Positions 1-64,000 of a stretch of 64,000 nucleotides of DNA are shown here, in pieces. This DNA comes from Candidatus Lumbricidiphila eiseniae. GTDB lineage: Bacteria; Actinomycetota; Actinomycetes; Actinomycetales; Microbacteriaceae. Below the pieces are notes generated by a model. The model ran no database searches, was not told the origin of the DNA, and was given only the letters and a program-made list of their open reading frames with translations. Where the stretch lies: the NCBI GenBank assembly GCA_002529645.1, contig NAEP01000017.1, forward strand, positions 1 to 64,000, written 5' to 3'. Within the stretch, counting starts at the first letter, position 1; each line of letters opens with the position of its first letter. Both the position numbers and the translations under genes were made by a program.

Positions 1-2686
1 CCGCCGCCGCGTTCGCACGAGAATCCGCCCCCGCCGACGCCGACGCCGACGCATTCGCACTCGAGGTAGTCGCCGCATCCGAGGACGCCACCGTCACCGC
101 AGCAGCCCCCGACGGAGTCGGAGTCGGAGTCGGAGTCGGCCTCCCAACTGCAATCACCGACACCCAACTCGACCAGCTGTGGGCGACGTATACGGTGCTC
201 CCATCCGGAGTAACCGCCACCCCGAACGGCCAGCTGTCGACGGTAATGGTTTTGGTGACCGTCCCGGTGACCGTATCAATCACCGACACCAAACCCGGAC
301 CCGAACCACTGTGGGTAACGTATACGGTACTCCCATCCGGAGTAACCGCCACCATGAACGGGTACGCGCCGACGGTAATCGTTTTGGCGACTGCCCCGGT
401 GACCGTATCAATCACCGACACCAAACCCGAACCCGAACCACCGTGGCTAACGTATACGGCGCTCCCATCCGGAGTAACCGCCACCCCGTACGGGCCCGAG
501 CCGACGGTAATGGTTTTGGTGACTGTCCCGGTGGCCGTATCAATCTTCGACACCGAACTCGACCGGCTGTTGGCGACGTATACGGTACTCCCGTCCGGAG
601 TAACCGCCACCCCGGACGGAAGCGAGCCGACGGTAATGGTTTTGGTGACTGTCCCGGTGACCGTATCAATCACCGACACCGAACCCGACGTATAGTTGAC
701 GACGTATACGGTACTCCCATCCGGAGTAACCGCCACCCCGTACGGACCCGAGCCGACGGTAATGGTTTTGGTGACTGTCCCGGTGGCCGTATCAATCCTC
801 GGCACCGAATTCGACCTGCTGTTGACGACGTATACGGTACTCCCATCCGGAGTAACCGCCACCGCGAGCGGGTACGGGCCAACGGTAATGGTATTGGTGA
901 CGGTGTCTTTATCGCCGAGACGCGAGGATGACGCAGTTACAACAGCACCCGACGCGGTCCCGGCCGCGTTCGTGCCCGAGGAACGATCCGCGTTCGAGGA
1001 GGCCTGCGCCGCAGCAACCGCAGCCGCGTTCGCCGCGGTCGCAGACGTCGCCGACGCATCCGTGGACGCGACCGTCACCGCCGCCGCCCGAGACGCCGCG
1101 ACCGCGGACCCGGTCGCAGCCGCGGACCCAACAGAACTACGATCCCCGTTCGCTGCCGCGACCGCAGCCGCGTTCGCGTGAGAATCCGCCGACGCGGACG
1201 AGGACGCCGACGCGTTCGCCGCCGAGGTCGTCGACGCATCCGAAGACGCCACCGTTACCGCCGCACCCGACGCCGCCGCCGTCGCCGCAGTCGTACCCAC
1301 CGCAGACCCAGCCGCGTTCGTGCCCGAGGAACGATCCGCGTTCGAGGAGGCCTGCGCCGCAGCAACCGCAGCCGCGTTCGCCGCGGTCGCAGAGGTCGCC
1401 GACGCATCCGTGGACGCGACCGTCACCGCCGCCGCCCGAGACGCCGCGACCGCGGACCCGGTCGCAGCCGCGGACCCAACAGAACTACGATCCCCGTTCG
1501 CTGCCGCGACCGCAGCCGCGTTCGCGTGAGAATCCGCCGACGCGGACGAGGACGCCGACGCGTTCGCCGCCGAGGTACTAGACGCGTCCGTAACAGCAGC
1601 ACCCGGCGTCGAAGTTGGTGTCGGTCGTGACGCCCCAATTACCGACACCAAACCCGACACGCTGCTGGTGACGTATACGGCGCTCCCATCCGGAGCAACC
1701 GCCATCCCGATCAAGCCCGAGTCGACGGCAATGGTTTTGGTGACTGTCCCGGTAGCCGTATCAATCACCGACACCGAACCTAACCCGCCGTTGATGACGT
1801 ACACGGCGCTCCCATCCGGAGTAACCGTCACCCCGACCGGGCCCAAGCCGACGGCAATGGTTTTGGTGACTGTCCCGGTAGCCGTATCAATCACCGACAC
1901 CGAATCCGACCTGTTGTTGACGACGTATACAGCGCTCCCATCCGGAGTAACCGCCACCCCGAGCGGGTACGGGCCGACGGCAATGGTTTGGGTCACTGTC
2001 CCGGTAGCCGTGTCAATCTTCGACACCGAACCCGACGACATGTTGTTGGCGACGTATACAGCGCTCCCATCCGGAGTAATCGCCACCCCGCGCGGGTACG
2101 AGCCGACGGTAATGGTTTGGGTCACTGTCCCGGTAGCCGTGTCAATCTTCGACACCGAACCCGACAGGCTGTTGACGACGTATACAGCACTCCCATCCGG
2201 AGTAACCACCACCCAGTACGGAAGCGAGCCGACGGTAATGGTTTGGGTCACTGTCCCGGTAGCCGTGTCAATCTTCGACACCGAACCCGACCCGCTGTTG
2301 ACGACGTATACAGCACTCCCATCCGGAGTAACCACCACTCCGGCCGGGTACGAGCCGACGGTAATGGTTTGGGTCACTGTCCCGGTAGCCGTATCAATCT
2401 TCGACACCGAACCCGAATTGTAGTTGGTGACGTATGCGGTGTTCCCATCCGGTGTAAAGGCCACCCCGTACGGGCTCGTGCCGGCGGTAATGGTTTTGGT
2501 GACGGTGTCGTTATCGCCGAGACGCGAGGATAGAGCCGTCGGCACGCTCACACCGTTCTGGCCGGGTGCAGCAGCAGCGGTCATATTTGCGTTCATCGGC
2601 ACCACCCCGACTGTTGTCAACACTGCCGCCGCAATCATGACGATAACTATCCCCGCACGACGATGACCTCTGTCCAATACCCTCAT
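1..2686 (-). CDS. Large secreted YVTN beta-propeller repeat protein (partial, open at left edge)
   Basis: Reading frame open from the ATG at 2686 to the window edge (at least 895 residues, no stop). Residues 1-35 form a signal peptide with basic residues and a hydrophobic core (IVIVMIAAAVLTTVGVV). Then come seven repeats of about 42 residues of the type TVTQTITVG-P-GVVVTPDGSAVYVVNSGSGSVSKIDTATG, the YVTN-type beta-propeller repeat, over 2500-1640. An Ala/Ser/Thr-rich linker follows (1635-930), then six more repeats (930-180), then a Thr-Pro run and another Ala-rich linker running off the edge. YVTN proteins are usually cell-surface or exported proteins; the ligand is unknown. The ATG overlaps the stop of the upstream gene (ATGA), suggesting coupled translation. 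A C-terminal anchor cannot be seen because the gene is cut. The opposite strand also has long open frames here, but these are shadows of the repeats. Confidence 0.85.
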   Translation of the reverse strand, partial: MRVLDRGHRRAGIVIVMIAAAVLTTVGVVPMNANMTAAAAPGQNGVSVPTALSSRLGDNDTVTKTITAGTSPYGVAFTPDGNTAYVTNYNSGSVSKIDTATGTVTQTITVGSYPAGVVVTPDGSAVYVVNSGSGSVSKIDTATGTVTQTITVGSLPYWVVVTPDGSAVYVVNSLSGSVSKIDTATGTVTQTITVGSYPRGVAITPDGSAVYVANNMSSGSVSKIDTATGTVTQTIAVGPYPLGVAVTPDGSAVYVVNNRSDSVSVIDTATGTVTKTIAVGLGPVGVTVTPDGSAVYVINGGLGSVSVIDTATGTVTKTIAVDSGLIGMAVAPDGSAVYVTSSVSGLVSVIGASRPTPTSTPGAAVTDASSTSAANASASSSASADSHANAAAVAAANGDRSSVGSAAATGSAVAASRAAAVTVASTDASATSATAANAAAVAAAQASSNADRSSGTNAAGSAVGTTAATAAASGAAVTVASSDASTTSAANASASSSASADSHANAAAVAAANGDRSSVGSAAATGSAVAASRAAAVTVASTDASATSATAANAAAVAAAQASSNADRSSGTNAAGTASGAVVTASSSRLGDKDTVTNTITVGPYPLAVAVTPDGSTVYVVNSRSNSVPRIDTATGTVTKTITVGSGPYGVAVTPDGSTVYVVNYTSGSVSVIDTVTGTVTKTITVGSLPSGVAVTPDGSTVYVANSRSSSVSKIDTATGTVTKTITVGSGPYGVAVTPDGSAVYVSHGGSGSGLVSVIDTVTGAVAKTITVGAYPFMVAVTPDGSTVYVTHSGSGPGLVSVIDTVTGTVTKTITVDSWPFGVAVTPDGSTVYVAHSWSSWVSVIAVGRPTPTPTPTPSGAAAVTVASSDAATTSSANASASASAGADSRANAAA
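963..1576. repeat. Tandem duplication of an Ala-rich linker-coding unit (266 bp, 348-bp period)
   Basis: Bases 963-1228 and 1311-1576 are almost identical (I see one difference, near 1048/1396) at an offset of 348 bp, which is 116 codons, so the frame of the YVTN protein is kept. A related, more diverged piece is present at about 1-110. The repeats encode an Ala/Ser/Asp-rich linker between the two beta-propeller blocks. Such near-perfect duplication suggests recent unequal recombination and possible length variation between strains. Confidence 0.85.
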
Positions 2687-3066
2687 GAGCGCACACTCCC
2701 GTCTCTGTGCACACCCAACCTGCAAAAACCTTTGGACGCACCGGGCTGTCTCACTCTCTTTCCTGCTCCTGTCAACACACACCTCGTAGTGGGTGTGGTA
2801 CCACACGACTCCTCAGCACCCCACCTCACCTGAATTTTCATCCCCACCTGAGTCCCCGTCCCCACCTGAGCCGTTGTCTGCGCAAAATCACTGACCGTCG
2901 TGTGCTCATCCGCAAAAAACACCGTGATCAACAGCAACTCCGAACTGCCTCCCGGATCTTTCACCACTCCAGAGAAACACCACCCAGACGGGGTCCTCTC
3001 GCACCCGTCACACAACACTTGCTCGCGCAACTCCACCGCAATAGGAGACACCAACACACGCCTCAC
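2683..3066 (-). CDS. Hypothetical protein (127 aa) upstream of and coupled to the YVTN gene
   Basis: GTG start at 3066 preceded by a good ribosome binding site (GAGGAAG, about 8 bases upstream). The stop TGA overlaps the ATG of the YVTN gene as ATGA, which argues for a real two-gene operon. No family is recognised. The protein has no signal peptide. It holds four cysteines in CDGC...WC...SC spacing, a hydrophobic stretch SSELLLITVFFA around residues 41-52, and a basic C-terminus. The DNA upstream (3113-3165) is AT-rich and suits a promoter. It could instead be an untranslated leader that happens to be open, so confidence is moderate. Confidence 0.45.
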   Translation of the reverse strand: MRRVLVSPIAVELREQVLCDGCERTPSGWCFSGVVKDPGGSSELLLITVFFADEHTTVSDFAQTTAQVGTGTQVGMKIQVRWGAEESCGTTPTTRCVLTGAGKRVRQPGASKGFCRLGVHRDGSVRS

Positions 3067-3111
3067 AACACCACTTCCTCACACCACACAACACAGACAC
3101 AGGTAACAGAT

Positions 3112-3165
3112 AATCCCCATAAAAGGGTATTTTAGATCTGAAAAGATATAATTTACCTGTGAAAA
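3112..3165 (-). promoter_or_regulatory. AT-rich probable promoter of the two-gene YVTN operon
   Basis: An abrupt AT-rich patch in otherwise GC-rich DNA, about 50-100 bases before the 127-aa gene. Several TATA-like hexamers (TATATC, AAAATA) are visible on the minus strand, but a single -35/-10 pair cannot be fixed by eye. Confidence 0.3.
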
Positions 3166-3594
3166 TGATGAAAGATTGTGCTCCTTCTCTTTAGGTCTTC
3201 CTGGGAATGAGGGGTCACAGGGATGGCTCTGAGTTCGAGTTTCCCGGCCAGCCGACGCTTCCCGAGGGGGTGTACACATCCCCTGAGCTACAACGACCAC
3301 ACACGTCAAAAGAGGACTGTCCGTTTAGCGGCGTGTGGAGTTTGGTGGTTTCGTTGGTGGGTGGTTTTCTTGAACCAGTTCGTGAAGGTGGTCTTAACGG
3401 GGGTTCTGTCTGATTACCCAGCGTGTCCTGTCGTTGCTGGTTGGGTTGGGGTGACCGGGTCAGGAGGTAAAGGCATGTCGGTGTTGTGGTCGTGTCGGGG
3501 GAGTGACCACGTGCTCTGATGGCCTGCTGGTAGCGGGTGTTGGTCGTGTCTGTGGCTGGGTGTGGGCGCTTTCAGGGTGCCGCCGCGGCGGCGC
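3166..3594. other. Non-coding stretch
   Basis: No frame with convincing start, ribosome site and composition on either strand. A near-palindrome GGGGGTGTACACATCCCC lies at about 3266-3283. The region borders transposase remnants and is probably decayed mobile DNA. Confidence 0.4.
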
Positions 3595-3675
3595 CGACCC
3601 GTGTAACGCAACGAGTTCCAGATCAGGTGCACGATGCACTGCTGCACGAGGCGCGCGTTCCCAGATCGTCATGAT
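3595..3675 (-). pseudogene. IS256-family (Mutator-type) transposase fragment
   Basis: On the minus strand two overlapping frames give TIWERA and then LVQQCIVHLIWNSLRYT. This is the conserved IS256-family segment 'TIWP...VQ.CIVHLIRNSLRY' that follows the second catalytic Asp. The two pieces are joined by a one-base frameshift, and no flanking transposase sequence survives. It is a short dead fragment of about 27 codons. Identification rests on remembered family motifs. Confidence 0.55.
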
Positions 3676-3735
3676 TGCCCCTCGGGCAGCCCCTTTTGAG
3701 CCGGTCACAAACAACAACGAGCACGTCCTGGACCC

Positions 3736-3824
3736 CTCGGCCCCTCAACCCGCTGAACACCTAGACGGATGCCTCGCTCACGGATCGCGGTCAGGCTCGG
3801 CCCCCTCGGCCCGCTGAACACCTA
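3736..3824. repeat. Degenerate 28/29-bp direct repeat pair around 32 bp
   Basis: Bases 3736-3763 and 3796-3824 share CTCGGCCCC at the left and CCCGCTGAACACCTA at the right (15-bp perfect match offset by 61 bp), with two substitutions and a one-base indel between. The intervening segment is 3764-3795 (32 bp). The spacing is close to the two clean 28/33 units at 29647 and 40761. Confidence 0.55.
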
Positions 3825-3943
3825 CAACCAGAACCATCCGCCCTTCGCACCGTCACCGACCCAGAACCTCCCGTTCCCCGTCAGCGGTAACGCCCACCAC
3901 AACCTAGAACAGGGATATTGCCCACCTGTCCCGTGCTCACGGT

Positions 3944-4584
3944 GGAAGCGCAACACGTGGTGATGCTCATGTTCACTGAGTCAAGGGTTGCCCTTCTATG
4001 GGTATGCATGAGGGTCATGTGTCGTGAGGTTGAGCAGGTTCAGATCAAGAAAGGTGCGGGGTGGTCTGTTCGGCGCTCGCTGCGGTGTTGGGTCGGCCTG
4101 TGTCCACGGTGTCGCGGGAGACACGTCTGGAACAGGTGTGTGCCGCTGAACCAAAATGAGCCATACCCGCCTGTTTCAGGATGTTCGGTTACATATCTGG
4201 TCCGGTGATTACAACGCGGTACCGGGCAGAACAGACAGAACACCGATACCGGAAACGAGCATCCAACTCCCACCGATCACGAGTGTGTGTGCAGGATCGG
4301 ATGATGGGGTGGGTGATAGACAGGCTCCGGGTGGGGTGGACACCCCCGGATGGTGGCGTCACTACGGTGTCCCTGCCTCCTCACGCACAACGCTCCGTGA
4401 CGATGAACACGGGACTCAAGATGCACCGCCACCACGAACTGAGAGTCCAGTGGGGCATGGACACGTACGTCGCTGACCCCTACACCACACGGCAACCCCG
4501 AAAACACCTCGACCAGGCAACACCAGCAGAAACCTACCAACACCACACACAACCACAGTGTTGCACTTCAGACTTGAACACGGC
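3944..4584 (+). pseudogene. IS30-family element remnant with both ends
   Basis: Plus-strand fragments in different frames match IS30-type transposases: REVEQVQIKKGAGWSVRR, then (shifted) ALAAVLGRPVSTVSRE, the N-terminal helix-turn-helix, near 4026-4130; then YRAEQTEHRYRKRAS near 4219-4270 and a WVIDRLRVGWTP segment near 4310-4350. The DDE catalytic domain is missing. Imperfect inverted ends are visible: GGAAGCGCAACAC at 3944-3956 and GTGTTGCACTTCA at 4558-4570 (11 of 13 positions pair). At about 640 bp it is roughly half the size of a full IS30 element, so it is internally deleted and frameshifted. The right end lies just beyond the 3' end of glyS. Confidence 0.55.
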
Positions 4585-4610
4585 GATACCGGTGCTGTGG
4601 TGTCATCGAG

Positions 4611-6035
4611 CTACGCTCCGAGCAACCGGGCAGCGAGATACCCGACCAACTCGCCGAGCGGCACCCGCTCCTGCACCATCGTGTCCCGGTCCCGCACCGT
4701 CACCGCGTCGTCGTTGAGCGACTCGAAGTCAATGGTGATACAGAACGGAGTGCCAATCTCGTCCTGCCGTCGGTACCGCCGACCGATCGCACCCGCGTCA
4801 TCGAAGTCAACGTTCCAGTTGGCACGCAGGGATGTCGCGACCTCCCGTGCGAGCGGAGAGAGCTTCTCATTACGGCTCAACGGCAACACCGCTGCCTTCA
4901 CCGGAGCGAGCCGAGGATCGAGCCGCAGGACGGTACGGACATCCATCTCACCCTTGGCGTTGGGCACTTCTTCGACGCAGTAGGCGTCAACGAGAAACGC
5001 CATGAGCGAGCGGGTGAGCCCGGCAGCGGGCTCGATGACATACGGCGTCCACCGCTCGTTCTTCGATTGGTCGAAGTAGGAGAGATCCTTCCCGGAGTGT
5101 TCGGTGTGAGTGCGCAGGTCAAAGTCGGTGCGATTCGCGACGCCCTCCAACTCGCCCCACTCGCCACCGGTGAATCCGAACCGATACTCAATGTCGACCG
5201 TGCGCTTGGAGTAGTGCGAGAGTTTCTCTTTCGGGTGCTCGACCAGGCGCAGGTTCGCGGGGTCAACACCAAGATCGACGTACCAGGCATGCCGGTAGTC
5301 GACCCAGTACTGGAACCATTCCTCATCGGTACCGGGTTCGACAAAAAACTCAAGTTCCATCTGCTCGAATTCGCGGGTGCGAAAAATGAAGTTCCCCGGT
5401 GTGATCTCGTTACGGAACGACTTTCCCATCTGCCCAATGCCGAACGGCGGCTTGACTCGCGCGGACTGCAGTACGTTGGCAAAATTAGTGAAAATGCCCT
5501 GGGCCGTCTCAGGGCGCAAATAGTGCATCCCCGATTCATCCTGAACCGGGCCCAAATAGGTCTTCAGCATCATGTTGAAGTCGCGCGGTAACGTCCACTG
5601 GCCGCGGGTACCGCACGCGGGGCACGCGATGTCGGTCATCCCGTTCTCTGGAAGGCGGCCCTTCTTTTCCTCGAATGCCTCCAGCAAGTGGTCTTCCCGG
5701 AATCGCTTATGGCAACTCAGACACTCCACCAGTGGGTCGGTGAAGACGCCAACATGACCGGATGCCACCCACACCTGTTGTGGCAAAATAATGCTCGAAT
5801 CCAGGCCAACGACATCCTCCCGGCCGGTAACCATGTATCGCCACCACTGACGCTTGATATTCTCCTTGAGTTCCACACCGAGCGGCCCGTAGTCCCACGC
5901 CGATCGTGAGCCGCCGTAGATATCACCGGCTTGGAAGACAAAACCTCGATGCTGGGCGAGTGCGATAACGGATTCGAGGCGACTGGGCGCGGCCACGGTG
6001 GCTCCAATGGTCGTGTGGATCGACGGAGACTCCAT
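4611..6035 (-). CDS. glyS: Glycyl-tRNA synthetase (class II, alpha2 type)
   Basis: 474 residues, the usual length of the dimeric bacterial GlyRS. It charges tRNA-Gly with glycine in the cytosol. Visible signatures: an N-terminal [12 protein letters not shown]...WDYGPLG block; a four-Cys zinc-binding insertion (CLSCHKRF near residue 84 and CPACGTRG near 117); class II motif 2 FRNEITP...[14 protein letters not shown] near 205-230; and a C-terminal anticodon-binding domain. It reads alone on the minus strand, with an IS30 remnant just downstream. A second Met lies close to the start, but the assigned ATG fits the family length. Confidence 0.95.
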
Positions 6036-6258
6036 CCTATGTTGTGGCGGTGGTGAGCGTGTGTGCGAGTTGATGAGGATGAGCGTGTCCTTGAGCTTCT
6101 CGATCAGGTGGCGATAGACTCACCGTGTGCGAGTCGATGGCGCAGCACCGGGTGCAGGCCACTGCACGTGGGATGACGTGCGGGTGCGCCCCCGGGCGAG
6201 AGATTCGATGCAGGAGTGATCAGCGCTGCTTCCAACACTGACGAGAAAGAGCCAGTAG

Positions 6259-7581
6259 GTGATTGACGCCCTCCTCGCAAGCGACATCCTGGGGGGATCA
6301 CCGATCGCAGTCACGGTGTATACGGCAACCGCGCTGTTTTTTGGGTACCTCCTTTTTCGACCTCGCACACGATACTGGCCGCTGATAGCAGCGGCAACGG
6401 TCATCGTCGGTGGCCTCGTGGGCCTGCTCGTGCTCTGGCTCGCCGTTAGTGTCTTTGACTCCTTCGGTGGTCCGGTTCTTACTGCCACCTGGTGGTGGGT
6501 TGCAGGATGTTTCTCCGGCATCGCGCTCGTGGCTGCCAACCTTGTGGGCACCCGCCGGGGAACAGGACGTATTCGCTGGTGGCACTGGGTGGTGGCACCC
6601 CTGTCGATCATCGTGTTTGTGATGGCAGCGACCCTCGGAATCAACGATGCCTACGGCCTCAACCGGACTGTTGCAAACCTGTTTCACATATCCACAGCAA
6701 AACCAATTGCACTGCCCACGGTCGCGCAGGCTGCGGGCGCGGCATCCGCTCCAACCCTAGAACTCATGCAACCGTGGAGACCACCGGCGAGCATGCCGAA
6801 AACGGGAAGCATCGGAACAGTCGATATCCCGAACACCAACTCAAAGTTCCCCGCGCGAGCCGCACAACTCTACCTCCCCCCGGCGGCGCTTGTCCCCGAT
6901 GCTCCGCGGCTACCACTGGTCATCATGATGATGGGACAGCCCGGGGATCCGAACGCAGACGTCATTGGAGCCATCCTGAACGACCTCGCTGCGTCGAACC
7001 ACGGGTTGGCTCCGATCGCGCTCGTTGTCGATCAGCTGGGAAACCCCGCAGTTGACCCGCTGTGCTTAGACACGACCATGGGGAATGTCGAAACCTATCT
7101 CATGAAAGACGTCGTGCCGTGGGCTCGCGCGACACTCAACATCCAACTCACACGGAATACCGTGACCGTCGCCGGATACTCGAATGGCGGCACGTGCGCG
7201 GCGTACTTTGGTGCGAAGCATCCCGATGTTTTCGGAAATATTATCGCAATATCACCCACCGAATATGCCGGAGCGGAGCGCAGTAAACAGGTGCTCAGTG
7301 ACGTGTTTAAAGGTAACCAGGCTGCATACGATGCGGTGAAACCAACGAATATCATGGCCACAAAGGCACCGTATACCGACACCGTTGCGATCTACACGGT
7401 CGGGCAAACTGACTCCCGCTATCAACCGGGTGTCAAACACCTCACCGATGAGGCAACCAAAGCTGGGATATCGGCGAAGTTGCACCTGGTTCCACACGGT
7501 GATCACGGTATCAGTGCACTCAACGGTGGGCTCAACTATGCGTTTCAAGAGCTGTATCCCCGGCTGGGATTGAGCGGATGA
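6259..7581 (+). CDS. Membrane-anchored alpha/beta-hydrolase (esterase D-like)
   Basis: 440 residues. Four hydrophobic segments in the first 140 residues anchor the protein; the rest is a periplasmic or extracellular alpha/beta-hydrolase of the putative-esterase family (PF00756-like). The nucleophile motif GYSNGG places Ser at residue 308, and HGDHG near 415 supplies the likely catalytic His. The GTG at 6259 is the first possible start, because an in-frame TAG lies immediately upstream; GAGAAAGAG sits about 7 bases before it. The stop overlaps the next ATG (ATGA), so the gene is coupled to the lipid aminoacyltransferase. In other bacteria such esterases pair with aminoacyl-phosphatidylglycerol synthases and hydrolyse the lipid product. 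That role is inferred here. Confidence 0.8.
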   Translation: MIDALLASDILGGSPIAVTVYTATALFFGYLLFRPRTRYWPLIAAATVIVGGLVGLLVLWLAVSVFDSFGGPVLTATWWWVAGCFSGIALVAANLVGTRRGTGRIRWWHWVVAPLSIIVFVMAATLGINDAYGLNRTVANLFHISTAKPIALPTVAQAAGAASAPTLELMQPWRPPASMPKTGSIGTVDIPNTNSKFPARAAQLYLPPAALVPDAPRLPLVIMMMGQPGDPNADVIGAILNDLAASNHGLAPIALVVDQLGNPAVDPLCLDTTMGNVETYLMKDVVPWARATLNIQLTRNTVTVAGYSNGGTCAAYFGAKHPDVFGNIIAISPTEYAGAERSKQVLSDVFKGNQAAYDAVKPTNIMATKAPYTDTVAIYTVGQTDSRYQPGVKHLTDEATKAGISAKLHLVPHGDHGISALNGGLNYAFQELYPRLGLSG

Positions 7582-10133
7582 CCGAGGACCTTTCGGCGAC
7601 GGATACCACCACACCCGCCGTAGAACCGAAGGGACGGCTGCGATCAACCCGCGAGTATCTGCTCATGCGGATTCGGCGGTCACCACTGAGCCTGTCACTG
7701 GCAGCGCTTTTCATCGTGACCGCCCTCGTTGCGGGAACATTCTGGGCGCGCCCCTCAGCCACAACCACCGCGACCTGGGGGGCGGGAGTTCCTGCCTTTC
7801 TGAGCGGCCACTGGTGGACAGTGTTTTCTGCCCTCGTCATCCCGTGGAACCCGGGCCAGGCGGTTATCGCCGGGTTGGCTGCCCTCATCGGGCTTGGCAT
7901 AGCGGAACGACGGCTCGGAGTGTGGCGCACACTGTTCGCGTTCGTCGTGACGGGCGGGGGCGGAATCTCGATCAGTGCTCTCCTGCAGTGGTGGGGAAGC
8001 CGATCCGGCGAGTGGTGGGCGGTCGGAACCGTCGCCGACCGCAATCTCGATCCACTCACCGGCATTGTTGGTGCCGTCATGACGGCAACCGCCTTCATGG
8101 GCTCGCTCTGGCGACGGCGCATCCGCGTTATTGTCGGCGTCACGATCATCACCTTCGCGCTCTACGACGGCAACTCGGCAAATATGTACCGGCTCATCGC
8201 GATGGTGATCGGCTATTTCTTGGGGATGGTGCTGGCCCGAAACTCCTCTGCCCTCGCGCTCGGGCCCAGCTCCCACGCCGAACGTCGCACCCTTGTTGCG
8301 GCGATTGTCGCGGCTACCGCGCTCGGACCACTCGTGGCATTCGCGGCCCACTCCTCACGCACACCGTTCGCCCTCACCGCACGCCTCTTCATGCACAACC
8401 GCGGCTCATTCAGCTGGGTGGTGCACCAGTGCGGACCCGAGCTGGCTCAGAGCAGCGACTCGTGCATCGCCCGCTTATCGTTAATCAGCTCACAGGGTCC
8501 CGGGATGTTTCTGCTCGCGTTCCTCCCGATGGTGCTCTCGTTCGTGGCCGCCGCCGGACTCTGGCGGGGCCGACGCTTCGCGTGGTGGCTCGCGGTCGGG
8601 GTGCAAGCCGTAACCGCCCTCACCGCACCCACCGTCGTGACCTTCAGTGTGCAACGCCGCGGCCTGCAAACCGGGAGCTGGATCGACCGGCCTCCGGTCG
8701 AGGCGGGGCTCTGGGTTATTGCATCCGTTGCACTGCCGATGATGATCCTCGTGCTGCTCATTGTCCAGCGCCGATATTTCAGGCTGCCCGCGGGGCGACG
8801 GGCCATCCGTCGATTTGTGGCCTTGACGACTGCGGCCGGTGTGTTCCTTGTCGTCACGTATATTATCGCGAGCCACGTGTGGATCCAGGCGCACTTTCCG
8901 CAGGCAACGATGTGGGACCTGCTCATGAACGGCGTCAGTCGGCTCATCCCACCCCGATTCATGGTTAGCCCTGATCTCATCGTGGTGGTGGGTCGAAATG
9001 CACCCGTGATTGCGTATCAGTTCACGGGTGTTGCGTTTTGGTTTATTGTCACAGTCGGAATGGTCCAGATCCTTCGGTCACCACCAACCCTGGGCGGGAC
9101 CGATCCAGACCGGGTTCGATATCTGCTGCGGCAGCACAGCGGCGGCAGTTTCGGTTTCATGGCGACGTGGCTGGGCAACGCCACGTGGTTTAGCAGCGAT
9201 GAGCGCTCCGCGATCGGGTACCGGGTGGTCAACGGGATTGCGATCACCCTGTCCGACCCGATTGCCGCACCGGAAGACCGAGAACGAGTCATCCTGGAAT
9301 TTGTTACCTTTTGCGATGGCAACAGTTGGACGCCGGCGTTCTACAGCGTCCACCCGGACGTGGCAGCGGTGTTCACGCGACTCGGCTGGCAAACTCTGCC
9401 GGTGGGCGTAGAAACCCGCATCGCAACGTCTGAGCTTGAGCTCACCGGTCACTCATGGCAGAAGGTCCGCTACGCGCTCAACCGCGGAGTGAAAGAGGGG
9501 ATGACCACGGTGTGGGGCAGTTGGAGTGAGCTGCCACTCGCGGCGACCGTGCAGATTGCTGCTATGTCTGAGGAGTGGGTCTCTGGCAGAAAACTCCCGG
9601 AGATGGGCTTCACGCTCGGTGGGCTTGCTGAGCTCAAAGATCCAGAGGTGCGGATCATGCTCGCACTCAACAGCGACGGACGGGTGCAGGCCGTCACGAG
9701 TTGGCTGCCGGTCTATGACAGTGGTGAGGTTGTCAGCTGGACCCTCGACTTCATGCGTCGGGTCGACGGTTCAATGAACGGGGTCATGGAGTTCCTCATT
9801 GTGTCGACCGCGCTGCACATGCGAGACACGGGCATCCGAACGCTGAGTCTGTCGGGAGTTCCCCTCGTATCAGAACCCGGGGCGGATGTTCCCTCCCGCG
9901 AATCCACACTCCAACGGTTCCTCGACTACCTCGCACGCAGCCTGGAACCAGCGTACGGATTCACCGCCCTGCTGCGGTTTAAGTCCCGATTCAACCCGGA
10001 GTACGTGCCGTTGTCGATGGCCTACTTTGACCCGCTCGCCCTGCCCGCGATCGGCGTTGCACTCAGTCGGGCATACCTGCCAAACACCTCACCTCGGCAG
10101 GCGGTGGCACTCCTTCGGTCGCTGTCAAAATAG
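7578..10133 (+). CDS. MprF-like phosphatidylglycerol aminoacyltransferase
   Basis: 851 residues. The N-terminal ~490 residues are a polytopic membrane region of about a dozen hydrophobic segments, with a rhomboid-like beginning (FLSGHWWTVFSALVIPWNP). The C-terminal part, from about residue 510, is a DUF2156/MprF catalytic domain (GNATWFSSDERSAIGYRVV, SDPIAAPEDR, KVRYALNRGVKEGMT, GVMEFLIVSTALHMRD). Proteins of this build transfer an amino acid (Lys or Ala) from aminoacyl-tRNA to phosphatidylglycerol, lowering the negative surface charge and protecting against cationic peptides. There is no fused lysyl-tRNA synthetase domain. The upstream esterase gene overlaps by 4 bp. Which amino acid is used cannot be read from sequence. 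Confidence 0.85.
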   Translation: MTEDLSATDTTTPAVEPKGRLRSTREYLLMRIRRSPLSLSLAALFIVTALVAGTFWARPSATTTATWGAGVPAFLSGHWWTVFSALVIPWNPGQAVIAGLAALIGLGIAERRLGVWRTLFAFVVTGGGGISISALLQWWGSRSGEWWAVGTVADRNLDPLTGIVGAVMTATAFMGSLWRRRIRVIVGVTIITFALYDGNSANMYRLIAMVIGYFLGMVLARNSSALALGPSSHAERRTLVAAIVAATALGPLVAFAAHSSRTPFALTARLFMHNRGSFSWVVHQCGPELAQSSDSCIARLSLISSQGPGMFLLAFLPMVLSFVAAAGLWRGRRFAWWLAVGVQAVTALTAPTVVTFSVQRRGLQTGSWIDRPPVEAGLWVIASVALPMMILVLLIVQRRYFRLPAGRRAIRRFVALTTAAGVFLVVTYIIASHVWIQAHFPQATMWDLLMNGVSRLIPPRFMVSPDLIVVVGRNAPVIAYQFTGVAFWFIVTVGMVQILRSPPTLGGTDPDRVRYLLRQHSGGSFGFMATWLGNATWFSSDERSAIGYRVVNGIAITLSDPIAAPEDRERVILEFVTFCDGNSWTPAFYSVHPDVAAVFTRLGWQTLPVGVETRIATSELELTGHSWQKVRYALNRGVKEGMTTVWGSWSELPLAATVQIAAMSEEWVSGRKLPEMGFTLGGLAELKDPEVRIMLALNSDGRVQAVTSWLPVYDSGEVVSWTLDFMRRVDGSMNGVMEFLIVSTALHMRDTGIRTLSLSGVPLVSEPGADVPSRESTLQRFLDYLARSLEPAYGFTALLRFKSRFNPEYVPLSMAYFDPLALPAIGVALSRAYLPNTSPRQAVALLRSLSK

Positions 10134-10170
10134 TGGCACTATCGTCGCGCTGATGAAAACAGTGCCACTA
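10131..10170. terminator. Dyad between convergent genes
   Basis: Perfect 10-bp arms TAGTGGCACT (10131-10140, including the stop codon of the aminoacyltransferase gene) and AGTGCCACTA (10161-10170) with a 20-base loop. There is no long T run on either side, so it is a weak or bidirectional terminator at best. Confidence 0.45.
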
Positions 10171-10181
10171 TCGCGCGAGCA

Positions 10182-12140
10182 CTACCAGATCGACACCCGC
10201 GCGCCGGGGGCGAGGTATAGCTCATCGCTGTCGGTCACCCCAAATGCAGCGTAGAACTCGTCAATATTGCGAACCACCTGGTTGCAGCGGAACTCAGTCG
10301 GCGAGTGTGGATCGGTTGCGAGCCGGTTAACCACTTCCTCATCCCGGCCCTTCTCGCGCCACGATTGGGCCCACGAAATAAAGAATCGCTGCGCTCCGGT
10401 CAACCCGTCAATAATCGGCGGTTCGGCACCCTCGAGCGAGAGCAGGTATGCGCGCCACGCGATCGAGAGGCCCCCGAGGTCGCCGATATTCTCACCGATT
10501 GTGAGCGCGCCGTTGACGTGTTGGTCTGGAACCTGCTTCGGCGCAAGCTCACTGTACTGGTCAATGAGTGCCGCTGTTCGCTCGTCAAACGCAGCCCGAT
10601 CCGCCTGACTCCACCAGTCAATGAGCCGACCGTCCCCGTCAAATTTCGAACCCTGGTCATCGAAGCCGTGGCCAATTTCGTGACCGATGACAGCACCGAT
10701 GGCACCGTAGTTGGCCGCGTCATCCCGATCTGCAGCGAAAAACGGGGCCTGCAGGATGGCCGCCGGGAAGACAATCTCGTTAAACCCGGGGTTGTAGTAC
10801 GCATTGATCGTCTGCGGCGTCATGAACCACTCATCGCGGTCAATCGGCTTACCGATCTTGCCGAGCTCTCGCTGGAACTCAAACTCCGCCGCCGCCCGCA
10901 CATTGCCCACAAGATCGTCGGACGAAACCTGCAGGCCGGAATAGTCACGCCACACAACCGGGTAGCCAATCTTCGGGGTGAACTTTGACAGTTTCTCCAG
11001 CGCCCGCGACCGTGTGTGCTCACCCATCCAGTCAAGCTGCGAGATGGACGCCCGATACGCCGCAACAAGATAAGCCACGAGCGTATCCATTGCGGTCTTG
11101 GCCTCCGGCGGGAAGTGGCGCTCAACATAGCTGCGCCCCACCGCCTCGCCCATCGCCCCTTCCACGAACGAGACCGCTCGCTTCCACCGTGCCCGCAGCT
11201 GCGGCGTGCCCGAGAGGGTGCGGCCATAGAATTCGAAGTGCGCGGTGACAAAGTCGGATGACAGATAGGCCGCATGACTGCGAATGACCTGCCACGCTAA
11301 CCAGTCCCGCCAGGCAGGCAGGTGTTCTTCGGTTACAAGCACACCGAGTGACCCGATGAACGAGGGTTCCCGCAGCACAATGTTGGCAACCGCGTCCGGC
11401 GGCACACCCATGGCGTCCCGCCAGGCATCCAGATCAAGGGATGCCTCCGCTACGGCGTCCGCCCAGGTATACAGGTTGTACGTTTTCTCGCTGTCGCGGG
11501 TGTCAACGTTGTTCCAGTGGGTCGCCGCGATCTGAGTTTCGAGGTTATACACGCGCGCTGCGCGCTGCGCGGGATCATCGAGGTGCGCGAGTTGAAACAT
11601 CCGTGCCAGGTGCTGCTGGTACGCCACCCGGATCTCGGCGAAGCGCTCTTCCCGGTAGTAACTCTCGTCGGGTAGCCCGAGACCGCCCTGTTCGGCAAAG
11701 ACGAGGTACCGTTCAGGATTTCCCGGGTCGTTGTCAACAAAAAGCTGCAGCAGCCCCGACACGCCCTGCCGCTCAAGTGCCCCGAGAGTGCGCAAGAAAG
11801 CCCCGACGGAACTCACAAATGACACCTGTAACAGCTGACCGGTGATCGGCACGGCCCCGAGCAACTCTGCCCGATCTTCGTTCATGAAACTCGTGTAGAG
11901 ATCACCGAAAGCCCGTTCTTCAGTACCCTCCTCGGCGTGCGCAGCATCCTCAATAATCGCGCGAACCGCCCGCTCGGCTGCCTCCTGCAGGATAACGAAT
12001 GAACCGTATCGCGACTTATCGGACGGGATATCCGTCGCATCCAGCCATGCACCGTTGACGTGGCGAAAAAGATCGTCCTGCGGTCGAATTGCGGGGTCAA
12101 GATCGGCGATCTGGATGCCGGAAGCAGAGGTATCGGTCAT
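10182..12140 (-). CDS. pepO: M13-family zinc metallopeptidase (PepO-type)
   Basis: 652 residues, typical of neprilysin-like M13 endopeptidases, which cleave short peptides. The zinc site is complete: HEIGH at residues 487-491 and ENIGD with Glu at about 550. The substrate-binding segment NAYYNPGFNEIVFPAAILQ (450-470) and the C-terminal CNQVVRNIDEFYAAF are also present. No signal peptide or membrane anchor is visible, so it is likely cytosolic, unlike mammalian neprilysin. It faces the aminoacyltransferase gene convergently across a dyad. Confidence 0.93.
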   Translation of the reverse strand: MTDTSASGIQIADLDPAIRPQDDLFRHVNGAWLDATDIPSDKSRYGSFVILQEAAERAVRAIIEDAAHAEEGTEERAFGDLYTSFMNEDRAELLGAVPITGQLLQVSFVSSVGAFLRTLGALERQGVSGLLQLFVDNDPGNPERYLVFAEQGGLGLPDESYYREERFAEIRVAYQQHLARMFQLAHLDDPAQRAARVYNLETQIAATHWNNVDTRDSEKTYNLYTWADAVAEASLDLDAWRDAMGVPPDAVANIVLREPSFIGSLGVLVTEEHLPAWRDWLAWQVIRSHAAYLSSDFVTAHFEFYGRTLSGTPQLRARWKRAVSFVEGAMGEAVGRSYVERHFPPEAKTAMDTLVAYLVAAYRASISQLDWMGEHTRSRALEKLSKFTPKIGYPVVWRDYSGLQVSSDDLVGNVRAAAEFEFQRELGKIGKPIDRDEWFMTPQTINAYYNPGFNEIVFPAAILQAPFFAADRDDAANYGAIGAVIGHEIGHGFDDQGSKFDGDGRLIDWWSQADRAAFDERTAALIDQYSELAPKQVPDQHVNGALTIGENIGDLGGLSIAWRAYLLSLEGAEPPIIDGLTGAQRFFISWAQSWREKGRDEEVVNRLATDPHSPTEFRCNQVVRNIDEFYAAFGVTDSDELYLAPGARVSIW

Positions 12141-12355
12141 CCGTCAAGCTTAGGCGTGGTGCCCGGGCGATCAACGCGCCGGTGACGACCGGTGTGTGCT
12201 GGAAGGGCGAAACATCCTGTAACCAGTCAGACTAGTCCGGCAGCGGTCGCGACCAGCGGTGCGAGCCCTCACACGGGCGGTGCGGCCACAAGTTCGGTGC
12301 GGCCGAATTCCTCGTCAGCACGGGTGTGACGGAAAGGTCACGATAGCGTAGGCGG

Positions 12356-13672
12356 ATGCCCGAGATGCCGCAGCTCCGACCACGATCTGTACGCGAGCTA
12401 CGAGCCTGGCGCAACGCTGTTTTCCTTGTATTCTTTCTCTCCGGCTTGTCCATTGCCACGTGGGTTGCGCGATTACCGGCGCTGCGTGATGTCGTCGGAC
12501 TCTCGATGCAGGAGGTGGGGTTAGTCATTGCCACCGGAGCGGTTGGTTCTGTCGTGGGGTTAGTGCTCGCACCCCCGGTGCTCGCGCGACTCGGCAGCCG
12601 GTGGGGCATGAGCGGCGCACTCGTAACGGTGTCGGTTGGGGTGGTGCTGGTAGGGATCGGTGGGTCAATGCTGCCCTCTGCGCTACTGATCTCCCTCGGC
12701 TTGGCGCTGTGCGGGCTGGGCAACGGAGCGGTTGATGTCATGATGAACGTGGAGGCCGCGAGCGCCGAGCGAGAACTGGGCCGCACGCTCATGCCGCTCA
12801 TGCACGCCTTCTTCAGCTTTGGCACCGCCGCCGGAGCATTCACCGCCGCCGCTGCGGCCAGCCTCAGCACCAATCTGCTGCCACACTTCGTTCTCATTGC
12901 GATGTTGATCGGTGGCGGGGGTGTCATCGCGGTGCGCTCTGTTCCGATTCCGGCACGCGCGGCGCCCGGTGGCCCGGATCAGCTCGAAGCGCGAGTGACC
13001 GATGACACACTCGCCCGTGAGAAGGTCACCCGGCGGCTCACTGTGACCAGAACACTGTCACAGTGGCGCGCTCGCCTGCGAGAAAGTCTCGCCGTCTGGG
13101 CGGACATCCGGCTGCTATTGATCGGTACCATCATGCTCGGCATGGCCTTCGCCGAAGGGTCAGCCAACGATTGGCTCGTGATCGCCATCGTTGACGGACA
13201 CCACCTCACGAGCACAGCGGCAGCCGTTATGTTTGGCATCTTCAGCGTCGCGATGACGGGTGCCCGAGTGCTCGGCGGACCCCTCATCGACCGATTCGGC
13301 CGGGTGCCGGTTCTGCGGACACTCGGAGTGGCCGGGATGCTCGGGCTCGCGCTCTTCATCTGGGGCTCTGCACCCTGGGTGTACGCGGTCGGTGCCGTGC
13401 TGTGGGCAATCGGCTGTTCGCTCGGGTTTCCGGTCGGGATGTCCGCTGCCGCCGATGATCCGGTGAACCCCACCGCACGGGTGAGTGCCGTCGCGATCAT
13501 CGGATACTGCGCCTTCCTGACGGGCCCGCCGCTGCTGGGGTTTCTCGGTCAGCGCTGGGGTATCCTTACCGCGCTCACGGTCGTGCTCGCGCTCATCACC
13601 ACCGCAACGCTGCTCGCGCCCGCGGCCCGCGAGCGACTCCGACCGCAACCTGTCACACCCTATGAAAAGTAG
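12356..13672 (+). CDS. MFS transporter
   Basis: 438 residues with about 12 hydrophobic segments in two halves. The halves are separated by a charged cytoplasmic loop near residues 200-245 ([20 protein letters not shown]). The MFS loop motif is seen as [15 protein letters not shown] near 303. The organisation resembles the YbjJ/fucose-permease-like group, but the substrate cannot be deduced. The ATG at 12356 has a short spacing to its possible ribosome site; a second ATG nine bases on is an equal alternative. It stands upstream of nucS with a gap of about 170 bp. Confidence 0.85.
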
Positions 13673-13841
13673 GCTCGCTTCGTGCGCCTTGCTTATTGCA
13701 GACCGTGCGGCAGCTATTGCAGATCTTTCAGCAGATGACTGTTCGGAGTTGGCGAACAATCAAACGGCTAATCGAACTGCTCGATGCCGACTGACGCCTC
13801 TCCTGCCACTCCAGGTTGAGCCGACCCCGTACCCTGAGTTG

Positions 13842-14537
13842 GTGAGACTTATCATCGCCCGCTGCTCGGTTGACTATACGGGACGCCTGAGCGCCCACTT
13901 GCCGCTTGCCACGCGCCTGCTGATGCTCAAAGCAGACGGCTCGGTCCTCGTCCACAGCGACTCGCTCAGCTACAAACCGCTAAATTGGATGAGCCCACCC
14001 TGTTCGCTCGCCACTGCCGAGCCCGACGCCGATCAGCTGGCAGCGGGGGTCACCGAGGTCTGGCGGGTCACCCACTCAAAAACCGCCGACCGGCTCGTCA
14101 TCACCATCTTCGACATCCAGCACGAGAGTGAGCACAGTCTGGGTGTTGACCCGGGTTTGCAAAAAGACGGCGTCGAGGCGCACCTGCAGCAGCTGCTCGC
14201 CGAACAGATTGAACTACTCGGGCCCGGGCACCGACTCGTACGCCGTGAACACATGACCGCCATCGGCCCGGTTGACATTCTGGCAACGGATGCCTCGGGG
14301 CTCTCCATCGCCGTTGAACTCAAACGACGCGGCGACATCGACGGGGTCGAACAACTGTCCCGATACCTCGAACTCATGAATCGCGACCCGCACCTCGCCC
14401 CGGTGAGCGGGGTCTTTGCGGCGCAGGAAATCAAACCCCAAGCACGAACGCTGGCGGAAGACCGAGGCATCCGTTGTCTTGTGCTCGATTACGATGCGAT
14501 GCGCGGCATCGATGATTCGGGGTCACGACTCTTTTGA
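13842..14537 (+). CDS. nucS: Mismatch-specific endonuclease NucS (EndoMS)
   Basis: 231 residues starting at the GTG at 13842. The frame is open 180 bases further upstream, but family members begin exactly here with (M/V)[20 protein letters not shown]. NucS cuts mismatched DNA and replaces MutS/MutL-type repair in most actinobacteria. The RecB-like nuclease core is intact: D145 (GPVDIL), E159 and K161 ([12 protein letters not shown]). The extreme C-terminus ends SRLF, which fits the beta-clamp-binding tail of the family. The stop is followed at once by a HAD phosphatase gene on the same strand. Confidence 0.93.
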
Positions 14538-14611
14538 CCTTCGGGGCACAGCTCTGTAGCTGGCGGCTATCCGCGTACGTCGGTCAAGATCAACCCCCGT
14601 AAGATAGCTCG

Positions 14612-15304
14612 GTGGCTTCACTGACTCTGACCAGCACGCGCACCTGGAGCGCGGTTCTCTTCGATCTCGACGGAACACTCATCGATTCCGCCGGGGATAT
14701 CACGGCCTCACTGGCCTACATGTTCTCCGAATTAGACAGGCCGATCCCATCGGAAGATGTTCTTCGCACCTACGTTGGACCACCACTGCTGGACTCACTC
14801 CAATCACTGGCCGGATTCTCACTGACTGATGCACTGAGCGCAGTGACCATCTACCGCAGCAATTACCGTGACCGGGTGCTACGCTCACCCGTGTTCCCCG
14901 GTGTCGCAGGTCTGCTCGAACGGCTGTATACCACCGGGCTACCCGTCGCGCTCGCGACATCCAAACCAGAAAATATGGCGCGCCTTGTGCTCGAACACAC
15001 GAACCTTGCGCCATATTTCACCGTCATCACCGGGGCCAGCGAAGACGGACAACTCAGTACAAAAGCGGACATCATCGCAGAGACACTGCGGCGGCTCACT
15101 GCTCTCGGCATCAACACCGACAACCCGGTGATGGTCGGCGACCGCAACTATGACGTCGTGGGAGCAACTGCCAACGACATCCCGACGATTCTTGTTGAGT
15201 GGGGGTACGGATCTCCCGCGGAAGCCGCAGAGGCGATCGCCACCGTTCACTCGGCCGATCAATTGCGAACGATGCTCCTGCGAGCGAAACCCACCATCAA
15301 CTAG
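14612..15304 (+). CDS. HAD-family phosphatase (phosphoglycolate phosphatase-like)
   Basis: 230 residues. HAD motif I is FDLDGTLIDS near residue 17, motif II is ALATSKPENM near 112, and motif III/IV is VMVGDRNYDVVGATAND near 172. The helical cap between motifs I and II is the short type seen in Gph/PgmB-like enzymes. Probable roles are phosphoglycolate or another small phosphate ester; the substrate is not fixed by sequence. The GTG start has only a weak upstream purine stretch. It ends 34 bases from the convergent efeB. Confidence 0.85.
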   Translation: MASLTLTSTRTWSAVLFDLDGTLIDSAGDITASLAYMFSELDRPIPSEDVLRTYVGPPLLDSLQSLAGFSLTDALSAVTIYRSNYRDRVLRSPVFPGVAGLLERLYTTGLPVALATSKPENMARLVLEHTNLAPYFTVITGASEDGQLSTKADIIAETLRRLTALGINTDNPVMVGDRNYDVVGATANDIPTILVEWGYGSPAEAAEAIATVHSADQLRTMLLRAKPTIN

Positions 15305-15338
15305 CCCGCGGGCAGACACGAACGCACACGAGCTGCGT

Positions 15339-16760
15339 CTAGGCAAACAGTGCTCGACCGACATGCTCACCCGGTGCGATCCCACCCGGAACCGCAAAGA
15401 TCGCCGATCCCACGTGTCGGAGATACTCGTTAAGCCCGTCGGAGGCAAGATTTCGCTGCACCGCAATAAACTGCTCGGGTGAGCGCTGGAAACTGAGGAA
15501 GAATAACCCTGCGTCCAACCGCCCGAGTTCGTCATTGCCGTCGACAAAGTTGTAGCCGCGGCGAAGCAACTGCACACCACCATTGATGGTGGGGTGCGCG
15601 AGTCGCACGTGCGAATTTTTGTCAATCAACGGTTGTCCTGCAACCCCCGTCTTCTCGAAATCAGGCTGTGTAAACTCGGTCCCCCCGGACAGCGGGGCCC
15701 CCTCCCCCTTCGACCGGCCAACGACCCGTTCCTGCTCCCCCAGCTGCGTTCGGTCCCAGTTCTCGATTATCATCCGAATTCGGCGCGCAACCAGATATGA
15801 GCCACCCGCCAACCAAGCGGGTTGATCGGATGAGGCAACCCACACCTGCTCGGTGAGGAGGTTCTTCTGTTCAGCCTTAACGTTCGCGGTACCGTCCTTG
15901 AACCCGAAAAGGTTACGCGGTGTCACCTGTGTCGTTGACGTGGATGACGTGCGCCCGAATCCCAACTGCGACCACCGCAGGCTTGCACGCCCGAAGGCGA
16001 TCCGGCTGAGATTCCGGATCGCGTGGACAGCAACCTGCGGGTCATCCGAACACGCCTGAATGCAAAGGTCGCCACCGGAGAGTTCAGGTTTTAGGGCATC
16101 ACCCTGAAACCGCGGGAGTATCTGCAGTTGCGGCGGGCGGCGAGATGCCAGGCCGAATCGGTCGGTGCCCGAGGCATCCACAAACAAGCCGGGACCAAAC
16201 CCGAAGGTAATCGTAAGCCCGGCGGGTACAAGGCCCTGCGCCTCGCCGGTGTCGTCAGGTGGCGCGTAATCAGAACCGCCCACGGCTCCACCTTCGGTGA
16301 CCTCCTTGCCCTGGGTCAAGCGTGCGGCGGCGGCGGTCCAGTCGGTGAGTAGCGACACAAGACCCGCGCGGTCGAGCGTTGAACTGACATCAAACGCCGC
16401 AAAGTGCAGGCGATCCTGCGCGGGTGTGACGATTCCTGCCTGGTGTTCACCGTAGAACGGATAGACCGCACCCGCGGCACCCGGCGCCGTGGCACCGAGG
16501 CCTCCGGTAGCCTGCACGGCAGCAGCCGTTCCCACCGCACCGACAACGGCTCCCGCCGCACCAGCGCCCAGCAACCCAAAGAGCTGTCGCCTGCTAACCG
16601 TGCTGCTCGAGGCCACTTCTTCAGCAGACCCCGACGCATCACCGGCGGACAGCACACCTACAGACTCCGACGCGTCAACAACAGACCCCGATGCATCAGC
16701 GGCCAGTGGTGCCCCACTGCCGGCCACCGCCTCTTCACCGTTCGATGTTGTAATACCCAC
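15339..16760 (-). CDS. efeB: Tat-exported Dyp-type haem peroxidase EfeB
   Basis: 473 residues. An unusually long, Asp/Ala/Ser-rich N-terminus precedes a twin-arginine signal (SRRQLFG near residue 56, then a hydrophobic core), so the true start may lie downstream of the GTG used here. The mature part is a Dyp peroxidase with the signature GFKDGT and a conserved proximal His in NSHVRLAHP. EfeB works with EfeO and EfeU in ferrous iron uptake and is the third gene of the efeUOB unit (9 bases after efeO). The acidic repeats (DASGS, DASES, DAGS-like) in the N-terminus look like a small expansion. Confidence 0.92.
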   Translation of the reverse strand: MGITTSNGEEAVAGSGAPLAADASGSVVDASESVGVLSAGDASGSAEEVASSSTVSRRQLFGLLGAGAAGAVVGAVGTAAAVQATGGLGATAPGAAGAVYPFYGEHQAGIVTPAQDRLHFAAFDVSSTLDRAGLVSLLTDWTAAAARLTQGKEVTEGGAVGGSDYAPPDDTGEAQGLVPAGLTITFGFGPGLFVDASGTDRFGLASRRPPQLQILPRFQGDALKPELSGGDLCIQACSDDPQVAVHAIRNLSRIAFGRASLRWSQLGFGRTSSTSTTQVTPRNLFGFKDGTANVKAEQKNLLTEQVWVASSDQPAWLAGGSYLVARRIRMIIENWDRTQLGEQERVVGRSKGEGAPLSGGTEFTQPDFEKTGVAGQPLIDKNSHVRLAHPTINGGVQLLRRGYNFVDGNDELGRLDAGLFFLSFQRSPEQFIAVQRNLASDGLNEYLRHVGSAIFAVPGGIAPGEHVGRALFA

Positions 16761-16769
16761 CGCCCGACT

Positions 16770-17990
16770 CTACTTGGCGGGAAGACCGAGTACCACATGC
16801 GTGAGCTTTGAGAGCGGCTCTGCCAGGGCATTGACCTGATCAGAGAGCACCTTCCGATCGGTCGTGCCGACCGTGCGGTAGTCCACAAAGCCCGCCTCCA
16901 ACGACCCATAGGTGCTCAGCGCTTTTTCGAGTGCCTGGAACTGCGTCGCAATCTCAGCGGCAAGTGCCACTCCCTGAGCACCTCTGGCCTCAGCCAGGGG
17001 TCGAACCGCGCCGAACGCAACGCCAGCACCCTGTACGTTCGCGGCGAAGTCGCTGAGATCCGTGCCCGACCACCAGTCTTCCTCTCCGGTGATCTTGCCC
17101 GCAGCCACCTCATCGAGCAGAGCGATCGCACCGTTTGAGATCGCGTCAAGGCTCACCGTGAAGGTCGGCGAGGTGACAAGGGTGTGGAGCTGAGTGACAT
17201 CCGCCACGAGACCATCGGCGAAGGATGCCCGCTGCTCGGGTGTTGACACGGTCCAACCGCTGTGGGCATCCTTACCATCGGAATTGAGGGCTCCCGCCGC
17301 GGGCGGCCACAGGTCCTTCTCGATCCGGTGGAAACCGGTCCACTGCAGCCCATCAGCAACGGCGTCGACCTCGCGGAAGTCGATCTTGGGGTCGAGGTCA
17401 CCAAACGCCTCCGCGGTCGGCTCAATTCGCTCGTAACTCACCCGAGCTGATGCAAAAAGCTTCCGAGCGGTCTCATCATCACCGCTCTTGTAGGCCGCCG
17501 TGAACTTCTTCACCGCTGGGATGAGCTCTGCCACCTGCGATCTCAGATAAGCCACGTACTGCGTCACGGCCTGCTCAGAGAGAGCCGTCTCACTCGCCGA
17601 GGCGGTGCTCAGGGTGCCGGTCACGGTAAACGCCGCAAGCCCGACGGGAGCTCCTACCTGCTGAAACTTACACGCCGTGTAATAGGTTCCCGGCGCAAGC
17701 TGTGCCACGAAGTCAACCTTCTGCCCGGGCGTTACGTTCTCCTTCTCACCCACGATGCGGAGCTTGTCGTTTGCGAGAATTTCGAACTCGTTGACATCCG
17801 AACCCTTGTTCTCAAGATGAAATGTCACGGCACCCGCGGTCGTGGTCGCGGTTTTGACGGCGCATCCGGTGTCGGTAATGGTGACTGGGATAGCGCTAGC
17901 CAGGTCTGCCTTGGCGACGCAGCCGGACAGGATAACCGCGAGGGCTACGGTGGCGACCGGGGCGGCAGCAAAGGGGGCGCGACGAATCAT
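16770..17990 (-). CDS. efeO: Iron uptake lipoprotein EfeO (cupredoxin plus M75 imelysin domain)
   Basis: 406 residues from the ATG at 17990, which has GGAG five bases upstream; an upstream in-frame start would add 13 residues of poor signal-peptide character. A lipoprotein signal ends at LSGC. A cupredoxin-like domain follows (residues ~30-125, with TYYTACKFQQ), then an M75/imelysin domain with FHRIEKDLW (HxxE metal motif) near 235. EfeO binds ferrous iron outside the membrane and hands it to EfeU. It is encoded between efeU and efeB. Confidence 0.93.
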   Translation of the reverse strand: MIRRAPFAAAPVATVALAVILSGCVAKADLASAIPVTITDTGCAVKTATTTAGAVTFHLENKGSDVNEFEILANDKLRIVGEKENVTPGQKVDFVAQLAPGTYYTACKFQQVGAPVGLAAFTVTGTLSTASASETALSEQAVTQYVAYLRSQVAELIPAVKKFTAAYKSGDDETARKLFASARVSYERIEPTAEAFGDLDPKIDFREVDAVADGLQWTGFHRIEKDLWPPAAGALNSDGKDAHSGWTVSTPEQRASFADGLVADVTQLHTLVTSPTFTVSLDAISNGAIALLDEVAAGKITGEEDWWSGTDLSDFAANVQGAGVAFGAVRPLAEARGAQGVALAAEIATQFQALEKALSTYGSLEAGFVDYRTVGTTDRKVLSDQVNALAEPLSKLTHVVLGLPAK

Positions 17991-18050
17991 GGATACTCCA
18001 GGGTTGTGGTGGTCAAGGGCATGGGTCATGCGTGAAACGTGTGTGTGAGG

Positions 18051-18104
18051 TGTGCGTGTCAGCGTGAAACGCGTGTGCGTAAAATGTGCGTGTCAGCGTG
18101 AAAC
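18051..18104. repeat. Tandem direct repeat between efeU and efeO
   Basis: The 20-mer TGTGCGTGTCAGCGTGAAAC occurs at 18051-18070 and again at 18085-18104 (34-bp period), with a partial third CGTGAAACGTGTGTG at 18031. The second copy covers the efeU stop codon. It may affect intercistronic RNA, but no function can be assigned. Confidence 0.75.
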
Positions 18105-19010
18105 GAGAGCAGAAACATCGTGCACGTAGGGGGTCGAGGGCACGGCCCCGACAGACTCCCGGGGTGACGACACCGGTACCGGCCGAGCGCGTACGCCCAC
18201 CCGTGCTGCGCGGCGGCGCAGCACACGCAGATAGGTCACCGTGACAATGACCCCGTAGGTCGTCCACGCGATAACCTGCGGCCAGGTTGGGTCGGGTCGG
18301 AAGTTGAAGATGCCACGAAGGGTGGCGTCGAGCCATCCACCCGGCGGCACAACGCTCTGTAGGTTGTACGCCGCCGCACCGAGCCCCGGCAACAGATTTG
18401 CCTCTTGCAGGTCACCAATTCCGTATGCAAGAACACCCGCAGCAACGATAACCAACAGCAAACCGGTCCACGTAAAGAATCGAGAAAGGTTGATTCGCAC
18501 GAGTCCGCGCGAAATCGCCCAGGCCAGAGCGGCGGCGGTCACAATTCCCAGCAGGGCACCGACCGTTCCGAGGGTTGCATCGGTGCCGCTGGACACATTG
18601 GCCCAGACAAAAAGCGCCGTCTCGAGTCCCTCACGCCCGACACTGAGTGCGCCCACCGTGACAATCGCGAACCAAGACCCCACCGTCGCTGAGTCAATCT
18701 GACCGTGCAGCGCCTGCGAAAGGGATGCCCCGTGTGTGGCCATCCAGAAAACCATCCACGTCACCATGGCGACCGCAAGCAACGAGAGCACTCCACCGAG
18801 TATCTCCTGCGTCTCGAACGTGAGCGCGTACGGCCCCCACGTGAGGAGCGCCCCGACCCCGAGCGACACGGCAATGGCTGCGGCAATCCCCATCCAGAGC
18901 CGACCAAGCAGCTGGCGACGACCAGTCTTACCGAGATACGCCACGAGAATGCCGACAATCAAGCCCGCCTCGAGGCCTTCACGCAGGCCAATGAGGTAGT
19001 TGGATAGCAC
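18093..19010 (-). CDS. efeU: Ferrous iron permease EfeU (FTR1 family)
   Basis: 305 residues with about seven hydrophobic segments. It has the two REGLE-type iron motifs of the Ftr1/EfeU family: LREGLEAGLIVG at residues 8-20 and GREGLETALFVW near 120. It transports iron after delivery by EfeO. First gene of the minus-strand operon efeU-efeO-efeB. An IdeR/DtxR-like box lies 28-46 bases upstream of the start, which suggests iron-dependent repression. The charged C-terminal tail is longer than usual. Confidence 0.94.
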   Translation of the reverse strand: MLSNYLIGLREGLEAGLIVGILVAYLGKTGRRQLLGRLWMGIAAAIAVSLGVGALLTWGPYALTFETQEILGGVLSLLAVAMVTWMVFWMATHGASLSQALHGQIDSATVGSWFAIVTVGALSVGREGLETALFVWANVSSGTDATLGTVGALLGIVTAAALAWAISRGLVRINLSRFFTWTGLLLVIVAAGVLAYGIGDLQEANLLPGLGAAAYNLQSVVPPGGWLDATLRGIFNFRPDPTWPQVIAWTTYGVIVTVTYLRVLRRRAARVGVRARPVPVSSPRESVGAVPSTPYVHDVSALVSR

Positions 19011-19037
19011 GGGTGTCGCCTCCTAAATCACGAATAG

Positions 19038-19056
19038 TAATCTAAGGCTAACCTAA
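19038..19056 (-). promoter_or_regulatory. IdeR/DtxR-type iron box upstream of efeU
   Basis: The 19-base site TAATCTAAGGCTAACCTAA matches the IdeR/DtxR consensus TTAGGTTAGGCTAACCTAA at 15 of 19 positions, with the right half perfect. It sits just upstream of the efeUOB operon, so repression by an iron-loaded DtxR-family regulator is the natural reading. Confidence 0.75.
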
Positions 19057-19130
19057 CTTTTGCTGATTGCCAATACCCGCGTGAAATATGACGTCACGAC
19101 ACAGGCGTGCGGAGCGATCCCCCACGGACA

Positions 19131-19793
19131 CTACGGGGTATCACCGCGGAGTTTTACACCCGCCGCGAGACGGTAGCGCTTTATCTCCGCGGTTTCCGAA
19201 GCGCGTTCCAGGTCGATTCGCAAGAGTTCGAGCCGGATGTCCCGATCCCGCACGTAGTCCGAATCGACTTCCACCCTCGGCCATCCCCGCCACTCGCGAT
19301 CAAGCCGAGCCCTGATGGCATCCGCGACATCCTCCCAGGCATCCTCGCGAGCACGCTCGACGAATGTGTCAAGATACGCGGGATCGGCGGCGCGGGTGTC
19401 AAACTCGGTCGCGATGGCTTCCTGAACCTGTTCGCGGCGGCGCAAATTGGGGGCATCCGCCCGGTGATAATCGTGCTGGTGCTGTGATCGACCGGAGCGC
19501 TCGGTGGCCGTCTCGCGTTCGAGCGCGGTTCGCGCGGCTTCCGCGCGGCACTGCTCTGCGAGTTCCGTGAGTACCCGACTCGCCTCAAGGACAGCGGTCT
19601 GCGACGTAAACGGTTCGTCACCACGCAGCGCACCAACAACGAAACGATTACGCAGAGCTATCCGGGCCGCAGACTCGGCAACGAGCAGACCTTCGGCAAA
19701 CAGGTCCGCAGAGGATATCTCCCGTGGCAGCGGCAGCGCGCGCCGATCAAACGGCTTGAACCGCTGTCGTCGCCGCCACCACTTTTTCTTCAT
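19131..19793 (-). CDS. Conserved hypothetical protein (220 aa), charged and helical
   Basis: ATG start at 19793. No signal peptide or membrane span. The N-terminus is strongly basic (MKKKWWRRRQRFKPFDRRA) and the rest is rich in Arg, Glu and Ala with predicted long helices. Composition and third-position GC look normal for the genome. No catalytic motif is recognised, and no function is proposed. It reads away from the efe operon's control region. Confidence 0.7.
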   Translation of the reverse strand: MKKKWWRRRQRFKPFDRRALPLPREISSADLFAEGLLVAESAARIALRNRFVVGALRGDEPFTSQTAVLEASRVLTELAEQCRAEAARTALERETATERSGRSQHQHDYHRADAPNLRRREQVQEAIATEFDTRAADPAYLDTFVERAREDAWEDVADAIRARLDREWRGWPRVEVDSDYVRDRDIRLELLRIDLERASETAEIKRYRLAAGVKLRGDTP

Positions 19794-19886
19794 TCCGACA
19801 CCCGAACTACAGCGTAACCGGCGGTGCGCAACCAGCGCAACGACTCGAATTGCGGCAGCCGAGTGAAACCCGCGGGCCCCGGCCGG

Positions 19887-20357
19887 CTACCCGGCGCGGT
19901 TGGTCGTTACACCAGCGGTGTTGACGACACCCGCATTCCCCTCACGCACGTCCGCCGTAATCCGCTGGCCCAACGCCACGAAGAGCAGAGCAAGACCAGT
20001 GGCTATCGTGATGTGTCCGAGTCCCGCTATCCCGCTCAGTGCTGCGCCGAACGATCCTCCGAGCACCGTGCTTGTGCCGTGCCAGATCATCATTCCCACG
20101 GTGAGCACCAGACCTGCGTTGTAGACCCAGAAGAACCATGTGAAGAGTGGGCTGCGCGAGAGAACAAACAACTTTTCCAGCACTAAAACCAACAAAAAAA
20201 CCACAAACCCGAGGGTCAACAGGTGGCCGTGAACTTCGCCCAACTGGGTTGATTGCCCCGCCGGGAAGTCTGTCAACTTGGTGAGTTCCCGGTAGTACAG
20301 GCCGGATGCGACACCGAGAACCATGTACACGGCAGCGGAATAGAACAGTTTCAGCAC
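19887..20357 (-). CDS. DUF2871-family membrane protein
   Basis: 156 residues, GTG start at 20357 with AAGGATG upstream. Four hydrophobic segments. The pattern LFYSAAVYMVLGVASGLYYRELTK...QLGEVHGHLLTLGFVVFLLVLVLEKLF with the conserved HGHLLTLG motif fits the DUF2871 family. Histidines inside the membrane segments (HGH, WHG, GHI) could bind haem or metal, but this is untested. The C-terminal 25 residues are variable. Confidence 0.75.
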   Translation of the reverse strand: MLKLFYSAAVYMVLGVASGLYYRELTKLTDFPAGQSTQLGEVHGHLLTLGFVVFLLVLVLEKLFVLSRSPLFTWFFWVYNAGLVLTVGMMIWHGTSTVLGGSFGAALSGIAGLGHITIATGLALLFVALGQRITADVREGNAGVVNTAGVTTNRAG

Positions 20358-20406
20358 GGCGCATCCTTACCTGGGGGTTGATATGGTCACAAACAGAAAC
20401 AGTCGG

Positions 20407-20489
20407 TGCGCGAGGGGGGACTCGAACCCCCACACCCTTACGAGTACTGGCACCTGAAGCCAGCGCGTCTACCATTCCGCCACTCGCGC
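20407..20489 (-). tRNA. tRNA-Leu (anticodon CAG)
   Basis: The minus strand folds into a class II tRNA of 83 bases. The acceptor stem is GCGCGAG pairing with CTCGCGC, with discriminator A. The anticodon loop TTCAGGT lies between CTGGC and GCCAG, giving CAG. There is a long variable arm (TACTCGTAAGGGTG) and a T-arm GGGGGTTCGAGTCCCCC. The 3' CCA is not encoded (ACCG follows). Confidence 0.95.
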
Positions 20490-20795
20490 ACATGTGGCGC
20501 ACCTCGCGGTGCGTCCGGTCTCGTGAGACTAACACTTCAGCGAGCCGCGCGCCATTTCTGGACTCACCGCGGCGGGCTGCAAGAGTGTTAGGAAACATCC
20601 CCGGTTTCCCTCGGCGATGAATCTCACTCCGGGAGACAAGCCTGAACGTGGAGACAAACATACGAAACTCCCGGCCAGCTCTCGCCCACCAGGCGCACAA
20701 TAGGATGAGTCGCAGCGTGAAATGAGGTTGCCAGCCGACCCGCGCTAACATTGCGGGTGCGAACTGAAAAGCCTCGCGAGAACAACGGGAGACCT

Positions 20796-21515
20796 GTGGG
20801 CCTACTGGACAACTTCGAGAAGGGGTTAGAGCGTGCCGTAAATGGCGCGTTTGCGCGAACCTTTCGCTCCGGCCTGCAGCCGGTGGAGATCAGCTCTGCC
20901 CTCAAGCGCGAGATCGACACGAACGCGGCAATTGTTGCTCGTGATCGGGTGCTCGTGCCCAATACCTTCGTGGTCCGGCTTGCTCCAGAAGATCATGAAC
21001 GGATGACGAAACTGGGTTCCGCGCTTAACTCAGAACTCGTTGACCTCGTGCAGAAACACGCGCGTCACCAGGGATTTCAGTTTGCCGGTGGTATCTCCAT
21101 CACACTCACCGCCGACCCTGGTTTACAGCTGGGCATGATTGCGGTCGATTCTCGCAGCGCGCAGGGCCAGGTCACGTGGACACCGGTGCTCGAGGTTAAC
21201 GGGTCAGCCCATCCGCTGACCGCATCTCGCACCGTCATCGGACGCGGTGCCGAAACTGACCTCCCGATTGACGATCCGAGAGCATCGCGCCGTCACGCTG
21301 AGGTGTTGTGGGACGGTCGGCACGCCCGCGTTCGTGATCTCAGCTCAACCAATGGCACACAGCTCAATGGCATGATCATCCGCGACGCCGTGCTGGAGCC
21401 CGACTCGGTTATTACCATCGGTGCGACACACCTCACATTCCGCGTGCTCGCGCAGGCCGCATCGGTGCCAACCTCTCGGCAACACCGCTCCAAGGTCTGG
21501 GAGAGCTCATCGTGA
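20796..21515 (+). CDS. fhaA: FHA-domain protein FhaA
   Basis: 239 residues from the GTG at 20796 (GGGAG five bases upstream; family members start MGLLDNFEKGLER). N-terminal DUF3662 domain (residues 1-110), then a C-terminal FHA domain (about 145-225) with GRGAETDL, RRHAEV and STNGTQLNG, which binds phosphothreonine. In mycobacteria FhaA (Rv0020c) recruits peptidoglycan-assembly proteins such as MviN under PknB control. First gene of a tight operon: its stop overlaps the fhaB start. Confidence 0.94.
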   Translation: MGLLDNFEKGLERAVNGAFARTFRSGLQPVEISSALKREIDTNAAIVARDRVLVPNTFVVRLAPEDHERMTKLGSALNSELVDLVQKHARHQGFQFAGGISITLTADPGLQLGMIAVDSRSAQGQVTWTPVLEVNGSAHPLTASRTVIGRGAETDLPIDDPRASRRHAEVLWDGRHARVRDLSSTNGTQLNGMIIRDAVLEPDSVITIGATHLTFRVLAQAASVPTSRQHRSKVWESSS

Positions 21516-22090
21516 CGACCCCGTCGCAGTTGACGCTGGTCGTGCTTCAACTCGTGTTTCTTGGCCTGCTCTGGGCGTTTATTTTTGCGGTCGTCTACTC
21601 GATTCGCAGCGATCTTTTCGGCAGCCGAGTGCGAAAACTGCAGCCGGATGCTTCGTCCGCGGCATCCTCAAACACAGCGGTCGCAGCCGGGCCGCTGCTG
21701 ACACCCGGTGCCGATCCCGCCGTCGCACCTCCGCCGATCCGGCGCACAACCCCCGCCACAGCCTCGAGCGTTAACCACGGCCAGCTGGCCTCGTCCGACA
21801 ACGCGACACACCTCGCGATCACCAACGGCACAAAGGCCGGTCAGGAGTTCCCGCTCGGTTCCGACGAGATCCTCATTGGCCGGTCCAGTGATTGCACGAT
21901 CATCATCCGCGACGACTACACGTCCACTCATCACGCTCGAATCATGCTCTGGAACAGCCGCTGGATGATCCAAGACCTCGATTCGACCAACGGTACCTTC
22001 CTCGATAACTCACGGGTGAGCACACCGACCCCGATCCCGCTGGGTGCACAGGTCAAGGTTGGGGCGACAACGTTTGAGCTGCGGCGGTAA
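21512..22090 (+). CDS. fhaB: FHA-domain protein FhaB (FipA)
   Basis: 192 residues. One N-terminal membrane segment (LTLVVLQLVFLGLLWAFIFAVVYSIRSDLFG), a Pro/Ala-rich linker and a C-terminal FHA domain with IGRSSDCTI, STHHARI and STNGTFLDN. This is the FhaB build (Rv0019c), a membrane-bound phosphothreonine reader linked to cell division and polar growth. The GTG start overlaps the fhaA stop (GTGA) and it is followed by pstP after three bases. Confidence 0.93.
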   Translation: MTTPSQLTLVVLQLVFLGLLWAFIFAVVYSIRSDLFGSRVRKLQPDASSAASSNTAVAAGPLLTPGADPAVAPPPIRRTTPATASSVNHGQLASSDNATHLAITNGTKAGQEFPLGSDEILIGRSSDCTIIIRDDYTSTHHARIMLWNSRWMIQDLDSTNGTFLDNSRVSTPTPIPLGAQVKVGATTFELRR

Positions 22091-22093
22091 CCC

Positions 22094-23332
22094 GTGGTCA
22101 GCATCAAGGCAAGCGCCGCCGTCTCGCACGTCGGTCGCATCCGGCCCAATAACCAAGATTCTGGCTACGTCGGCCAGCGGCTGTTTCTGGTTGCCGACGG
22201 CATGGGCGGTCATGCCGGAGGAGATGTCGCGAGCGCCCTCGCCGCCCAGCGAGTCAGCGGTGCCGACACCGAGTACGAGTCTCCCGCGGCCGCCCGCACC
22301 GCGCTGGAGATGGCACTGCTGGCGGCAAACGAGGAGATCAACGATACCGTTGCCGATCACTCCGAGCTCACCGGGATGGGCACCACTGTGTCGGCCGCAC
22401 TCTTTACGGGTAACACGATGGTCATTGCGCACATCGGTGACTCGCGGTTGTACCTGCTTCGTTCCAATGAGCTGCGACAGATCTCCACTGACCATACTTT
22501 CGTGCAGCGACTGGTGGCGGCCGGCCGCATCACGGCCGACGAGGCCATGACCCACCCTCGCCGGTCCGTGTTGATGCGGGTGCTCGGTGATGTGGAGACC
22601 AGCCCCGATGTCGACACGATGGAGTTGGAAGCCCGCGAGGGTGACCGGTGGATGATCTGTTCTGACGGGCTTTCCGGGGTGGTCGGGTTCGACGAACTGC
22701 AAGAGCACATGACGAGCGGCCTCGGGGCTCAGTCGCTCGCAGAGCGTCTTGTCAAAGCATCGCTCGACGGCGGTGCACCCGACAATGTCACCGTTGTGAT
22801 CGTCGATATTGGTGAGCCGCCTGCCCCGCTGACCCCGCCGCGGTTTGTCGGCTCCGCGGCGACTCCGATCACGCTGAGCGTGAGCCACGACGTCATTCGC
22901 AGCCGACGACTCATTCAGACACTCACACCGTTCCGGCCACAGCCGGTGCAGGAGTCTCACTTTGAGCCAGATTCGCGTGAATACCTTGATGAGCTCATTG
23001 AGGAGGATGCCCGGCGTCAGCGCCGCCGCCGCCGCGTGTGGTTGGTGTGGGTCCTGCTTGCCGCGGGTGTCATTGCTGTTGCCAGCATGCTCGGCTACCA
23101 GTGGACTCAGTCTCGTTATTACGTCGGTGAATCGAACGGGCGAGTCGCCATTTACCAGGGTGTGCAACAGGATCTTGGCCCGATCACGCTCAGCAGGCTC
23201 GCACTCGAAACCACCACGGATGTTTCGAGCCTGAGCAGCTATGACCGGCAGCGTGTCGAGCAGACAATCAGTGCCGATTCGCTGGCGGGAGCCCAGCAAA
23301 TCGTACAGCGATTGAAGGCTTCTGTTGAGTAG
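22094..23332 (+). CDS. pstP: PP2C-type Ser/Thr phosphatase PstP
   Basis: 412 residues. PP2C catalytic domain at residues 1-240 with metal-binding motifs RIRPNNQDS, VADGMGGHAGG, IGDSRLYLLR, SDGLSGVV and GAPDNVTVVIVDIG. A juxtamembrane linker, one membrane span (VWLVWVLLAAGVIAVASMLGY, about 312-332) and a small extracellular domain follow. It reverses phosphorylation by PknA and PknB, encoded at the end of the same operon. The stop lies 8 bases inside rodA, showing tight coupling. Confidence 0.95.
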   Translation: MVSIKASAAVSHVGRIRPNNQDSGYVGQRLFLVADGMGGHAGGDVASALAAQRVSGADTEYESPAAARTALEMALLAANEEINDTVADHSELTGMGTTVSAALFTGNTMVIAHIGDSRLYLLRSNELRQISTDHTFVQRLVAAGRITADEAMTHPRRSVLMRVLGDVETSPDVDTMELEAREGDRWMICSDGLSGVVGFDELQEHMTSGLGAQSLAERLVKASLDGGAPDNVTVVIVDIGEPPAPLTPPRFVGSAATPITLSVSHDVIRSRRLIQTLTPFRPQPVQESHFEPDSREYLDELIEEDARRQRRRRRVWLVWVLLAAGVIAVASMLGYQWTQSRYYVGESNGRVAIYQGVQQDLGPITLSRLALETTTDVSSLSSYDRQRVEQTISADSLAGAQQIVQRLKASVE

Positions 23333-24716
23333 CGCCACCGAATCTGTCACCGCAGCACCCACACCGCCCCGCGGTGTGCGGCGGCTCCGACGACCACAAC
23401 GGGTTCGCAACCTCGAGCTGCTTCTGCTGGTTGCCGCGTGCGGTCTAAATATTTTTGCCATCGTGCTTGTCCAACTCGGCACCCTACGCACACTCAACCC
23501 GCAGGTGTTTATCCTCGGCACGGGCATCTCGGTGCTCGTGTTTGGGGTGCACACCGCGATGCGATTCCTAGCACGTGATGCCGATCCTTTTCTGCTCCCG
23601 ATTGCCACCCTCCTCAACGGGCTGGGCATCGCCATGATCTATCGGATTGACCTGGCAAACCACGAAACCGGTTGGCAAAGCGCCGCACTCCGGCAGGTGG
23701 CGTGGAGCACGATCGCGACGGCGTGTGCCGTTGTGACAATCATTGCGCTGCGCAATCACCGGGTGCTCTTTCGATACACCTACCTCGCCGGGTTCACCGC
23801 GATTGTGTTGCTGTTGCTGCCGCTGGTGCCCGGTCTTGGACGAGAGGTGAGCGGGGCACGGGTGTGGATCGGGTTTGGTAGCTTCGCGACGTTCCAGCCC
23901 GGCGAGATCGCAAAGATCGCGTTGGCCGTGTTCTTTGCCGGATACCTCGTGACCAACCGTGATTCACTGTCGATGGTGGGACGCAGAGTGCTCGGCATGC
24001 GTTTTCCCCGGGCTCGGGATCTCGGACCGCTGTTGGTGGTGTGGGCCTTCTCGATGTCCGTCATTGTGTTCCAGCGCGACCTCGGAACCGCGCTGCTGTT
24101 CTTCGGACTCTTCCTCGTCACGCTCTACATCGCAACCGGCCGACTCTCCTGGGTATTGTGCGGACTGCTCCTGTTTATCGCGGGCGCACTCGTGGCGAGC
24201 CAGACTCTTGACTACGTGCACAACCGCTTCGAAAATTGGCTGGATCCGTTCAACCCGGCGCGAGCACAGGGGGCGAGTTACCAACTCGTGCAAGGATTAT
24301 TCGGACTCGCACACGGCGGGTTTGTTGGCACCGGTTGGGGTCTGGGCCGCCCCGACATCACACCGGTCTCGCAGAGTGACTATATTGTGGCGAGCCTCGG
24401 TGAAGAGTTGGGATTGACGGGTGTTTTCGCCATTCTTGCGCTGTATATCCTGTTTGTTTCCCGCGGCCTGCGCATTGGTTTCGCGGGACACGATGATTTC
24501 GGCAAACTGCTCGGAGTGGGCCTTTCCTTCGTCGTCGCGCTGCAGGTGTTCATTGTGGTCGGCGGGGTGACCCGAGTCATCCCGCTTACCGGACTCACCA
24601 CTCCGTTCCTCGCGGCCGGTGGTTCATCGCTCGTGGCCAACTGGATCGTTGTCGCCCTGCTGCTGCGGTTATCCGACACCATACGAAAGCGACCAAGGCT
24701 GGTGATCGGCGGATGA
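23325..24716 (+). CDS. rodA: SEDS peptidoglycan polymerase RodA/FtsW
   Basis: 463 residues, about ten membrane spans, TTG start inside the end of pstP. SEDS-family signatures: RVWIGFGSFATFQPGEIAKIALAVFFA, FQRDLGTALLFF, GLFGLAHGGFVGTGWGLG and VIPLTGLTTPFLAAGGSSLVANW. It polymerises lipid II into glycan strands with its partner transpeptidase, encoded next (PbpA, 4-bp overlap). Position in the fha-pstp-pkn operon points to RodA (Rv0017c-like) rather than the division FtsW. Confidence 0.94.
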   Translation: MSSATESVTAAPTPPRGVRRLRRPQRVRNLELLLLVAACGLNIFAIVLVQLGTLRTLNPQVFILGTGISVLVFGVHTAMRFLARDADPFLLPIATLLNGLGIAMIYRIDLANHETGWQSAALRQVAWSTIATACAVVTIIALRNHRVLFRYTYLAGFTAIVLLLLPLVPGLGREVSGARVWIGFGSFATFQPGEIAKIALAVFFAGYLVTNRDSLSMVGRRVLGMRFPRARDLGPLLVVWAFSMSVIVFQRDLGTALLFFGLFLVTLYIATGRLSWVLCGLLLFIAGALVASQTLDYVHNRFENWLDPFNPARAQGASYQLVQGLFGLAHGGFVGTGWGLGRPDITPVSQSDYIVASLGEELGLTGVFAILALYILFVSRGLRIGFAGHDDFGKLLGVGLSFVVALQVFIVVGGVTRVIPLTGLTTPFLAAGGSSLVANWIVVALLLRLSDTIRKRPRLVIGG

Positions 24717-26167
24717 CCCGTGAACTCAGGCGCGTTACGCTGCTCATTTTTGCGATGTTCGCCGCCCTGCTCGTCTCGACCACCACGATCCAGTACGCGC
24801 AGGCGGGTAACCTGGCGGCGGATTCTCGCAACGTCCGAACCCTCTATGAGAGTTACTCCACGCAGCGCGGGCCCATCCTCGTCAAGGGCACTCCCATCGC
24901 CTCCTCGGTGCCTTCCGCCGACAACTACAAGTACCTGCGCAGCTACGCCGACGGTCCGATGTACTCGGCCGTCACGGGGTTCTACCCGGTAAATGGTGAA
25001 CCGACCGGACTTGAGTATTCGATGAACGCGGAACTGAGCGGCACATCGTCCGGGCAGTTCTTTGACCGACTCAAACGACTTGTCACGGGTCAGGTGCCGG
25101 TCGGGGCATCCGTAGAAACGACCATCGATCCGGTTGCGCAAAAAGCCGCCTGGGATGCCCTGGGCAGCTACACCGGATCGGTCATTGTCACCGAGCCAGC
25201 AACCGGCCGGATCGTCGCAATGGTCTCAAAGCCCGGCTACGACCCCAATATCCTCGCGGTTCACGAGGGCAATAAAGTGGATGCCTCCTACCGAGCGCTA
25301 ACCTCCGACCCGGGCTCGCCCCTCATTAACAGGGCCATCTCCGGTAACCTGAACCCGCCCGGGTCAGTCTTCAAGCTCGTCGTTGCCTCCGCGGCACTGG
25401 AGTCCGGCAGGTACACCGGCGACTCGGAACTGCCCAACCCCGGTGCGCTGACCCTTCCGGGAACCACGGCCGTGGTTCACAACTCCGATGATGGCACCTG
25501 CGGGTCCGGTGCCACCGCCACAATCGCGACCGCGCTGCGGCTTTCCTGCAATATCCCCTTTGCAGAGCTCGGGATGGAACTGGGCGGTGGTGCCATTCGG
25601 GCGCAGGCCGAAAAATACGGGTTCAACAGCACGTTTACTATCCCTATGACCACCGCCGCGAGCGTCTATCCGCGGGTATTGGATGTCCCACAAACCGGGC
25701 TCAGCGCGTTTGGTCAGGGCAACGATCGGGTTACCCCCATTCAAATGGCGATCGTCAGCAGCACCATTGCCAACGGCGGCATGGTGATGGTACCCAGTGT
25801 GGTTGAGTCGGTGACCGCGCCCGATCTCACCCCCATCTCGGGGTTCAACCCGGCAACCCGCGGTCGAGCCATTTCTGAGAAAACCGCCACCGCTCTCACC
25901 CGCATGATGGTGGACAACGTTCGAGATGGAGCTGCGAGTAATGCAAGAATAGAGGGCGTCGCCGTGGCTGGAAAAACGGGTACCGCGGAGAACGGTACAA
26001 CGGATCCATACACCCTGTGGTTTACCGGGTTCGCCCCGGCCGATAACCCGAGGTATGCCATCACGGTACTGGTCGAAAACGGCGGCGGGCTTGGCCAGAC
26101 GGGATACGGCAACCTTGTTGCTGCCCCAATCGCAAAGAAAGTACTAGAGGCGGTGCTGAAGAAATGA
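24713..26167 (+). CDS. pbpA: Class B penicillin-binding protein PbpA
   Basis: 484 residues. One N-terminal membrane segment, a dimerisation region, then the transpeptidase domain: active-site SVFK ([17 protein letters not shown], near residue 217), SCN (LRLSCNIPF near 278) and KTGT ([11 protein letters not shown] near 420). It crosslinks peptidoglycan outside the membrane as the partner of RodA. The start overlaps rodA by four bases and the stop overlaps the kinase gene (ATGA). Confidence 0.95.
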
Positions 26168-27864
26168 GACCAAGCCCAGGGCTCACATTCGGGAGTCGTT
26201 ACGAGCTGGAGTCGCGCATTGCCATTGGTGGCATGGGTGAAGTGTGGCAGGCCACAGACGTCCTCATTGGTCGCCGGGTCGCCATCAAGATCCTGAAGGA
26301 CGAGTATCTCGGCGACCCGGGCTTTTTGGAGCGGTTCCGGGCAGAGGCCCGGCACGCGGCTCTGGTCAACCACGAGGGCATTGCGAACGTCTTCGACTAC
26401 GGCGAGGAGAATGGCAGCGCATATCTTGTTATGGAGCTGGTTCCGGGCGAACCGCTCTCGAGTGTGCTGGAGCGCGAACACGTTCTTGCCAGTGATCGAG
26501 TGCTCGACATCGTCGCGCAGACCGCAGCTGCACTACACGCTGCCCACGAAGCGGGACTCGTTCACCGAGACATCAAGCCGGGCAACCTCCTGATCACACC
26601 GGACGGTCGCGTGAAGATCACCGACTTCGGTATCGCCCGAATCGCTGACCAGGTGCCACTGACCGCGACCGGTCAGGTCATGGGCACGGTGCAGTACCTC
26701 TCGCCCGAGCAGGCATCGGGGCACGCGGCATCCCCCACAACCGATATTTATTCGCTTGGCATCGTCGCCTACGAAGCACTGGCTGGCCGTCGGCCTTTCA
26801 CCGGTGAATCGCAGGTCGCTATTGCAATGGCGCAGATCAATGACACCCCACCAGAGCTTCCGGTCACGGTGTCTGATCCGGTGCGCAACCTGGTGTACGC
26901 GTGCATCGCGAAGAATCCCAGCGATCGACCACAGACGGCAGCGCATCTAGCGCGCGCTGCAACCGCACTGCGACGCGGCAACATGCACGCTGCCCTTGAG
27001 GCTGTGCCCGCGATTTCCGGCACGAGTGCGAGTGCGCCGGATGAGACAATGCTGCTGCTGCATCCCGGTGCTGACGCCATGACCACCCTGATGAACGAGC
27101 CGTCGTACCCCACCCAGCTGGAGGTTAAGCCTGAACCACAGAAACGCAGTCCGTGGACATGGCCGCTTGTCACGCTCGCGGTCATCTTTGTCGTCGTTCT
27201 CGTTGTCGCGCTCATAACAATGTTCAACAATCTCGCGAATAACTCCCTGTCGACCCCCACACCAACCCTGATGGTCACCCCAGCCCCGACACCAACAGTG
27301 ACACCGACGACCACCGCGCCGACCCCCACTGTCAGCCCCGCTGCAACCGCAACACCAACACCTGCCCCGACTCTTGACCCCAGCGCGTATGTGGATAAGA
27401 ACAAAGACGAGGTGCGCAACGCCCTCGCGGGCATGGGATACCCCGTGAACCTCCAGCCGGGCACCCCTGCCGACGATCCGTCGAAAACTGACACGGTTTC
27501 CGGCATCAACCCGTCCGGGCCGGTGCCCGTGGGCACCCAAATTACCGTGACCTTTTTTACGGCCCCCGTGCCCCCGACCGCGCCATCCCTCGCACCGACG
27601 GTACCCCCCGCCTCCACCGGAAAACAAGCGACTGTGACGTGGGAACCGCAGTCCTGCCCTACCGGCCAGACTCTCAGCGGCTACTCCATATCTGTTACCG
27701 GTGCCGCCGCCGCTTCGAATGCTGTGGTGTCCGCATCTACGACCAACACTCAGATCACTGTGAACGGCAGCCCGGGGCAAACCTTCGGGGTGAGCTTTCG
27801 GTATTTCTGTGGTCGGCAGGCATCACCGTATTCACCGACGGTGACGGTCACGATCGTGCCCTAA
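26164..27864 (+). CDS. pknA: Ser/Thr protein kinase PknA-like with an extracellular PASTA and FN3-like region
   Basis: 566 residues. Kinase domain at 10-270: GGMGEVWQA loop, VAIKIL Lys, [10 protein letters not shown] catalytic loop, TDFGIA (DFG), APE equivalent SPEQASG. One membrane span ([22 protein letters not shown], about 337-360) and a Thr/Pro-rich stalk follow, then a PASTA-like unit ([18 protein letters not shown]...) and a C-terminal FN3-like module ([22 protein letters not shown]). The M. tuberculosis PknA lacks PASTA domains, so this extracellular region is more elaborate than in that model. Role: control of growth and cell wall synthesis. Overlaps pbpA by four bases. Confidence 0.92.
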
Positions 27865-27907
27865 CCACACCGCAGCCCACCACAATACCGACGAGAGGAA
27901 CACCACC

Positions 27908-29602
27908 GTGACCGACGATGAACGTCTTCTCGCTGAGCGTTACCGCCTCGGTGACCTCATCGGTCGGGGTGGGATGTCCACCGTTCATCGCGCTGTCGAT
28001 ACCCGACTGCGTCGAGTTGTTGCGGTGAAACTGCTCAAACCACAACTGGCTACCAATCCTTCGTTTCGGATGCGATTCCGACAGGAAGCACAGGCGTCAT
28101 CCCGGATGACTCACCCCACGATCGTTCGCATTTATGACGCTGGCGAAGAAACCTCCCGTGACAGCGCGGGACATGACGTGCAGGTGCCGTTCATTGTCAT
28201 GGAGTATGTCGAGGGGCGACTGGTCAAGGACATCCTTGACGACGGGCCACTCACCTCAAGCGCTGCCGCCCACATCGCTGAAGGTGTGCTCACCGCACTC
28301 GAGTATTCACACCGTGCCGGAGTGGTGCACCGTGATATCAAGCCGGGAAATGTCATGGTGACCGCGAGCGGCCAGGTCAAGGTGATGGATTTTGGGATCG
28401 CTCGTGCGGTTACCGAGTCAACGAGCAATGTGGCGCAGACCACCTCGATCCTTGGTACTGCGGCATATTTTTCGCCGGAACAGGCCCGGGGGGAGTCGGT
28501 TGACGCCCGCACCGACCTCTACTCGACCGGTGTCATGCTCTTTGAAATGCTGACCGGTGTTCAACCTTTTCGTGCTGAAACACCGGTTGCCGTGGCCTAT
28601 CAGCATCTCAGCGAAACACCACCCGCTCCGAGTTCGTTTAACCCAAAAGTCTCGCCCGCGTTTGACGTTGTGGTGGAACGGGCGCTGCAGAAGGGACGCA
28701 CTCAGCGTTACCAGACGGTAGCGGAGTTTCGGGCGGATGTGTTGGCTGCCGCTGCGGGCCGGGTTCCGCTGCACCGGGAACCGGATCAAACCGAGGTGCT
28801 GTTTGGGGCTCCTGTCACCACACTCACCAGCTCCGAGCTCGCGCTCCGGCAGTTAACCGAAGATGAAACGACGGTGCGCACGCAACGACGCCCCCCTGCG
28901 GTCTGGGTGTGGGCCGGTATCGTCGCAACACTTGTTATCGTGGCGGCCGTGATGTACTGGGCGTTTAACCTCCAACCCTCTGCCCCCTTGCCACCGAATG
29001 TGCGCACAATTCCCCCATTAGCGCAGCTCTCGTATGAAGATGCGGTCGCTAAGCTGAAGGAGATAGGCCTAAATTCCACGCGCGCCGATCAGCCCAGTGC
29101 GACCGCAGCGAAGGACGCCGTCATCCGTAGCGACCCAGCCGCCGGGGAGAAAGTTGACAGTGATACGGTCGTAAAGTTGTACGTGTCAGCAGGCCCGCTC
29201 CCGGTTGTGGCACCGGATGTCCGCAACAAAAATATCAACCAGGCCAAAACTGATCTCACTGCCGCCGGTCTCAACCCGGGTACCGAGTCTCGGGTGAACT
29301 CCCCCTCCATTGCGGCCGACATCGTAATCAGCACTGACCCTGCACCAGATTCCACGGTCCCGGCGGGCGCGACCATTAACCTCCAAATCTCGACGGGCAG
29401 GGTGACGCTGCCCGACTTCGTCGGAAAACCGCAGGCCACGGTTGCGAGCACACTCGTATCCGACGACCTGCAGCTGACCGCAGACCTGAAGCCTGACAAC
29501 ACGTGCGGGTCAGAAGCAGGAGCACCGATTACCCGGCAGTCCCCCGCGCCGGGGGAAGTCCCCCAGCACTCGACGGTGCAGATTTTTTATTGCACCGGAT
29601 AG
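27908..29602 (+). CDS. pknB: Ser/Thr protein kinase PknB with three PASTA domains
   Basis: 564 residues. Kinase domain about 10-280 with [36 protein letters not shown] and a TTSILGTAAYFSPEQARG activation segment. Membrane span WVWAGIVATLVIVAAVMYWAF near 335-355. Three PASTA repeats follow (about 365-430, 431-498, 499-564), the last holding two Cys that may form a disulfide. PASTA domains sense muropeptides or lipid II. GAGAGGAACACC precedes the GTG start. Last gene of the operon, 43 bases after pknA. Confidence 0.95.
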   Translation: MTDDERLLAERYRLGDLIGRGGMSTVHRAVDTRLRRVVAVKLLKPQLATNPSFRMRFRQEAQASSRMTHPTIVRIYDAGEETSRDSAGHDVQVPFIVMEYVEGRLVKDILDDGPLTSSAAAHIAEGVLTALEYSHRAGVVHRDIKPGNVMVTASGQVKVMDFGIARAVTESTSNVAQTTSILGTAAYFSPEQARGESVDARTDLYSTGVMLFEMLTGVQPFRAETPVAVAYQHLSETPPAPSSFNPKVSPAFDVVVERALQKGRTQRYQTVAEFRADVLAAAAGRVPLHREPDQTEVLFGAPVTTLTSSELALRQLTEDETTVRTQRRPPAVWVWAGIVATLVIVAAVMYWAFNLQPSAPLPPNVRTIPPLAQLSYEDAVAKLKEIGLNSTRADQPSATAAKDAVIRSDPAAGEKVDSDTVVKLYVSAGPLPVVAPDVRNKNINQAKTDLTAAGLNPGTESRVNSPSIAADIVISTDPAPDSTVPAGATINLQISTGRVTLPDFVGKPQATVASTLVSDDLQLTADLKPDNTCGSEAGAPITRQSPAPGEVPQHSTVQIFYCTG

Positions 29603-29646
29603 ACACACGCCGCGTGTAGCACCGAGACCCACCCGCACAGCGCAAT

Positions 29647-29735
29647 CGATCATCCCGGCCAACGATGCCACGGCTTCGGAGGCTTCAATGGTGCTTCAGC
29701 TTCGTACCGATCATCCCGGCCAACGATGCTACGGC
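29647..29735. repeat. 28-bp direct repeat pair flanking exactly 33 bp (61-bp period)
   Basis: Copies at 29647-29674 and 29708-29735 begin CGATCATCCCGGCC and end ACGGC, with 27 of 28 identical. Homology stops sharply on both sides. The segment between them (29675-29707) is exactly 33 bp and unrelated. It lies between the convergent pknB and pabA genes. On the minus strand the repeat ends GGGATGATCG and the spacer begins with G. The 28/33/28 dimensions are those of a type I-E CRISPR unit, but there are only two repeats and no cas genes in the window. Confidence 0.8.
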
Positions 29736-29767
29736 GCTCCCGCGACCCGCACACCCGGTGCTCGAAG

Positions 29768-30400
29768 CTACGCGAGCAACGGCTTGAGGAAAGCGGCTCG
29801 TTCTTGTGCACCCGGAAGGCCAGCGGTCGCTAGCCAGTTTCCAAGCAGCTGATATCCCCCCTCTGTCAGCACGGATTCGGGATGGAACTGAACGCCGTAG
29901 ATGGGGGCCGAGACGTGCTGCACCCCCATGATCACACCGCCGACTGTACGGCTGGTTACTCGGAGTGAACCGGGCACCGTATCAGACACAATGGCCAGTG
30001 AATGATATCGGGTCGCCCGGAACTCGGTGGGCACTCCCTCGTAAAGCGGGCTGCCATCGTGTAGCACCTGTGAGGTCTTGCCGTGCATGAGCTCTTCCGC
30101 GCCGGTAACCACGGCACCGAAGGCCTCCGCAATCGCCTGGTGCCCGAGGCACACTCCCAGCAGCGGAATCTCGGTTGCCAGCGCAACCCGAACGGCTTCG
30201 ATCGATATACCAGCGTCTGCGGGTGCACCCGGTCCCGGTGAGAGCAGCACCGCATCGTAGTTTGCGAGGTACTCCGGAAGCGCATCAGCGGCCACCGCGT
30301 CATTGCGAATGACATCGGTGGTCGCACCCAGTTCTTGCAGATACCCGTTCAGGGTGTAAACAAAGCTGTCATAGTTGTCAACGACCAAAACACGGGTCAT
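29768..30400 (-). CDS. pabA: Glutamine amidotransferase of aminodeoxychorismate/anthranilate synthase (PabA/TrpG)
   Basis: 210 residues, a class I glutamine amidotransferase. It releases ammonia from glutamine for the partner synthase in folate or tryptophan synthesis. Motifs: oxyanion LLSPGPGAPADAG near residue 52, nucleophile LGVCLGHQAIAEAFG (Cys near 82), and catalytic His-Glu in VQFHPESVLT near 172. Its place next to crgA and pknB matches trpG (Rv0013) of mycobacteria. Start ATG overlaps the stop of the upstream 52-aa gene. Confidence 0.93.
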   Translation of the reverse strand: MTRVLVVDNYDSFVYTLNGYLQELGATTDVIRNDAVAADALPEYLANYDAVLLSPGPGAPADAGISIEAVRVALATEIPLLGVCLGHQAIAEAFGAVVTGAEELMHGKTSQVLHDGSPLYEGVPTEFRATRYHSLAIVSDTVPGSLRVTSRTVGGVIMGVQHVSAPIYGVQFHPESVLTEGGYQLLGNWLATAGLPGAQERAAFLKPLLA

Positions 30401-30555
30401 TCGGGTACCGTCACGCTCAATGGATTGATGATGCTATCGACCCAGGGGTATACCCAGGTGAAAAGCGCGTACGCCACGGCAAGGACGAGAATGAGCACGA
30501 GAACAGCGCGTATCCACCACGGTCCGGGCAAGATCCGCCAGAGTGCACCGTACAT
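30397..30555 (-). CDS. Small single-span membrane protein (52 aa)
   Basis: Short gene between sortase and pabA: ATG at 30555, TGA at 30397-30399 overlapping the pabA ATG (ATGA). The protein begins MYGALWRILPGPWW and has one membrane segment (IRAVLVLILVLAVAYALFTWVYPW) and a short outside tail ending VTVPE. The gap to the sortase stop is three bases, so the three genes form one transcript. A small membrane protein in this position is common in related actinobacteria. No function is known to me. Confidence 0.8.
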   Translation of the reverse strand: MYGALWRILPGPWWIRAVLVLILVLAVAYALFTWVYPWVDSIINPLSVTVPE

Positions 30556-30558
30556 GGC

Positions 30559-31386
30559 CTATTTCCCCCACTTCGCGACGTCGGCAGCGATCTCGGGCGG
30601 CGGGTTTCCGGCACCGGGTCGGAATGATTCATACGTTCCGTAGGCGGCGATCCGCTCCGCCGTTGAGTACAGCGGGTTGCAGGTGGTCAGAGTGATGAGC
30701 CTATCCGTTGTAGCTTTCGTTGAGACCCTCGGAATCGCGTCGAGCACATCCGTTGCCGTCGGGGTGACATACTCAAGGTTGCGGAACCGGTACGTAAACC
30801 AGCCATCCTTCGTTTCAATGTAGATAGGGTCGCCGACCTGGAACTGGTCGATCAGGTGCATGCCACCACCATACGCTGACCGGTGAGCAGCAACCGCAAA
30901 GTTGCCGACCGCACCGGGCATTTGTGTCGAGGGGTAGTGTCCGACGCCCATCTTGAAACTGTTTAGCACATCCATGCCGTACCCCTGCGCAATATTGCGC
31001 TGGGTTCCAGCACCGAATCGTGGCACGTACATGATCGCAAAGACTTCGGCATTGTCATAGGTTTTAGTGTCGACCACCGGCTCAGCCGGAGTTGCGGGAG
31101 CGTTCGGAGCCGGACTGGCAGTTGACGGTGCAGTGGATGGCTCGGGGCTCGTCTTGATGGCCCACTGTGCGTTCTGGTCGGCAGCGGCCGAGGACTGTCC
31201 CTTTGCCAGAATCGCGTCGTTCCACCACAGTTGCCACCCAAGGAACAGGAGTACCAGGATACCGGCGGTGATGAACAGCTCCCCACACACACCAACCACG
31301 GTCACTCGGCCCCGCGCCCGTCGTCGAGCACGGTTTCGGCTTCTGTCCCGCGGTCGCAGTGGAAGCTCATCCTGCGGCGCAGTCAT
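30559..31386 (-). CDS. Class E sortase
   Basis: 275 residues. Basic N-terminus, membrane span (VCGELFITAGILVLLFLGWQLWW), Ser/Pro/Ala-rich stalk (about 70-110) and the sortase barrel. Catalytic residues are visible: His in VAAHRSAYGG near 167, Cys in LITLTTCNPLY near 231, and Arg in AERIAAYG near 241. Class E enzymes anchor surface proteins bearing LAXTG-type signals to peptidoglycan. No such substrate is visible in the window, though the YVTN protein's C-terminus lies off the edge. Leads a coupled unit with the 52-aa gene and pabA. Confidence 0.92.
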   Translation of the reverse strand: MTAPQDELPLRPRDRSRNRARRRARGRVTVVGVCGELFITAGILVLLFLGWQLWWNDAILAKGQSSAAADQNAQWAIKTSPEPSTAPSTASPAPNAPATPAEPVVDTKTYDNAEVFAIMYVPRFGAGTQRNIAQGYGMDVLNSFKMGVGHYPSTQMPGAVGNFAVAAHRSAYGGGMHLIDQFQVGDPIYIETKDGWFTYRFRNLEYVTPTATDVLDAIPRVSTKATTDRLITLTTCNPLYSTAERIAAYGTYESFRPGAGNPPPEIAADVAKWGK

Positions 31387-31477
31387 GGAGTCAATCCTAC
31401 TCGAATCGTCATATGGTCTAGGCTTCGTTGGACGTGCCGCGATCGGTGCACGCAGGTGCCTCGGCTAGAATCGGCGC

Positions 31478-31717
31478 ATGGCACGTAGCAAATCGGTAAG
31501 AACCGAACCCGTCAAGGCTGTGAGCGGCGAGGCGGCGCCTAATCCGGTGTGGTTTAAGCCGGTGATGCTTGGGTTCATGCTCCTGGGACTGCTCTGGATC
31601 ATTGTCTTTTACATCAGTGGTTCGGTGTGGCCGATCGAGAGTCTCGGCCAGTGGAACATCCTCGTTGGTTTTGGCATCATGCTGATTGGCTTCCTCATGA
31701 CAACCCGGTGGCGCTGA
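31478..31717 (+). CDS. crgA: Cell division protein CrgA
   Basis: 79 residues with two membrane spans and the CrgA pattern NPVWFKPVMLGFMLLGLLWIIVFYISG...WNILVGFGIMLIGFLMTTRWR. CrgA coordinates septal peptidoglycan synthesis in actinobacteria by contacting FtsZ, FtsI and other divisome proteins. Its neighbourhood (sortase, pabA, pknB on one side; rhomboid and ppiA on the other) is conserved. ATG at 31478 fits family length. Confidence 0.95.
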   Translation: MARSKSVRTEPVKAVSGEAAPNPVWFKPVMLGFMLLGLLWIIVFYISGSVWPIESLGQWNILVGFGIMLIGFLMTTRWR

Positions 31718-31748
31718 TCGCCTCGCCGGGGCACGCTGCCTGACCCCA

Positions 31749-31872
31749 CAGCCCGAAGTGCACACTCGAGCCCACAGCCCGAGGTGCACGCTCGACCCCG
31801 CAGCCCGAGGTACACGCGACCCCCACGACAAGCCCTCGCGGGGCCATCCACAACCCCTCGCGGGGCCATCCA
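31749..31872. repeat. Two short tandem repeats downstream of crgA
   Basis: CAGCCCGA(A/G)GT begins at 31749, 31775 and 31801, an exact 26-bp period in three diverging copies. It is followed by CCCTCGCGGGGCCATCCA at 31833-31850 and 31855-31872 (22-bp period). A perfect 12-bp palindrome TACACCGGTGTA lies at 31878-31889. No gene is seen in this 210-bp gap. Confidence 0.75.
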
Positions 31873-31911
31873 ATAACTACACCGGTGTAATTCTCCCCAT
31901 GTGGAAAGTCC

Positions 31912-31920
31912 TGTGGATAA
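31912..31920 (-). other. Perfect DnaA box
   Basis: TTATCCACA on the minus strand between crgA and the rhomboid gene. A weaker second site (CTTTCCACA, 7 of 9) lies about 12 bases away near 31900. Too few boxes for an origin, but the gene neighbourhood is oriC-proximal in actinobacteria, so a DnaA-titration or regulatory site is possible. Confidence 0.45.
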
Positions 31921-31928
31921 CCAGCGGG

Positions 31929-32798
31929 CTAGCCAAGACCCAGTGGCCCGACCGGGAAAACGAAGTATCTCAGGCTCAGCACGATCAACACGAGCGTGAG
32001 CCCCGTCATCAGCCAGGGCTGTAACCGCTGTCGGTGGTTTGCGCGAGTTTCCACCAGGATCAGCCCCAACAGCAGTCCGGTCAGGAGTCCGCCGACGTGG
32101 GCCTGCCAAGAAATGGTGGGCACAAAAAATCCGAGGGCAAGGTTGATCCCCACCAGCACAAGCAGTTGCACAGTCGGACCACCGAGCCGTCGCTGGATAA
32201 CAAGCAGCGCGCCCATCACACCAAACAGGGCACCGGATGCCCCGACCACCGCACCGTTGCCCAGCTCACTGAACCACAGCACACCCACCGAGCCACCGAG
32301 CCCAGCAATGAAGTAGAGGGCGAGGAACCGCCAGCGACCAAGCATCGGTTCAAGCATTCGCCCCAGCACAAGCAGTGTGTACATGTTGAGGAGGACGTGA
32401 AAAATAAGGCTCGAATGCACAAACAGCACCGTGAGCATTCGCCACGGTTCAGAATAGGCCGGGGTTGAATAAGCCGGTTCGTAGTAGAGCAGCTCCGTCA
32501 CCCTGAGCACCGGAACCAATTGCAGCAGGTACATCACGACCGTGATAGCAATGATCGCGTACGTCACAACGGGGGCATCGCTGGCTTCGGCCCGTCGACG
32601 CCACCTCGTCACGAGACTCGGGCGGGTTATCCCGGTTTTGCGCTGGCCTTGAATGCACGAAGGACAGATGACACCCACCGGGGCGGGTGTCTGGCACTCG
32701 CCGCACACCGTTTGTCCACACCGCTGACACAGCACAAAACTCTGTCGCTGCGCGTGACGGTAACAAAAATTGACGCGATCGTGTGCGAGGTCGGCCAT
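31929..32798 (-). CDS. Rhomboid-family intramembrane serine protease with N-terminal zinc finger
   Basis: 289 residues. N-terminal B-box-like zinc-binding region with CYRHAQRQS, LCQRCGQTVCGEC and VICPSC (residues 12-50). Then about six membrane segments carry the rhomboid signature HVLLNMYTLLVLGR, active-site GASGALFGVMGAL (Ser near 190) and the catalytic His in QAHVGGLLTGLLLG near 243. It cleaves membrane-spanning substrates within the bilayer. Conserved position beside ppiA and crgA. Confidence 0.94.
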   Translation of the reverse strand: MADLAHDRVNFCYRHAQRQSFVLCQRCGQTVCGECQTPAPVGVICPSCIQGQRKTGITRPSLVTRWRRRAEASDAPVVTYAIIAITVVMYLLQLVPVLRVTELLYYEPAYSTPAYSEPWRMLTVLFVHSSLIFHVLLNMYTLLVLGRMLEPMLGRWRFLALYFIAGLGGSVGVLWFSELGNGAVVGASGALFGVMGALLVIQRRLGGPTVQLLVLVGINLALGFFVPTISWQAHVGGLLTGLLLGLILVETRANHRQRLQPWLMTGLTLVLIVLSLRYFVFPVGPLGLG

Positions 32799-32807
32799 GA
32801 TGGGCCG

Positions 32808-33347
32808 CTACTGCGTCGCGATAGCGATGTTGTGGATGACCACGTCTGTAAGCGGGCGATCCTGTCCCCCCGTCGGCACCGCGGCAATGGCGTCAACAAC
32901 GGCCTGGCTCTCAGCCCCCACAACCCGCCCAAAAATCGTGTGTTTTCCCTGCAACCATGTCGTGGCCCCCACCGTAATGAAAAACTGTGAACCGTTGGTA
33001 CCGCGGCCACCACGGGTTCCCGCATTAGCCATCGCCAACACATAGGGCCCCGTGAAGTCCAGTTCCGGGCTAATCTCATCGTCAAACTGATAACCCGGCC
33101 CGCCGGTTCCGGATCCCAGTGGGTCTCCCCCCTGAATCATGAATCCCGGGATGATCCGGTGGAAGACGGTGTCCGAATAGAGCGGTGCGCTCGATGTCGC
33201 GCCCGATTCCGGGTGGGTCCACTCGAGTGTTCCCGAGGCCAAACCGATAAAATTCTTCACCGTCTTTGGAGCGTGATGACCGTAGAGCTCGACGGAGATT
33301 GGTCCGTGATTGGTCACAATGGTGGCGTGGGCGGTCGCGATGGGCAT
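32808..33347 (-). CDS. ppiA: Cyclophilin-type peptidyl-prolyl cis-trans isomerase
   Basis: 179 residues from the ATG at 33347. The frame is open to a start at 33431, but family members begin (M)PIATAHATIVTNHGPISVELYGHHAPKTV. Cyclophilin core: FHRIIPGFMIQGGDPLGSGTGGPGY (catalytic Arg and Gln-Gly-Gly), MANAGTRGGRGTNGSQFFIT and the Trp segment TTWLQGKHTIFGRVV. No signal peptide, so cytosolic (Rv0009-like). Neither start has a strong ribosome site. Nine bases separate it from the rhomboid gene downstream. Confidence 0.93.
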   Translation of the reverse strand: MPIATAHATIVTNHGPISVELYGHHAPKTVKNFIGLASGTLEWTHPESGATSSAPLYSDTVFHRIIPGFMIQGGDPLGSGTGGPGYQFDDEISPELDFTGPYVLAMANAGTRGGRGTNGSQFFITVGATTWLQGKHTIFGRVVGAESQAVVDAIAAVPTGGQDRPLTDVVIHNIAIATQ

Positions 33348-33466
33348 GGTCGCTATTGTTTCACGAGCAACAGACAACCCGGTGGCAGGCTCACGGTAAA
33401 CCCACGCTCGGTCGCCCACTTTCGATGGCATGATGGATGTAGTTCACCGCGTCCCTGGAGGTCACC

Positions 33467-33988
33467 ATGAGCCTGTCACGAAGCCAACGGAAAGAACTGC
33501 AGGAACTGCGCGACAGCGCCGGGGAACTGTGGTCGAATCAGCAAATCGTGCTGGAGCACGCTGGGGCGGTTGCCTCTGCAGCTGGCCGTCAGCTGAGGGC
33601 CTTGGCTCAACAGGAAGTTGTACCCCGGGTGCGCACCGGCTTCGACACCTATGTCCGACCCGGCCTGGGTCAGGCTGGCCGAGCGGCGCACGTCGTGGGC
33701 GAGGGTGTCGAGCAAACCGTTGGCAGGGTGATCGGGGCGGCCATGTCGATCGGTGATATTGCACAGGATGCCCGTGTGCAGCGGGCTGTTCGGCGCTTCG
33801 CGCCACGGGCTGTCACCGTTGCCCCGCCCGCGAAAAAGAAAAGTTCCGGGGCCGGAGCGTTCCTTGCCGTGAGCGCAGGGCTCATTGCTGCGGCCGGAGT
33901 GGCCTACGCCATCTGGCAGACCTTCCGTGCCGACGATGAACTCTGGGTGGAAGACGATACCACCGACCCGACTTCTTCTGACAGTTAG
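33467..33988 (+). CDS. Conserved actinobacterial membrane protein (173 aa)
   Basis: ATG at 33467 with a strong GGAGG site. A long helical, amphipathic region (residues 1-115) is followed by a Lys-rich stretch (PPAKKKSSG), one membrane span (GAFLAVSAGLIAAAGVAYAIWQTF) and an acidic tail (DDELWVEDDTTDPTSSDS). Homologues are common next to ppiA in Micrococcales and are sometimes mislabelled as DNA helicase; nothing here supports that. Function unknown. Confidence 0.8.
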   Translation: MSLSRSQRKELQELRDSAGELWSNQQIVLEHAGAVASAAGRQLRALAQQEVVPRVRTGFDTYVRPGLGQAGRAAHVVGEGVEQTVGRVIGAAMSIGDIAQDARVQRAVRRFAPRAVTVAPPAKKKSSGAGAFLAVSAGLIAAAGVAYAIWQTFRADDELWVEDDTTDPTSSDS

Positions 33989-34046
33989 ATGTACTCGGCC
34001 ATAGGGATTGGTGACACTCGGAAACAAACCACCCGCCAACCGCCAA

Positions 34047-34088
34047 CCGACTGCCGACTGCCGACTGCCGACTGCCGACTGCCGACTG
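34047..34088. repeat. Heptanucleotide microsatellite (CCGACTG)6
   Basis: Six perfect tandem copies of CCGACTG with no interruption, just after two related CCGCCAA units. It lies in the 210-bp gap before the broken Fic gene. A copy number that can slip makes this a candidate variable locus, but no gene reads through it. Confidence 0.9.
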
Positions 34089-34207
34089 CCACCAAACTCA
34101 TGGCCGAGTGCACCAGGGGAGTCGCGTTCGGCCGATCATGGATCCGAACGCTGACATAGATCTTCACCCCCGCCCGTGTGATGTTGATGAGATGAGGAGT
34201 GAAGGCC

Positions 34208-34789
34208 ATGAGCGACGGTCGTACCCGGCACCTCACCGTCTTGGATCTGGCGGGAGTCGTGTGTTCATCGGGCAAGGTCTTCGACGGATTAGCGACCGGA
34301 AGGCTCGATACGGAGAACTTTCTGCGCTCGGGCAGTCTGGACGGGGTGACCTCGCGTTCGGATCTTGCCCTGCGCGAGGATCTGCGGGATCTCGCTCAGT
34401 TCGTCGTCGACAGTGTCGGCACGCCCATCACTGCAGCGTATGTTCGTGCGGTAAACGCGAAGATCACGCGCAGCGGTGCGCTGCATCCCGGGCAGCTACG
34501 GACGGCAGATCAGGGGATTGGCGTGCAGACGCGGTACGGGTGTCATGAGCCCGCGGTGCTCTCAGACACGGGGCTGCAGCGATTGTTCGATGAGTCGATC
34601 CGAGGCGATGATGTCCTCGACGATGCGCTGAGCCTCTTCGTGACACTCGCCAGGGCGCAGCTCAGTCTCTCGACCGGACCACGGAGGCGAAAGAACCGAA
34701 GGAGACGGTGCCGGATCGGCATCATGCTGAGCCTGCTGCCGAGACCTCGTCTCAGGCGACTCGCATCTACGTGCGCTTCCCGGAGCTGA
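34208..34789 (+). pseudogene. Truncated Fic-domain protein gene
   Basis: ATG at 34208 with AGGAG eight bases upstream. The protein follows Fic proteins over the pre-catalytic part: AYVRAVNAKITRSGALHPGQLRTADQGIGVQTRYGCHEPAVLSD, then DDVLDDALSLFVTLARAQ. In intact relatives the next residues are the active-site HPFxDGNxR-type motif. Here the frame runs instead into Arg-rich nonsense (LSLSTGPRRRKNRRRR) from about 34660, so the AMP-transferase centre is lost. A second frame (ending TAA at 34855-34857) then shows coding-like residues (YVRFPELNPKNRPNPER), probably the tail of another gene joined by deletion. Confidence 0.6.
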
Positions 34790-34837
34790 ACCCGAAGAAC
34801 AGGCCAAACCCCGAGCGCGATCCACCGGGACCGCCCT

Positions 34838-34924
34838 CGCCGGACCCCGAGCGCTAAACGATCCTCCGAACTCAAGAGCAACTGCCAATCGGCCCGGCGC
34901 CGGGCCCCGAGCACTGAACGATCC
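34838..34924. repeat. Degenerate ~27-bp direct repeat pair around 33 bp
   Basis: Bases 34838-34864 and 34898-34924 match at 24 of 27 positions (CGCCGG, CCCCGAGC, AACGATCC shared) and flank 33 unrelated bases. The period is 60. Similar in layout to the clean 28/33 units elsewhere in the window. The 5' copy overlaps the end of the coding-like tail after the Fic remnant, so it may partly be coding DNA. Confidence 0.5.
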
Positions 34925-34990
34925 GCGGCAATCCCATCACGACCAGGACCGCTTGGTCTATCGCAGTGCAAGCACCGCTGTGCCGTCGCG

Positions 34991-35431
34991 TCACAATCGG
35001 ATGCGCCCGTCAGCGGGTTCTGTCTCGTGTAGTCGAAGCGCAATATCAACGAGACTGACCCGGTGCAGTGTCGGCACCTCCGCGAGCGAAAACCACCGTG
35101 CCTCATCGCTTGAGCCGTGCTTTTCATGCTGCAGTGACCCGCCCACAGTGTGTGCCCGATACACAACACGCAGCGCATAGAGCGGTCCCCGACCGGTTGG
35201 TCGATGTGCGGCTGCGATGATCATGGTGTCCACGCCGAGCAACCGGTCAACCACCGACTCAAAGCCGGTTTCTTCCCGGATCTCCCGCACCGCCGCGTCG
35301 ATGGGATGCTCCTCACCCTCGATCCCACCGCCGGGCAACGACCAACCACTACGACCGTGCTCATTCCAGTGGGCGAGCAGAATGTGGTCATCCCGAACTA
35401 TCACCCCGTACGCTGCGATTCGAATGTCCAC
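34991..35431 (-). CDS. NUDIX hydrolase
   Basis: 146 residues. Full Nudix box GGGIEGEEHPIDAAVREIREETGFE (residues 31-55), which binds metal and cleaves nucleoside diphosphate-linked substrates. N-terminal strand IRIAAYGVIVRDDHILLAHW is typical. Substrate unknown; general nucleotide-sugar or oxidised-nucleotide clean-up is possible. It stands alone between the Fic remnant and the cytochrome b gene. Confidence 0.9.
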   Translation of the reverse strand: MDIRIAAYGVIVRDDHILLAHWNEHGRSGWSLPGGGIEGEEHPIDAAVREIREETGFESVVDRLLGVDTMIIAAAHRPTGRGPLYALRVVYRAHTVGGSLQHEKHGSSDEARWFSLAEVPTLHRVSLVDIALRLHETEPADGRIRL

Positions 35432-35561
35432 CCAGTCACCCTAACCGCACAACACGGTTGGCGGCTATCTGCGCCGCACCGCTAAAGACCGTGGTGGGCT
35501 GGGCCGATGTGTCATACCGTTGCGCGTCACAGACCGCTCACCCGGCATCCGCACTATCGTC

Positions 35562-35610
35562 GTCTCATCGCCCTGCGTTGACACAACACCGGGGCACATA
35601 ACGATGAGAC
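35562..35610. promoter_or_regulatory. Inverted repeat upstream of the cytochrome b gene
   Basis: GTCTCATCG (35562-35570) and CGATGAGAC (35602-35610) form perfect 9-bp arms 31 bases apart, 25-73 bases before the ATG at 35635. It could be a looped operator; no regulator is recognised. Confidence 0.35.
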
Positions 35611-35634
35611 CGCGCCCTCGAAAGGATCAACTGG

Positions 35635-36558
35635 ATGGACCAGCGCACCCCACGGCTACCTCAATCACTGCGTGTTCGGGTTGCCGCCGCCGCTATTGGT
35701 TCCCTCGTCGCCGTGACCGTCGCCGTGGTTCTTGCACAGTGGCTCCGCCGCATCCCGGCAATTCATGTCTTCATCGCAGCATACCCGGGTGTTATCGGCC
35801 ACGACCAGGGAACACCGATCGGAACCCCACCGTGGCTAGCATGGCAGCATTTTCTCAATACACTTTTCCTCGTCCTCATTGTGCGCACCGGACTGCAGCT
35901 GCACTCCAAAAAACGACCACCCAGTTTCTGGACTCGTGACAACACTCGCTGGCCTCGCACTGCACGGCCGCCGCGCCGACTCAGCATCTATCTGTGGTGC
36001 CACCTGTGGGTCGATGCGCTGTGGATCATGAACGGGATCATCTATATTGTTCTGCTTGTCATCACCGGCCAGTGGCGAGTGCTGGTGCCCACCGACTGGT
36101 CAGTGGTTCCTCATGCGGTGTCTGTTGCCCTGCAGTACGCCTCACTCGATTGGCCGCTCGAAAACGCATGGGTGGGATACAACGCACTACAGCAGATCCT
36201 CTACACCACGGTGGTCTTTATCGCGGCACCACTGGCGATCCTCACCGGCCTGCGACTCTCTCCCGCCTGGCCCACCGGTGGATGGCTCGCCCGTCCCCTG
36301 TCCGAACGAATGGCGCGCGCCATCCACTACCCGGTTTTGCTGTTCTTTATCGGATTCACAATCGTCCATGTCGGACTCGTGCTGACAACCGGAATGTTCC
36401 GCAACCTCAATCAGATGTACGCTGCGCGCGAGTCCGCTGATGCGGTCGGGTTTATCGTCTGTGCCATCGCGGTGGCCGTGCTGGCCGTTGCGTGGGTTGT
36501 CACGAAGCCCGGACTTCTCAAGCGCATAGCAGCCACAACGGGCAAAGTTCAGGGGTAG
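35635..36558 (+). CDS. Cytochrome b/b561-type integral membrane protein
   Basis: 307 residues, ATG with GAAAGGA upstream. About six membrane segments. Candidate haem-ligating histidines are WQHFLNT (near 63), LWCHLWVDALW (near 123), AIHYPVLL (near 225) and TIVHVGLVL (near 243). The pattern resembles the membrane cytochrome b subunit that pairs with SoxC/YedY-like molybdopterin oxidoreductases, but no molybdopterin enzyme gene is next to it. Electron donor and acceptor are therefore unknown. Confidence 0.75.
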   Translation: MDQRTPRLPQSLRVRVAAAAIGSLVAVTVAVVLAQWLRRIPAIHVFIAAYPGVIGHDQGTPIGTPPWLAWQHFLNTLFLVLIVRTGLQLHSKKRPPSFWTRDNTRWPRTARPPRRLSIYLWCHLWVDALWIMNGIIYIVLLVITGQWRVLVPTDWSVVPHAVSVALQYASLDWPLENAWVGYNALQQILYTTVVFIAAPLAILTGLRLSPAWPTGGWLARPLSERMARAIHYPVLLFFIGFTIVHVGLVLTTGMFRNLNQMYAARESADAVGFIVCAIAVAVLAVAWVVTKPGLLKRIAATTGKVQG

Positions 36559-36659
36559 CGACGATGTGCCCGGCTCGGGGTTTCGTGTGATCAACCTCAT
36601 TCAGACGGCAGCGGGGAACGGTCGCGGTGGTTAGTGTGGCCCCACCTGTGCGTCCAGCC

Positions 36660-37931
36660 TCACTCAGACAGCGGCGGAACCGTTCGTGGGCGTATCACCA
36701 ACCACACCGACAGGGTCGCGAGGCAAGCGCAGAGGAACATGACCCCCGCCATCGGCGACGCGTCTGTTGTTCCCAGCGTGCCGAGAATTGGTCCGACAAT
36801 GCCCGCGAGGCCAAAGTTCGCGGCACCGAGAATCGAGGAGGCGGTTCCCGCTTCGGCTCCGTGATGAGCAAGGGCCAATACCTGAACGGCGGGAAATGCG
36901 AACCCGCACGCGCAGATGAGAAACCAGAGCGGGATGGCCGTTCCCCAGTAACCGGCACCCGTATGATCGAATACAAAAATGGCAACCGCAGCCAGAATCT
37001 GCACAACTGTTGTTCCCGCGAGGATCCACTGGGGCTGTGCCCTCGTGCGCATTAGCCACGAACTAACCTGCACACCCGCGACAACACCGACCGAATTCAT
37101 CCCAAATGCGAGGCCATATTGTTGCGGCGTGAAGTGGTACACGTCTTGAAAAAGGAACGACGATGTGGACAAATAGGCAAAGAGGCCGGTAAAATTCAAG
37201 GCTCCCACGACAACGGCACCGATAAATATTCGGTCATGAAAAAGAACGCGGAAACGAGAAGCGAGTGAGGATGTCGCAACCTGCCGATCCAGTTTGGGCA
37301 GGGTTTCCACAATCATCAATACGGTTGCAATAGCGACGACAAGACCGTATCCCGAAAGAACCCAGAACACACCCCGCCAGTCGGTGATTCGAAGCAACTG
37401 GGAACCAATCAGCGGGGCAAGAATTGGTGCCGAACCGTTGACAAGCGAGAGCCGCGAAAGCATTTTGACGAGCGGTTTTCCACCAAACAGGTCTCGCACG
37501 AGCGCCATCGTCACAACACCACCGGCGGCGGCACCGAATCCCACGAGTAGACGAAACACCGTGAGCCAGGTGATGTCTGGCGACAGCGCCGCACCGACCG
37601 ACGCGGCAACGTGAAGCAGGCACGACACAATCAGGGGCAGGCGGCGGCCCACCCTGTCGCTCCACGGTCCGACAATCAGTTGGCCGGCCGCGAATCCAAT
37701 GACGGTACCGGTGAGGGTGAGCTGGATTGCCGTTTCGGTTACACCGAGGTCAACCTGCAGTGCGGGAAACGCAGGCAAGTAAAGGTCGATCGTGAACGGA
37801 CCGAGTGCCGTCAGCGCGCCGAGCACAAACACGTAGATGAGTCGTTGTTGTCGGCTGAGCAGATCTCCGGGGTGGGACGGCTGGTTGTAGTCGTCCGGTT
37901 GAACGATAGGGATGGGGCTTGTGAACGTCAC
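36660..37931 (-). CDS. Bcr/CflA-family multidrug efflux MFS transporter
   Basis: 423 residues with 12 membrane spans. N-terminal LGALTALGPFTIDLYLPAFPALQVDLGVTE and the MFS loop GPWSDRVGRRLPL, with motif C-like LVGFGAAAGGVV, are characteristic of Bcr/CflA proton-driven exporters (DHA1 group). These export drugs such as bicyclomycin, or sulfonamides. The actual substrate cannot be read. The gene is single and convergent with cytochrome b. Confidence 0.9.
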   Translation of the reverse strand: MTFTSPIPIVQPDDYNQPSHPGDLLSRQQRLIYVFVLGALTALGPFTIDLYLPAFPALQVDLGVTETAIQLTLTGTVIGFAAGQLIVGPWSDRVGRRLPLIVSCLLHVAASVGAALSPDITWLTVFRLLVGFGAAAGGVVTMALVRDLFGGKPLVKMLSRLSLVNGSAPILAPLIGSQLLRITDWRGVFWVLSGYGLVVAIATVLMIVETLPKLDRQVATSSLASRFRVLFHDRIFIGAVVVGALNFTGLFAYLSTSSFLFQDVYHFTPQQYGLAFGMNSVGVVAGVQVSSWLMRTRAQPQWILAGTTVVQILAAVAIFVFDHTGAGYWGTAIPLWFLICACGFAFPAVQVLALAHHGAEAGTASSILGAANFGLAGIVGPILGTLGTTDASPMAGVMFLCACLATLSVWLVIRPRTVPPLSE

Positions 37932-38813
37932 GCTAGTTCCTGGTCAGCTAGAAAGTGGGGCACAGTCTCACGCGGTCTCGACACGGTGGATCGCCGACAC
38001 CAACCAAAACGGGCATCCTCGCCGGGATGATTCACGCCCACCAGTGTGGGGATCACGAATTTTGGTCGTGGTAAATCCTACTCACAGAACTGGCACAGCG
38101 CTCGGTATCACACCAAAATTCGGTATTAGGGTCAAGAAAATCGTCGACATGGGGTTTGCGTGTGAGGGTTGGGGAAAGTGGGTGAGGGTTTTCATCGGAA
38201 TTCTACCCAGGGATCCTCAATGTTCGGCGAGAGCACGAGTGGTCTCGCCGTGAGACAGTAACCGTAGGCAACGAGAGTGGATGCGGCCGTCGTGAGGGTT
38301 TCTTGGATGGCTGTCTCCGACTGTGAGCGCAGTGCAAGAGAATAATCGTAATGCGAACAGAGAATGTGTGTGAGATTGTTCATAGTTCTGTCGGAGACAG
38401 CTCAACTTGACACTTCTGGAAAAAGCACTGATCTTTTCGTCAGAGATCCTAAAATAGCTAGTCAGCCAATCGTTATCATCATCACGTATCGTTCCAGAAA
38501 ACTAATATTACATCCCTTATTTTCACCGGTGGTTGAGCGCCTCCAAAACCACCAATCTTGAGCACACTGATAGTTGCTATAATTCTCAAATAGAACGTAA
38601 TATACGACCGTATCACCAGCACGACAATATCTTACCTGCGATAAAAGTTTGCTCGATTTCCAGGCTGAATACTGCACAAAATGAGCATTGATCTCACTGT
38701 CTTTCTGAGTTCTGTAAAGTGCCAGCACCCGCCTCTAAGGCACTAGACTTTCCATACCCATCCCTACCTTCACATTGATTTGTAGGGGTTGCTCTCACCA
38801 GTGACGTACCCCG
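37932..38813. other. 880-bp gene-poor stretch, AT-rich in its right half
   Basis: No convincing gene. From about 38330 to 38760 the DNA is markedly richer in A+T than the surroundings. Short open frames exist on the minus strand at 38192-38383 (63 aa) and 38462-38728 (88 aa), but neither has a ribosome site. A perfect inverted repeat GAATTTTGGT (38057-38066) and ACCAAAATTC (38112-38121) is present. A hairpin GTGACG/CGTCAC at 38801-38817 overlaps the stop of the ABC exporter gene and may end its transcript. Confidence 0.6.
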
Positions 38814-40715
38814 TCACCTGAGGCTGCTGTTATCACCCCGTTCCTGCTGTCGATACAACGAGGTGTACAAACCGTCTGCGCGCAACAACTCTTCGTGCGT
38901 ACCCCGCTCCACAATCCGCCCCTCATGGAGAACGAAAATCACATCCGCCGACACCACTGTTGAGAGCCGATGCGCGACCGCTATGGTCGTACGACCGCGC
39001 GCCGCGTCATCAAGCGCCCGCTGCACAATCCGCTCCGAGATTGTGTCCAGCGCGCTCGTTGCCTCGTCGAGAATGAGCAATTCTGGGTCTTTCAGCAACA
39101 CTCGCGCAATCGCGACGCGCTGCTTTTCACCGCCCGAAAGCCGGTGCCCTCGCTCCCCCACAATCGTCCCCAGGCCCTCCGGCAGCTTCGCAATAAAGTC
39201 GTGCAGATTGGCCGAGCGAACGGCCGCCATTAACTCCTCTTCGCTGGCATCGGGGCGAGCGTATCGCAGGTTGTCACGAATGCTTGCGTGAAACAGATAC
39301 GTCTCCTGCGTCACAATTCCAATCCGATCAACAAGCGATTCCCGCGTGAACTCCCGCACGTCAATACCCCCGCAGGTGATAGTGCCCGTAGTCGCCTCAT
39401 ACAGTCGCGGCACCAGTTGCACGATGGTCGATTTGCCCGCACCGCTTGGCCCGACAAACGCCGCGAATTGCCCTGGCTCTACCGAGAAGCTCACCTCCGT
39501 GAGTGTTGCCGGAGCATCCGGTGCCACACTCGGGTAGCGAAACCAGACACCGTCGAACCGGATGCGCCCGAGCGGCGCAGTTGTCGCGAGCGAGCGAGCG
39601 AGCGGGGCATCCACAATCGCGGGCACGAGGTCAAGGTACTCAAAGATTCGCGCAAACAGGGCACGGGATGTCTGCAGATCCAACGCCACCCGCATGAGCG
39701 CAATGAGTGGGAACAGCAACCGTGCCTGCACGGTCGTGAAAGCCACGATCGTTCCTGCCGAGACGGGAGCGGCGTGAGACAGGATGACAAGTCCGGCGAT
39801 GAGGTAGACAATTGCCGGAATGGCGGACATAAAGACACTCACCATGGCGAAGAACCACTGCCCGGTCATCTGTTGCCGCACCTGCAGCTGAATCTGATTG
39901 GCATTTTCCCCTGCATACCGCTCAATCTCACTCGCCTGCCGATTGAAACTCTTCGCAAGAAGGATGCCCGAAATTGACAGCGTCTCCTGGGTGATCGCCG
40001 ACATTTCGGACAGTGACTCTTGAGTTTTTGTGGCGATCCGTGCTCGCACCTGTCCCACTCGTCGCTGCGCAATCACCATAAACGGCATAAAAATCACCGC
40101 AATAATTGTGAGCTGCCAGTTGAGAATAACCATCGCAATTCCCGCTGATAACACCTGAACGGTATTACCCACCACGCTGGAGACAGTGTTGGTGACCACG
40201 TTCGCAACACCACCAACGTCGTTTTGTAGTCGAGACTGGATAACTCCGGTGCGAGTGTGGGTAAAGAAGTTTAGTTCCATCGACTGCAGCCGGGTAAAGA
40301 GCCGAACCCGCAGGCTTCCCATCACCCTGTTACCAATCGTTGCGGTCAGCCAGGTCTGCCACACTCCGAGCAGCGCCGAGACGAGGTAGACCACAATCAT
40401 GATGATGACAAGCTCGCTCAGCACAGAAAAGTTGGGAGGCTCACTCGAACCGGTCGCCGTGTGGGGGAAGAGTCCCTCGTCGAATGCGCGCTGAATGAGC
40501 AACGGGGGCACAATGGCGAGCGCGGCCGTCACGATAACGAGCAGCATCGTGACGGTGAGCCCCACCCGGAAAGGCGCAAACAGTTCCATGATCCGGCGGA
40601 GAAGAAAGGGAATTTCTGGTGCCTCGGCGTTCGCCGCACGCTGGGCCGTCACATCTCCCGATGCAACCCGGGTGCGGCTCTTTCCGTGCTGGCCAACCTG
40701 CCTCGTCATGCTCAT
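38814..40715 (-). CDS. ABC exporter, fused membrane and ATPase domains
   Basis: 633 residues. Six membrane spans over residues 55-350, then a nucleotide-binding domain: Walker A GPSGAGKST near 417, signature LSGGEKQRVAIARVLL near 522, Walker B LLILDEATSALD near 545, His in VAHRL. Homodimeric lipid/drug exporters of the MsbA/LmrA type have this form. The N-terminus carries a 25-residue basic extension. Substrate unknown. It is divergent from xylA across a 280-bp gap holding the 28-bp repeat pair. Confidence 0.93.
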   Translation of the reverse strand: MSMTRQVGQHGKSRTRVASGDVTAQRAANAEAPEIPFLLRRIMELFAPFRVGLTVTMLLVIVTAALAIVPPLLIQRAFDEGLFPHTATGSSEPPNFSVLSELVIIMIVVYLVSALLGVWQTWLTATIGNRVMGSLRVRLFTRLQSMELNFFTHTRTGVIQSRLQNDVGGVANVVTNTVSSVVGNTVQVLSAGIAMVILNWQLTIIAVIFMPFMVIAQRRVGQVRARIATKTQESLSEMSAITQETLSISGILLAKSFNRQASEIERYAGENANQIQLQVRQQMTGQWFFAMVSVFMSAIPAIVYLIAGLVILSHAAPVSAGTIVAFTTVQARLLFPLIALMRVALDLQTSRALFARIFEYLDLVPAIVDAPLARSLATTAPLGRIRFDGVWFRYPSVAPDAPATLTEVSFSVEPGQFAAFVGPSGAGKSTIVQLVPRLYEATTGTITCGGIDVREFTRESLVDRIGIVTQETYLFHASIRDNLRYARPDASEEELMAAVRSANLHDFIAKLPEGLGTIVGERGHRLSGGEKQRVAIARVLLKDPELLILDEATSALDTISERIVQRALDDAARGRTTIAVAHRLSTVVSADVIFVLHEGRIVERGTHEELLRADGLYTSLYRQQERGDNSSLR

Positions 40716-40760
40716 AGCGACACCTTAGAGGACGGGTATACGCGGGCACACAGCGACACC

Positions 40761-40849
40761 GCTCGCTGAGAGTTCGCAGGGACTGCACGATCGTTTCATG
40801 GCGATGCCCAAGCCCGATTTGGCTCGCTGAGAGTTCGCAGGGACTGCAC
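40761..40849. repeat. Perfect 28-bp direct repeat pair flanking exactly 33 bp (61-bp period)
   Basis: Copies at 40761-40788 and 40822-40849 are identical over all 28 bases (begin GCTCGCTGAGAG, end GGGACTGCAC). The bases on either side differ at once. Between them lie exactly 33 unrelated bases (40789-40821, beginning with G). The site is in the gap between the ABC exporter and xylA. Same dimensions as the pair at 29647, but unrelated sequence. Confidence 0.9.
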
Positions 40850-40932
40850 AGGCCGAGCGCACAGGCATCACCGCACCAACTCCTTTGCGCTGAGCGCTCG
40901 CACACACCTTGAAGCACCGTCCACTACCTGAT

Positions 40933-40948
40933 ATGTTGCGTGGAACAT
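40933..40948. promoter_or_regulatory. Possible operator upstream of xylA
   Basis: ATGTT-N6-AACAT inverted repeat about 50 bases before the xylA ATG. The size and place suit a LacI- or ROK-type (XylR) operator controlling xylAB. No regulator gene is next to it. Confidence 0.35.
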
Positions 40949-40997
40949 CAAAATATGGATGGCGCTGTTGCCACCCACTCTGAGCGAAAGCTGACCC

Positions 40998-42188
40998 ATG
41001 AACCTTCTGCCCACCCCCACCGACAGGTTCACCTTCGGCCTGTGGACCTTCGGCTGGACCGCACAGGACCAGTTCGGCAGTCCGACACGCCGACCCGTTG
41101 ACACGGTAGCGGCCGTGCACAAACTCGCCGAACTCGGTGCCTACGGGATGACCTTTCACGACAATGACCTCTACCCGTTCGAGGCGACTGACGCAGAACG
41201 GCAGCACGAAATCGACCGCCTGAAAAACGCACTGGCCGACACCGGCTTGGTCATCCCGATGATCACAACAAACCTCTTCAGCCACCCGGTGTTCAAAGAC
41301 GGCGGTTTCACGTCGAACGATCGTTCGGTCCGACGGTTCGCGATGCGAAAGGTTATCCGCAATATTGATCTCGCGGCAGAGCTCGGGGCATCCACGTTTG
41401 TCATGTGGGGTGGGCGCGAGGGCAGCGAGTACGACTCCGCGAAGGATGTTCGTGGCGCCCTCGCGCGCTATCGGGAAGCGGTCAACGCTCTGTCCGACTA
41501 CGTTATTGAGAAGAAATACCCGATCCGGTTCGCGATTGAACCGAAACCAAACGAACCGCGCGGAGACATTCTGCTGCCAACCGTCGGACATGCACTCGCC
41601 TTCATTAACACCCTCGACCACCCCGAACTGGTGGGACTCAACCCAGAAACAGGACACGAACAGATGTCCGGACTCAATTTTGTGCACGGAATTGGGCAGG
41701 CACTGGACGCCGGGAAACTTTTCCACATTGACCTCAACGGTCAACGCGGCGTGAAGTTTGACCAGGATCTTGTGTTCGGCCACGGCGATATCCAGAACGC
41801 CTTTTCACTCGTCGAGCTACTCGAATTCGGTGGTGCCAACGGTGGACGCTCCTACGACGGCCCACGCCACTTCGACTACAAACCGAGCCGCACCGAGGAC
41901 TCAACCGGGGTGTGGGAATCGGTCGCGGCAAACATGCGGATGTACCTCCTGCTCAAAGAGCGCGCGGCCGCGTTCAGGGCTGACCCCGAGGTGCAGGCTG
42001 CCCGGGCCGCGGCGAAGGTGGACGAGATTCAACAGCCCACGCTCGCGGTCGGCGAGTCCGCTGCAACCCTGCTGACCGACCGGAGCACCTACGAAGAATT
42101 CGATGCCGACTCCTACTTCGATGGGCGCGGTTACGGATTTGTGAGACTCCAACAACTCGCAATGGAACACCTCCTCGGAGCCCGCTGA
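40998..42188 (+). CDS. xylA: Xylose isomerase
   Basis: 396 residues, the class I (actinobacterial) xylose isomerase length. Converts D-xylose to D-xylulose with two divalent metals. Visible active-site segments: [12 protein letters not shown] (catalytic His near 54), [23 protein letters not shown] (metal Glu and the catalytic Lys, near 180), [13 protein letters not shown] and [11 protein letters not shown], and the C-terminal [10 protein letters not shown]. Followed by xylB after three bases, so the pair forms an operon. Confidence 0.96.
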
Positions 42189-42191
42189 GCT

Positions 42192-43619
42192 ATGCCACTG
42201 GTCGTCGGTGTCGATTCTTCGACCCAGAGCTGCAAGATTGTTGTCTGTGACGCCGCGACCGGCACCATCGTGCGTCAGGGCAGCGCACCCCACCCGGATG
42301 GCACGGAGGTTGATCCGGAGGCATGGTGGCACGCACTGCTGACCGCCATCACAGCGGCCGGTGGGCTTGATGATGTGTCGGCGCTCGCGGTCGGCGGGCA
42401 GCAGCACGGCATGATCGTGTTGGATGCCTCGGGGCGAGTCATCCGCCCCGCCCTGCTCTGGAACGACACCCGTTCGTCCGAGGCCGCTCAAGAGCTGACG
42501 GTGCAGTTCCCGGACATCGTCGCTCGAACCGGCACCCTCCCCGTCGCTTCCTTTACCGCGACGAAGCTGCGGTGGCTCCGCAACACCGAACCTGCCAACG
42601 CTCAGCGCGTCGCGGCTGTGTGTCTTCCGCACGACTGGTTAACGTGGCGACTGCGCGGATACGGTCCCGCCGGTGACTCACCGCTCGGGCCGATTCTGAC
42701 CGAGCTCACAACCGACCGATCAGAGGCAAGCGGCACGAGTTACTGGTCTCCGACAACCGGTCACTACGACCGAGAGGTGCTCGGTGCGGCCCTCGGTCAC
42801 GACGCGGTGTTGCCGCGAGTGCTGGGGCCGGGAGAGGCTGCGGGCGTCACCGCAGAGATGAACGCGGTGCACGGCGTGCGCGTTCCGGGTGGCATTACTG
42901 TTGGGCCGGGTGCGGGTGACAATGCGGCGGCGAGTTTGGGGCTGAGCGCGACATCCGGCGATGTGGTCATCTCGCTCGGAACCAGCGGCACGGTGTGTGC
43001 GGTCAGTGAGTCACCCGCTGTTGATGAAAGCGGCACGGTTGCGGGGTTCGCCGACGCCCTCGGCGGGTACCTACCGCTTAGTTGCACCCTCAACGCTGCC
43101 CGAGTGCTGGACTCGGTGGCTCGAGTGCTCGGAGTAGATCATGCTGAACTCGGCCGACTCGCCCTCGCGGCACCGGCTGGCTCGGGCGGGCTGGTGCTAC
43201 AGCCCTACTTCGAGGGGGAGCGCACCCCGAATCTCCCCGACGCGACCGCAACACTGTTCGGGATGACCCTCCACACGTTTACCCGCGAGTTCCTCGCCCG
43301 AGCGGCAATCGAGGGCATGCTCTGCAGCCTTGCCGATGGATTCGATATCGTGACCCGCTACAGTGCCCCGACACAACGCATCCTGCTCATCGGCGGCGGT
43401 GCGCGCAGCGAAGCAGTCATCCACATTGCGGCGGAGGTCTTCAGTGTGCCCGTTGTCGTGCCGGAGCCCGGAGAATACGTGGCGCTCGGCGCTGCTCGGC
43501 AGGCAGCGTGGGTGGTGTCCGGGCTACTGCCCGATTGGCCGATCGCCGTCGCCGCAACCCCGCCCGTCGCGACCGTGCCGACGATCCGACAGCAGTACGC
43601 CGCCCGGGCCGAGCACTAA
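42192..43619 (+). CDS. xylB: Xylulokinase
   Basis: 475 residues, FGGY-family sugar kinase that phosphorylates D-xylulose to xylulose 5-phosphate for the pentose phosphate pathway. Phosphate-1 loop [15 protein letters not shown] at the start, substrate motif [12 protein letters not shown] near 75, ALLWNDTRS near 95, adenosine/ATP segment [15 protein letters not shown] near 260 and [19 protein letters not shown] near 400. Cotranscribed with xylA. Its end overlaps the convergent oxidoreductase stop by four bases. Confidence 0.95.
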
Positions 43620-44791
43620 CCCTGCGTCGAAACCCACGCACTGTTGGCGGCTGAGGAGCGCTCAACGGCATCAAGTACGCGCTGCACGTGCAGACCGTCG
43701 GCGAAGGAAGGCTGTGGTTGGCGGTGGGCCGCGACATCCACGACGAAGTCTTTCACCTGGTGTGAGAACCCGTGCTCGTAGCCAAGAATATGACCGGTCG
43801 GCCACCACGACGCAAAGTATGGGTGGGCGGGTTCAGTCACCTGAATCTTCCGGAATCCAAGCTCGGTCTGTGGTGAGGTCGCGTCATAGAACTCGAGAGT
43901 GTTCATGTTCTCCATATCGAAAGCCAGCGCACCCGCACTGCCAGACAGCTCGATCCGCAGGGAGTTCTTGCGTCCGGTCGCGAACCGGGTAGCCTCATAC
44001 GAGGCGAGCACACCGGAGTCGAATCGACCGGTGAAGAGAGCAACATCGTCCACGGTGACGGCTCCGCGATCATTCGACGCCGTCCCCGACAGCCCCACGG
44101 ATGCTTCGAGCAGAGCTCGTTCGTGCACGAGCGTCTCGAGGATGCCTGACACCTTCGTCACCCGCTGCCCGGTGATGTACTCCGACAGATCCACGGCGTG
44201 TGCACCGATGTCACTGAGCGCCCCGGAGCCCGCGTGCTCCTTTTGCAGCCGCCACGTGAGCGGAGCCTCTTCGTCGCTCAACCAGTCTTGCAGGTACGCC
44301 GCGCGAACCTGTCGCACAGCACCGATCCGACCGGCTGCAACCATGTCTCGTGCAAACGCGACCGCCGGAACACGGCGATACGTGAATCCCACCATCGCGA
44401 AAACACCCCTGGCTTGCGCCCGCTCCGCGGCGGCAGCCATCTGCTCCGCCTCGGCAACGGAGTTAGCCAGCGGCTTCTCACACAGCACGTGTTTGCCCGC
44501 GTTGAGAGCGGCAATAGCGATCTGGGCGTGCGAATCACCCGGAGTCACGATATCAACGATGTCGATATCGTCCCGCTCAACAGCTGCTCGCCAGTCTGTG
44601 GATGTTTCGGACCATCCCCACTTGTTCGCCGCAGCCACCGCACCCGCCGCGTTCCGACCGACAAGCAGGGTGAGCTCGGGCACCGCGGGCAGGTCGAAGA
44701 AGCGCGGCGCAACGCGCCATCCCTGCGAGTGCGCAGCACCCATGAACCCGTGACCGATCATTGCGACACGAAGAGTGGATGTGTGGCTCAT
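43616..44791 (-). CDS. Gfo/Idh/MocA-family oxidoreductase
   Basis: 391 residues. N-terminal Rossmann fold ([17 protein letters not shown]) and the family motif [17 protein letters not shown] near residue 99, with the catalytic Lys. The C-terminal domain binds the sugar, with [14 protein letters not shown] near 200. Such enzymes oxidise inositol, glucosides or other polyols using NAD(P). Position next to xylAB suggests a sugar pathway role, but the substrate is unknown. Confidence 0.88.
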
Positions 44792-44873
44792 GTTCTAGCT
44801 CCCTGGGTTAAAGGGTATGGCGCAGGGCCAGCCGTCTCCCGAATAGTGAGCGTTGACGGCGGAAGTGTGGCGG

Positions 44874-44908
44874 GGATGCCCCGTGGTCACGCGAACCACA
44901 GGGCATCC
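44874..44908 (-). terminator. Hairpin downstream of rplL
   Basis: Strong stem: GGATGCCCC-GTGGT (44874-44887) pairs with ACCAC-A-GGGCATCC (44895-44908) around a 7-base loop. It lies after the rplJL genes and before the next minus-strand gene. There is no U run, so it may be a Rho-assisted or processing structure. Confidence 0.55.
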
Positions 44909-44986
44909 ATGCTATCTTGCACCGTGCGGCAGCACACGATATGCCCACACCGTGCGGCGCGAACCTCGACGCTGCGCGAACCTCAA

Positions 44987-45379
44987 CTACTTGAGGGTGA
45001 CGGTAGCGCCAGCCTCTTCGAGAGCAGTCTTGGCCTTCTCGGCCGTCTCTTTGTTCGCACCCTCGAGAACGGCCTTCGGCGCGCCGTCAACAACGGCCTT
45101 CGCCTCGCCGAGACCGAGCGAGGTGAGCTCACGGACAACCTTGATGACCTGGATCTTCTTGTCGCCAGCAGCCTCGAGAACGACGTCGAATGAGTCCTTC
45201 TCTTCGACCTCTTCCACGGCGGCCGCCCCGCCACCGGCGCCCGGTGCCGCAGCCACCGCAACCGGTGCCGCAGCCGTGACCTCGAAGGTCTCCTCAAATG
45301 CCTTAACAAACTCAGAAAGTTCAATGAGCGTCAAACCCTTGAACTGCTCGAGAAGTTCTGCGGTGGAAAGCTTTGCCAT
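44987..45379 (-). CDS. rplL: 50S ribosomal protein L7/L12
   Basis: 130 residues. N-terminal dimerisation domain ([29 protein letters not shown]), Ala/Gly-rich hinge ([18 protein letters not shown]) and the C-terminal factor-binding domain ([34 protein letters not shown]). It forms the ribosomal stalk with L10 and recruits translation factors. GGAG lies eight bases before the ATG. Cotranscribed with rplJ, 47 bases upstream. Confidence 0.97.
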
Positions 45380-45426
45380 GATGTTTACTCCTTATATTTT
45401 TCGTTGATGCACAGGTAACCCGCGGG

Positions 45427-45942
45427 TTACGCTGCAGACTCGTGCTTGGCCCGCAGCGCGTCAACCGTGCGAACGGCCTTCGAGAGCGGTGCGTTGAACA
45501 GGTATGCCGCTCCATAGAGAGACGCCGTGAAGGCACCAGCCAGTTTGGCCAACAGCACCTCGCGGGATTCAAGCTCAGCGAGCTTGGATACCTCGCCAGC
45601 GGTGAGTGGCTTGCCATCGACATAGCCGCCCTTCACCACGAGGAGAGGATTTGCCTTGGCAAAGTCACGCAGTGCCTTCGCAACGGCAACCGGGTCGCCG
45701 TGCACAAAAGCAATCGCCGACGGCCCAGCAAGCTGGTCATCGAACGCAGAGATTCCGGCCTTATTGGCCGCAATCTTCGTGAGCGTGTTCTTTACCACGG
45801 CGTAGCTCGCGTCACCACGGATGTTGCTCCGAAGCTCTTTCAGCTTCGCTACCGTGAGGCCGCGATATTCGGTGAGCAGAACGGCAGCCGAACTCTGGAA
45901 CAGTCCAGTCAATTCGGCAACCGTGGCTTCCTTTGTCGCCAT
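45427..45942 (-). CDS. rplJ: 50S ribosomal protein L10
   Basis: 171 residues from the ATG at 45942, which has AAGGAG five bases upstream; a GTG six bases earlier is rejected because it would place the site too close. [38 protein letters not shown] is the standard L10 N-terminus. The C-terminal helix binds L7/L12 dimers. L10 usually represses its own mRNA through the leader described upstream. Confidence 0.97.
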
Positions 45943-46006
45943 GGGCACTCCTTAGAAATCGTCAGGTGCCACGGCGTGGCACCCCGACCGCCCCGCGGGT
46001 TCTCAC

Positions 46007-46036
46007 AAAAAAAGCTCCGGCGCAGTTGCGCGGAGC
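46007..46036 (-). terminator. Attenuator-type terminator in the rplJ leader
   Basis: On the minus strand GCTCCGCGCA-ACT-GCGCCGGAGC folds into a GC-rich hairpin (46014-46036) followed by seven T (46007-46013), about 65 bases before the rplJ start. It is placed to stop transcription of rplJL early, as in ribosomal protein L10 leaders. Confidence 0.8.
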
Positions 46037-46135
46037 GGCACCGGTTGCCCGGAAAAACTTCGTCACACCTGCGCGGGTGCTTGCAGTGCAAGCCTTCGGT
46101 CACTACCTGGGCAGCGACAACCAGCGGTCTACGGC
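46037..46135 (-). ncRNA. L10 leader (ribosomal protein autoregulation element)
   Basis: Minus-strand RNA between about 46135 and the attenuator. It holds GTAGACCGCTGG near the 5' end, then internal hairpins (GCTTGCACTGCAAGC) and GCGCAGGTGTGACGAAG, the type of sequence found in the actinobacterial L10 leader that binds L10-L7/L12. A further near-perfect hairpin GGTGCCACGGCGTGGCACC lies at 45965-45983, right before the rplJ ribosome site. The exact borders are estimates. Confidence 0.65.
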
Positions 46136-46253
46136 TCCGCCCAGGTTAGTGGATGCCCCGGACTTCGCCAAATCAGTCGGATTCTGACCCGGGGCATATC
46201 TGCATGTGAGCCATCAATCCCAGCCGATAGGGTTGAGAGTGTGACCCAGGTGA

Positions 46254-47573
<1,320 letters not shown>

Positions 47574-47663
47574 AAGCCACCGGGCTGAACTTCGTAACAC
47601 AGAATTGCCTCACGCACAGTGCCGCAGATGGTACTCTCGGCGTCGAGTCGATAGCCTGGAACA

Positions 47664-48140
47664 ATGGCCGACATCTTCGACGTGGTGGCAGATGAAACGC
47701 GACGAGACATCCTCGGGGTGTTGCGTGAGCGGAGCGAGGAATCCACTGACGACAACGAGATCAGCGTGTCCGAAATCGTCGCGGTGTTGGCGGTGAGTCA
47801 ACCCACCGTGTCAAAACACCTCCGGGTTCTGCGTGACGCAGGACTGGTCATCGTGCGCGAGGAGGGGCAGCATCGGTTCTACCGACTCGAAACCACCCCG
47901 CTCGAGGACATTGAGGACTGGCTTATCCCGTTCCTTGCGACAACAGCGGCGGCGGATGCGGCAACTCTTGCCGACGCGGAAGCGCGCGCGAGAGCCGCCC
48001 TCAATGACGAGCAGCGGGCGATCGCTGCCGCCATCGGGAAGGCATTTGCAACAACCGCACACCAGGTGAGCTCGGTCGTTGCCGCCACCAAGGCAGAGGT
48101 CGAGTCGGCACGCAACAAACTCGGAGGCCTACGCAAGTAG
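47664..48140 (+). CDS. ArsR-type winged-helix transcriptional regulator
   Basis: 158 residues. N-terminal ArsR-like helix-turn-helix: ADETRRDILGVLRE, ISVSEIVAVLAVSQPTVSKHLRVLRDAGLVIVREEGQHRFYRL (residues 8-75). The C-terminal half is an Ala-rich helical region with no metal-binding Cys, so it is probably not a metal sensor. Targets unknown. A similar regulator upstream of the bS22 gene is common in Micrococcales. Confidence 0.85.
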   Translation: MADIFDVVADETRRDILGVLRERSEESTDDNEISVSEIVAVLAVSQPTVSKHLRVLRDAGLVIVREEGQHRFYRLETTPLEDIEDWLIPFLATTAAADAATLADAEARARAALNDEQRAIAAAIGKAFATTAHQVSSVVAATKAEVESARNKLGGLRK

Positions 48141-48328
48141 GGGAAACCGGCAGGCTCAGGGTTACCGCCGGGGTTCGGGCTGCGAGGCTCGGCGGCGGCC
48201 ACAGGGGCCGGGCCGCAATGCTCGCTCGGCACAACAACGCATATCGGTCCGCTAGACTAACGCGAGACTTCGGTCCGGGGCGGCGTAATGGTGCCGCCCG
48301 TTTTCGCTCTCAGTAAGGTTTGGTCTTT

Positions 48329-48427
48329 ATGGGTTCTGTCATCAAGAAGCGCCGCAAGCGCATGGCGAAAAAGAAGCACCGCAAGCTGCTTCGGAAAACT
48401 CGTCACCAGCGCCGCAACAAGAAGTAA
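48329..48427 (+). CDS. Small ribosomal protein bS22 (AURKAIP1/COX24 domain)
   Basis: 32-residue, extremely basic protein starting MGSVIKKRRKRMAKKKHRK and ending RRNKK. It matches the AURKAIP1/COX24 domain proteins that sit near the decoding centre of actinobacterial 30S subunits (bS22). Start ATG at 48329, stop TAA at 48425-48427. AAGG lies about 12 bases before the start. Confidence 0.93.
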   Translation: MGSVIKKRRKRMAKKKHRKLLRKTRHQRRNKK

Positions 48428-48523
48428 CCTCGGTCGCTTCCCTGCAGAGCGTCATGCCTCCCGGGCGTGGCGCTTTTTGCTGTCGAGGCGTGTGGGATCA
48501 ACCCGAGCACGTAGCATCAAGGG

Positions 48524-48790
48524 GTGACACGCGACATCCAGCTCACCCTCATTGGAAAGCCCGGCTGTCATCTCTGCGATGACGCTCGCACTGTCATCGC
48601 GTCTGTGCTGGCGGAGGTGAGGGCAGAGGATGCTCCGCCCACCGTCACCCTCACCGAGCGATCGATCCTCGACGACCAGTCCCTCCGCGACCGCTACGCC
48701 GAGGATATCCCCGTGCTGCTCATCAACGGGGCCGTGCACACGTTCTGGCGGATTGATCCGGTACGCCTGCGCGCGGCACTGCGGGAGTGA
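48524..48790 (+). CDS. Glutaredoxin-like protein (DUF836)
   Basis: 88 residues, GTG start. Thioredoxin-fold with redox motif CHLC (GKPGCHLCDDAR, residues 11-22) and cis-Pro segment EDIPVLLING near 61. Members are small cytosolic thiol-disulfide proteins of poorly defined partner. It is convergent with the AspRS gene; the stops are 11 bases apart. Confidence 0.88.
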   Translation: MTRDIQLTLIGKPGCHLCDDARTVIASVLAEVRAEDAPPTVTLTERSILDDQSLRDRYAEDIPVLLINGAVHTFWRIDPVRLRAALRE

Positions 48791-48801
48791 TCTTGCCCGA
48801 G

Positions 48802-50145
48802 CTACGGCAACAAGCGTGTTGGCCCGCGGAACAGGTAGGTTGTCTCCCGAATTGAACTCTCTCCGAGCAGCAGCATAAGCACCCGGGCGAGGCCCATGCC
48901 GAAGCCGCCGTGCGGCGGCACCCCGTATCGGAAGAAGTCGAGGTAGAAGTCAAGCTCTGCGGGATCAAGCCCCTTGTCGCGAGCCTGTGCTTCGAGCACG
49001 TCGATGCGGTGTTCGCGCTGAGCACCGGTCGCGATCTCGACACCGTTGAAGATGAGGTCGTAGGAGTTGGTCAGCTCCGGGTCATCCCTGTGTCGCATGT
49101 GATAAAACGGCCGGATGCTCGACGCGTAGTCGGTGAGAAACACAAAGTCGTGATCGTATGTCTCCCGTACATAGGCACTGATGCGGCGTTCGCCCTCCGG
49201 GTCCGTGTCGGCGTCGGCGCGGGGCACCGTGTAACCTCGTTCGGCGACGATTTTCTTCGCCTCGGCGAGCGGAATCCGAGGAAACGGGGTTGTCGGCACG
49301 CGCACGTCAAGACCGAAGTGCGCCCGAATCGCATCGCCGTGCTTCTGTGCGACGGCTGCGAATCCGGCGACGAGGAGTTCTTCGTGCACCCGCATAACCG
49401 TCTCATGCGAGTCGACCCAGCTCATTTCCATATCAACGGAGGTGAACTCGGTCGCGTGCCGACTCGTGAACGAGGGGTCCGCCCGGAACGCCGGGCCGAC
49501 CTCAAAAACGCCACCGAATCCGGCAGCCTGCGCCATCTGCTTGAAGAACTGCGGACTCTGAGCAAGATAGGCGGTGCTATCGAAGTATCCGACCTCGAAG
49601 AGCTCCGCGCGCGACTCGGACGGTGAGGCCATGAGCTTCGGAGTCTGCAACTCAATGAAACCGTGGTCAATCCACACCTGCCGCCATGCCTGCAACAGCG
49701 TTGTCTGCACCTGAAAAATGAGTTGCTGCCGGGGGTGTCGCAGGTCGAGGAAACGCCAGTCGAGTCGCTTGTCACTGCTGGAATCCACGGCGATGGGCGT
49801 TTCTCGGGCGGAACTCACAACCTCCAGGGACGCCAGTTTCACTTCAAGACCGCCGAGTTTCACTCGCTCATCGTGCTTAAGTTCTCCCGTGACACGGATG
49901 AACGACCCGCTCGAGAGCGCTGAAATCGCGTCGGTGCGGGCACGTGCGGTGTCAGAACCAACAACACCGTCGGGGGCATCTCCCTCGCGCACGGCCGGGT
50001 TCACCAGTTGCACCGCCCCGGACTCATCACGCAGGATGACGAACTGTACCTTCTTCTGATCACGCACGGTGTCAACCCATCCCGCCACCGTCACCGGTCC
50101 GTCGGGAAGACTGGAAAGCTGGGACACTCGGGTACGCTCACTCAC
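48802..50145 (-). CDS. aspS: Aspartyl-tRNA synthetase, archaeal/eukaryal type (probably non-discriminating)
   Basis: 447 residues, shorter than the usual ~590-residue bacterial enzyme and lacking its inserted GAD domain. N-terminal OB fold (VTVAGWVDTVRDQKKVQFVILRD), class II motif 2 FEVGPAFRADPSFTSRHATEFTSVDMEMS and motif 3 GFGMGLARVLMLLLG. This is the archaeal-type AspRS, often aspartate-tRNA(Asn) ligase that also charges tRNA-Asn for GatCAB transamidation. Whether it discriminates depends on anticodon-binding residues that cannot be judged by eye. Confidence 0.9.
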   Translation of the reverse strand: MSERTRVSQLSSLPDGPVTVAGWVDTVRDQKKVQFVILRDESGAVQLVNPAVREGDAPDGVVGSDTARARTDAISALSSGSFIRVTGELKHDERVKLGGLEVKLASLEVVSSARETPIAVDSSSDKRLDWRFLDLRHPRQQLIFQVQTTLLQAWRQVWIDHGFIELQTPKLMASPSESRAELFEVGYFDSTAYLAQSPQFFKQMAQAAGFGGVFEVGPAFRADPSFTSRHATEFTSVDMEMSWVDSHETVMRVHEELLVAGFAAVAQKHGDAIRAHFGLDVRVPTTPFPRIPLAEAKKIVAERGYTVPRADADTDPEGERRISAYVRETYDHDFVFLTDYASSIRPFYHMRHRDDPELTNSYDLIFNGVEIATGAQREHRIDVLEAQARDKGLDPAELDFYLDFFRYGVPPHGGFGMGLARVLMLLLGESSIRETTYLFRGPTRLLP

Positions 50146-50324
50146 GATCGTTCATCCTACCCGGGATGCCACGCGCCGCTCTCTGCACGGGATACCGCGC
50201 CCCTCCCGAATCCCGAACCAATACGGTGCCCGCTGATCTCATCCGAATTTTTTGTCGTGCTTTGCCGTGCCACATGCCGCCCCTCGGACATCGCCCCATA
50301 GCCACGCTCCCTAGACTGGAACGC

Positions 50325-50969
50325 GTGTCCGCCGACCTCATCCACCTCGTCCGTCACGGCGAGGTCTACAATCCCGGCGGTGTGCTCTACGGTCGGCTGC
50401 CGGGTTTTGCCCTCTCCGAACTGGGCCACCGGATGGCACGGGCCGCCGCCGATTCCCTGCGGGCGCAGGGACGGGACATCCGCCTGCTTGTCGCATCACC
50501 GCTGCAGCGGACGCAGGAGTCAGCCGCGCCCCTCAGCGCGATCTTTGGTCGTCCGATCGACACCGATGAGCGTGTTATTGAGCCCACGAACGTGTTTGAA
50601 GGCAAACAGTTGCACGGCCCCCGCTCGGTCTTGCGCAGTCCGCGGAGCTGGCCACGGCTCATCAACCCGTGGCGACCGAGCTGGGGTGAGCCCTACCGGG
50701 CGATCTTTGCACGGATGAACGCGGCCATGGCCGACGCCCACGATCGCACTCCTTTCGGCGATGTCGTCATCGTCAGTCACCAGCTGCCAATCGAGATCGT
50801 GTCACGCCAACTCGGGGGCCGAGCGCTGCGGCACGATCCGCGCGCACGACGCTGCGCTCTCTCGAGTGTGACCACTTTTCGCCGAGAGAACGGCCGATTC
50901 ATTGAGGTGAGTTATCTCGACCCGGCCGCCTCGCTCAGAACAACAGCCCGAGACGTGGGTGCCGTGTGA
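50325..50969 (+). CDS. Histidine phosphatase (phosphoglycerate mutase-like)
   Basis: 214 residues from the GTG at 50325; the frame is open 159 bases further up, but that part has no domain and the core begins at once with LIHLVRHGEVYNPGG (RHG catalytic motif). The second catalytic His is in VVIVSHQLPIEIVSRQ near residue 150. Other landmarks: ASPLQRTQESAAPL. Probably a phosphatase of unknown substrate. It overlaps tlpA by four bases, a linkage seen in other Micrococcales. Confidence 0.88.
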   Translation: MSADLIHLVRHGEVYNPGGVLYGRLPGFALSELGHRMARAAADSLRAQGRDIRLLVASPLQRTQESAAPLSAIFGRPIDTDERVIEPTNVFEGKQLHGPRSVLRSPRSWPRLINPWRPSWGEPYRAIFARMNAAMADAHDRTPFGDVVIVSHQLPIEIVSRQLGGRALRHDPRARRCALSSVTTFRRENGRFIEVSYLDPAASLRTTARDVGAV

Positions 50970-51568
50970 AACACACGAGCGTGGCACGCGCGGCGGCACT
51001 GTGCGCGGCGGCACTGTCGCTGACTCTTGCTGCCTGCAGCGCCGACCCGCTCGCGGCACAGTTCCGTGAGGGAAGTGGCAAGCAGTACATCGCGGGTGAC
51101 GGCACCATTACCGAGTACGCGGCGTCCGATCGGGGGGCAGCCATCACGTTTTCGGGAACCACAACCGAGGGTGGTTCCTACAGCTCGAGGGATGCCGCGG
51201 GGCAGGTGCAGGTCGTCAACTTTTGGTACGCGGGCTGCGCGCCCTGCCGGGCGGAGGCCCCCCTCCTGCAGAAGGTCGCGAACGCGACAACAGCGTCGGG
51301 CGTACGTTTTATCGGTGTGAATGTGCGGGATCAATCGGCAACAGTCGCCGCGTTCGAGAAAACATACGGGGTCACATACCCGTCAATCATCGATATTGAC
51401 ACCGGTGCCGTGCAGCTTGCATTCGCCGGGAAGGTTCCACCGGCGGCCGTGCCGACGACGATTGTGTTGGACCGCACCGGCCGGATCGCCGCCCGAATTC
51501 TGGGTCGGGTCGCGGCCGAGTCCATCCTGCAGGCGATCATTAATCGGGTCGTCAGCGAGCCCGCATGA
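50966..51568 (+). CDS. TlpA/ResA-like thioredoxin lipoprotein
   Basis: 200 residues. Lipoprotein signal ending LAAC near residue 24, then a thioredoxin fold with redox site NFWYAGCAPCRAEAP (CAPC near 92) and cis-Pro PAAVPTTIVLD near 170. It likely keeps the haem-binding cysteines of apocytochrome c reduced outside the membrane, taking electrons from CcdA encoded next (4-bp overlap). GTG start. Confidence 0.92.
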   Translation: MKHTSVARAAALCAAALSLTLAACSADPLAAQFREGSGKQYIAGDGTITEYAASDRGAAITFSGTTTEGGSYSSRDAAGQVQVVNFWYAGCAPCRAEAPLLQKVANATTASGVRFIGVNVRDQSATVAAFEKTYGVTYPSIIDIDTGAVQLAFAGKVPPAAVPTTIVLDRTGRIAARILGRVAAESILQAIINRVVSEPA

Positions 51569-52302
51569 TCAGCGACCTTGTCTTGAACGGACAACTGCTC
51601 ATTGCCGTTCCACTCGCGCTGGTGGCGGGACTGGTCTCATTCCTCTCACCCTGCGTTCTGCCGCTGGTTCCGGGGTACCTCGGCTACATTGGTGGGTTCA
51701 CGGAGGGAGCATCTTCCCGCCCGCATCGACGTCGGCTGCTGCGGGGGGTCGCGCTCTTCGTTCTCGGATTCACCCTCGTTTTTGTTGTCGTGAACCTGCT
51801 TGCGGGGGCGACCGGAGGATGGCTCGTCCACTACGCCGCCCCCATCACCCGTGTCTCGGGTGCCGTGCTCATCGCGATGGGGCTCGTGTTCATCGGTCGA
51901 TTCCGAATCGTGCAGCGGGTGGTGAAGCCGCGCTGGACACCCGCTGCGGGACTCGCGGGTGCACCGCTGCTCGGGGTGATATTCGGGATCGGCTGGACCC
52001 CGTGCATTGGACCAACCCTGTCGGTGGTGCTCGCGCTCAGCGCCGACACCGCATCCGCACCCCGCGGGGTGCTCCTCGGTGTTGTGTACTGTCTGGGGCT
52101 GGGCATTCCTTTCCTGCTCGTCGCCGCCGGGTTCAGCTGGGTGACCGGCTCCCTCGCCGTGCTGCGCCGCCACACCCGGGCGATTAACACTGTCGGTGGC
52201 GCGCTGTTGATGGCGACCGGCATTCTCATGGTCACCGGTGTGTGGTCCCTGTTTATGTCTCACCTTCAGGCGGTGATCTCCGGTGCCGTCCTCCCCCTCT
52301 GA
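51565..52302 (+). CDS. ccdA: Cytochrome c biogenesis thiol transporter CcdA
   Basis: 245 residues, six membrane spans. Conserved SPCVLPLVPGYLGYIGG (first redox Cys near residue 29) and GWTPCIGPTLSVVLALSA (second redox Cys near 148). Carries reducing power from cytosolic thioredoxin to TlpA/ResA. Coupled to tlpA and resB (20-bp overlap). Confidence 0.94.
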   Translation: MISDLVLNGQLLIAVPLALVAGLVSFLSPCVLPLVPGYLGYIGGFTEGASSRPHRRRLLRGVALFVLGFTLVFVVVNLLAGATGGWLVHYAAPITRVSGAVLIAMGLVFIGRFRIVQRVVKPRWTPAAGLAGAPLLGVIFGIGWTPCIGPTLSVVLALSADTASAPRGVLLGVVYCLGLGIPFLLVAAGFSWVTGSLAVLRRHTRAINTVGGALLMATGILMVTGVWSLFMSHLQAVISGAVLPL

Positions 52303-54037
52303 GTCCGAGAAGGATGCTCCGACAGCAGCGCACACGCGACCTACCCGCCCCGACGATCACATCGATCAGCCCGATCACACGGGTGACACTTCCGTTGCGC
52401 CGCCCGCACGACTGAGCATCGGTGGTTGGCTGCTGTACTTTTGGCGACAGCTCACAAGCATGCGCACGGCGCTGCTGCTGCTGCTGCTGCTCGCGATTGC
52501 CGCGGTGCCCGGATCACTCGTGCCGCAGCGTTCGAGCGACCCCAACGGCGTGGCCCAGTACTTCACCACCAACCCGATGCTCGCACCGATCCTCGATCAC
52601 ATACAGATGTTTGATGTGTACAGCTCGGTGTGGTTCTCAGCGATCTATCTTCTGCTGTTTGTCTCCCTCATTGGGTGTGTGGTGCCGCGCGCCCGCCACC
52701 ACACTGCGGCGATGCGAGCGCGACCACCACGCACTCCCGCCCGGCTCGGCAGACTTGCGGGCTACCTTGAGGTCGTCGCGCCCGCCGGAGTCACGGGTGA
52801 GGCGGTGGTGGCCGAAGCATCCGTCCGACTGCGAAAAGCACGGTATCGCGTTGAGCGCTATGAGAGCGGTGGGGAGGTCTCCGTGTCGGCCGAACGCGGC
52901 TACGTTCGCGAGACCGGAAACCTTATTTTCCACACGGCACTGGTCGGTATTCTCATCACGGTTGGCATTGGTGGCGGTTATGGGTTTACCGGGCAGCGTG
53001 TGATGGTGGTGGGACAGAGCTTCGTCAACACGCTTGCTGCCTATGACTCGTTCAACCCGGGCCGATTCTTCACGAGCAACACCCTCGACCCGTACCGACT
53101 CACACTGACCGGCCTTGATGTTGTGTATGAGCGGCACAACATCAAGGCCTTCGGCCAGCCCCTTGATTTCACCGCCCACGTGCGGGTGGGTGATCAGCGT
53201 GAGAGCAGCGCACAGGATGCCATCGTGAAGGTCAACCAGCCCCTCACCACTCACAGCACCGACATCTACCTGCTCGGAAACGGCTATGCCCCGAAGATCA
53301 CCGTCCGAAATGCTGCCGGGAATGTCGTGTTTACCGATTCGGTGCCGTTCCTGCCGCAGGACGCCAACCTCACCTCCATCGGGGTCGTGAAAGTGCCCGA
53401 TGGGATGCCGCAACAGCTCGGTCTCGTGGGGTTCTTCTACCCCACCCAGGCAACACTGACGACGGGAGCATTCGCCTCGAGCTATCCCGACCTGACCTAC
53501 CCGGTGCTCACCCTCAATGTGTTCGAGGGTGATCTCGGGATCAACGCGGGCACACCCGCCTCGGTGTACACCCTCGACACCTCGACGATGACACAGCTGA
53601 CAGGCGGGTCAACCGGAGTGGCATCGCTGCAGCTGAAGCCGGGAGAGACGGGTAGGTTGCCGAATGAACTCGGAACCATCACCTTTGATCGGGCCGACAC
53701 GAATGGCACCACGGCGGACTACTCGACGAGCGTGGCACGGTTTGTGAGTTTTGAAATACACCACGACCCCGCGCGAATGTGGGTGCTGGTGTTTGCTATT
53801 TTTATCGTTGCCGGGCTGCTCCTTTCACTGTTCGTGCCGCGGCGACGGCTGTGGGTAAAAGCCGTCGAACGCAACGGTAAGGTTCTCATCCAGTACGCGG
53901 GGCTCGCGCGCGGTGATGATCATGGCCTCACCCAGGCGGTCAAGAACCTCGCCGAGGCCCATACGGCCGCGCTGCGGACCGTGTCGGCTGAGAAACTGGA
54001 CCTCTCTGGGGGCGCTTGCTGCGGTCAGGATGTCTGA
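52283..54037 (+). CDS. resB: Cytochrome c biogenesis protein ResB
   Basis: 584 residues. Hydrophilic N-terminus, then a membrane span with LTSMRTALLLLLLLAIAAVPGSLVPQRS (ResB signature), two further spans, a large extracytoplasmic domain (residues 230-480) and a last span near 500 (MWVLVFAIFIVAGLLLSLFVPRRR). Together with CcsB it forms the System II haem-lyase complex. A run of CTG codons encodes the Leu stretch. Normally ccsB follows directly; here a 4-kb cassette separates them. Confidence 0.93.
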   Translation: MPSSPSESEKDAPTAAHTRPTRPDDHIDQPDHTGDTSVAPPARLSIGGWLLYFWRQLTSMRTALLLLLLLAIAAVPGSLVPQRSSDPNGVAQYFTTNPMLAPILDHIQMFDVYSSVWFSAIYLLLFVSLIGCVVPRARHHTAAMRARPPRTPARLGRLAGYLEVVAPAGVTGEAVVAEASVRLRKARYRVERYESGGEVSVSAERGYVRETGNLIFHTALVGILITVGIGGGYGFTGQRVMVVGQSFVNTLAAYDSFNPGRFFTSNTLDPYRLTLTGLDVVYERHNIKAFGQPLDFTAHVRVGDQRESSAQDAIVKVNQPLTTHSTDIYLLGNGYAPKITVRNAAGNVVFTDSVPFLPQDANLTSIGVVKVPDGMPQQLGLVGFFYPTQATLTTGAFASSYPDLTYPVLTLNVFEGDLGINAGTPASVYTLDTSTMTQLTGGSTGVASLQLKPGETGRLPNELGTITFDRADTNGTTADYSTSVARFVSFEIHHDPARMWVLVFAIFIVAGLLLSLFVPRRRLWVKAVERNGKVLIQYAGLARGDDHGLTQAVKNLAEAHTAALRTVSAEKLDLSGGACCGQDV

Positions 54038-54097
54038 GCCCCGCGCGGATCCGAGCAAAGCAGGCTGATGGTCATGAGGGATGTGGGGGCAGGAGCA

Positions 54098-54120
54098 GGT
54101 CACTGCCTCACTGAGTGACC
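54098..54120. terminator. Hairpin after resB
   Basis: GGTCACT (54098-54104) and AGTGACC (54114-54120) form 7-bp arms around a 9-base loop, 60 bases after the resB stop. No U run follows. It may separate resB transcription from the inserted cassette. Confidence 0.4.
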
Positions 54121-54265
54121 CCCGTGCGGGCCAGTGGGTGAGGAATCTGTCACCACTGCGCTTCTGTCTAGAATTCAGGCCAGGATACCCTCTAGGATTG
54201 CTACAGTATTCAAGCTGATATAGGGCACCTCCCTGGGCACTAACACGAAAGGGAGGCTTGTATCA

Positions 54266-54436
54266 ATGAGGAAGAAAAGGGGTGGAGTTTTCGCTGTGGT
54301 TACTACCCTTACGACAACGGTTACCCTCGCCATCGCTCCGACAGTCGGTGCAGGGTTCAGAAGTGGTGAGATCCGCGGCCAGTCCTTCCATGACGGCGAA
54401 TGGGCCCCCGGCATACCAAGCCCGGGTGTTCGGTAA
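54266..54436 (+). CDS. Small secreted peptide (56 aa), bacteriocin-like candidate
   Basis: ATG at 54266 with a near-perfect ribosome site (AAAGGGAGG, about 9 bases upstream), TAA at 54434-54436. Residues 1-29 form a signal peptide (KKRGGVFAVVTTLTTTVTLAIAPTVGA). The mature part is about 27 residues, GFRSGEIRGQSFHDGEWAPG and a Pro-rich end. No family is recognised. It has no cysteine and lacks the full core of lactococcin 972-type bacteriocins. It is the first gene of a cassette with a lipoprotein, a periplasmic adaptor and an ABC transporter, so an exported peptide, toxin or signal is a reasonable inference. Confidence 0.6.
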   Translation: MRKKRGGVFAVVTTLTTTVTLAIAPTVGAGFRSGEIRGQSFHDGEWAPGIPSPGVR

Positions 54437-54455
54437 CGATAGCGCGAAGGTGACG

Positions 54456-55073
54456 ATGCATCATTCGAACCGTGTGCAACCGCAGGTCCCGCTGCGGTTT
54501 ACATTCGCGGTTACGACGTTGGTGATCGTCGTCGCTTTGGCGGGCTGTGCCACGAGCAAAGAACAACCCGCCGAGCTCGATATCGCCGCGCTCATCGCCA
54601 AGACATCGCCTTTCCAGCGCGACATACTCAAGAAGGGCACGGTCGCGCGCGCCGACTATGAGAAGGCTGTGCTCGCGCAGCGTGAGTGTGTCATCGCCGC
54701 TGGAGCCGAGGCGAGCGAACTATACGAGACTGGGAACAACGAACTGACTTTCGATTTCGGGGCCACCACTGACACCGACGAGCAGAATGATGCGATCATG
54801 CTCAAAGCAGACACGTGTCTTACTGAGTACCGCTCGGAAGTCGGCAAAGTGTGGGCTTTCCAGCAGCTTCTGTCGCCACAGCAGCGCAAGAATCTCAGAC
54901 CAGAGGTTATCGCATGCTTAGTGTCCGAGGGGGTCACAATCAAGGAATCGGCCACGATTACTGACCTCTACCGAGCCGTCAACGACGAGAAGAATATCCA
55001 AGCTTCCCGCCCGTGCATCAGCAGATTCGCCGCGTTCTTTGCCGTTGCACCCTCCCGCGATGACAACCACTGA
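54456..55073 (+). CDS. Lipoprotein of unknown function (205 aa)
   Basis: ATG at 54456 with GAAGGTGA upstream. Lipoprotein signal with hydrophobic core and lipobox LAGC at about residue 31. The mature domain (about 170 residues) is helical and holds four cysteines (ECV, DTC, IACLV, RPCIS) that could form two disulfides. No domain is recognised. The C-terminus overlaps the next gene by 14 bases. In this cassette it may be an immunity or assembly protein; that is only a guess. Confidence 0.75.
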   Translation: MHHSNRVQPQVPLRFTFAVTTLVIVVALAGCATSKEQPAELDIAALIAKTSPFQRDILKKGTVARADYEKAVLAQRECVIAAGAEASELYETGNNELTFDFGATTDTDEQNDAIMLKADTCLTEYRSEVGKVWAFQQLLSPQQRKNLRPEVIACLVSEGVTIKESATITDLYRAVNDEKNIQASRPCISRFAAFFAVAPSRDDNH

Positions 55074-56145
55074 CGACCCCTCCCCCCGCAACAACAAGAC
55101 TTCCGTGCGAGGCTGGATCGCCGTTGGCGCGCTGACAGCTGTCCCCGTGCTCACTCTCCTGGGAGCAGTCATCGCCACGTCCCTCCCCTCCGCACAGATT
55201 GATCCACCCGAGAAGCCGATCACAGTCTCCGTCGAGGCATCCACTTACTCAGATTCAACGAGTGTCGAGTTAACCGTGACATGGGGAGAAAGCCCCCTTC
55301 TTCGAGCACCGTCATGGTCCGGTCTGGTCACCGGAATACCCGACTCATTAGACACTCCGCTCATCACCGGGTCACACGTTATCCAGGTTGACGGTGTGTG
55401 GCGGGTCGCTGCACGCACGGATAGACCGTTCTTCCGACCCCTGGGCGAGGGAGATTCAGGAGTTGATGTTCGGGCTTTGAACAGGCTACTGGGCCAGATG
55501 GGGTACCGCTCGCAGGAATCAGATAAATGGACAAAAGACACGCTTCGCGGTGTCCGTAAGCTGGCGGCAAGTCTGGGGATCTCCCCGGACAGTGTGACAT
55601 CATTCGACCCTGGATGGGTTGTGTGGCTACCACACGATTCCTTCACCGCAGAATCCCTCGCTGTCAAGACAGGAGAGCGTGCTCCAGAGGTCGGCATGCC
55701 GGTCGTGACAGGATTGCCGGTTCCCACCTCTGCCGCGATCAAGACCGAGAGAGCCCGTCTTCCCAAGACATCGCCGGAAGGTTGGCAGTTTGATATCGAT
55801 GGAACGAAGCTTCCCTATACCGATAACCCCGGCTCACCATTCCCTGATCTGGGAGCACTGAGTTCAGTGCTCCATGGTAAACCCGAAACCATCCGAGCCG
55901 CGCTCGAACGCACGACGCCGTTACAGGCTTGGACCGTTCCTGTTCGTGCGGTTTTCACGGATGCGCGCGGGCAAATGTGCGTTTTTGTGCAAACTGAGCT
56001 TCGAGGAACAAAACAATGGCAACCTAATATTGTGGAAGTGCTCGGCGGTGAGATAGGAAGAACACGTGTCACTGGAATCAAGACACACGCGGTCAATATC
56101 CTAGCCAATCCGGCAGAATCCCATCGAGACAGTACGTGCACCTAA
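55060..56145 (+). CDS. Membrane-anchored periplasmic adaptor with peptidoglycan-binding domain
   Basis: 361 residues from the ATG at 55060 (an upstream TTG at 55039 is possible). One N-terminal membrane span (WIAVGALTAVPVLTLLGAVIATSL). A peptidoglycan-binding-1-like unit near residues 125-170 (LGEGDSGVDVRALNRLLGQMGY...RGVRKLAASLGI) lies within a split beta-rich region like that of MacA/HlyD-type adaptors (actinobacterial type). It probably couples the ABC transporter encoded next to the cell wall. It overlaps the ATPase gene by 10 bases. Confidence 0.75.
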   Translation: MTTTDDPSPRNNKTSVRGWIAVGALTAVPVLTLLGAVIATSLPSAQIDPPEKPITVSVEASTYSDSTSVELTVTWGESPLLRAPSWSGLVTGIPDSLDTPLITGSHVIQVDGVWRVAARTDRPFFRPLGEGDSGVDVRALNRLLGQMGYRSQESDKWTKDTLRGVRKLAASLGISPDSVTSFDPGWVVWLPHDSFTAESLAVKTGERAPEVGMPVVTGLPVPTSAAIKTERARLPKTSPEGWQFDIDGTKLPYTDNPGSPFPDLGALSSVLHGKPETIRAALERTTPLQAWTVPVRAVFTDARGQMCVFVQTELRGTKQWQPNIVEVLGGEIGRTRVTGIKTHAVNILANPAESHRDSTCT

Positions 56146-56789
56146 AGTTTGCCGGTCTCGGTCATCGGTATTCGGAAACCGAGATCTGGCTATTTCGCCA
56201 ACTGGATACAATATTCGCTCCTCGCACTATGACAGCGTTCGTCGGGCCATCGGGATCGGGAAAATCGACCCTGCTCGATATCGCCGGGCAGGTACTCTCC
56301 CCCGCGGAGGGGCAGGTGTTCCTCTGCAAAGACGATGACTCCCTCTCCCCTCCTGTGACGAGCGACTTTGGCTGGGTACTGCAATCAAACACTGTTCTTG
56401 CAGGACGCACAGCTCTCGACAATGCTGCCCTTGGCCTGCTTGCCAGCGGTATGAGCCATAGACAGGCGCGGAAACGTGCAAGAACCGTACTCGCAGAACT
56501 GGGCCTCGAACACAGGCTTGGCGCACCGGTTTCCGAACTCTCAGGCGGGGAAGTGCAACGCGTGACTATCGCAAGATGCCTGCTATCTCCCGCCCCCATC
56601 ATTCTCGCGGATGAACCAACCGGACAGCTAGATTACGCGAGCACACGGACAGTGGTCGCGGCACTCCGGTCCGCTGCGGAGGCAGGCAAGATCATTCTTC
56701 TTGCCACACACGATCCTGTCGTCGCGCGGGAGTGCGACCGCTCCCTCGTTATTCCGATAGTGAATGAAACGAGACACCATGATCACTAG
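56136..56789 (+). CDS. ABC transporter ATPase (MacB/LolD-like)
   Basis: 217 residues, GTG start. Walker A GPSGSGKST at 37-45, Q-loop VLQSNTVLAG near 81, signature LSGGE at 135-139, Walker B IILADEPTG at 155-163, H-loop ATHD. The class is the MacB/LolD/FtsE-like ATPases that drive export of peptides or lipoproteins together with FtsX-like permeases. The partner permease follows after nine bases. Confidence 0.9.
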   Translation: MHLKFAGLGHRYSETEIWLFRQLDTIFAPRTMTAFVGPSGSGKSTLLDIAGQVLSPAEGQVFLCKDDDSLSPPVTSDFGWVLQSNTVLAGRTALDNAALGLLASGMSHRQARKRARTVLAELGLEHRLGAPVSELSGGEVQRVTIARCLLSPAPIILADEPTGQLDYASTRTVVAALRSAAEAGKIILLATHDPVVARECDRSLVIPIVNETRHHDH

Positions 56790-56798
56790 AGACATCCG

Positions 56799-57851
56799 AT
56801 GAGCACGTTTACGGTTTTCCATGAAGCAATTATGAGCGTTTTTTGCCGTTCCTGGAAATACTTACTTGTTCTTCTGAGTTTGACAGTCTTGTTGAGCGCG
56901 GCCCCCACGTTGAATCTTCTCGTGACGGCTCAAACTGTGCGCACTCTTGAAGCGAGAATTTCCGCCGGATCGAACGTCTTGATAGTGACATCAAACGGCG
57001 GCTCAGTAGATGCAGCCACATGTCTCGCATTGAACTCGAACAGTACAATTCTTCACGCCGGAACAGTCAATTCTCACCGGGTGACAGCTCTTCGTTCGGC
57101 ACCCGGAGCTGTATTCGAGCGGGCCACCGTCAGCCCGGAATATCTAGACATAGTGTCACCCCATCAGCGCAAGTGGACAAATGGCGCATATTTAGGCAGT
57201 GCGATTGCACAAGAGCTTTCTATCTCATTTGATGCCCCCATCGAATTTATGGACGGCCAAAAAACGACCGCGGTTGCCCCAATAAATGATCTTCGCGATG
57301 AAACTCGGAAACGCTGGGTTTTCGTCACACAACCACCTGGCTCGCGCGCATCCGAATGCTGGATCGAAACGAAACCCGGAGCCGCTGATGATATTCGAGC
57401 TCTCATTCCAGGGGTTTTCCATCTGGATAGCGAACTCAAGATCAACACACTTATTGCAAATGATGACTCGGAAATCCGAGACACCTGGAAAACACGGCCC
57501 AGTCAATTCGCCGGAATTACGAGCGGTGTGCTCGCCGCCTTTCTTCTTGCACTCCTGCTCTGGTCGCGGCGAAGTGAATACGCTCTGTACTCGCTTGTAG
57601 GATTCTCCACAGCGGACACCGTGCGCCTTGCTGTTTTCGAGCAACTTTTCTATCTAGTGCCGGCACTGCTCTTGTCGACAGCGGTATGGGGAAACGCATG
57701 GATCTGGTGCACCGGCGGAGAATTGCTCTCACTGCGCACGGCACTAACCCAATCACTATTTGCATATTCTGTCGCCGCCTTGTTGCTCACTATCCCAGCA
57801 CTCTTGATCACCAGAGGAAATCTAGGAAAAGCGGTCCGGAACCACGAATAG
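56799..57851 (+). CDS. ABC transporter permease (FtsX/MacB-like)
   Basis: 350 residues. One N-terminal span (WKYLLVLLSLTVLLSAAPTLNLL), a large extracytoplasmic domain (residues 40-240) and three C-terminal spans (GITSGVLAAFLLALLLW; LFYLVPALLLSTAVWGNAW; FAYSVAALLLTIPALLI). This is the MacB/FtsX topology. The gene is noticeably lower in GC than its neighbours (many AAA, AAT, ATT codons), a sign of transfer. It is the last gene of the cassette; ccsB begins 186 bases on. Confidence 0.75.
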   Translation: MSTFTVFHEAIMSVFCRSWKYLLVLLSLTVLLSAAPTLNLLVTAQTVRTLEARISAGSNVLIVTSNGGSVDAATCLALNSNSTILHAGTVNSHRVTALRSAPGAVFERATVSPEYLDIVSPHQRKWTNGAYLGSAIAQELSISFDAPIEFMDGQKTTAVAPINDLRDETRKRWVFVTQPPGSRASECWIETKPGAADDIRALIPGVFHLDSELKINTLIANDDSEIRDTWKTRPSQFAGITSGVLAAFLLALLLWSRRSEYALYSLVGFSTADTVRLAVFEQLFYLVPALLLSTAVWGNAWIWCTGGELLSLRTALTQSLFAYSVAALLLTIPALLITRGNLGKAVRNHE

Positions 57852-58037
57852 CAAAAACGTCGAAACGGAAAACTCCCAGAACACACCGCCTGATGGCCTG
57901 GACCGGTCTGTCCTCCTCGACTTGCTCAGACACCGACACTCATCACTATCACCGACCGGATCAGGACGCGACGGAAACGATCTACCAGGAATGATCGACA
58001 CAGAAAGAACCCTCAGTAACGCCGTAGGGTAGTACCC

Positions 58038-59048
58038 GTGCAACTATCGCTCGACCAGTTCTCTTTGCTCTGTCTCTATTCGGCGATGGCGGTGTATGCG
58101 CTCGCGTTTATTGCCTACGCAGTGGATCTCGCCGGGCGGGCATCAGCCTCAGTGCTGGCCGAACCGGAAACCGCAGTGACGACGGTCGATGCTCGCCGCC
58201 GATCCGCGCCTCTTCGGATTGGTGTGGCACTGACTGTGCTCGGGTGGCTGCTCCACCTGACCGCAGCGATCACCCGCGGTGTCACAGCGGGTCGGGTGCC
58301 CTGGGCCAATATGTACGAGTTCGCCATGACGGGCACGCTTGTCATGATGACGGTGTTTCTCGTCGTGCTCGGTGTCATGAAACAGGACTTACGATTCGTT
58401 GGCACCTTCATGACCGGGCTCATCGTGGTGTTCCTGGGCCTCTCAGCGGTCAACTTCTACGTCAGTCCGACGCCGCTCCCACCCGCTCTGCAATCGCCGT
58501 GGCTGATCATTCACGTGTTTGTTGCTACCTCCGCGGTCGGATTCTTCTCGGTGGGCTTCGCACTCTCAGTGCTGCAGCTCATGCAGGCACGACGGGAGAC
58601 CCGAGCCCGGCAGGAAACTCTGGCCCGACAGGAAGCCCAGGCCCGGCAGGAAGCCCAGGCCCGGCAGGAAGCCCAGCCCCGACAGGAGACCCCGGCACGG
58701 GACATCCCGAAGCGCTCGTTCCTGACGAGCCTCCCAGACCCAGAAACACTCGAACGGCTTGCGTATCGGGTCAACATCGTCGGATTCATCCTCTGGACCT
58801 TCACTCTCATGGCCGGTGCCATCTGGGCAGAGAAAGCATGGGGTCGCTACTGGGGGTGGGACACCAAGGAGGTATGGACCTTCATCATTTGGGTGGTCTG
58901 GGCCGGATACCTGCACGCGCGGTCTACCCGCGGGTGGCGCGGTACCCGCTCATCGTGGTTGGCGATTGTCGGATTCACAACGATTATTTTCAATTTCACG
59001 ATCGTGAACCTGTTCTTCAAGGGACTGCACGCTTATTCGGGGCTGTGA
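58038..59048 (+). CDS. ccsB: Cytochrome c biogenesis protein CcsB/ResC (haem handling)
   Basis: 336 residues, eight membrane segments. Haem-handling WWD motif WGRYWGWDTKEVWTFIIWVVWAGYLHARS near 273-300, with flanking His. Acts with ResB to ligate haem to cytochrome c. A cytoplasmic loop (about 186-225) holds a tandem ARQEA/ARQET expansion encoded by an 18-bp minisatellite (58603-58700); other CcsB proteins have no such repeat. Separated from resB by the inserted cassette. Confidence 0.94.
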   Translation: MQLSLDQFSLLCLYSAMAVYALAFIAYAVDLAGRASASVLAEPETAVTTVDARRRSAPLRIGVALTVLGWLLHLTAAITRGVTAGRVPWANMYEFAMTGTLVMMTVFLVVLGVMKQDLRFVGTFMTGLIVVFLGLSAVNFYVSPTPLPPALQSPWLIIHVFVATSAVGFFSVGFALSVLQLMQARRETRARQETLARQEAQARQEAQARQEAQPRQETPARDIPKRSFLTSLPDPETLERLAYRVNIVGFILWTFTLMAGAIWAEKAWGRYWGWDTKEVWTFIIWVVWAGYLHARSTRGWRGTRSSWLAIVGFTTIIFNFTIVNLFFKGLHAYSGL

Positions 59049-59089
59049 CCGACGCAGCACCGCAGTTACCGCACACCGAAGACCGGTGA

Positions 59090-60100
59090 TTACCGGCCCC
59101 CGCCCGCGGTAGTAAGGAGCGCGTGGCAACGCGAGAGCCTCGCTACCCACCATTGCGCGCGATCGTGAGCCACCGCATAGCGCTCCAACAGGTCGTTATC
59201 GACCGTCACACGGCCCGTCGGAATACACCCATCAATGGGATGCAGCGGGGTTTTCACAACATCAGCGGCAAGCAGCGATGCCGTGCCGAGCCCACAGTCG
59301 TAGGGCAGATCGGGGAGGGACGCCGCAAGCGCCGCCCCCATTGCCAAACCAACGCTCGTATCAAGTGCACTCGACACGGTGACGGGCAAACCGGCCCCAG
59401 CCACGATCGTAAGAGCCGCTCGGATGCCACCGAGCGGAGCCGCCTTGACAACGAGAAGATCCACGGCTCCCGACGCCGCAACAGCGAGCGGGTCAGAGGC
59501 GCGACGGACACTCTCATCGGCGGCGATCGGGATATCCATGTAGGCGGTTCGCTCGCGCAGTTCTGCGAGCTCGGCGACACTGGCACACGGTTGTTCGACG
59601 TATTCCAGGTCACACGGCGCGAGCGCGTGCAGAGCGTGCTCGGCCTCGTCAATGTTCCAGCCGCCGTTGGCATCCACTCGGATACGTCCTTCTGGACCCA
59701 GCAGTTCGCGGACCGCACGAACCCGTGCAACATCGTCGGCGAGGGTCTGATCGCCACCTGCGACCTTGACCTTTGCGGTGCGACATCCCGGAAACTTCGA
59801 AAGAATTGCCGCAACCTCGTGGGGCTGCACCGCGGGAACAGTCGCGTTGACCCGGATGCGGTCGCGCAGCGGGGTCGGGGTCGGGTTCCAACCGTAGTCG
59901 ATTGCTGCCGCTAGCCAGTTGGATGCCTCGTTGTCGTCATACTCCGTGAACGGCGCAAACTCTGTCCAGCCGACCGGCCCCCGCATGAGCATCGCCTCGC
60001 GCACCCGAATCCCCCGGAACCGGGTCACAAGAGGAAGCGCAACAACCCGCGCCGTCGCGAGAAGATCCGCTAACGCAACAGTGGTCACCTGAACGGTCAT
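59090..60100 (-). CDS. menC: o-Succinylbenzoate synthase
   Basis: 336 residues, enolase superfamily. It dehydrates SHCHC to o-succinylbenzoate in menaquinone synthesis. Catalytic Lys pair in TAKVKVAGG near residue 115 and LVVKAAPLGG near 220; metal ligands in IRVDANGGWN near 146, EYVEQPC near 172 and PIAADESVR near 195. The opposite strand carries menB and menE, so the menaquinone genes face both ways. Ends 41 bases from ccsB. Confidence 0.94.
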   Translation of the reverse strand: MTVQVTTVALADLLATARVVALPLVTRFRGIRVREAMLMRGPVGWTEFAPFTEYDDNEASNWLAAAIDYGWNPTPTPLRDRIRVNATVPAVQPHEVAAILSKFPGCRTAKVKVAGGDQTLADDVARVRAVRELLGPEGRIRVDANGGWNIDEAEHALHALAPCDLEYVEQPCASVAELAELRERTAYMDIPIAADESVRRASDPLAVAASGAVDLLVVKAAPLGGIRAALTIVAGAGLPVTVSSALDTSVGLAMGAALAASLPDLPYDCGLGTASLLAADVVKTPLHPIDGCIPTGRVTVDNDLLERYAVAHDRAQWWVARLSRCHALLTTAGGGR

Positions 60101-60200
60101 AGAAGAAGCTTAGGGTTGCTCCGGGCGTGTCACACACGCCACCCTGTGCGGTGCTGGACTGGCTTCATGGAGTCCAACCCCGCCTCGATAGGCTGAACGC

Positions 60201-61163
60201 ATGTCGGAAACGGTGTCTGAACTCTTTGACGCGAGCGTGTGGGTGGAGGCCGCAGGGCGGATCTCCGAGACATCCGAACTCAGTGATATCACGTACCATC
60301 TCTCGACCGATGGGCGCATTGCGCGGATTGCATTCAACCGCCCGGAGGTGCGCAACGCCTTTCGACCGCACACCGTTGACGAACTGTATCGAGCCCTTGA
60401 TGACGCGAGAATGGATTCGCGCGTGGGTGTTATCCTGCTCACGGGAAACGGGCCGAGCCCCCGGGACGGCGGCTGGGCCTTCTGTTCCGGCGGTGACCAG
60501 CGAGTGCGCGGGCGCGATGGCTACCGCTACCACAACACCGTCTCAGACGCTGGGCAGGCTCCGGGCGGCATTGACAGCGGGGAACATCGTTCCTTGTCCG
60601 CTGCTCGGCTCGGGCGGCTGCACATTTTGGAAGTACAACGGCTTATCCGCTTCATGCCAAAGGTTGTCATCGCGGTGGTTCCTGGCTGGGCAGCGGGAGG
60701 CGGACATTCGCTGCATGTTGTGTGCGATCTCACGATCGCCAGTGGCGAGCACGGACGGTTCAAGCAGACCGATGCCGATGTGGGCTCCTTTGATGCGGGC
60801 TACGGCAGCGCCTACTTCGCCCGCCAGATCGGGCAAAAATTCGCCCGCGAGGTCTTTTTTCTCGCCGAAGAATACTCGGCACAGCGGGCATACGAGATGG
60901 GCGCGGTCAACCGGGTTGCCCCGCACGCCGAGCTCGAAAAACAAGCAATCGGGATGGCCCGCACCATCCTCACCAAATCACCGACCGCGATTCGAATGCT
61001 GAAGTTCGCCTTCAATGCCGTCGATGACGGCCTGGTCGGCCAGCAACTCTTCGCGGGCGAGGCAACCCGGCTCGCCTACGGCACGGACGAAGCCGTCGAG
61101 GGTCGCGATTCATTTCTCGACAAACGCGACCCAGACTGGTCGCCGTTTCCCTGGCACTTCTGA
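60201..61163 (+). CDS. menB: 1,4-Dihydroxy-2-naphthoyl-CoA synthase
   Basis: 320 residues, crotonase fold with the N-terminal extension typical of actinobacterial MenB. It cyclises o-succinylbenzoyl-CoA. Motifs: RPEVRNAFRPHTVDELYRAL, AFCSGGDQRVRG (oxyanion, near 98), VPGWAAGGGHSLHVVCDLTIAS near 160, FDAGYGSAYFARQIG and the C-terminal DPDWSPFPWHF, which completes the active site in MenB hexamers. Next gene menE starts after two bases. Confidence 0.96.
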   Translation: MSETVSELFDASVWVEAAGRISETSELSDITYHLSTDGRIARIAFNRPEVRNAFRPHTVDELYRALDDARMDSRVGVILLTGNGPSPRDGGWAFCSGGDQRVRGRDGYRYHNTVSDAGQAPGGIDSGEHRSLSAARLGRLHILEVQRLIRFMPKVVIAVVPGWAAGGGHSLHVVCDLTIASGEHGRFKQTDADVGSFDAGYGSAYFARQIGQKFAREVFFLAEEYSAQRAYEMGAVNRVAPHAELEKQAIGMARTILTKSPTAIRMLKFAFNAVDDGLVGQQLFAGEATRLAYGTDEAVEGRDSFLDKRDPDWSPFPWHF

Positions 61164-61165
61164 CG

Positions 61166-62434
61166 ATGAAACCCCTCCATCGTGTGGTGGCACGGGATAT
61201 TCCTGCCCTGGCCGGAGCACTGCGAGCCGCCCTCGAGGGTGGCCCAGCCGTCTGGCCGGTGCCGGATGCCACACCACCGAGCTCTGCCCGAGCCATCCCT
61301 GACACCGACCCCGACCCCGACCCCAACCGTGCTACCGACCCCAACCCCGACCGTGCCACGGGCCCCGACCACCTCTCCAACCCCGACACCGTCCCCGACG
61401 ACATCGCGCTCGTCGTCGAAACCAGTGGTTCGACCGCCGCTCCCAAACGGGTCATGCTCTCGGCAAGCGCCCTCCGCTCAAGCTGCACGGGGGTGGTGTC
61501 TGAGCTGGGTGGGCACGGCCAGTGGTTGCTAGCACTGCCCGCACACTACATCGCCGGAGCGCAGGTGGTTATTCGGTCGATCCTCGCCGGATGTGACCCC
61601 CTTGTTCTGCCGGGAGAGCACTTTGACGTCGCAGAGTTCACGGCGGCGACCAGCGCGCTCGATCCATCCCGTCGCCGGTACACGTCGCTGATACCCGCGC
61701 AACTGGCGCGCGTCCTCGCAGCGGCGGAGACCGACACGGGGGCCTCCGACGCGCTCCGATCGTTTGATCGCATCCTCATCGGAGGTCAGGCACCGTCTCC
61801 CACGCTGTGCTCCGCGGCGACTCGGCTCGGCGTCCGACTGAGCGTAACCTACGGATCGAGCGAAACCGCGGGTGGCTGCGTCTACGACGGCCGACCACTG
61901 CCCGGCGTCCGGGTCAGGATCCTCGGTGGCGACATTGAACTGGCGGGGCCATCCCTTGCAGAGGGATACCTCGGCGACTCGGAACGCACGTCCGCCGCGT
62001 TTGTCGTTGACCCCGACGGCACGCGCTGGTACCGCACGCGAGACAGGGGGGATGTCGCGGCCGATGGCACGCTCACCGTTCACGGTCGGGCAGATGATGT
62101 GTTTATTTCCGGGGGGCTCAAAGTGGAACGAGCCGAGGTAGAGCGGGCGATTCGGCGCGTCCCCGAACTCGCGGACGCGCTGATTGTGATTGTTCCGCAC
62201 GCAGTCTGGGGGCAACGAGCGATCGTTCTGGTTGAGAGCGGTGAAACAGCGCCAGCGGGCCATCCCGATGAAGCGGCTCTGCTCACCGCCGCCCTCGCGG
62301 CTACTGATTCCGCGGGCCTTGGCGTCGCGGCACGACCAACCCGAGTCCTCCGGGTTGCTGCGTTTCCACGTCTGAGTTCTGGGAAACCGGATATGCGACT
62401 GCTTACCACCACCGTCACCGCGACCCTCGTGTGA
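61166..62434 (+). CDS. menE: o-Succinylbenzoate-CoA ligase
   Basis: 422 residues, acyl-adenylating family. P-loop VETSGSTAAPKRVMLSASAL near residue 90, LPAHYIAGAQV near 122, YGSSETAGGCVYDGRPLPGV near 232, and the hinge RTRDRGDVAADGTLTVHGRADDVFISGGLKVERAEVE near 292. Shortened N-terminus compared with typical ligases. A tandem Asp-Pro/Asn-Pro repeat (residues 48-80), encoded by an imperfect minisatellite (61299-61390), precedes the catalytic core and is unusual. Coupled to menB. Confidence 0.93.
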   Translation: MKPLHRVVARDIPALAGALRAALEGGPAVWPVPDATPPSSARAIPDTDPDPDPNRATDPNPDRATGPDHLSNPDTVPDDIALVVETSGSTAAPKRVMLSASALRSSCTGVVSELGGHGQWLLALPAHYIAGAQVVIRSILAGCDPLVLPGEHFDVAEFTAATSALDPSRRRYTSLIPAQLARVLAAAETDTGASDALRSFDRILIGGQAPSPTLCSAATRLGVRLSVTYGSSETAGGCVYDGRPLPGVRVRILGGDIELAGPSLAEGYLGDSERTSAAFVVDPDGTRWYRTRDRGDVAADGTLTVHGRADDVFISGGLKVERAEVERAIRRVPELADALIVIVPHAVWGQRAIVLVESGETAPAGHPDEAALLTAALAATDSAGLGVAARPTRVLRVAAFPRLSSGKPDMRLLTTTVTATLV

Positions 62435-62542
62435 CACAACGGCGGAATTCCGGCGACCGGGGGTCAGCGCCCATTGACGAGGTGCGCGCGGCAACCGAAT
62501 GACACCCCAGCAACCGGGCACCATCTTGCGCGGCCAGCACCG

Positions 62543-64000
62543 TTAGCGTGCCAGTGGAATTTCCAGGATCCGCGGGCCCGTGATCGGAAGCGCCAACTGC
62601 TCCACTAGTTCACCTCGATTTGTGGCACGAGCAAACTCCCAGTCATACGCCGTTGCCAACGCCGCAAAATCGACCCGCTGCGGGGTGTACATCACACGAT
62701 CAAACGCCTCAGTGTCGATCGGTGCGGGGGTCGCCAGGGTGTCAAAGATGGTGCCACCTCCGTCATTGCCAACGATCACCAGCACCCGTGGTCGGGGTTC
62801 GGCGTCGCCGAGCAACAGCGACCCGGCATCGTGCAGGAGCGCAAGGTCGCCGAGCACGACCCTGGTAACCGCCCCGCTTGCCACCGCGATCCCCAGTGCC
62901 GTCGCAACCGTACCGTCGATACCGGCGAGTCCTCGGTTTGCGTGGGAGGGAATCCGGCGCCCCGACACCACACGATCAGCCTCGCGAATAAGCCGGGACG
63001 CGCCCCACACCAGCCGATCGTGCGGCCAGGATGTCGCCCACACGGCGGTCACGAGCATCCGTCGATCAAGCGGTTCGCGAAGCGTGTCAAGCTGCGCACG
63101 CACATACGCGCGTTGTGCCGCGAAGTCAGTCACATGCCCGGTCTCATCAACCCCGCTACGAAGCCCGGGGCGGACGGGATTCTCGAGGTCAACAACCGCA
63201 CGACCGGCTGCGAGCCACCGTCGCAACCAGTCCCGCTCGGCATCATCGAGCGGATGTCCCTCCGTGGTCACCGCTCGCTCAAACCGTACAACCCGGCGTC
63301 CCGGGTTGTACCACTCAACCCCGTTCTCGGCGACCACAATGCTCTCCACACCGGGTCGTTGGATGAGCTGTGGAATCTCACGGGACAGCGTGGGGTGACC
63401 GAACACCACGACTCGCTGCACGCTCGTGACCAGGGCATCATCCGCCAGCACCTCTCGATATCCGGGCACGAGGTTCGGGCCGAATCGGGCACCGCTGGTG
63501 ACCTCGGCAATGAGCGGCCAGCCGCCCGTTCGAGCGAACTCCTCGGCGGCGGCACCGGCACCGGCACCGGCAATGACAACGGTTCCCGGTGCTCGCGAAA
63601 TCGTTGCGGTTTCCTCTGTTGCTCCCGCGTGCGGGGGTAACAGTGACTGTAGAGCAGGCCAAGACCACCCTCGCAACCGGGCCCCCGACAGCGGCTCTCC
63701 AAGCTGCACATTGACATGCACCGGTCCCGGCCCGGGTGTGGGGCACACTGGCCTATCCTCTGCCAGACCGCGGGCCGCAGCGACCGCAGCGACCGCGTAT
63801 CCCTCGGCTGCGGTTACCTCGTGCGCCGCACCGTCGGGTGTCGGAATGTCCCATTCCCGCCGCACCTCCGACTGAAACATCCCCGGTTGTTTCGTGGTTT
63901 GATTCGATCGGATGCCCCGCAACTGTGCCGGACGATCTGCGGACAGAACAATGAGCGGAACTCCGGCGTGGTGTGCCTCCAGCACGGCGGGATGAAGATT
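62543..64000 (-). CDS. menD: SEPHCHC synthase MenD (partial, N-terminus off right edge)
   Basis: At least 485 residues visible; the frame continues past the window end (NLHPAVLEAHHAGVPLIVLSADRP reads in from the edge), so about 80-100 N-terminal residues are missing. It is the thiamine diphosphate enzyme that starts the menaquinone branch by joining 2-oxoglutarate and isochorismate. Visible: RPAQLRGIRSNQTTKQPGMF near the start, a central domain, and the C-terminal ThDP region GLAGIDGTVATALGIAV and LGDLALLHDAGSLLL (metal and ThDP binding). Confidence 0.93.
   Translation of the reverse strand, partial: NLHPAVLEAHHAGVPLIVLSADRPAQLRGIRSNQTTKQPGMFQSEVRREWDIPTPDGAAHEVTAAEGYAVAAVAAARGLAEDRPVCPTPGPGPVHVNVQLGEPLSGARLRGWSWPALQSLLPPHAGATEETATISRAPGTVVIAGAGAGAAAEEFARTGGWPLIAEVTSGARFGPNLVPGYREVLADDALVTSVQRVVVFGHPTLSREIPQLIQRPGVESIVVAENGVEWYNPGRRVVRFERAVTTEGHPLDDAERDWLRRWLAAGRAVVDLENPVRPGLRSGVDETGHVTDFAAQRAYVRAQLDTLREPLDRRMLVTAVWATSWPHDRLVWGASRLIREADRVVSGRRIPSHANRGLAGIDGTVATALGIAVASGAVTRVVLGDLALLHDAGSLLLGDAEPRPRVLVIVGNDGGGTIFDTLATPAPIDTEAFDRVMYTPQRVDFAALATAYDWEFARATNRGELVEQLALPITGPRILEIPLAR

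Follow-up and report, generated by a model that had tools for sequence, protein, structure and literature searches.

The window, the whole 64,000-nucleotide stretch of DNA analysed here, contains two pairs of 28-bp direct repeats, each pair enclosing 33 bp, which raises the question of whether such units are scars of spacers integrated outside any CRISPR array, as the original prediction proposed. Off-target integration by Cas1-Cas2 is known from E. coli and from a few natural cases, and has been seen mostly in experiments. Nivala, Shipman and Church reportedly described it in 2018, in Nat Microbiol, for the type I-E system of E. coli, under the name 'neo-CRISPR'; that work is said to be mostly experimental, supplemented by a small number of putative natural instances from Yersinia pestis and Sulfolobus islandicus.

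Direct-repeat comparison found both pairs exactly where they had been predicted (sites 1 and 2), each with its 33-bp insert, and confirmed that the homology ends at base 28 in both. In a scan of positions 2701-64000 of the window for direct repeats (match +1, mismatch -3, score at least 17, spacings of 20-200 bp), these were the only two that are not head-to-tail tandems; the other five hits are tandem, with spacings of 21-36. Sixty shuffles of the same stretch gave no pair at spacings (d) of 60-62 with a score of 20, the maximum being 14. At a lower threshold two further, partly decayed units appear, at 3736-3824 (site 3) and 34838-34924 (site 4). The features of the four sites are:

29647..29674, unstranded: site 1, first copy of the 28-bp target duplication (direct-repeat comparison)
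29675..29707, unstranded: site 1, 33-bp insert, copying C5:12881-12913 elsewhere in this genome at 31/33, with AA flanking the source
29708..29735, unstranded: site 1, second copy of the target duplication (27/28 identical)
40761..40788, unstranded: site 2, first copy of the 28-bp target duplication (direct-repeat comparison)
40789..40821, unstranded: site 2, 33-bp insert (own-genome, phage, plasmid and IMG/VR searches)
40822..40849, unstranded: site 2, second copy of the target duplication (28/28 identical)
3736..3763, unstranded: site 3 (new), first copy of the target duplication, decayed (lower-threshold scan)
3764..3795, unstranded: site 3 (new), insert (match to C8:6180-6214, L054)
3796..3824, unstranded: site 3 (new), second copy of the target duplication (lower-threshold scan)
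34838..34864, unstranded: site 4 (new), first copy of the 27-bp target duplication (lower-threshold scan)
34865..34897, unstranded: site 4 (new), 33-bp insert (own-genome search)
34898..34924, unstranded: site 4 (new), second copy of the target duplication (24/27)

The two copies at site 3 can be read with two substitutions and an indel of 1 bp between them, and the insert there, with its edges, forms a 35-nt stretch identical to the C8 locus, where AA precedes the source insert. A spacer match, which could not be made when the sites were first noticed, was obtained for site 1. An own-genome source is lacking for two of the four window inserts: those of sites 2 and 4 have no further copy in the host genome at up to three mismatches. 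The site 2 insert likewise has no match in the phage collection, no exact match in IMG/VR, and a weak 22-nt match only among plasmids. Congeners do not align at sites 1 and 2; when 123 bp of site 1 were compared with 60 genomes of the genus, its own included, three short matches were found outside its own genome, none with the unit.

The dimensions of the units are those of the host's own array. In this genome the canonical array comprises 70 repeats of 28 bp with a period of 61, and 66 of its 69 intervals hold a 33-bp spacer. Rathayibacter toxicus, another CRISPR-bearing species, has 131-149 spacers and a reduced genome (PMC6113626), so that it is unlikely to be the bearer of this 70-repeat array and 2.85-Mb genome. 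Both cas1e (TIGR03638, 334.7 bits against a cut-off of 215.6) and cas2e (TIGR01873, 64.7 bits against 33.15) are present, and Cas1e, Cas2e, Cse1, Cse2, Cas7 and Cas5e all score above their cut-offs; the core domain of Cas3 was found, and the match to Cas6e falls under its cut-off. Besides the main array there is a small second one that overlaps the cas6e reading frame, and a copy of the canonical repeat lies on a prophage contig. Perfect matches to a resident prophage, with AA, exist for two canonical spacers. The search of the canonical array against phages returned one match, to a Saccharomonospora phage; it is in several pieces and is probably repeat-driven.

The original prediction had suggested a genome-wide comparison with other spacings. 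Run on about half of the genome (1,371,395 bases, 48% of 2.85 Mb), this comparison gave a strong excess at 60-62 bp: at a score of at least 18 there were 41 repeat pairs at d=60, 93 at d=61 and 17 at d=62, the next commonest single spacing being 126 (n=12). Four congeners that lack Cas1 show no peak in 400 kb, with one pair each at d=60, 61 and 62. The sample holds 161 units, mostly target duplications of 27-29 bp flanking inserts of ~33 bp, and the commonest classes (duplication/insert) are 28/33 (n=39), 29/32 (n=17) and 27/33 (n=15). From these we estimate ~330 units in the whole genome and, by extrapolation, ~20 kb of added DNA. Judged from the sequence, units are depleted from genes and most lie between them, where scars persist presumably because a 61-bp insertion disrupts the reading frame; they are probably mostly neutral. 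Decay of the duplication and decay of the insert show no significant correlation (rho 0.20, p=0.18).

Repeat sequence varies between sites, and in a set of 75 units the agreement with the canonical repeat averages 11.7 of 28 positions. The targets resemble the CRISPR repeat. Their motif carries 5.64 bits over 101 sites, whereas 40 control sets of random intergenic 30-mers, put through the same procedure with equal rounds of fitting, average 2.96 and reach 3.35 at most; position 8 is C in 77 and position 21 is G in 74 of the 101. Target palindromicity was no higher than in one control set. Adjacent units share a repeat at 17 of 134 sites, with up to seven repeats at a site, the number reached at L063:752-1144. 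These 17 have grown through re-use of a duplicated target, and they resemble intermediate stages in the formation of new CRISPR arrays.

The inserts, for their part, are apparently mostly the host's own DNA. Within the sampled 48% of the genome, 69 of the 161 match elsewhere, typically as a sharp block of ~33 bp, compared with none of 161 reversed inserts and 13 of 161 flanking 33-mers. After removal of one low-complexity case, the source block is exactly 33 nt long in 36 of 68 alignments and 31-36 nt in 57, with 11 outside that range. Canonical spacers, unlike these inserts, are mostly not self DNA. An AAG-like motif had been suggested as a check. What we observe is an adaptation motif (PAM) that is partial rather than universal: 5'-AA is enriched beside the sources, directly adjoining 18 of the 82 ends of 41 inserts 32-33 bp long, where ten other offsets gave 0-6 each (p=2.7e-9), but with homology-defined ends it stands at exactly one end in 27 of 57 source-matched inserts and not in the other 30. 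AA occurs in the same register for four of the five canonical spacers examined (44, 51, 53 and 67). Among 27 oriented units, the orientation given by AA and that given by repeat similarity agree in 16 and disagree in nine, which is not a significant agreement (p=0.27).

Coding sequence provides a view of the site before insertion. Two in-frame units in the sarcosine oxidase gene (SoxA) account for 40 residues absent from three homologues, so that the empty target state is seen in relatives at this one coding locus. RecG was considered as another coding site; most relatives align only from about residue 110 onward, so the real start of the protein is probably downstream of the unit.

Could the units have another origin? 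Scars of a different integrase, or of a miniature transposon with a target duplication of ~28 bp, would have the same transposon-like anatomy of duplication plus insert. However, the source-matched inserts derive from many different loci, and among the source alignments of these 69 no shared transposon or MITE ends were seen by eye; the sizes are also those of the host array, the AA motif is common to canonical spacers, and the targets are CRISPR-repeat-like. We know of no transposon of such size, and consider this origin very improbable. It is just as hard to believe that the units are leftovers of old arrays, dispersed and degraded, rather than new integrations. The repeat copy on the prophage contig and the small array overlapping cas6e could be taken as such remnants, but the repeat sequences differ from site to site and from the canonical repeat, the SoxA homologues have the target without the insertion, and the inserts are mostly self where canonical spacers are mostly not. 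Finally, tandem repeats do exist in this genome, but a spacing shared by chance among ordinary local direct repeats, slippage products and diverged tandem duplications is scarcely credible given a peak limited to 60-62 bp, its absence from the window shuffles and from the Cas1-less congeners, and middle segments that, where the source is known, are usually sharp-ended copies of a distant locus.

The units are very probably the traces of spacers that the host type I-E Cas1-Cas2 integrated off target. Two outcomes named in the original prediction as refuting this, no excess of the 61-bp spacing and no cas1-cas2, did not occur in the half of the genome examined, and we infer that this Cas1-Cas2 is the enzyme responsible. 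It would take up prespacers of ~33 bp, preferring those with AA neighbours and drawing mostly on the host chromosome, and would insert them at chromosomal sequences similar to the CRISPR repeat, with duplication of the ~28-bp target just as happens in the array. Some duplicated targets have served again, building neo-CRISPR arrays with as many as seven repeats.

Is this common among genomes with Cas1e? Near cas genes, 80 Cas1e loci from named genomes (80 kept of 242; 1.49 Mb) contain 20 isolated pairs at d=58-64, most of which, by eye, show a canonical-looking CRISPR palindrome, the exceptions being those at L106, L115 and L152. Away from cas genes, 800 kb from 23 of the 60 other Cas1e genomes found within the taxonomic order yielded three pairs at d=59-63 with a score of at least 18; that at L275:11856 shows the 28/33 anatomy, and the remaining two look like low-complexity repeats. 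The enrichment in our genome over these sampled genomes of its order is ~30-fold in raw pair counts at d=59-63, and ~90-fold against the sole anatomically matching unit. This far greater density directs attention to a definite difference in specificity; the density may be explained by loose target choice, perhaps with a missing or weak leader-recognition factor. We think it likely, with less assurance than for the origin of the scars, that CRISPR adaptation in this lineage no longer chooses its targets strictly and now works as a chronic micro-transposition process across the whole genome, copying ~33 bp of self DNA to repeat-like sites, seeding and extending arrays, and occasionally adding in-frame protein segments.

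Like the E. coli neo-CRISPR events, the units combine a target duplication of repeat length, an insert of spacer length and targets resembling the native CRISPR locus. Unlike them, they number 161 in 48% of one natural genome, are mostly self-derived and differ in age, and they include neo-arrays with as many as seven repeats as well as an in-frame addition to a protein. Their density, self origin and growing neo-arrays appear to be new. Casposons also integrate through a Cas1-family integrase and duplicate their target, but the inserts here are ~33-bp fragments from many genomic loci, not one element. According to the review PMC10011333, Cas1-Cas2 is promiscuous in vitro and IHF is the specificity factor; the off-array integration described there without that factor resembles ours, whereas here the scars have accumulated in nature.

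If target choice has indeed been lost in this way, the scars would form a natural archive of Cas1-Cas2 captures that has not passed the filter of immune selection, and most were probably never read as guides. The genome would offer a natural record, graded in age, of how targets and prespacers are chosen when selection on arrays is not at work, so that the split between self and foreign DNA in unselected adaptation and the origin of new arrays become testable questions. The findings further suggest that the integrase of a CRISPR system can act as a long-term mutagen, adding DNA and even altering a protein.

Two intergenic 28-33-28 units had been claimed for the window, and both proved exact, with 28-bp copies 61 bp apart at site 1 (29647-29735) and site 2 (40761-40849). 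Head-to-tail tandems aside, they are the only direct repeats in window positions 2701-64000 that score at least 17 (match +1, mismatch -3) at spacings of 20-200 bp, and no pair spaced by 60-62 bp rose above a score of 14 in 60 rounds of shuffling the window stretch. A lower threshold yielded two additional units:

3736-3824 of the window, site 3, one 1-bp indel plus two substitutions between the copies, on our reading
34838-34924 of the window, site 4, 27/33/27, copy identity 24/27

All four lie outside genes called with a simple codon-usage caller. Site 1 is flanked on one side by a PASTA-repeat Ser/Thr kinase and on the other by a class-I glutamine amidotransferase; the neighbours of site 2 are an ABC transporter and a protein that has a xylose-isomerase-like barrel. 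Tracing of the four inserts succeeded in part: that of site 1 is a copy of contig C5:12881-12913 (31/33, with AA), and that of site 3 is a copy of contig C8:6180-6214 (35/35 nt, AA beside the source), but neither the site 2 nor the site 4 insert has a second copy elsewhere in its own genome at up to 3 mismatches. Separately, window positions 53-2551 hold 126-bp repeats in long runs.

The same spacing is in large excess genome-wide. When neighbouring spacings were used as the control, as the original prediction had advised, 1,371,395 bases (48% of the genome) yielded 41, 93 and 17 pairs at spacings of 60, 61 and 62 bp with a score of at least 18, the next commonest single spacing being 126 bp (12 pairs). 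Before counting, the scan set aside both CRISPR arrays, the tandem-repeat part of the window below position 2700 and any pair in which the copy covers at least 75% of the spacing. At spacings of 59-63 bp there are 161 units in this 48%, which form 134 sites at a grouping distance of 130 bp (one unit in 115, two in 15, three in 2, four in 1 and six in 1); by extrapolation, the whole genome would hold about 330. The same scan of 400 kb from four congeners lacking Cas1 found one pair each at 60, 61 and 62 bp, not above other spacings. Of the other Cas1e genomes in the order, 23 were sampled over 800 kb in all and gave three pairs at 59-63 bp, one with the right anatomy. Unit density here is thus some 30-fold (raw) to 90-fold (matching anatomy) that of other Cas1e genomes, where the events are very few. 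The one pair of matching anatomy, a single 28/33/28 unit in genome G321 (L275:11856-11944, 27/28), resembles off-target integration.

The host genome (2,847,834 bases, 73 contigs, 97.4% complete) was also checked for a type I-E cas operon, and an apparently complete system is present. Cas1e and Cas2e adjoin an array of 70 repeats, and Cas3, Cse1, Cse2, Cas7, Cas5e and Cas6e (its match below the cut-off) lie a few kilobases away. The repeat, ATCCGCCCCGCACATGCGGGGGTGAACC, is 28 bp long and 66 of the 69 intervals are 33 bp; the scars, noted at the outset to have type I-E dimensions, thus share the measures of the array in this very host. A Cas1 search of 60 genomes of the genus matched in this one alone. 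The stretches of this genome have a GC content of 60.6%, whereas those taken from four congeners have 70.7%. Its GC content and the relatives of its Cas1 suggest that the host is probably an actinobacterium. At L008:13575-13728 (contig C67) a stretch of leader and repeat occurs twice in tandem, in identical copies of 77 nt, and the first array interval is therefore 49 nt of leader. Identical spacers recur at two distant array positions (L008:13834 and 15788), and two spacers of the CTGCCCCAACTG type are similar to each other. A second, small array with a related repeat (L030:7838-7990) overlaps the cas6e reading frame.

Most inserts appear to come from the genome itself. Within the sampled 48%, 69 of 161 match elsewhere (E<=1e-4), as compared with 0/161 reversed inserts and 13/161 33-mers taken 100 bp upstream; on the assumption that the sample is representative, we estimate that about 70-90% are self-derived. 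Homology mostly stops sharply at the insert edges, with exceptions, and 52 of 68 sources lie inside called genes, similar to the 75% coding fraction. One insert, at L068:15470, resembles a tRNA gene fragment by eye. The suggested PAM-like motif was borne out in part: among 41 inserts of 32-33 bp, 18 of the 82 source ends have AA directly adjoining, whereas ten other offsets gave counts of 0-6 (p=2.7e-9); of 57 inserts with homology-defined ends, 27 have AA at exactly one source end and 30 do not.

The commonest copy/insert classes are 28/33 (39 units), 29/32 (17) and 27/33 (15). After removal of one low-complexity case, the copied block measures 33 nt in 36 of 68 source alignments and 31-36 nt in 57, most of which imply a duplication of 27-29 bp; the remaining 11 blocks are 25-30, 38 or 40 nt. 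A near-constant insert with a slightly variable target would be expected of a Cas1-Cas2 ruler when the targets are imperfect. An orientation-finding alignment seeded with the CRISPR repeat, using one clean unit per site (101 sites), gave a target motif of 5.64 bits over 28 positions, whereas random intergenic 30-mers (40 sets), fitted identically with equal rounds, averaged 2.96 bits and never exceeded 3.35; earlier versions with fewer control rounds agree. The strongest columns, C at 8 (77/101) and G at 21 (74/101), are mirror positions within the inverted repeat of the CRISPR repeat. Overall, palindromy is not clearly higher in the targets than in one control set (5.32 versus 5.15 pairs), and the likeness is therefore to the motif rather than to the full hairpin.

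One coding locus appears to offer a view of the target before insertion:

L189:13813-16794, minus strand, sarcosine oxidase alpha-subunit (SoxA) gene, by Pfam

It carries a unit spaced at 60 bp with a 28/28 duplication, and 60 bp further a decayed third copy (22/28 versus the first as aligned), and the protein has an FVPH segment three times in succession. At that place exactly 40 residues, equal to two in-frame 60-bp units, are missing from three homologues that belong to other families of the order; these homologues thus look like the uninterrupted target. For neither of the SoxA inserts did the sampled 48% yield a convincing source. Adjacent units have a repeat in common at 17 of the 134 sites, and the duplicated target was therefore used again. 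The largest such neo-array, L063:752-1144, consists of six inserts between seven near-identical repeats; four of the inserts have sources elsewhere in the sample, and the locus looks as the birth of a CRISPR array should.

Of 151 units at 60-62 bp, 111 are fully intergenic, 28 partly coding and 12 fully coding, compared with 22%, 8% and 70% of random segments, although the intergenic share may be overstated because a gene-breaking unit can hide its gene from the caller. Among 119 clean duplications, 57 are identical, 44 have one difference and 18 have two, the most that the score limit admits. Mean divergence is similar for duplications (1.9% per base) and for inserts relative to their sources (1.6%) in 46 units, with no significant correlation between the two (p=0.18).

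Few canonical spacers are chromosomal, whereas off-target inserts are mostly self. Only 6/69 match the genome (E<=1e-4, 48% sample). Four match genes of a prophage with head, tail, lysis and integrase genes (L031:1-11188, contig C11), all beside AA in the same register as for the off-target inserts and two perfectly, that is, tolerated self-targeting. The two leader-proximal spacers match other places: spacer 1, C4:71863-71896 (32/33 positions, without AA); spacer 2, L185:3463-3488 on C9 (25/26 nt). Beside the integrase gene, L031:10160-10250 is a one-spacer mini-array, possibly phage-borne, whose CRISPR palindromes resemble those of the host and lie at a distance of exactly 61 bp. In the simplest reading, self spacers in the canonical array would be harmful and so be lost, and self inserts elsewhere would be harmless because unrelated repeats are not processed into guides. 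The perfect prophage matches with AA and the self-derived look of the two newest array spacers complicate this reading; interference could thus be weak or blocked, or have been lost recently.

The scars match what the host's Cas1-Cas2 would be expected to leave in their size, their choice of target, the motif at their sources and the re-use of repeats, in agreement with the predicted off-target integration, and we infer that this enzyme made them. Nivala et al. in 2018 reportedly demonstrated off-target integration in E. coli, along with a few putative natural cases. According to one review (PMC10011333), leader specificity in E. coli comes from IHF, and Cas1-Cas2 on its own inserts at sites outside the array in vitro. 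A literature search covering few subscription papers returned, among the matches listed, no report of dense natural off-target integration in a genome. Off-target integration is known from E. coli; what appears to be new here is its dense natural occurrence in one genome.
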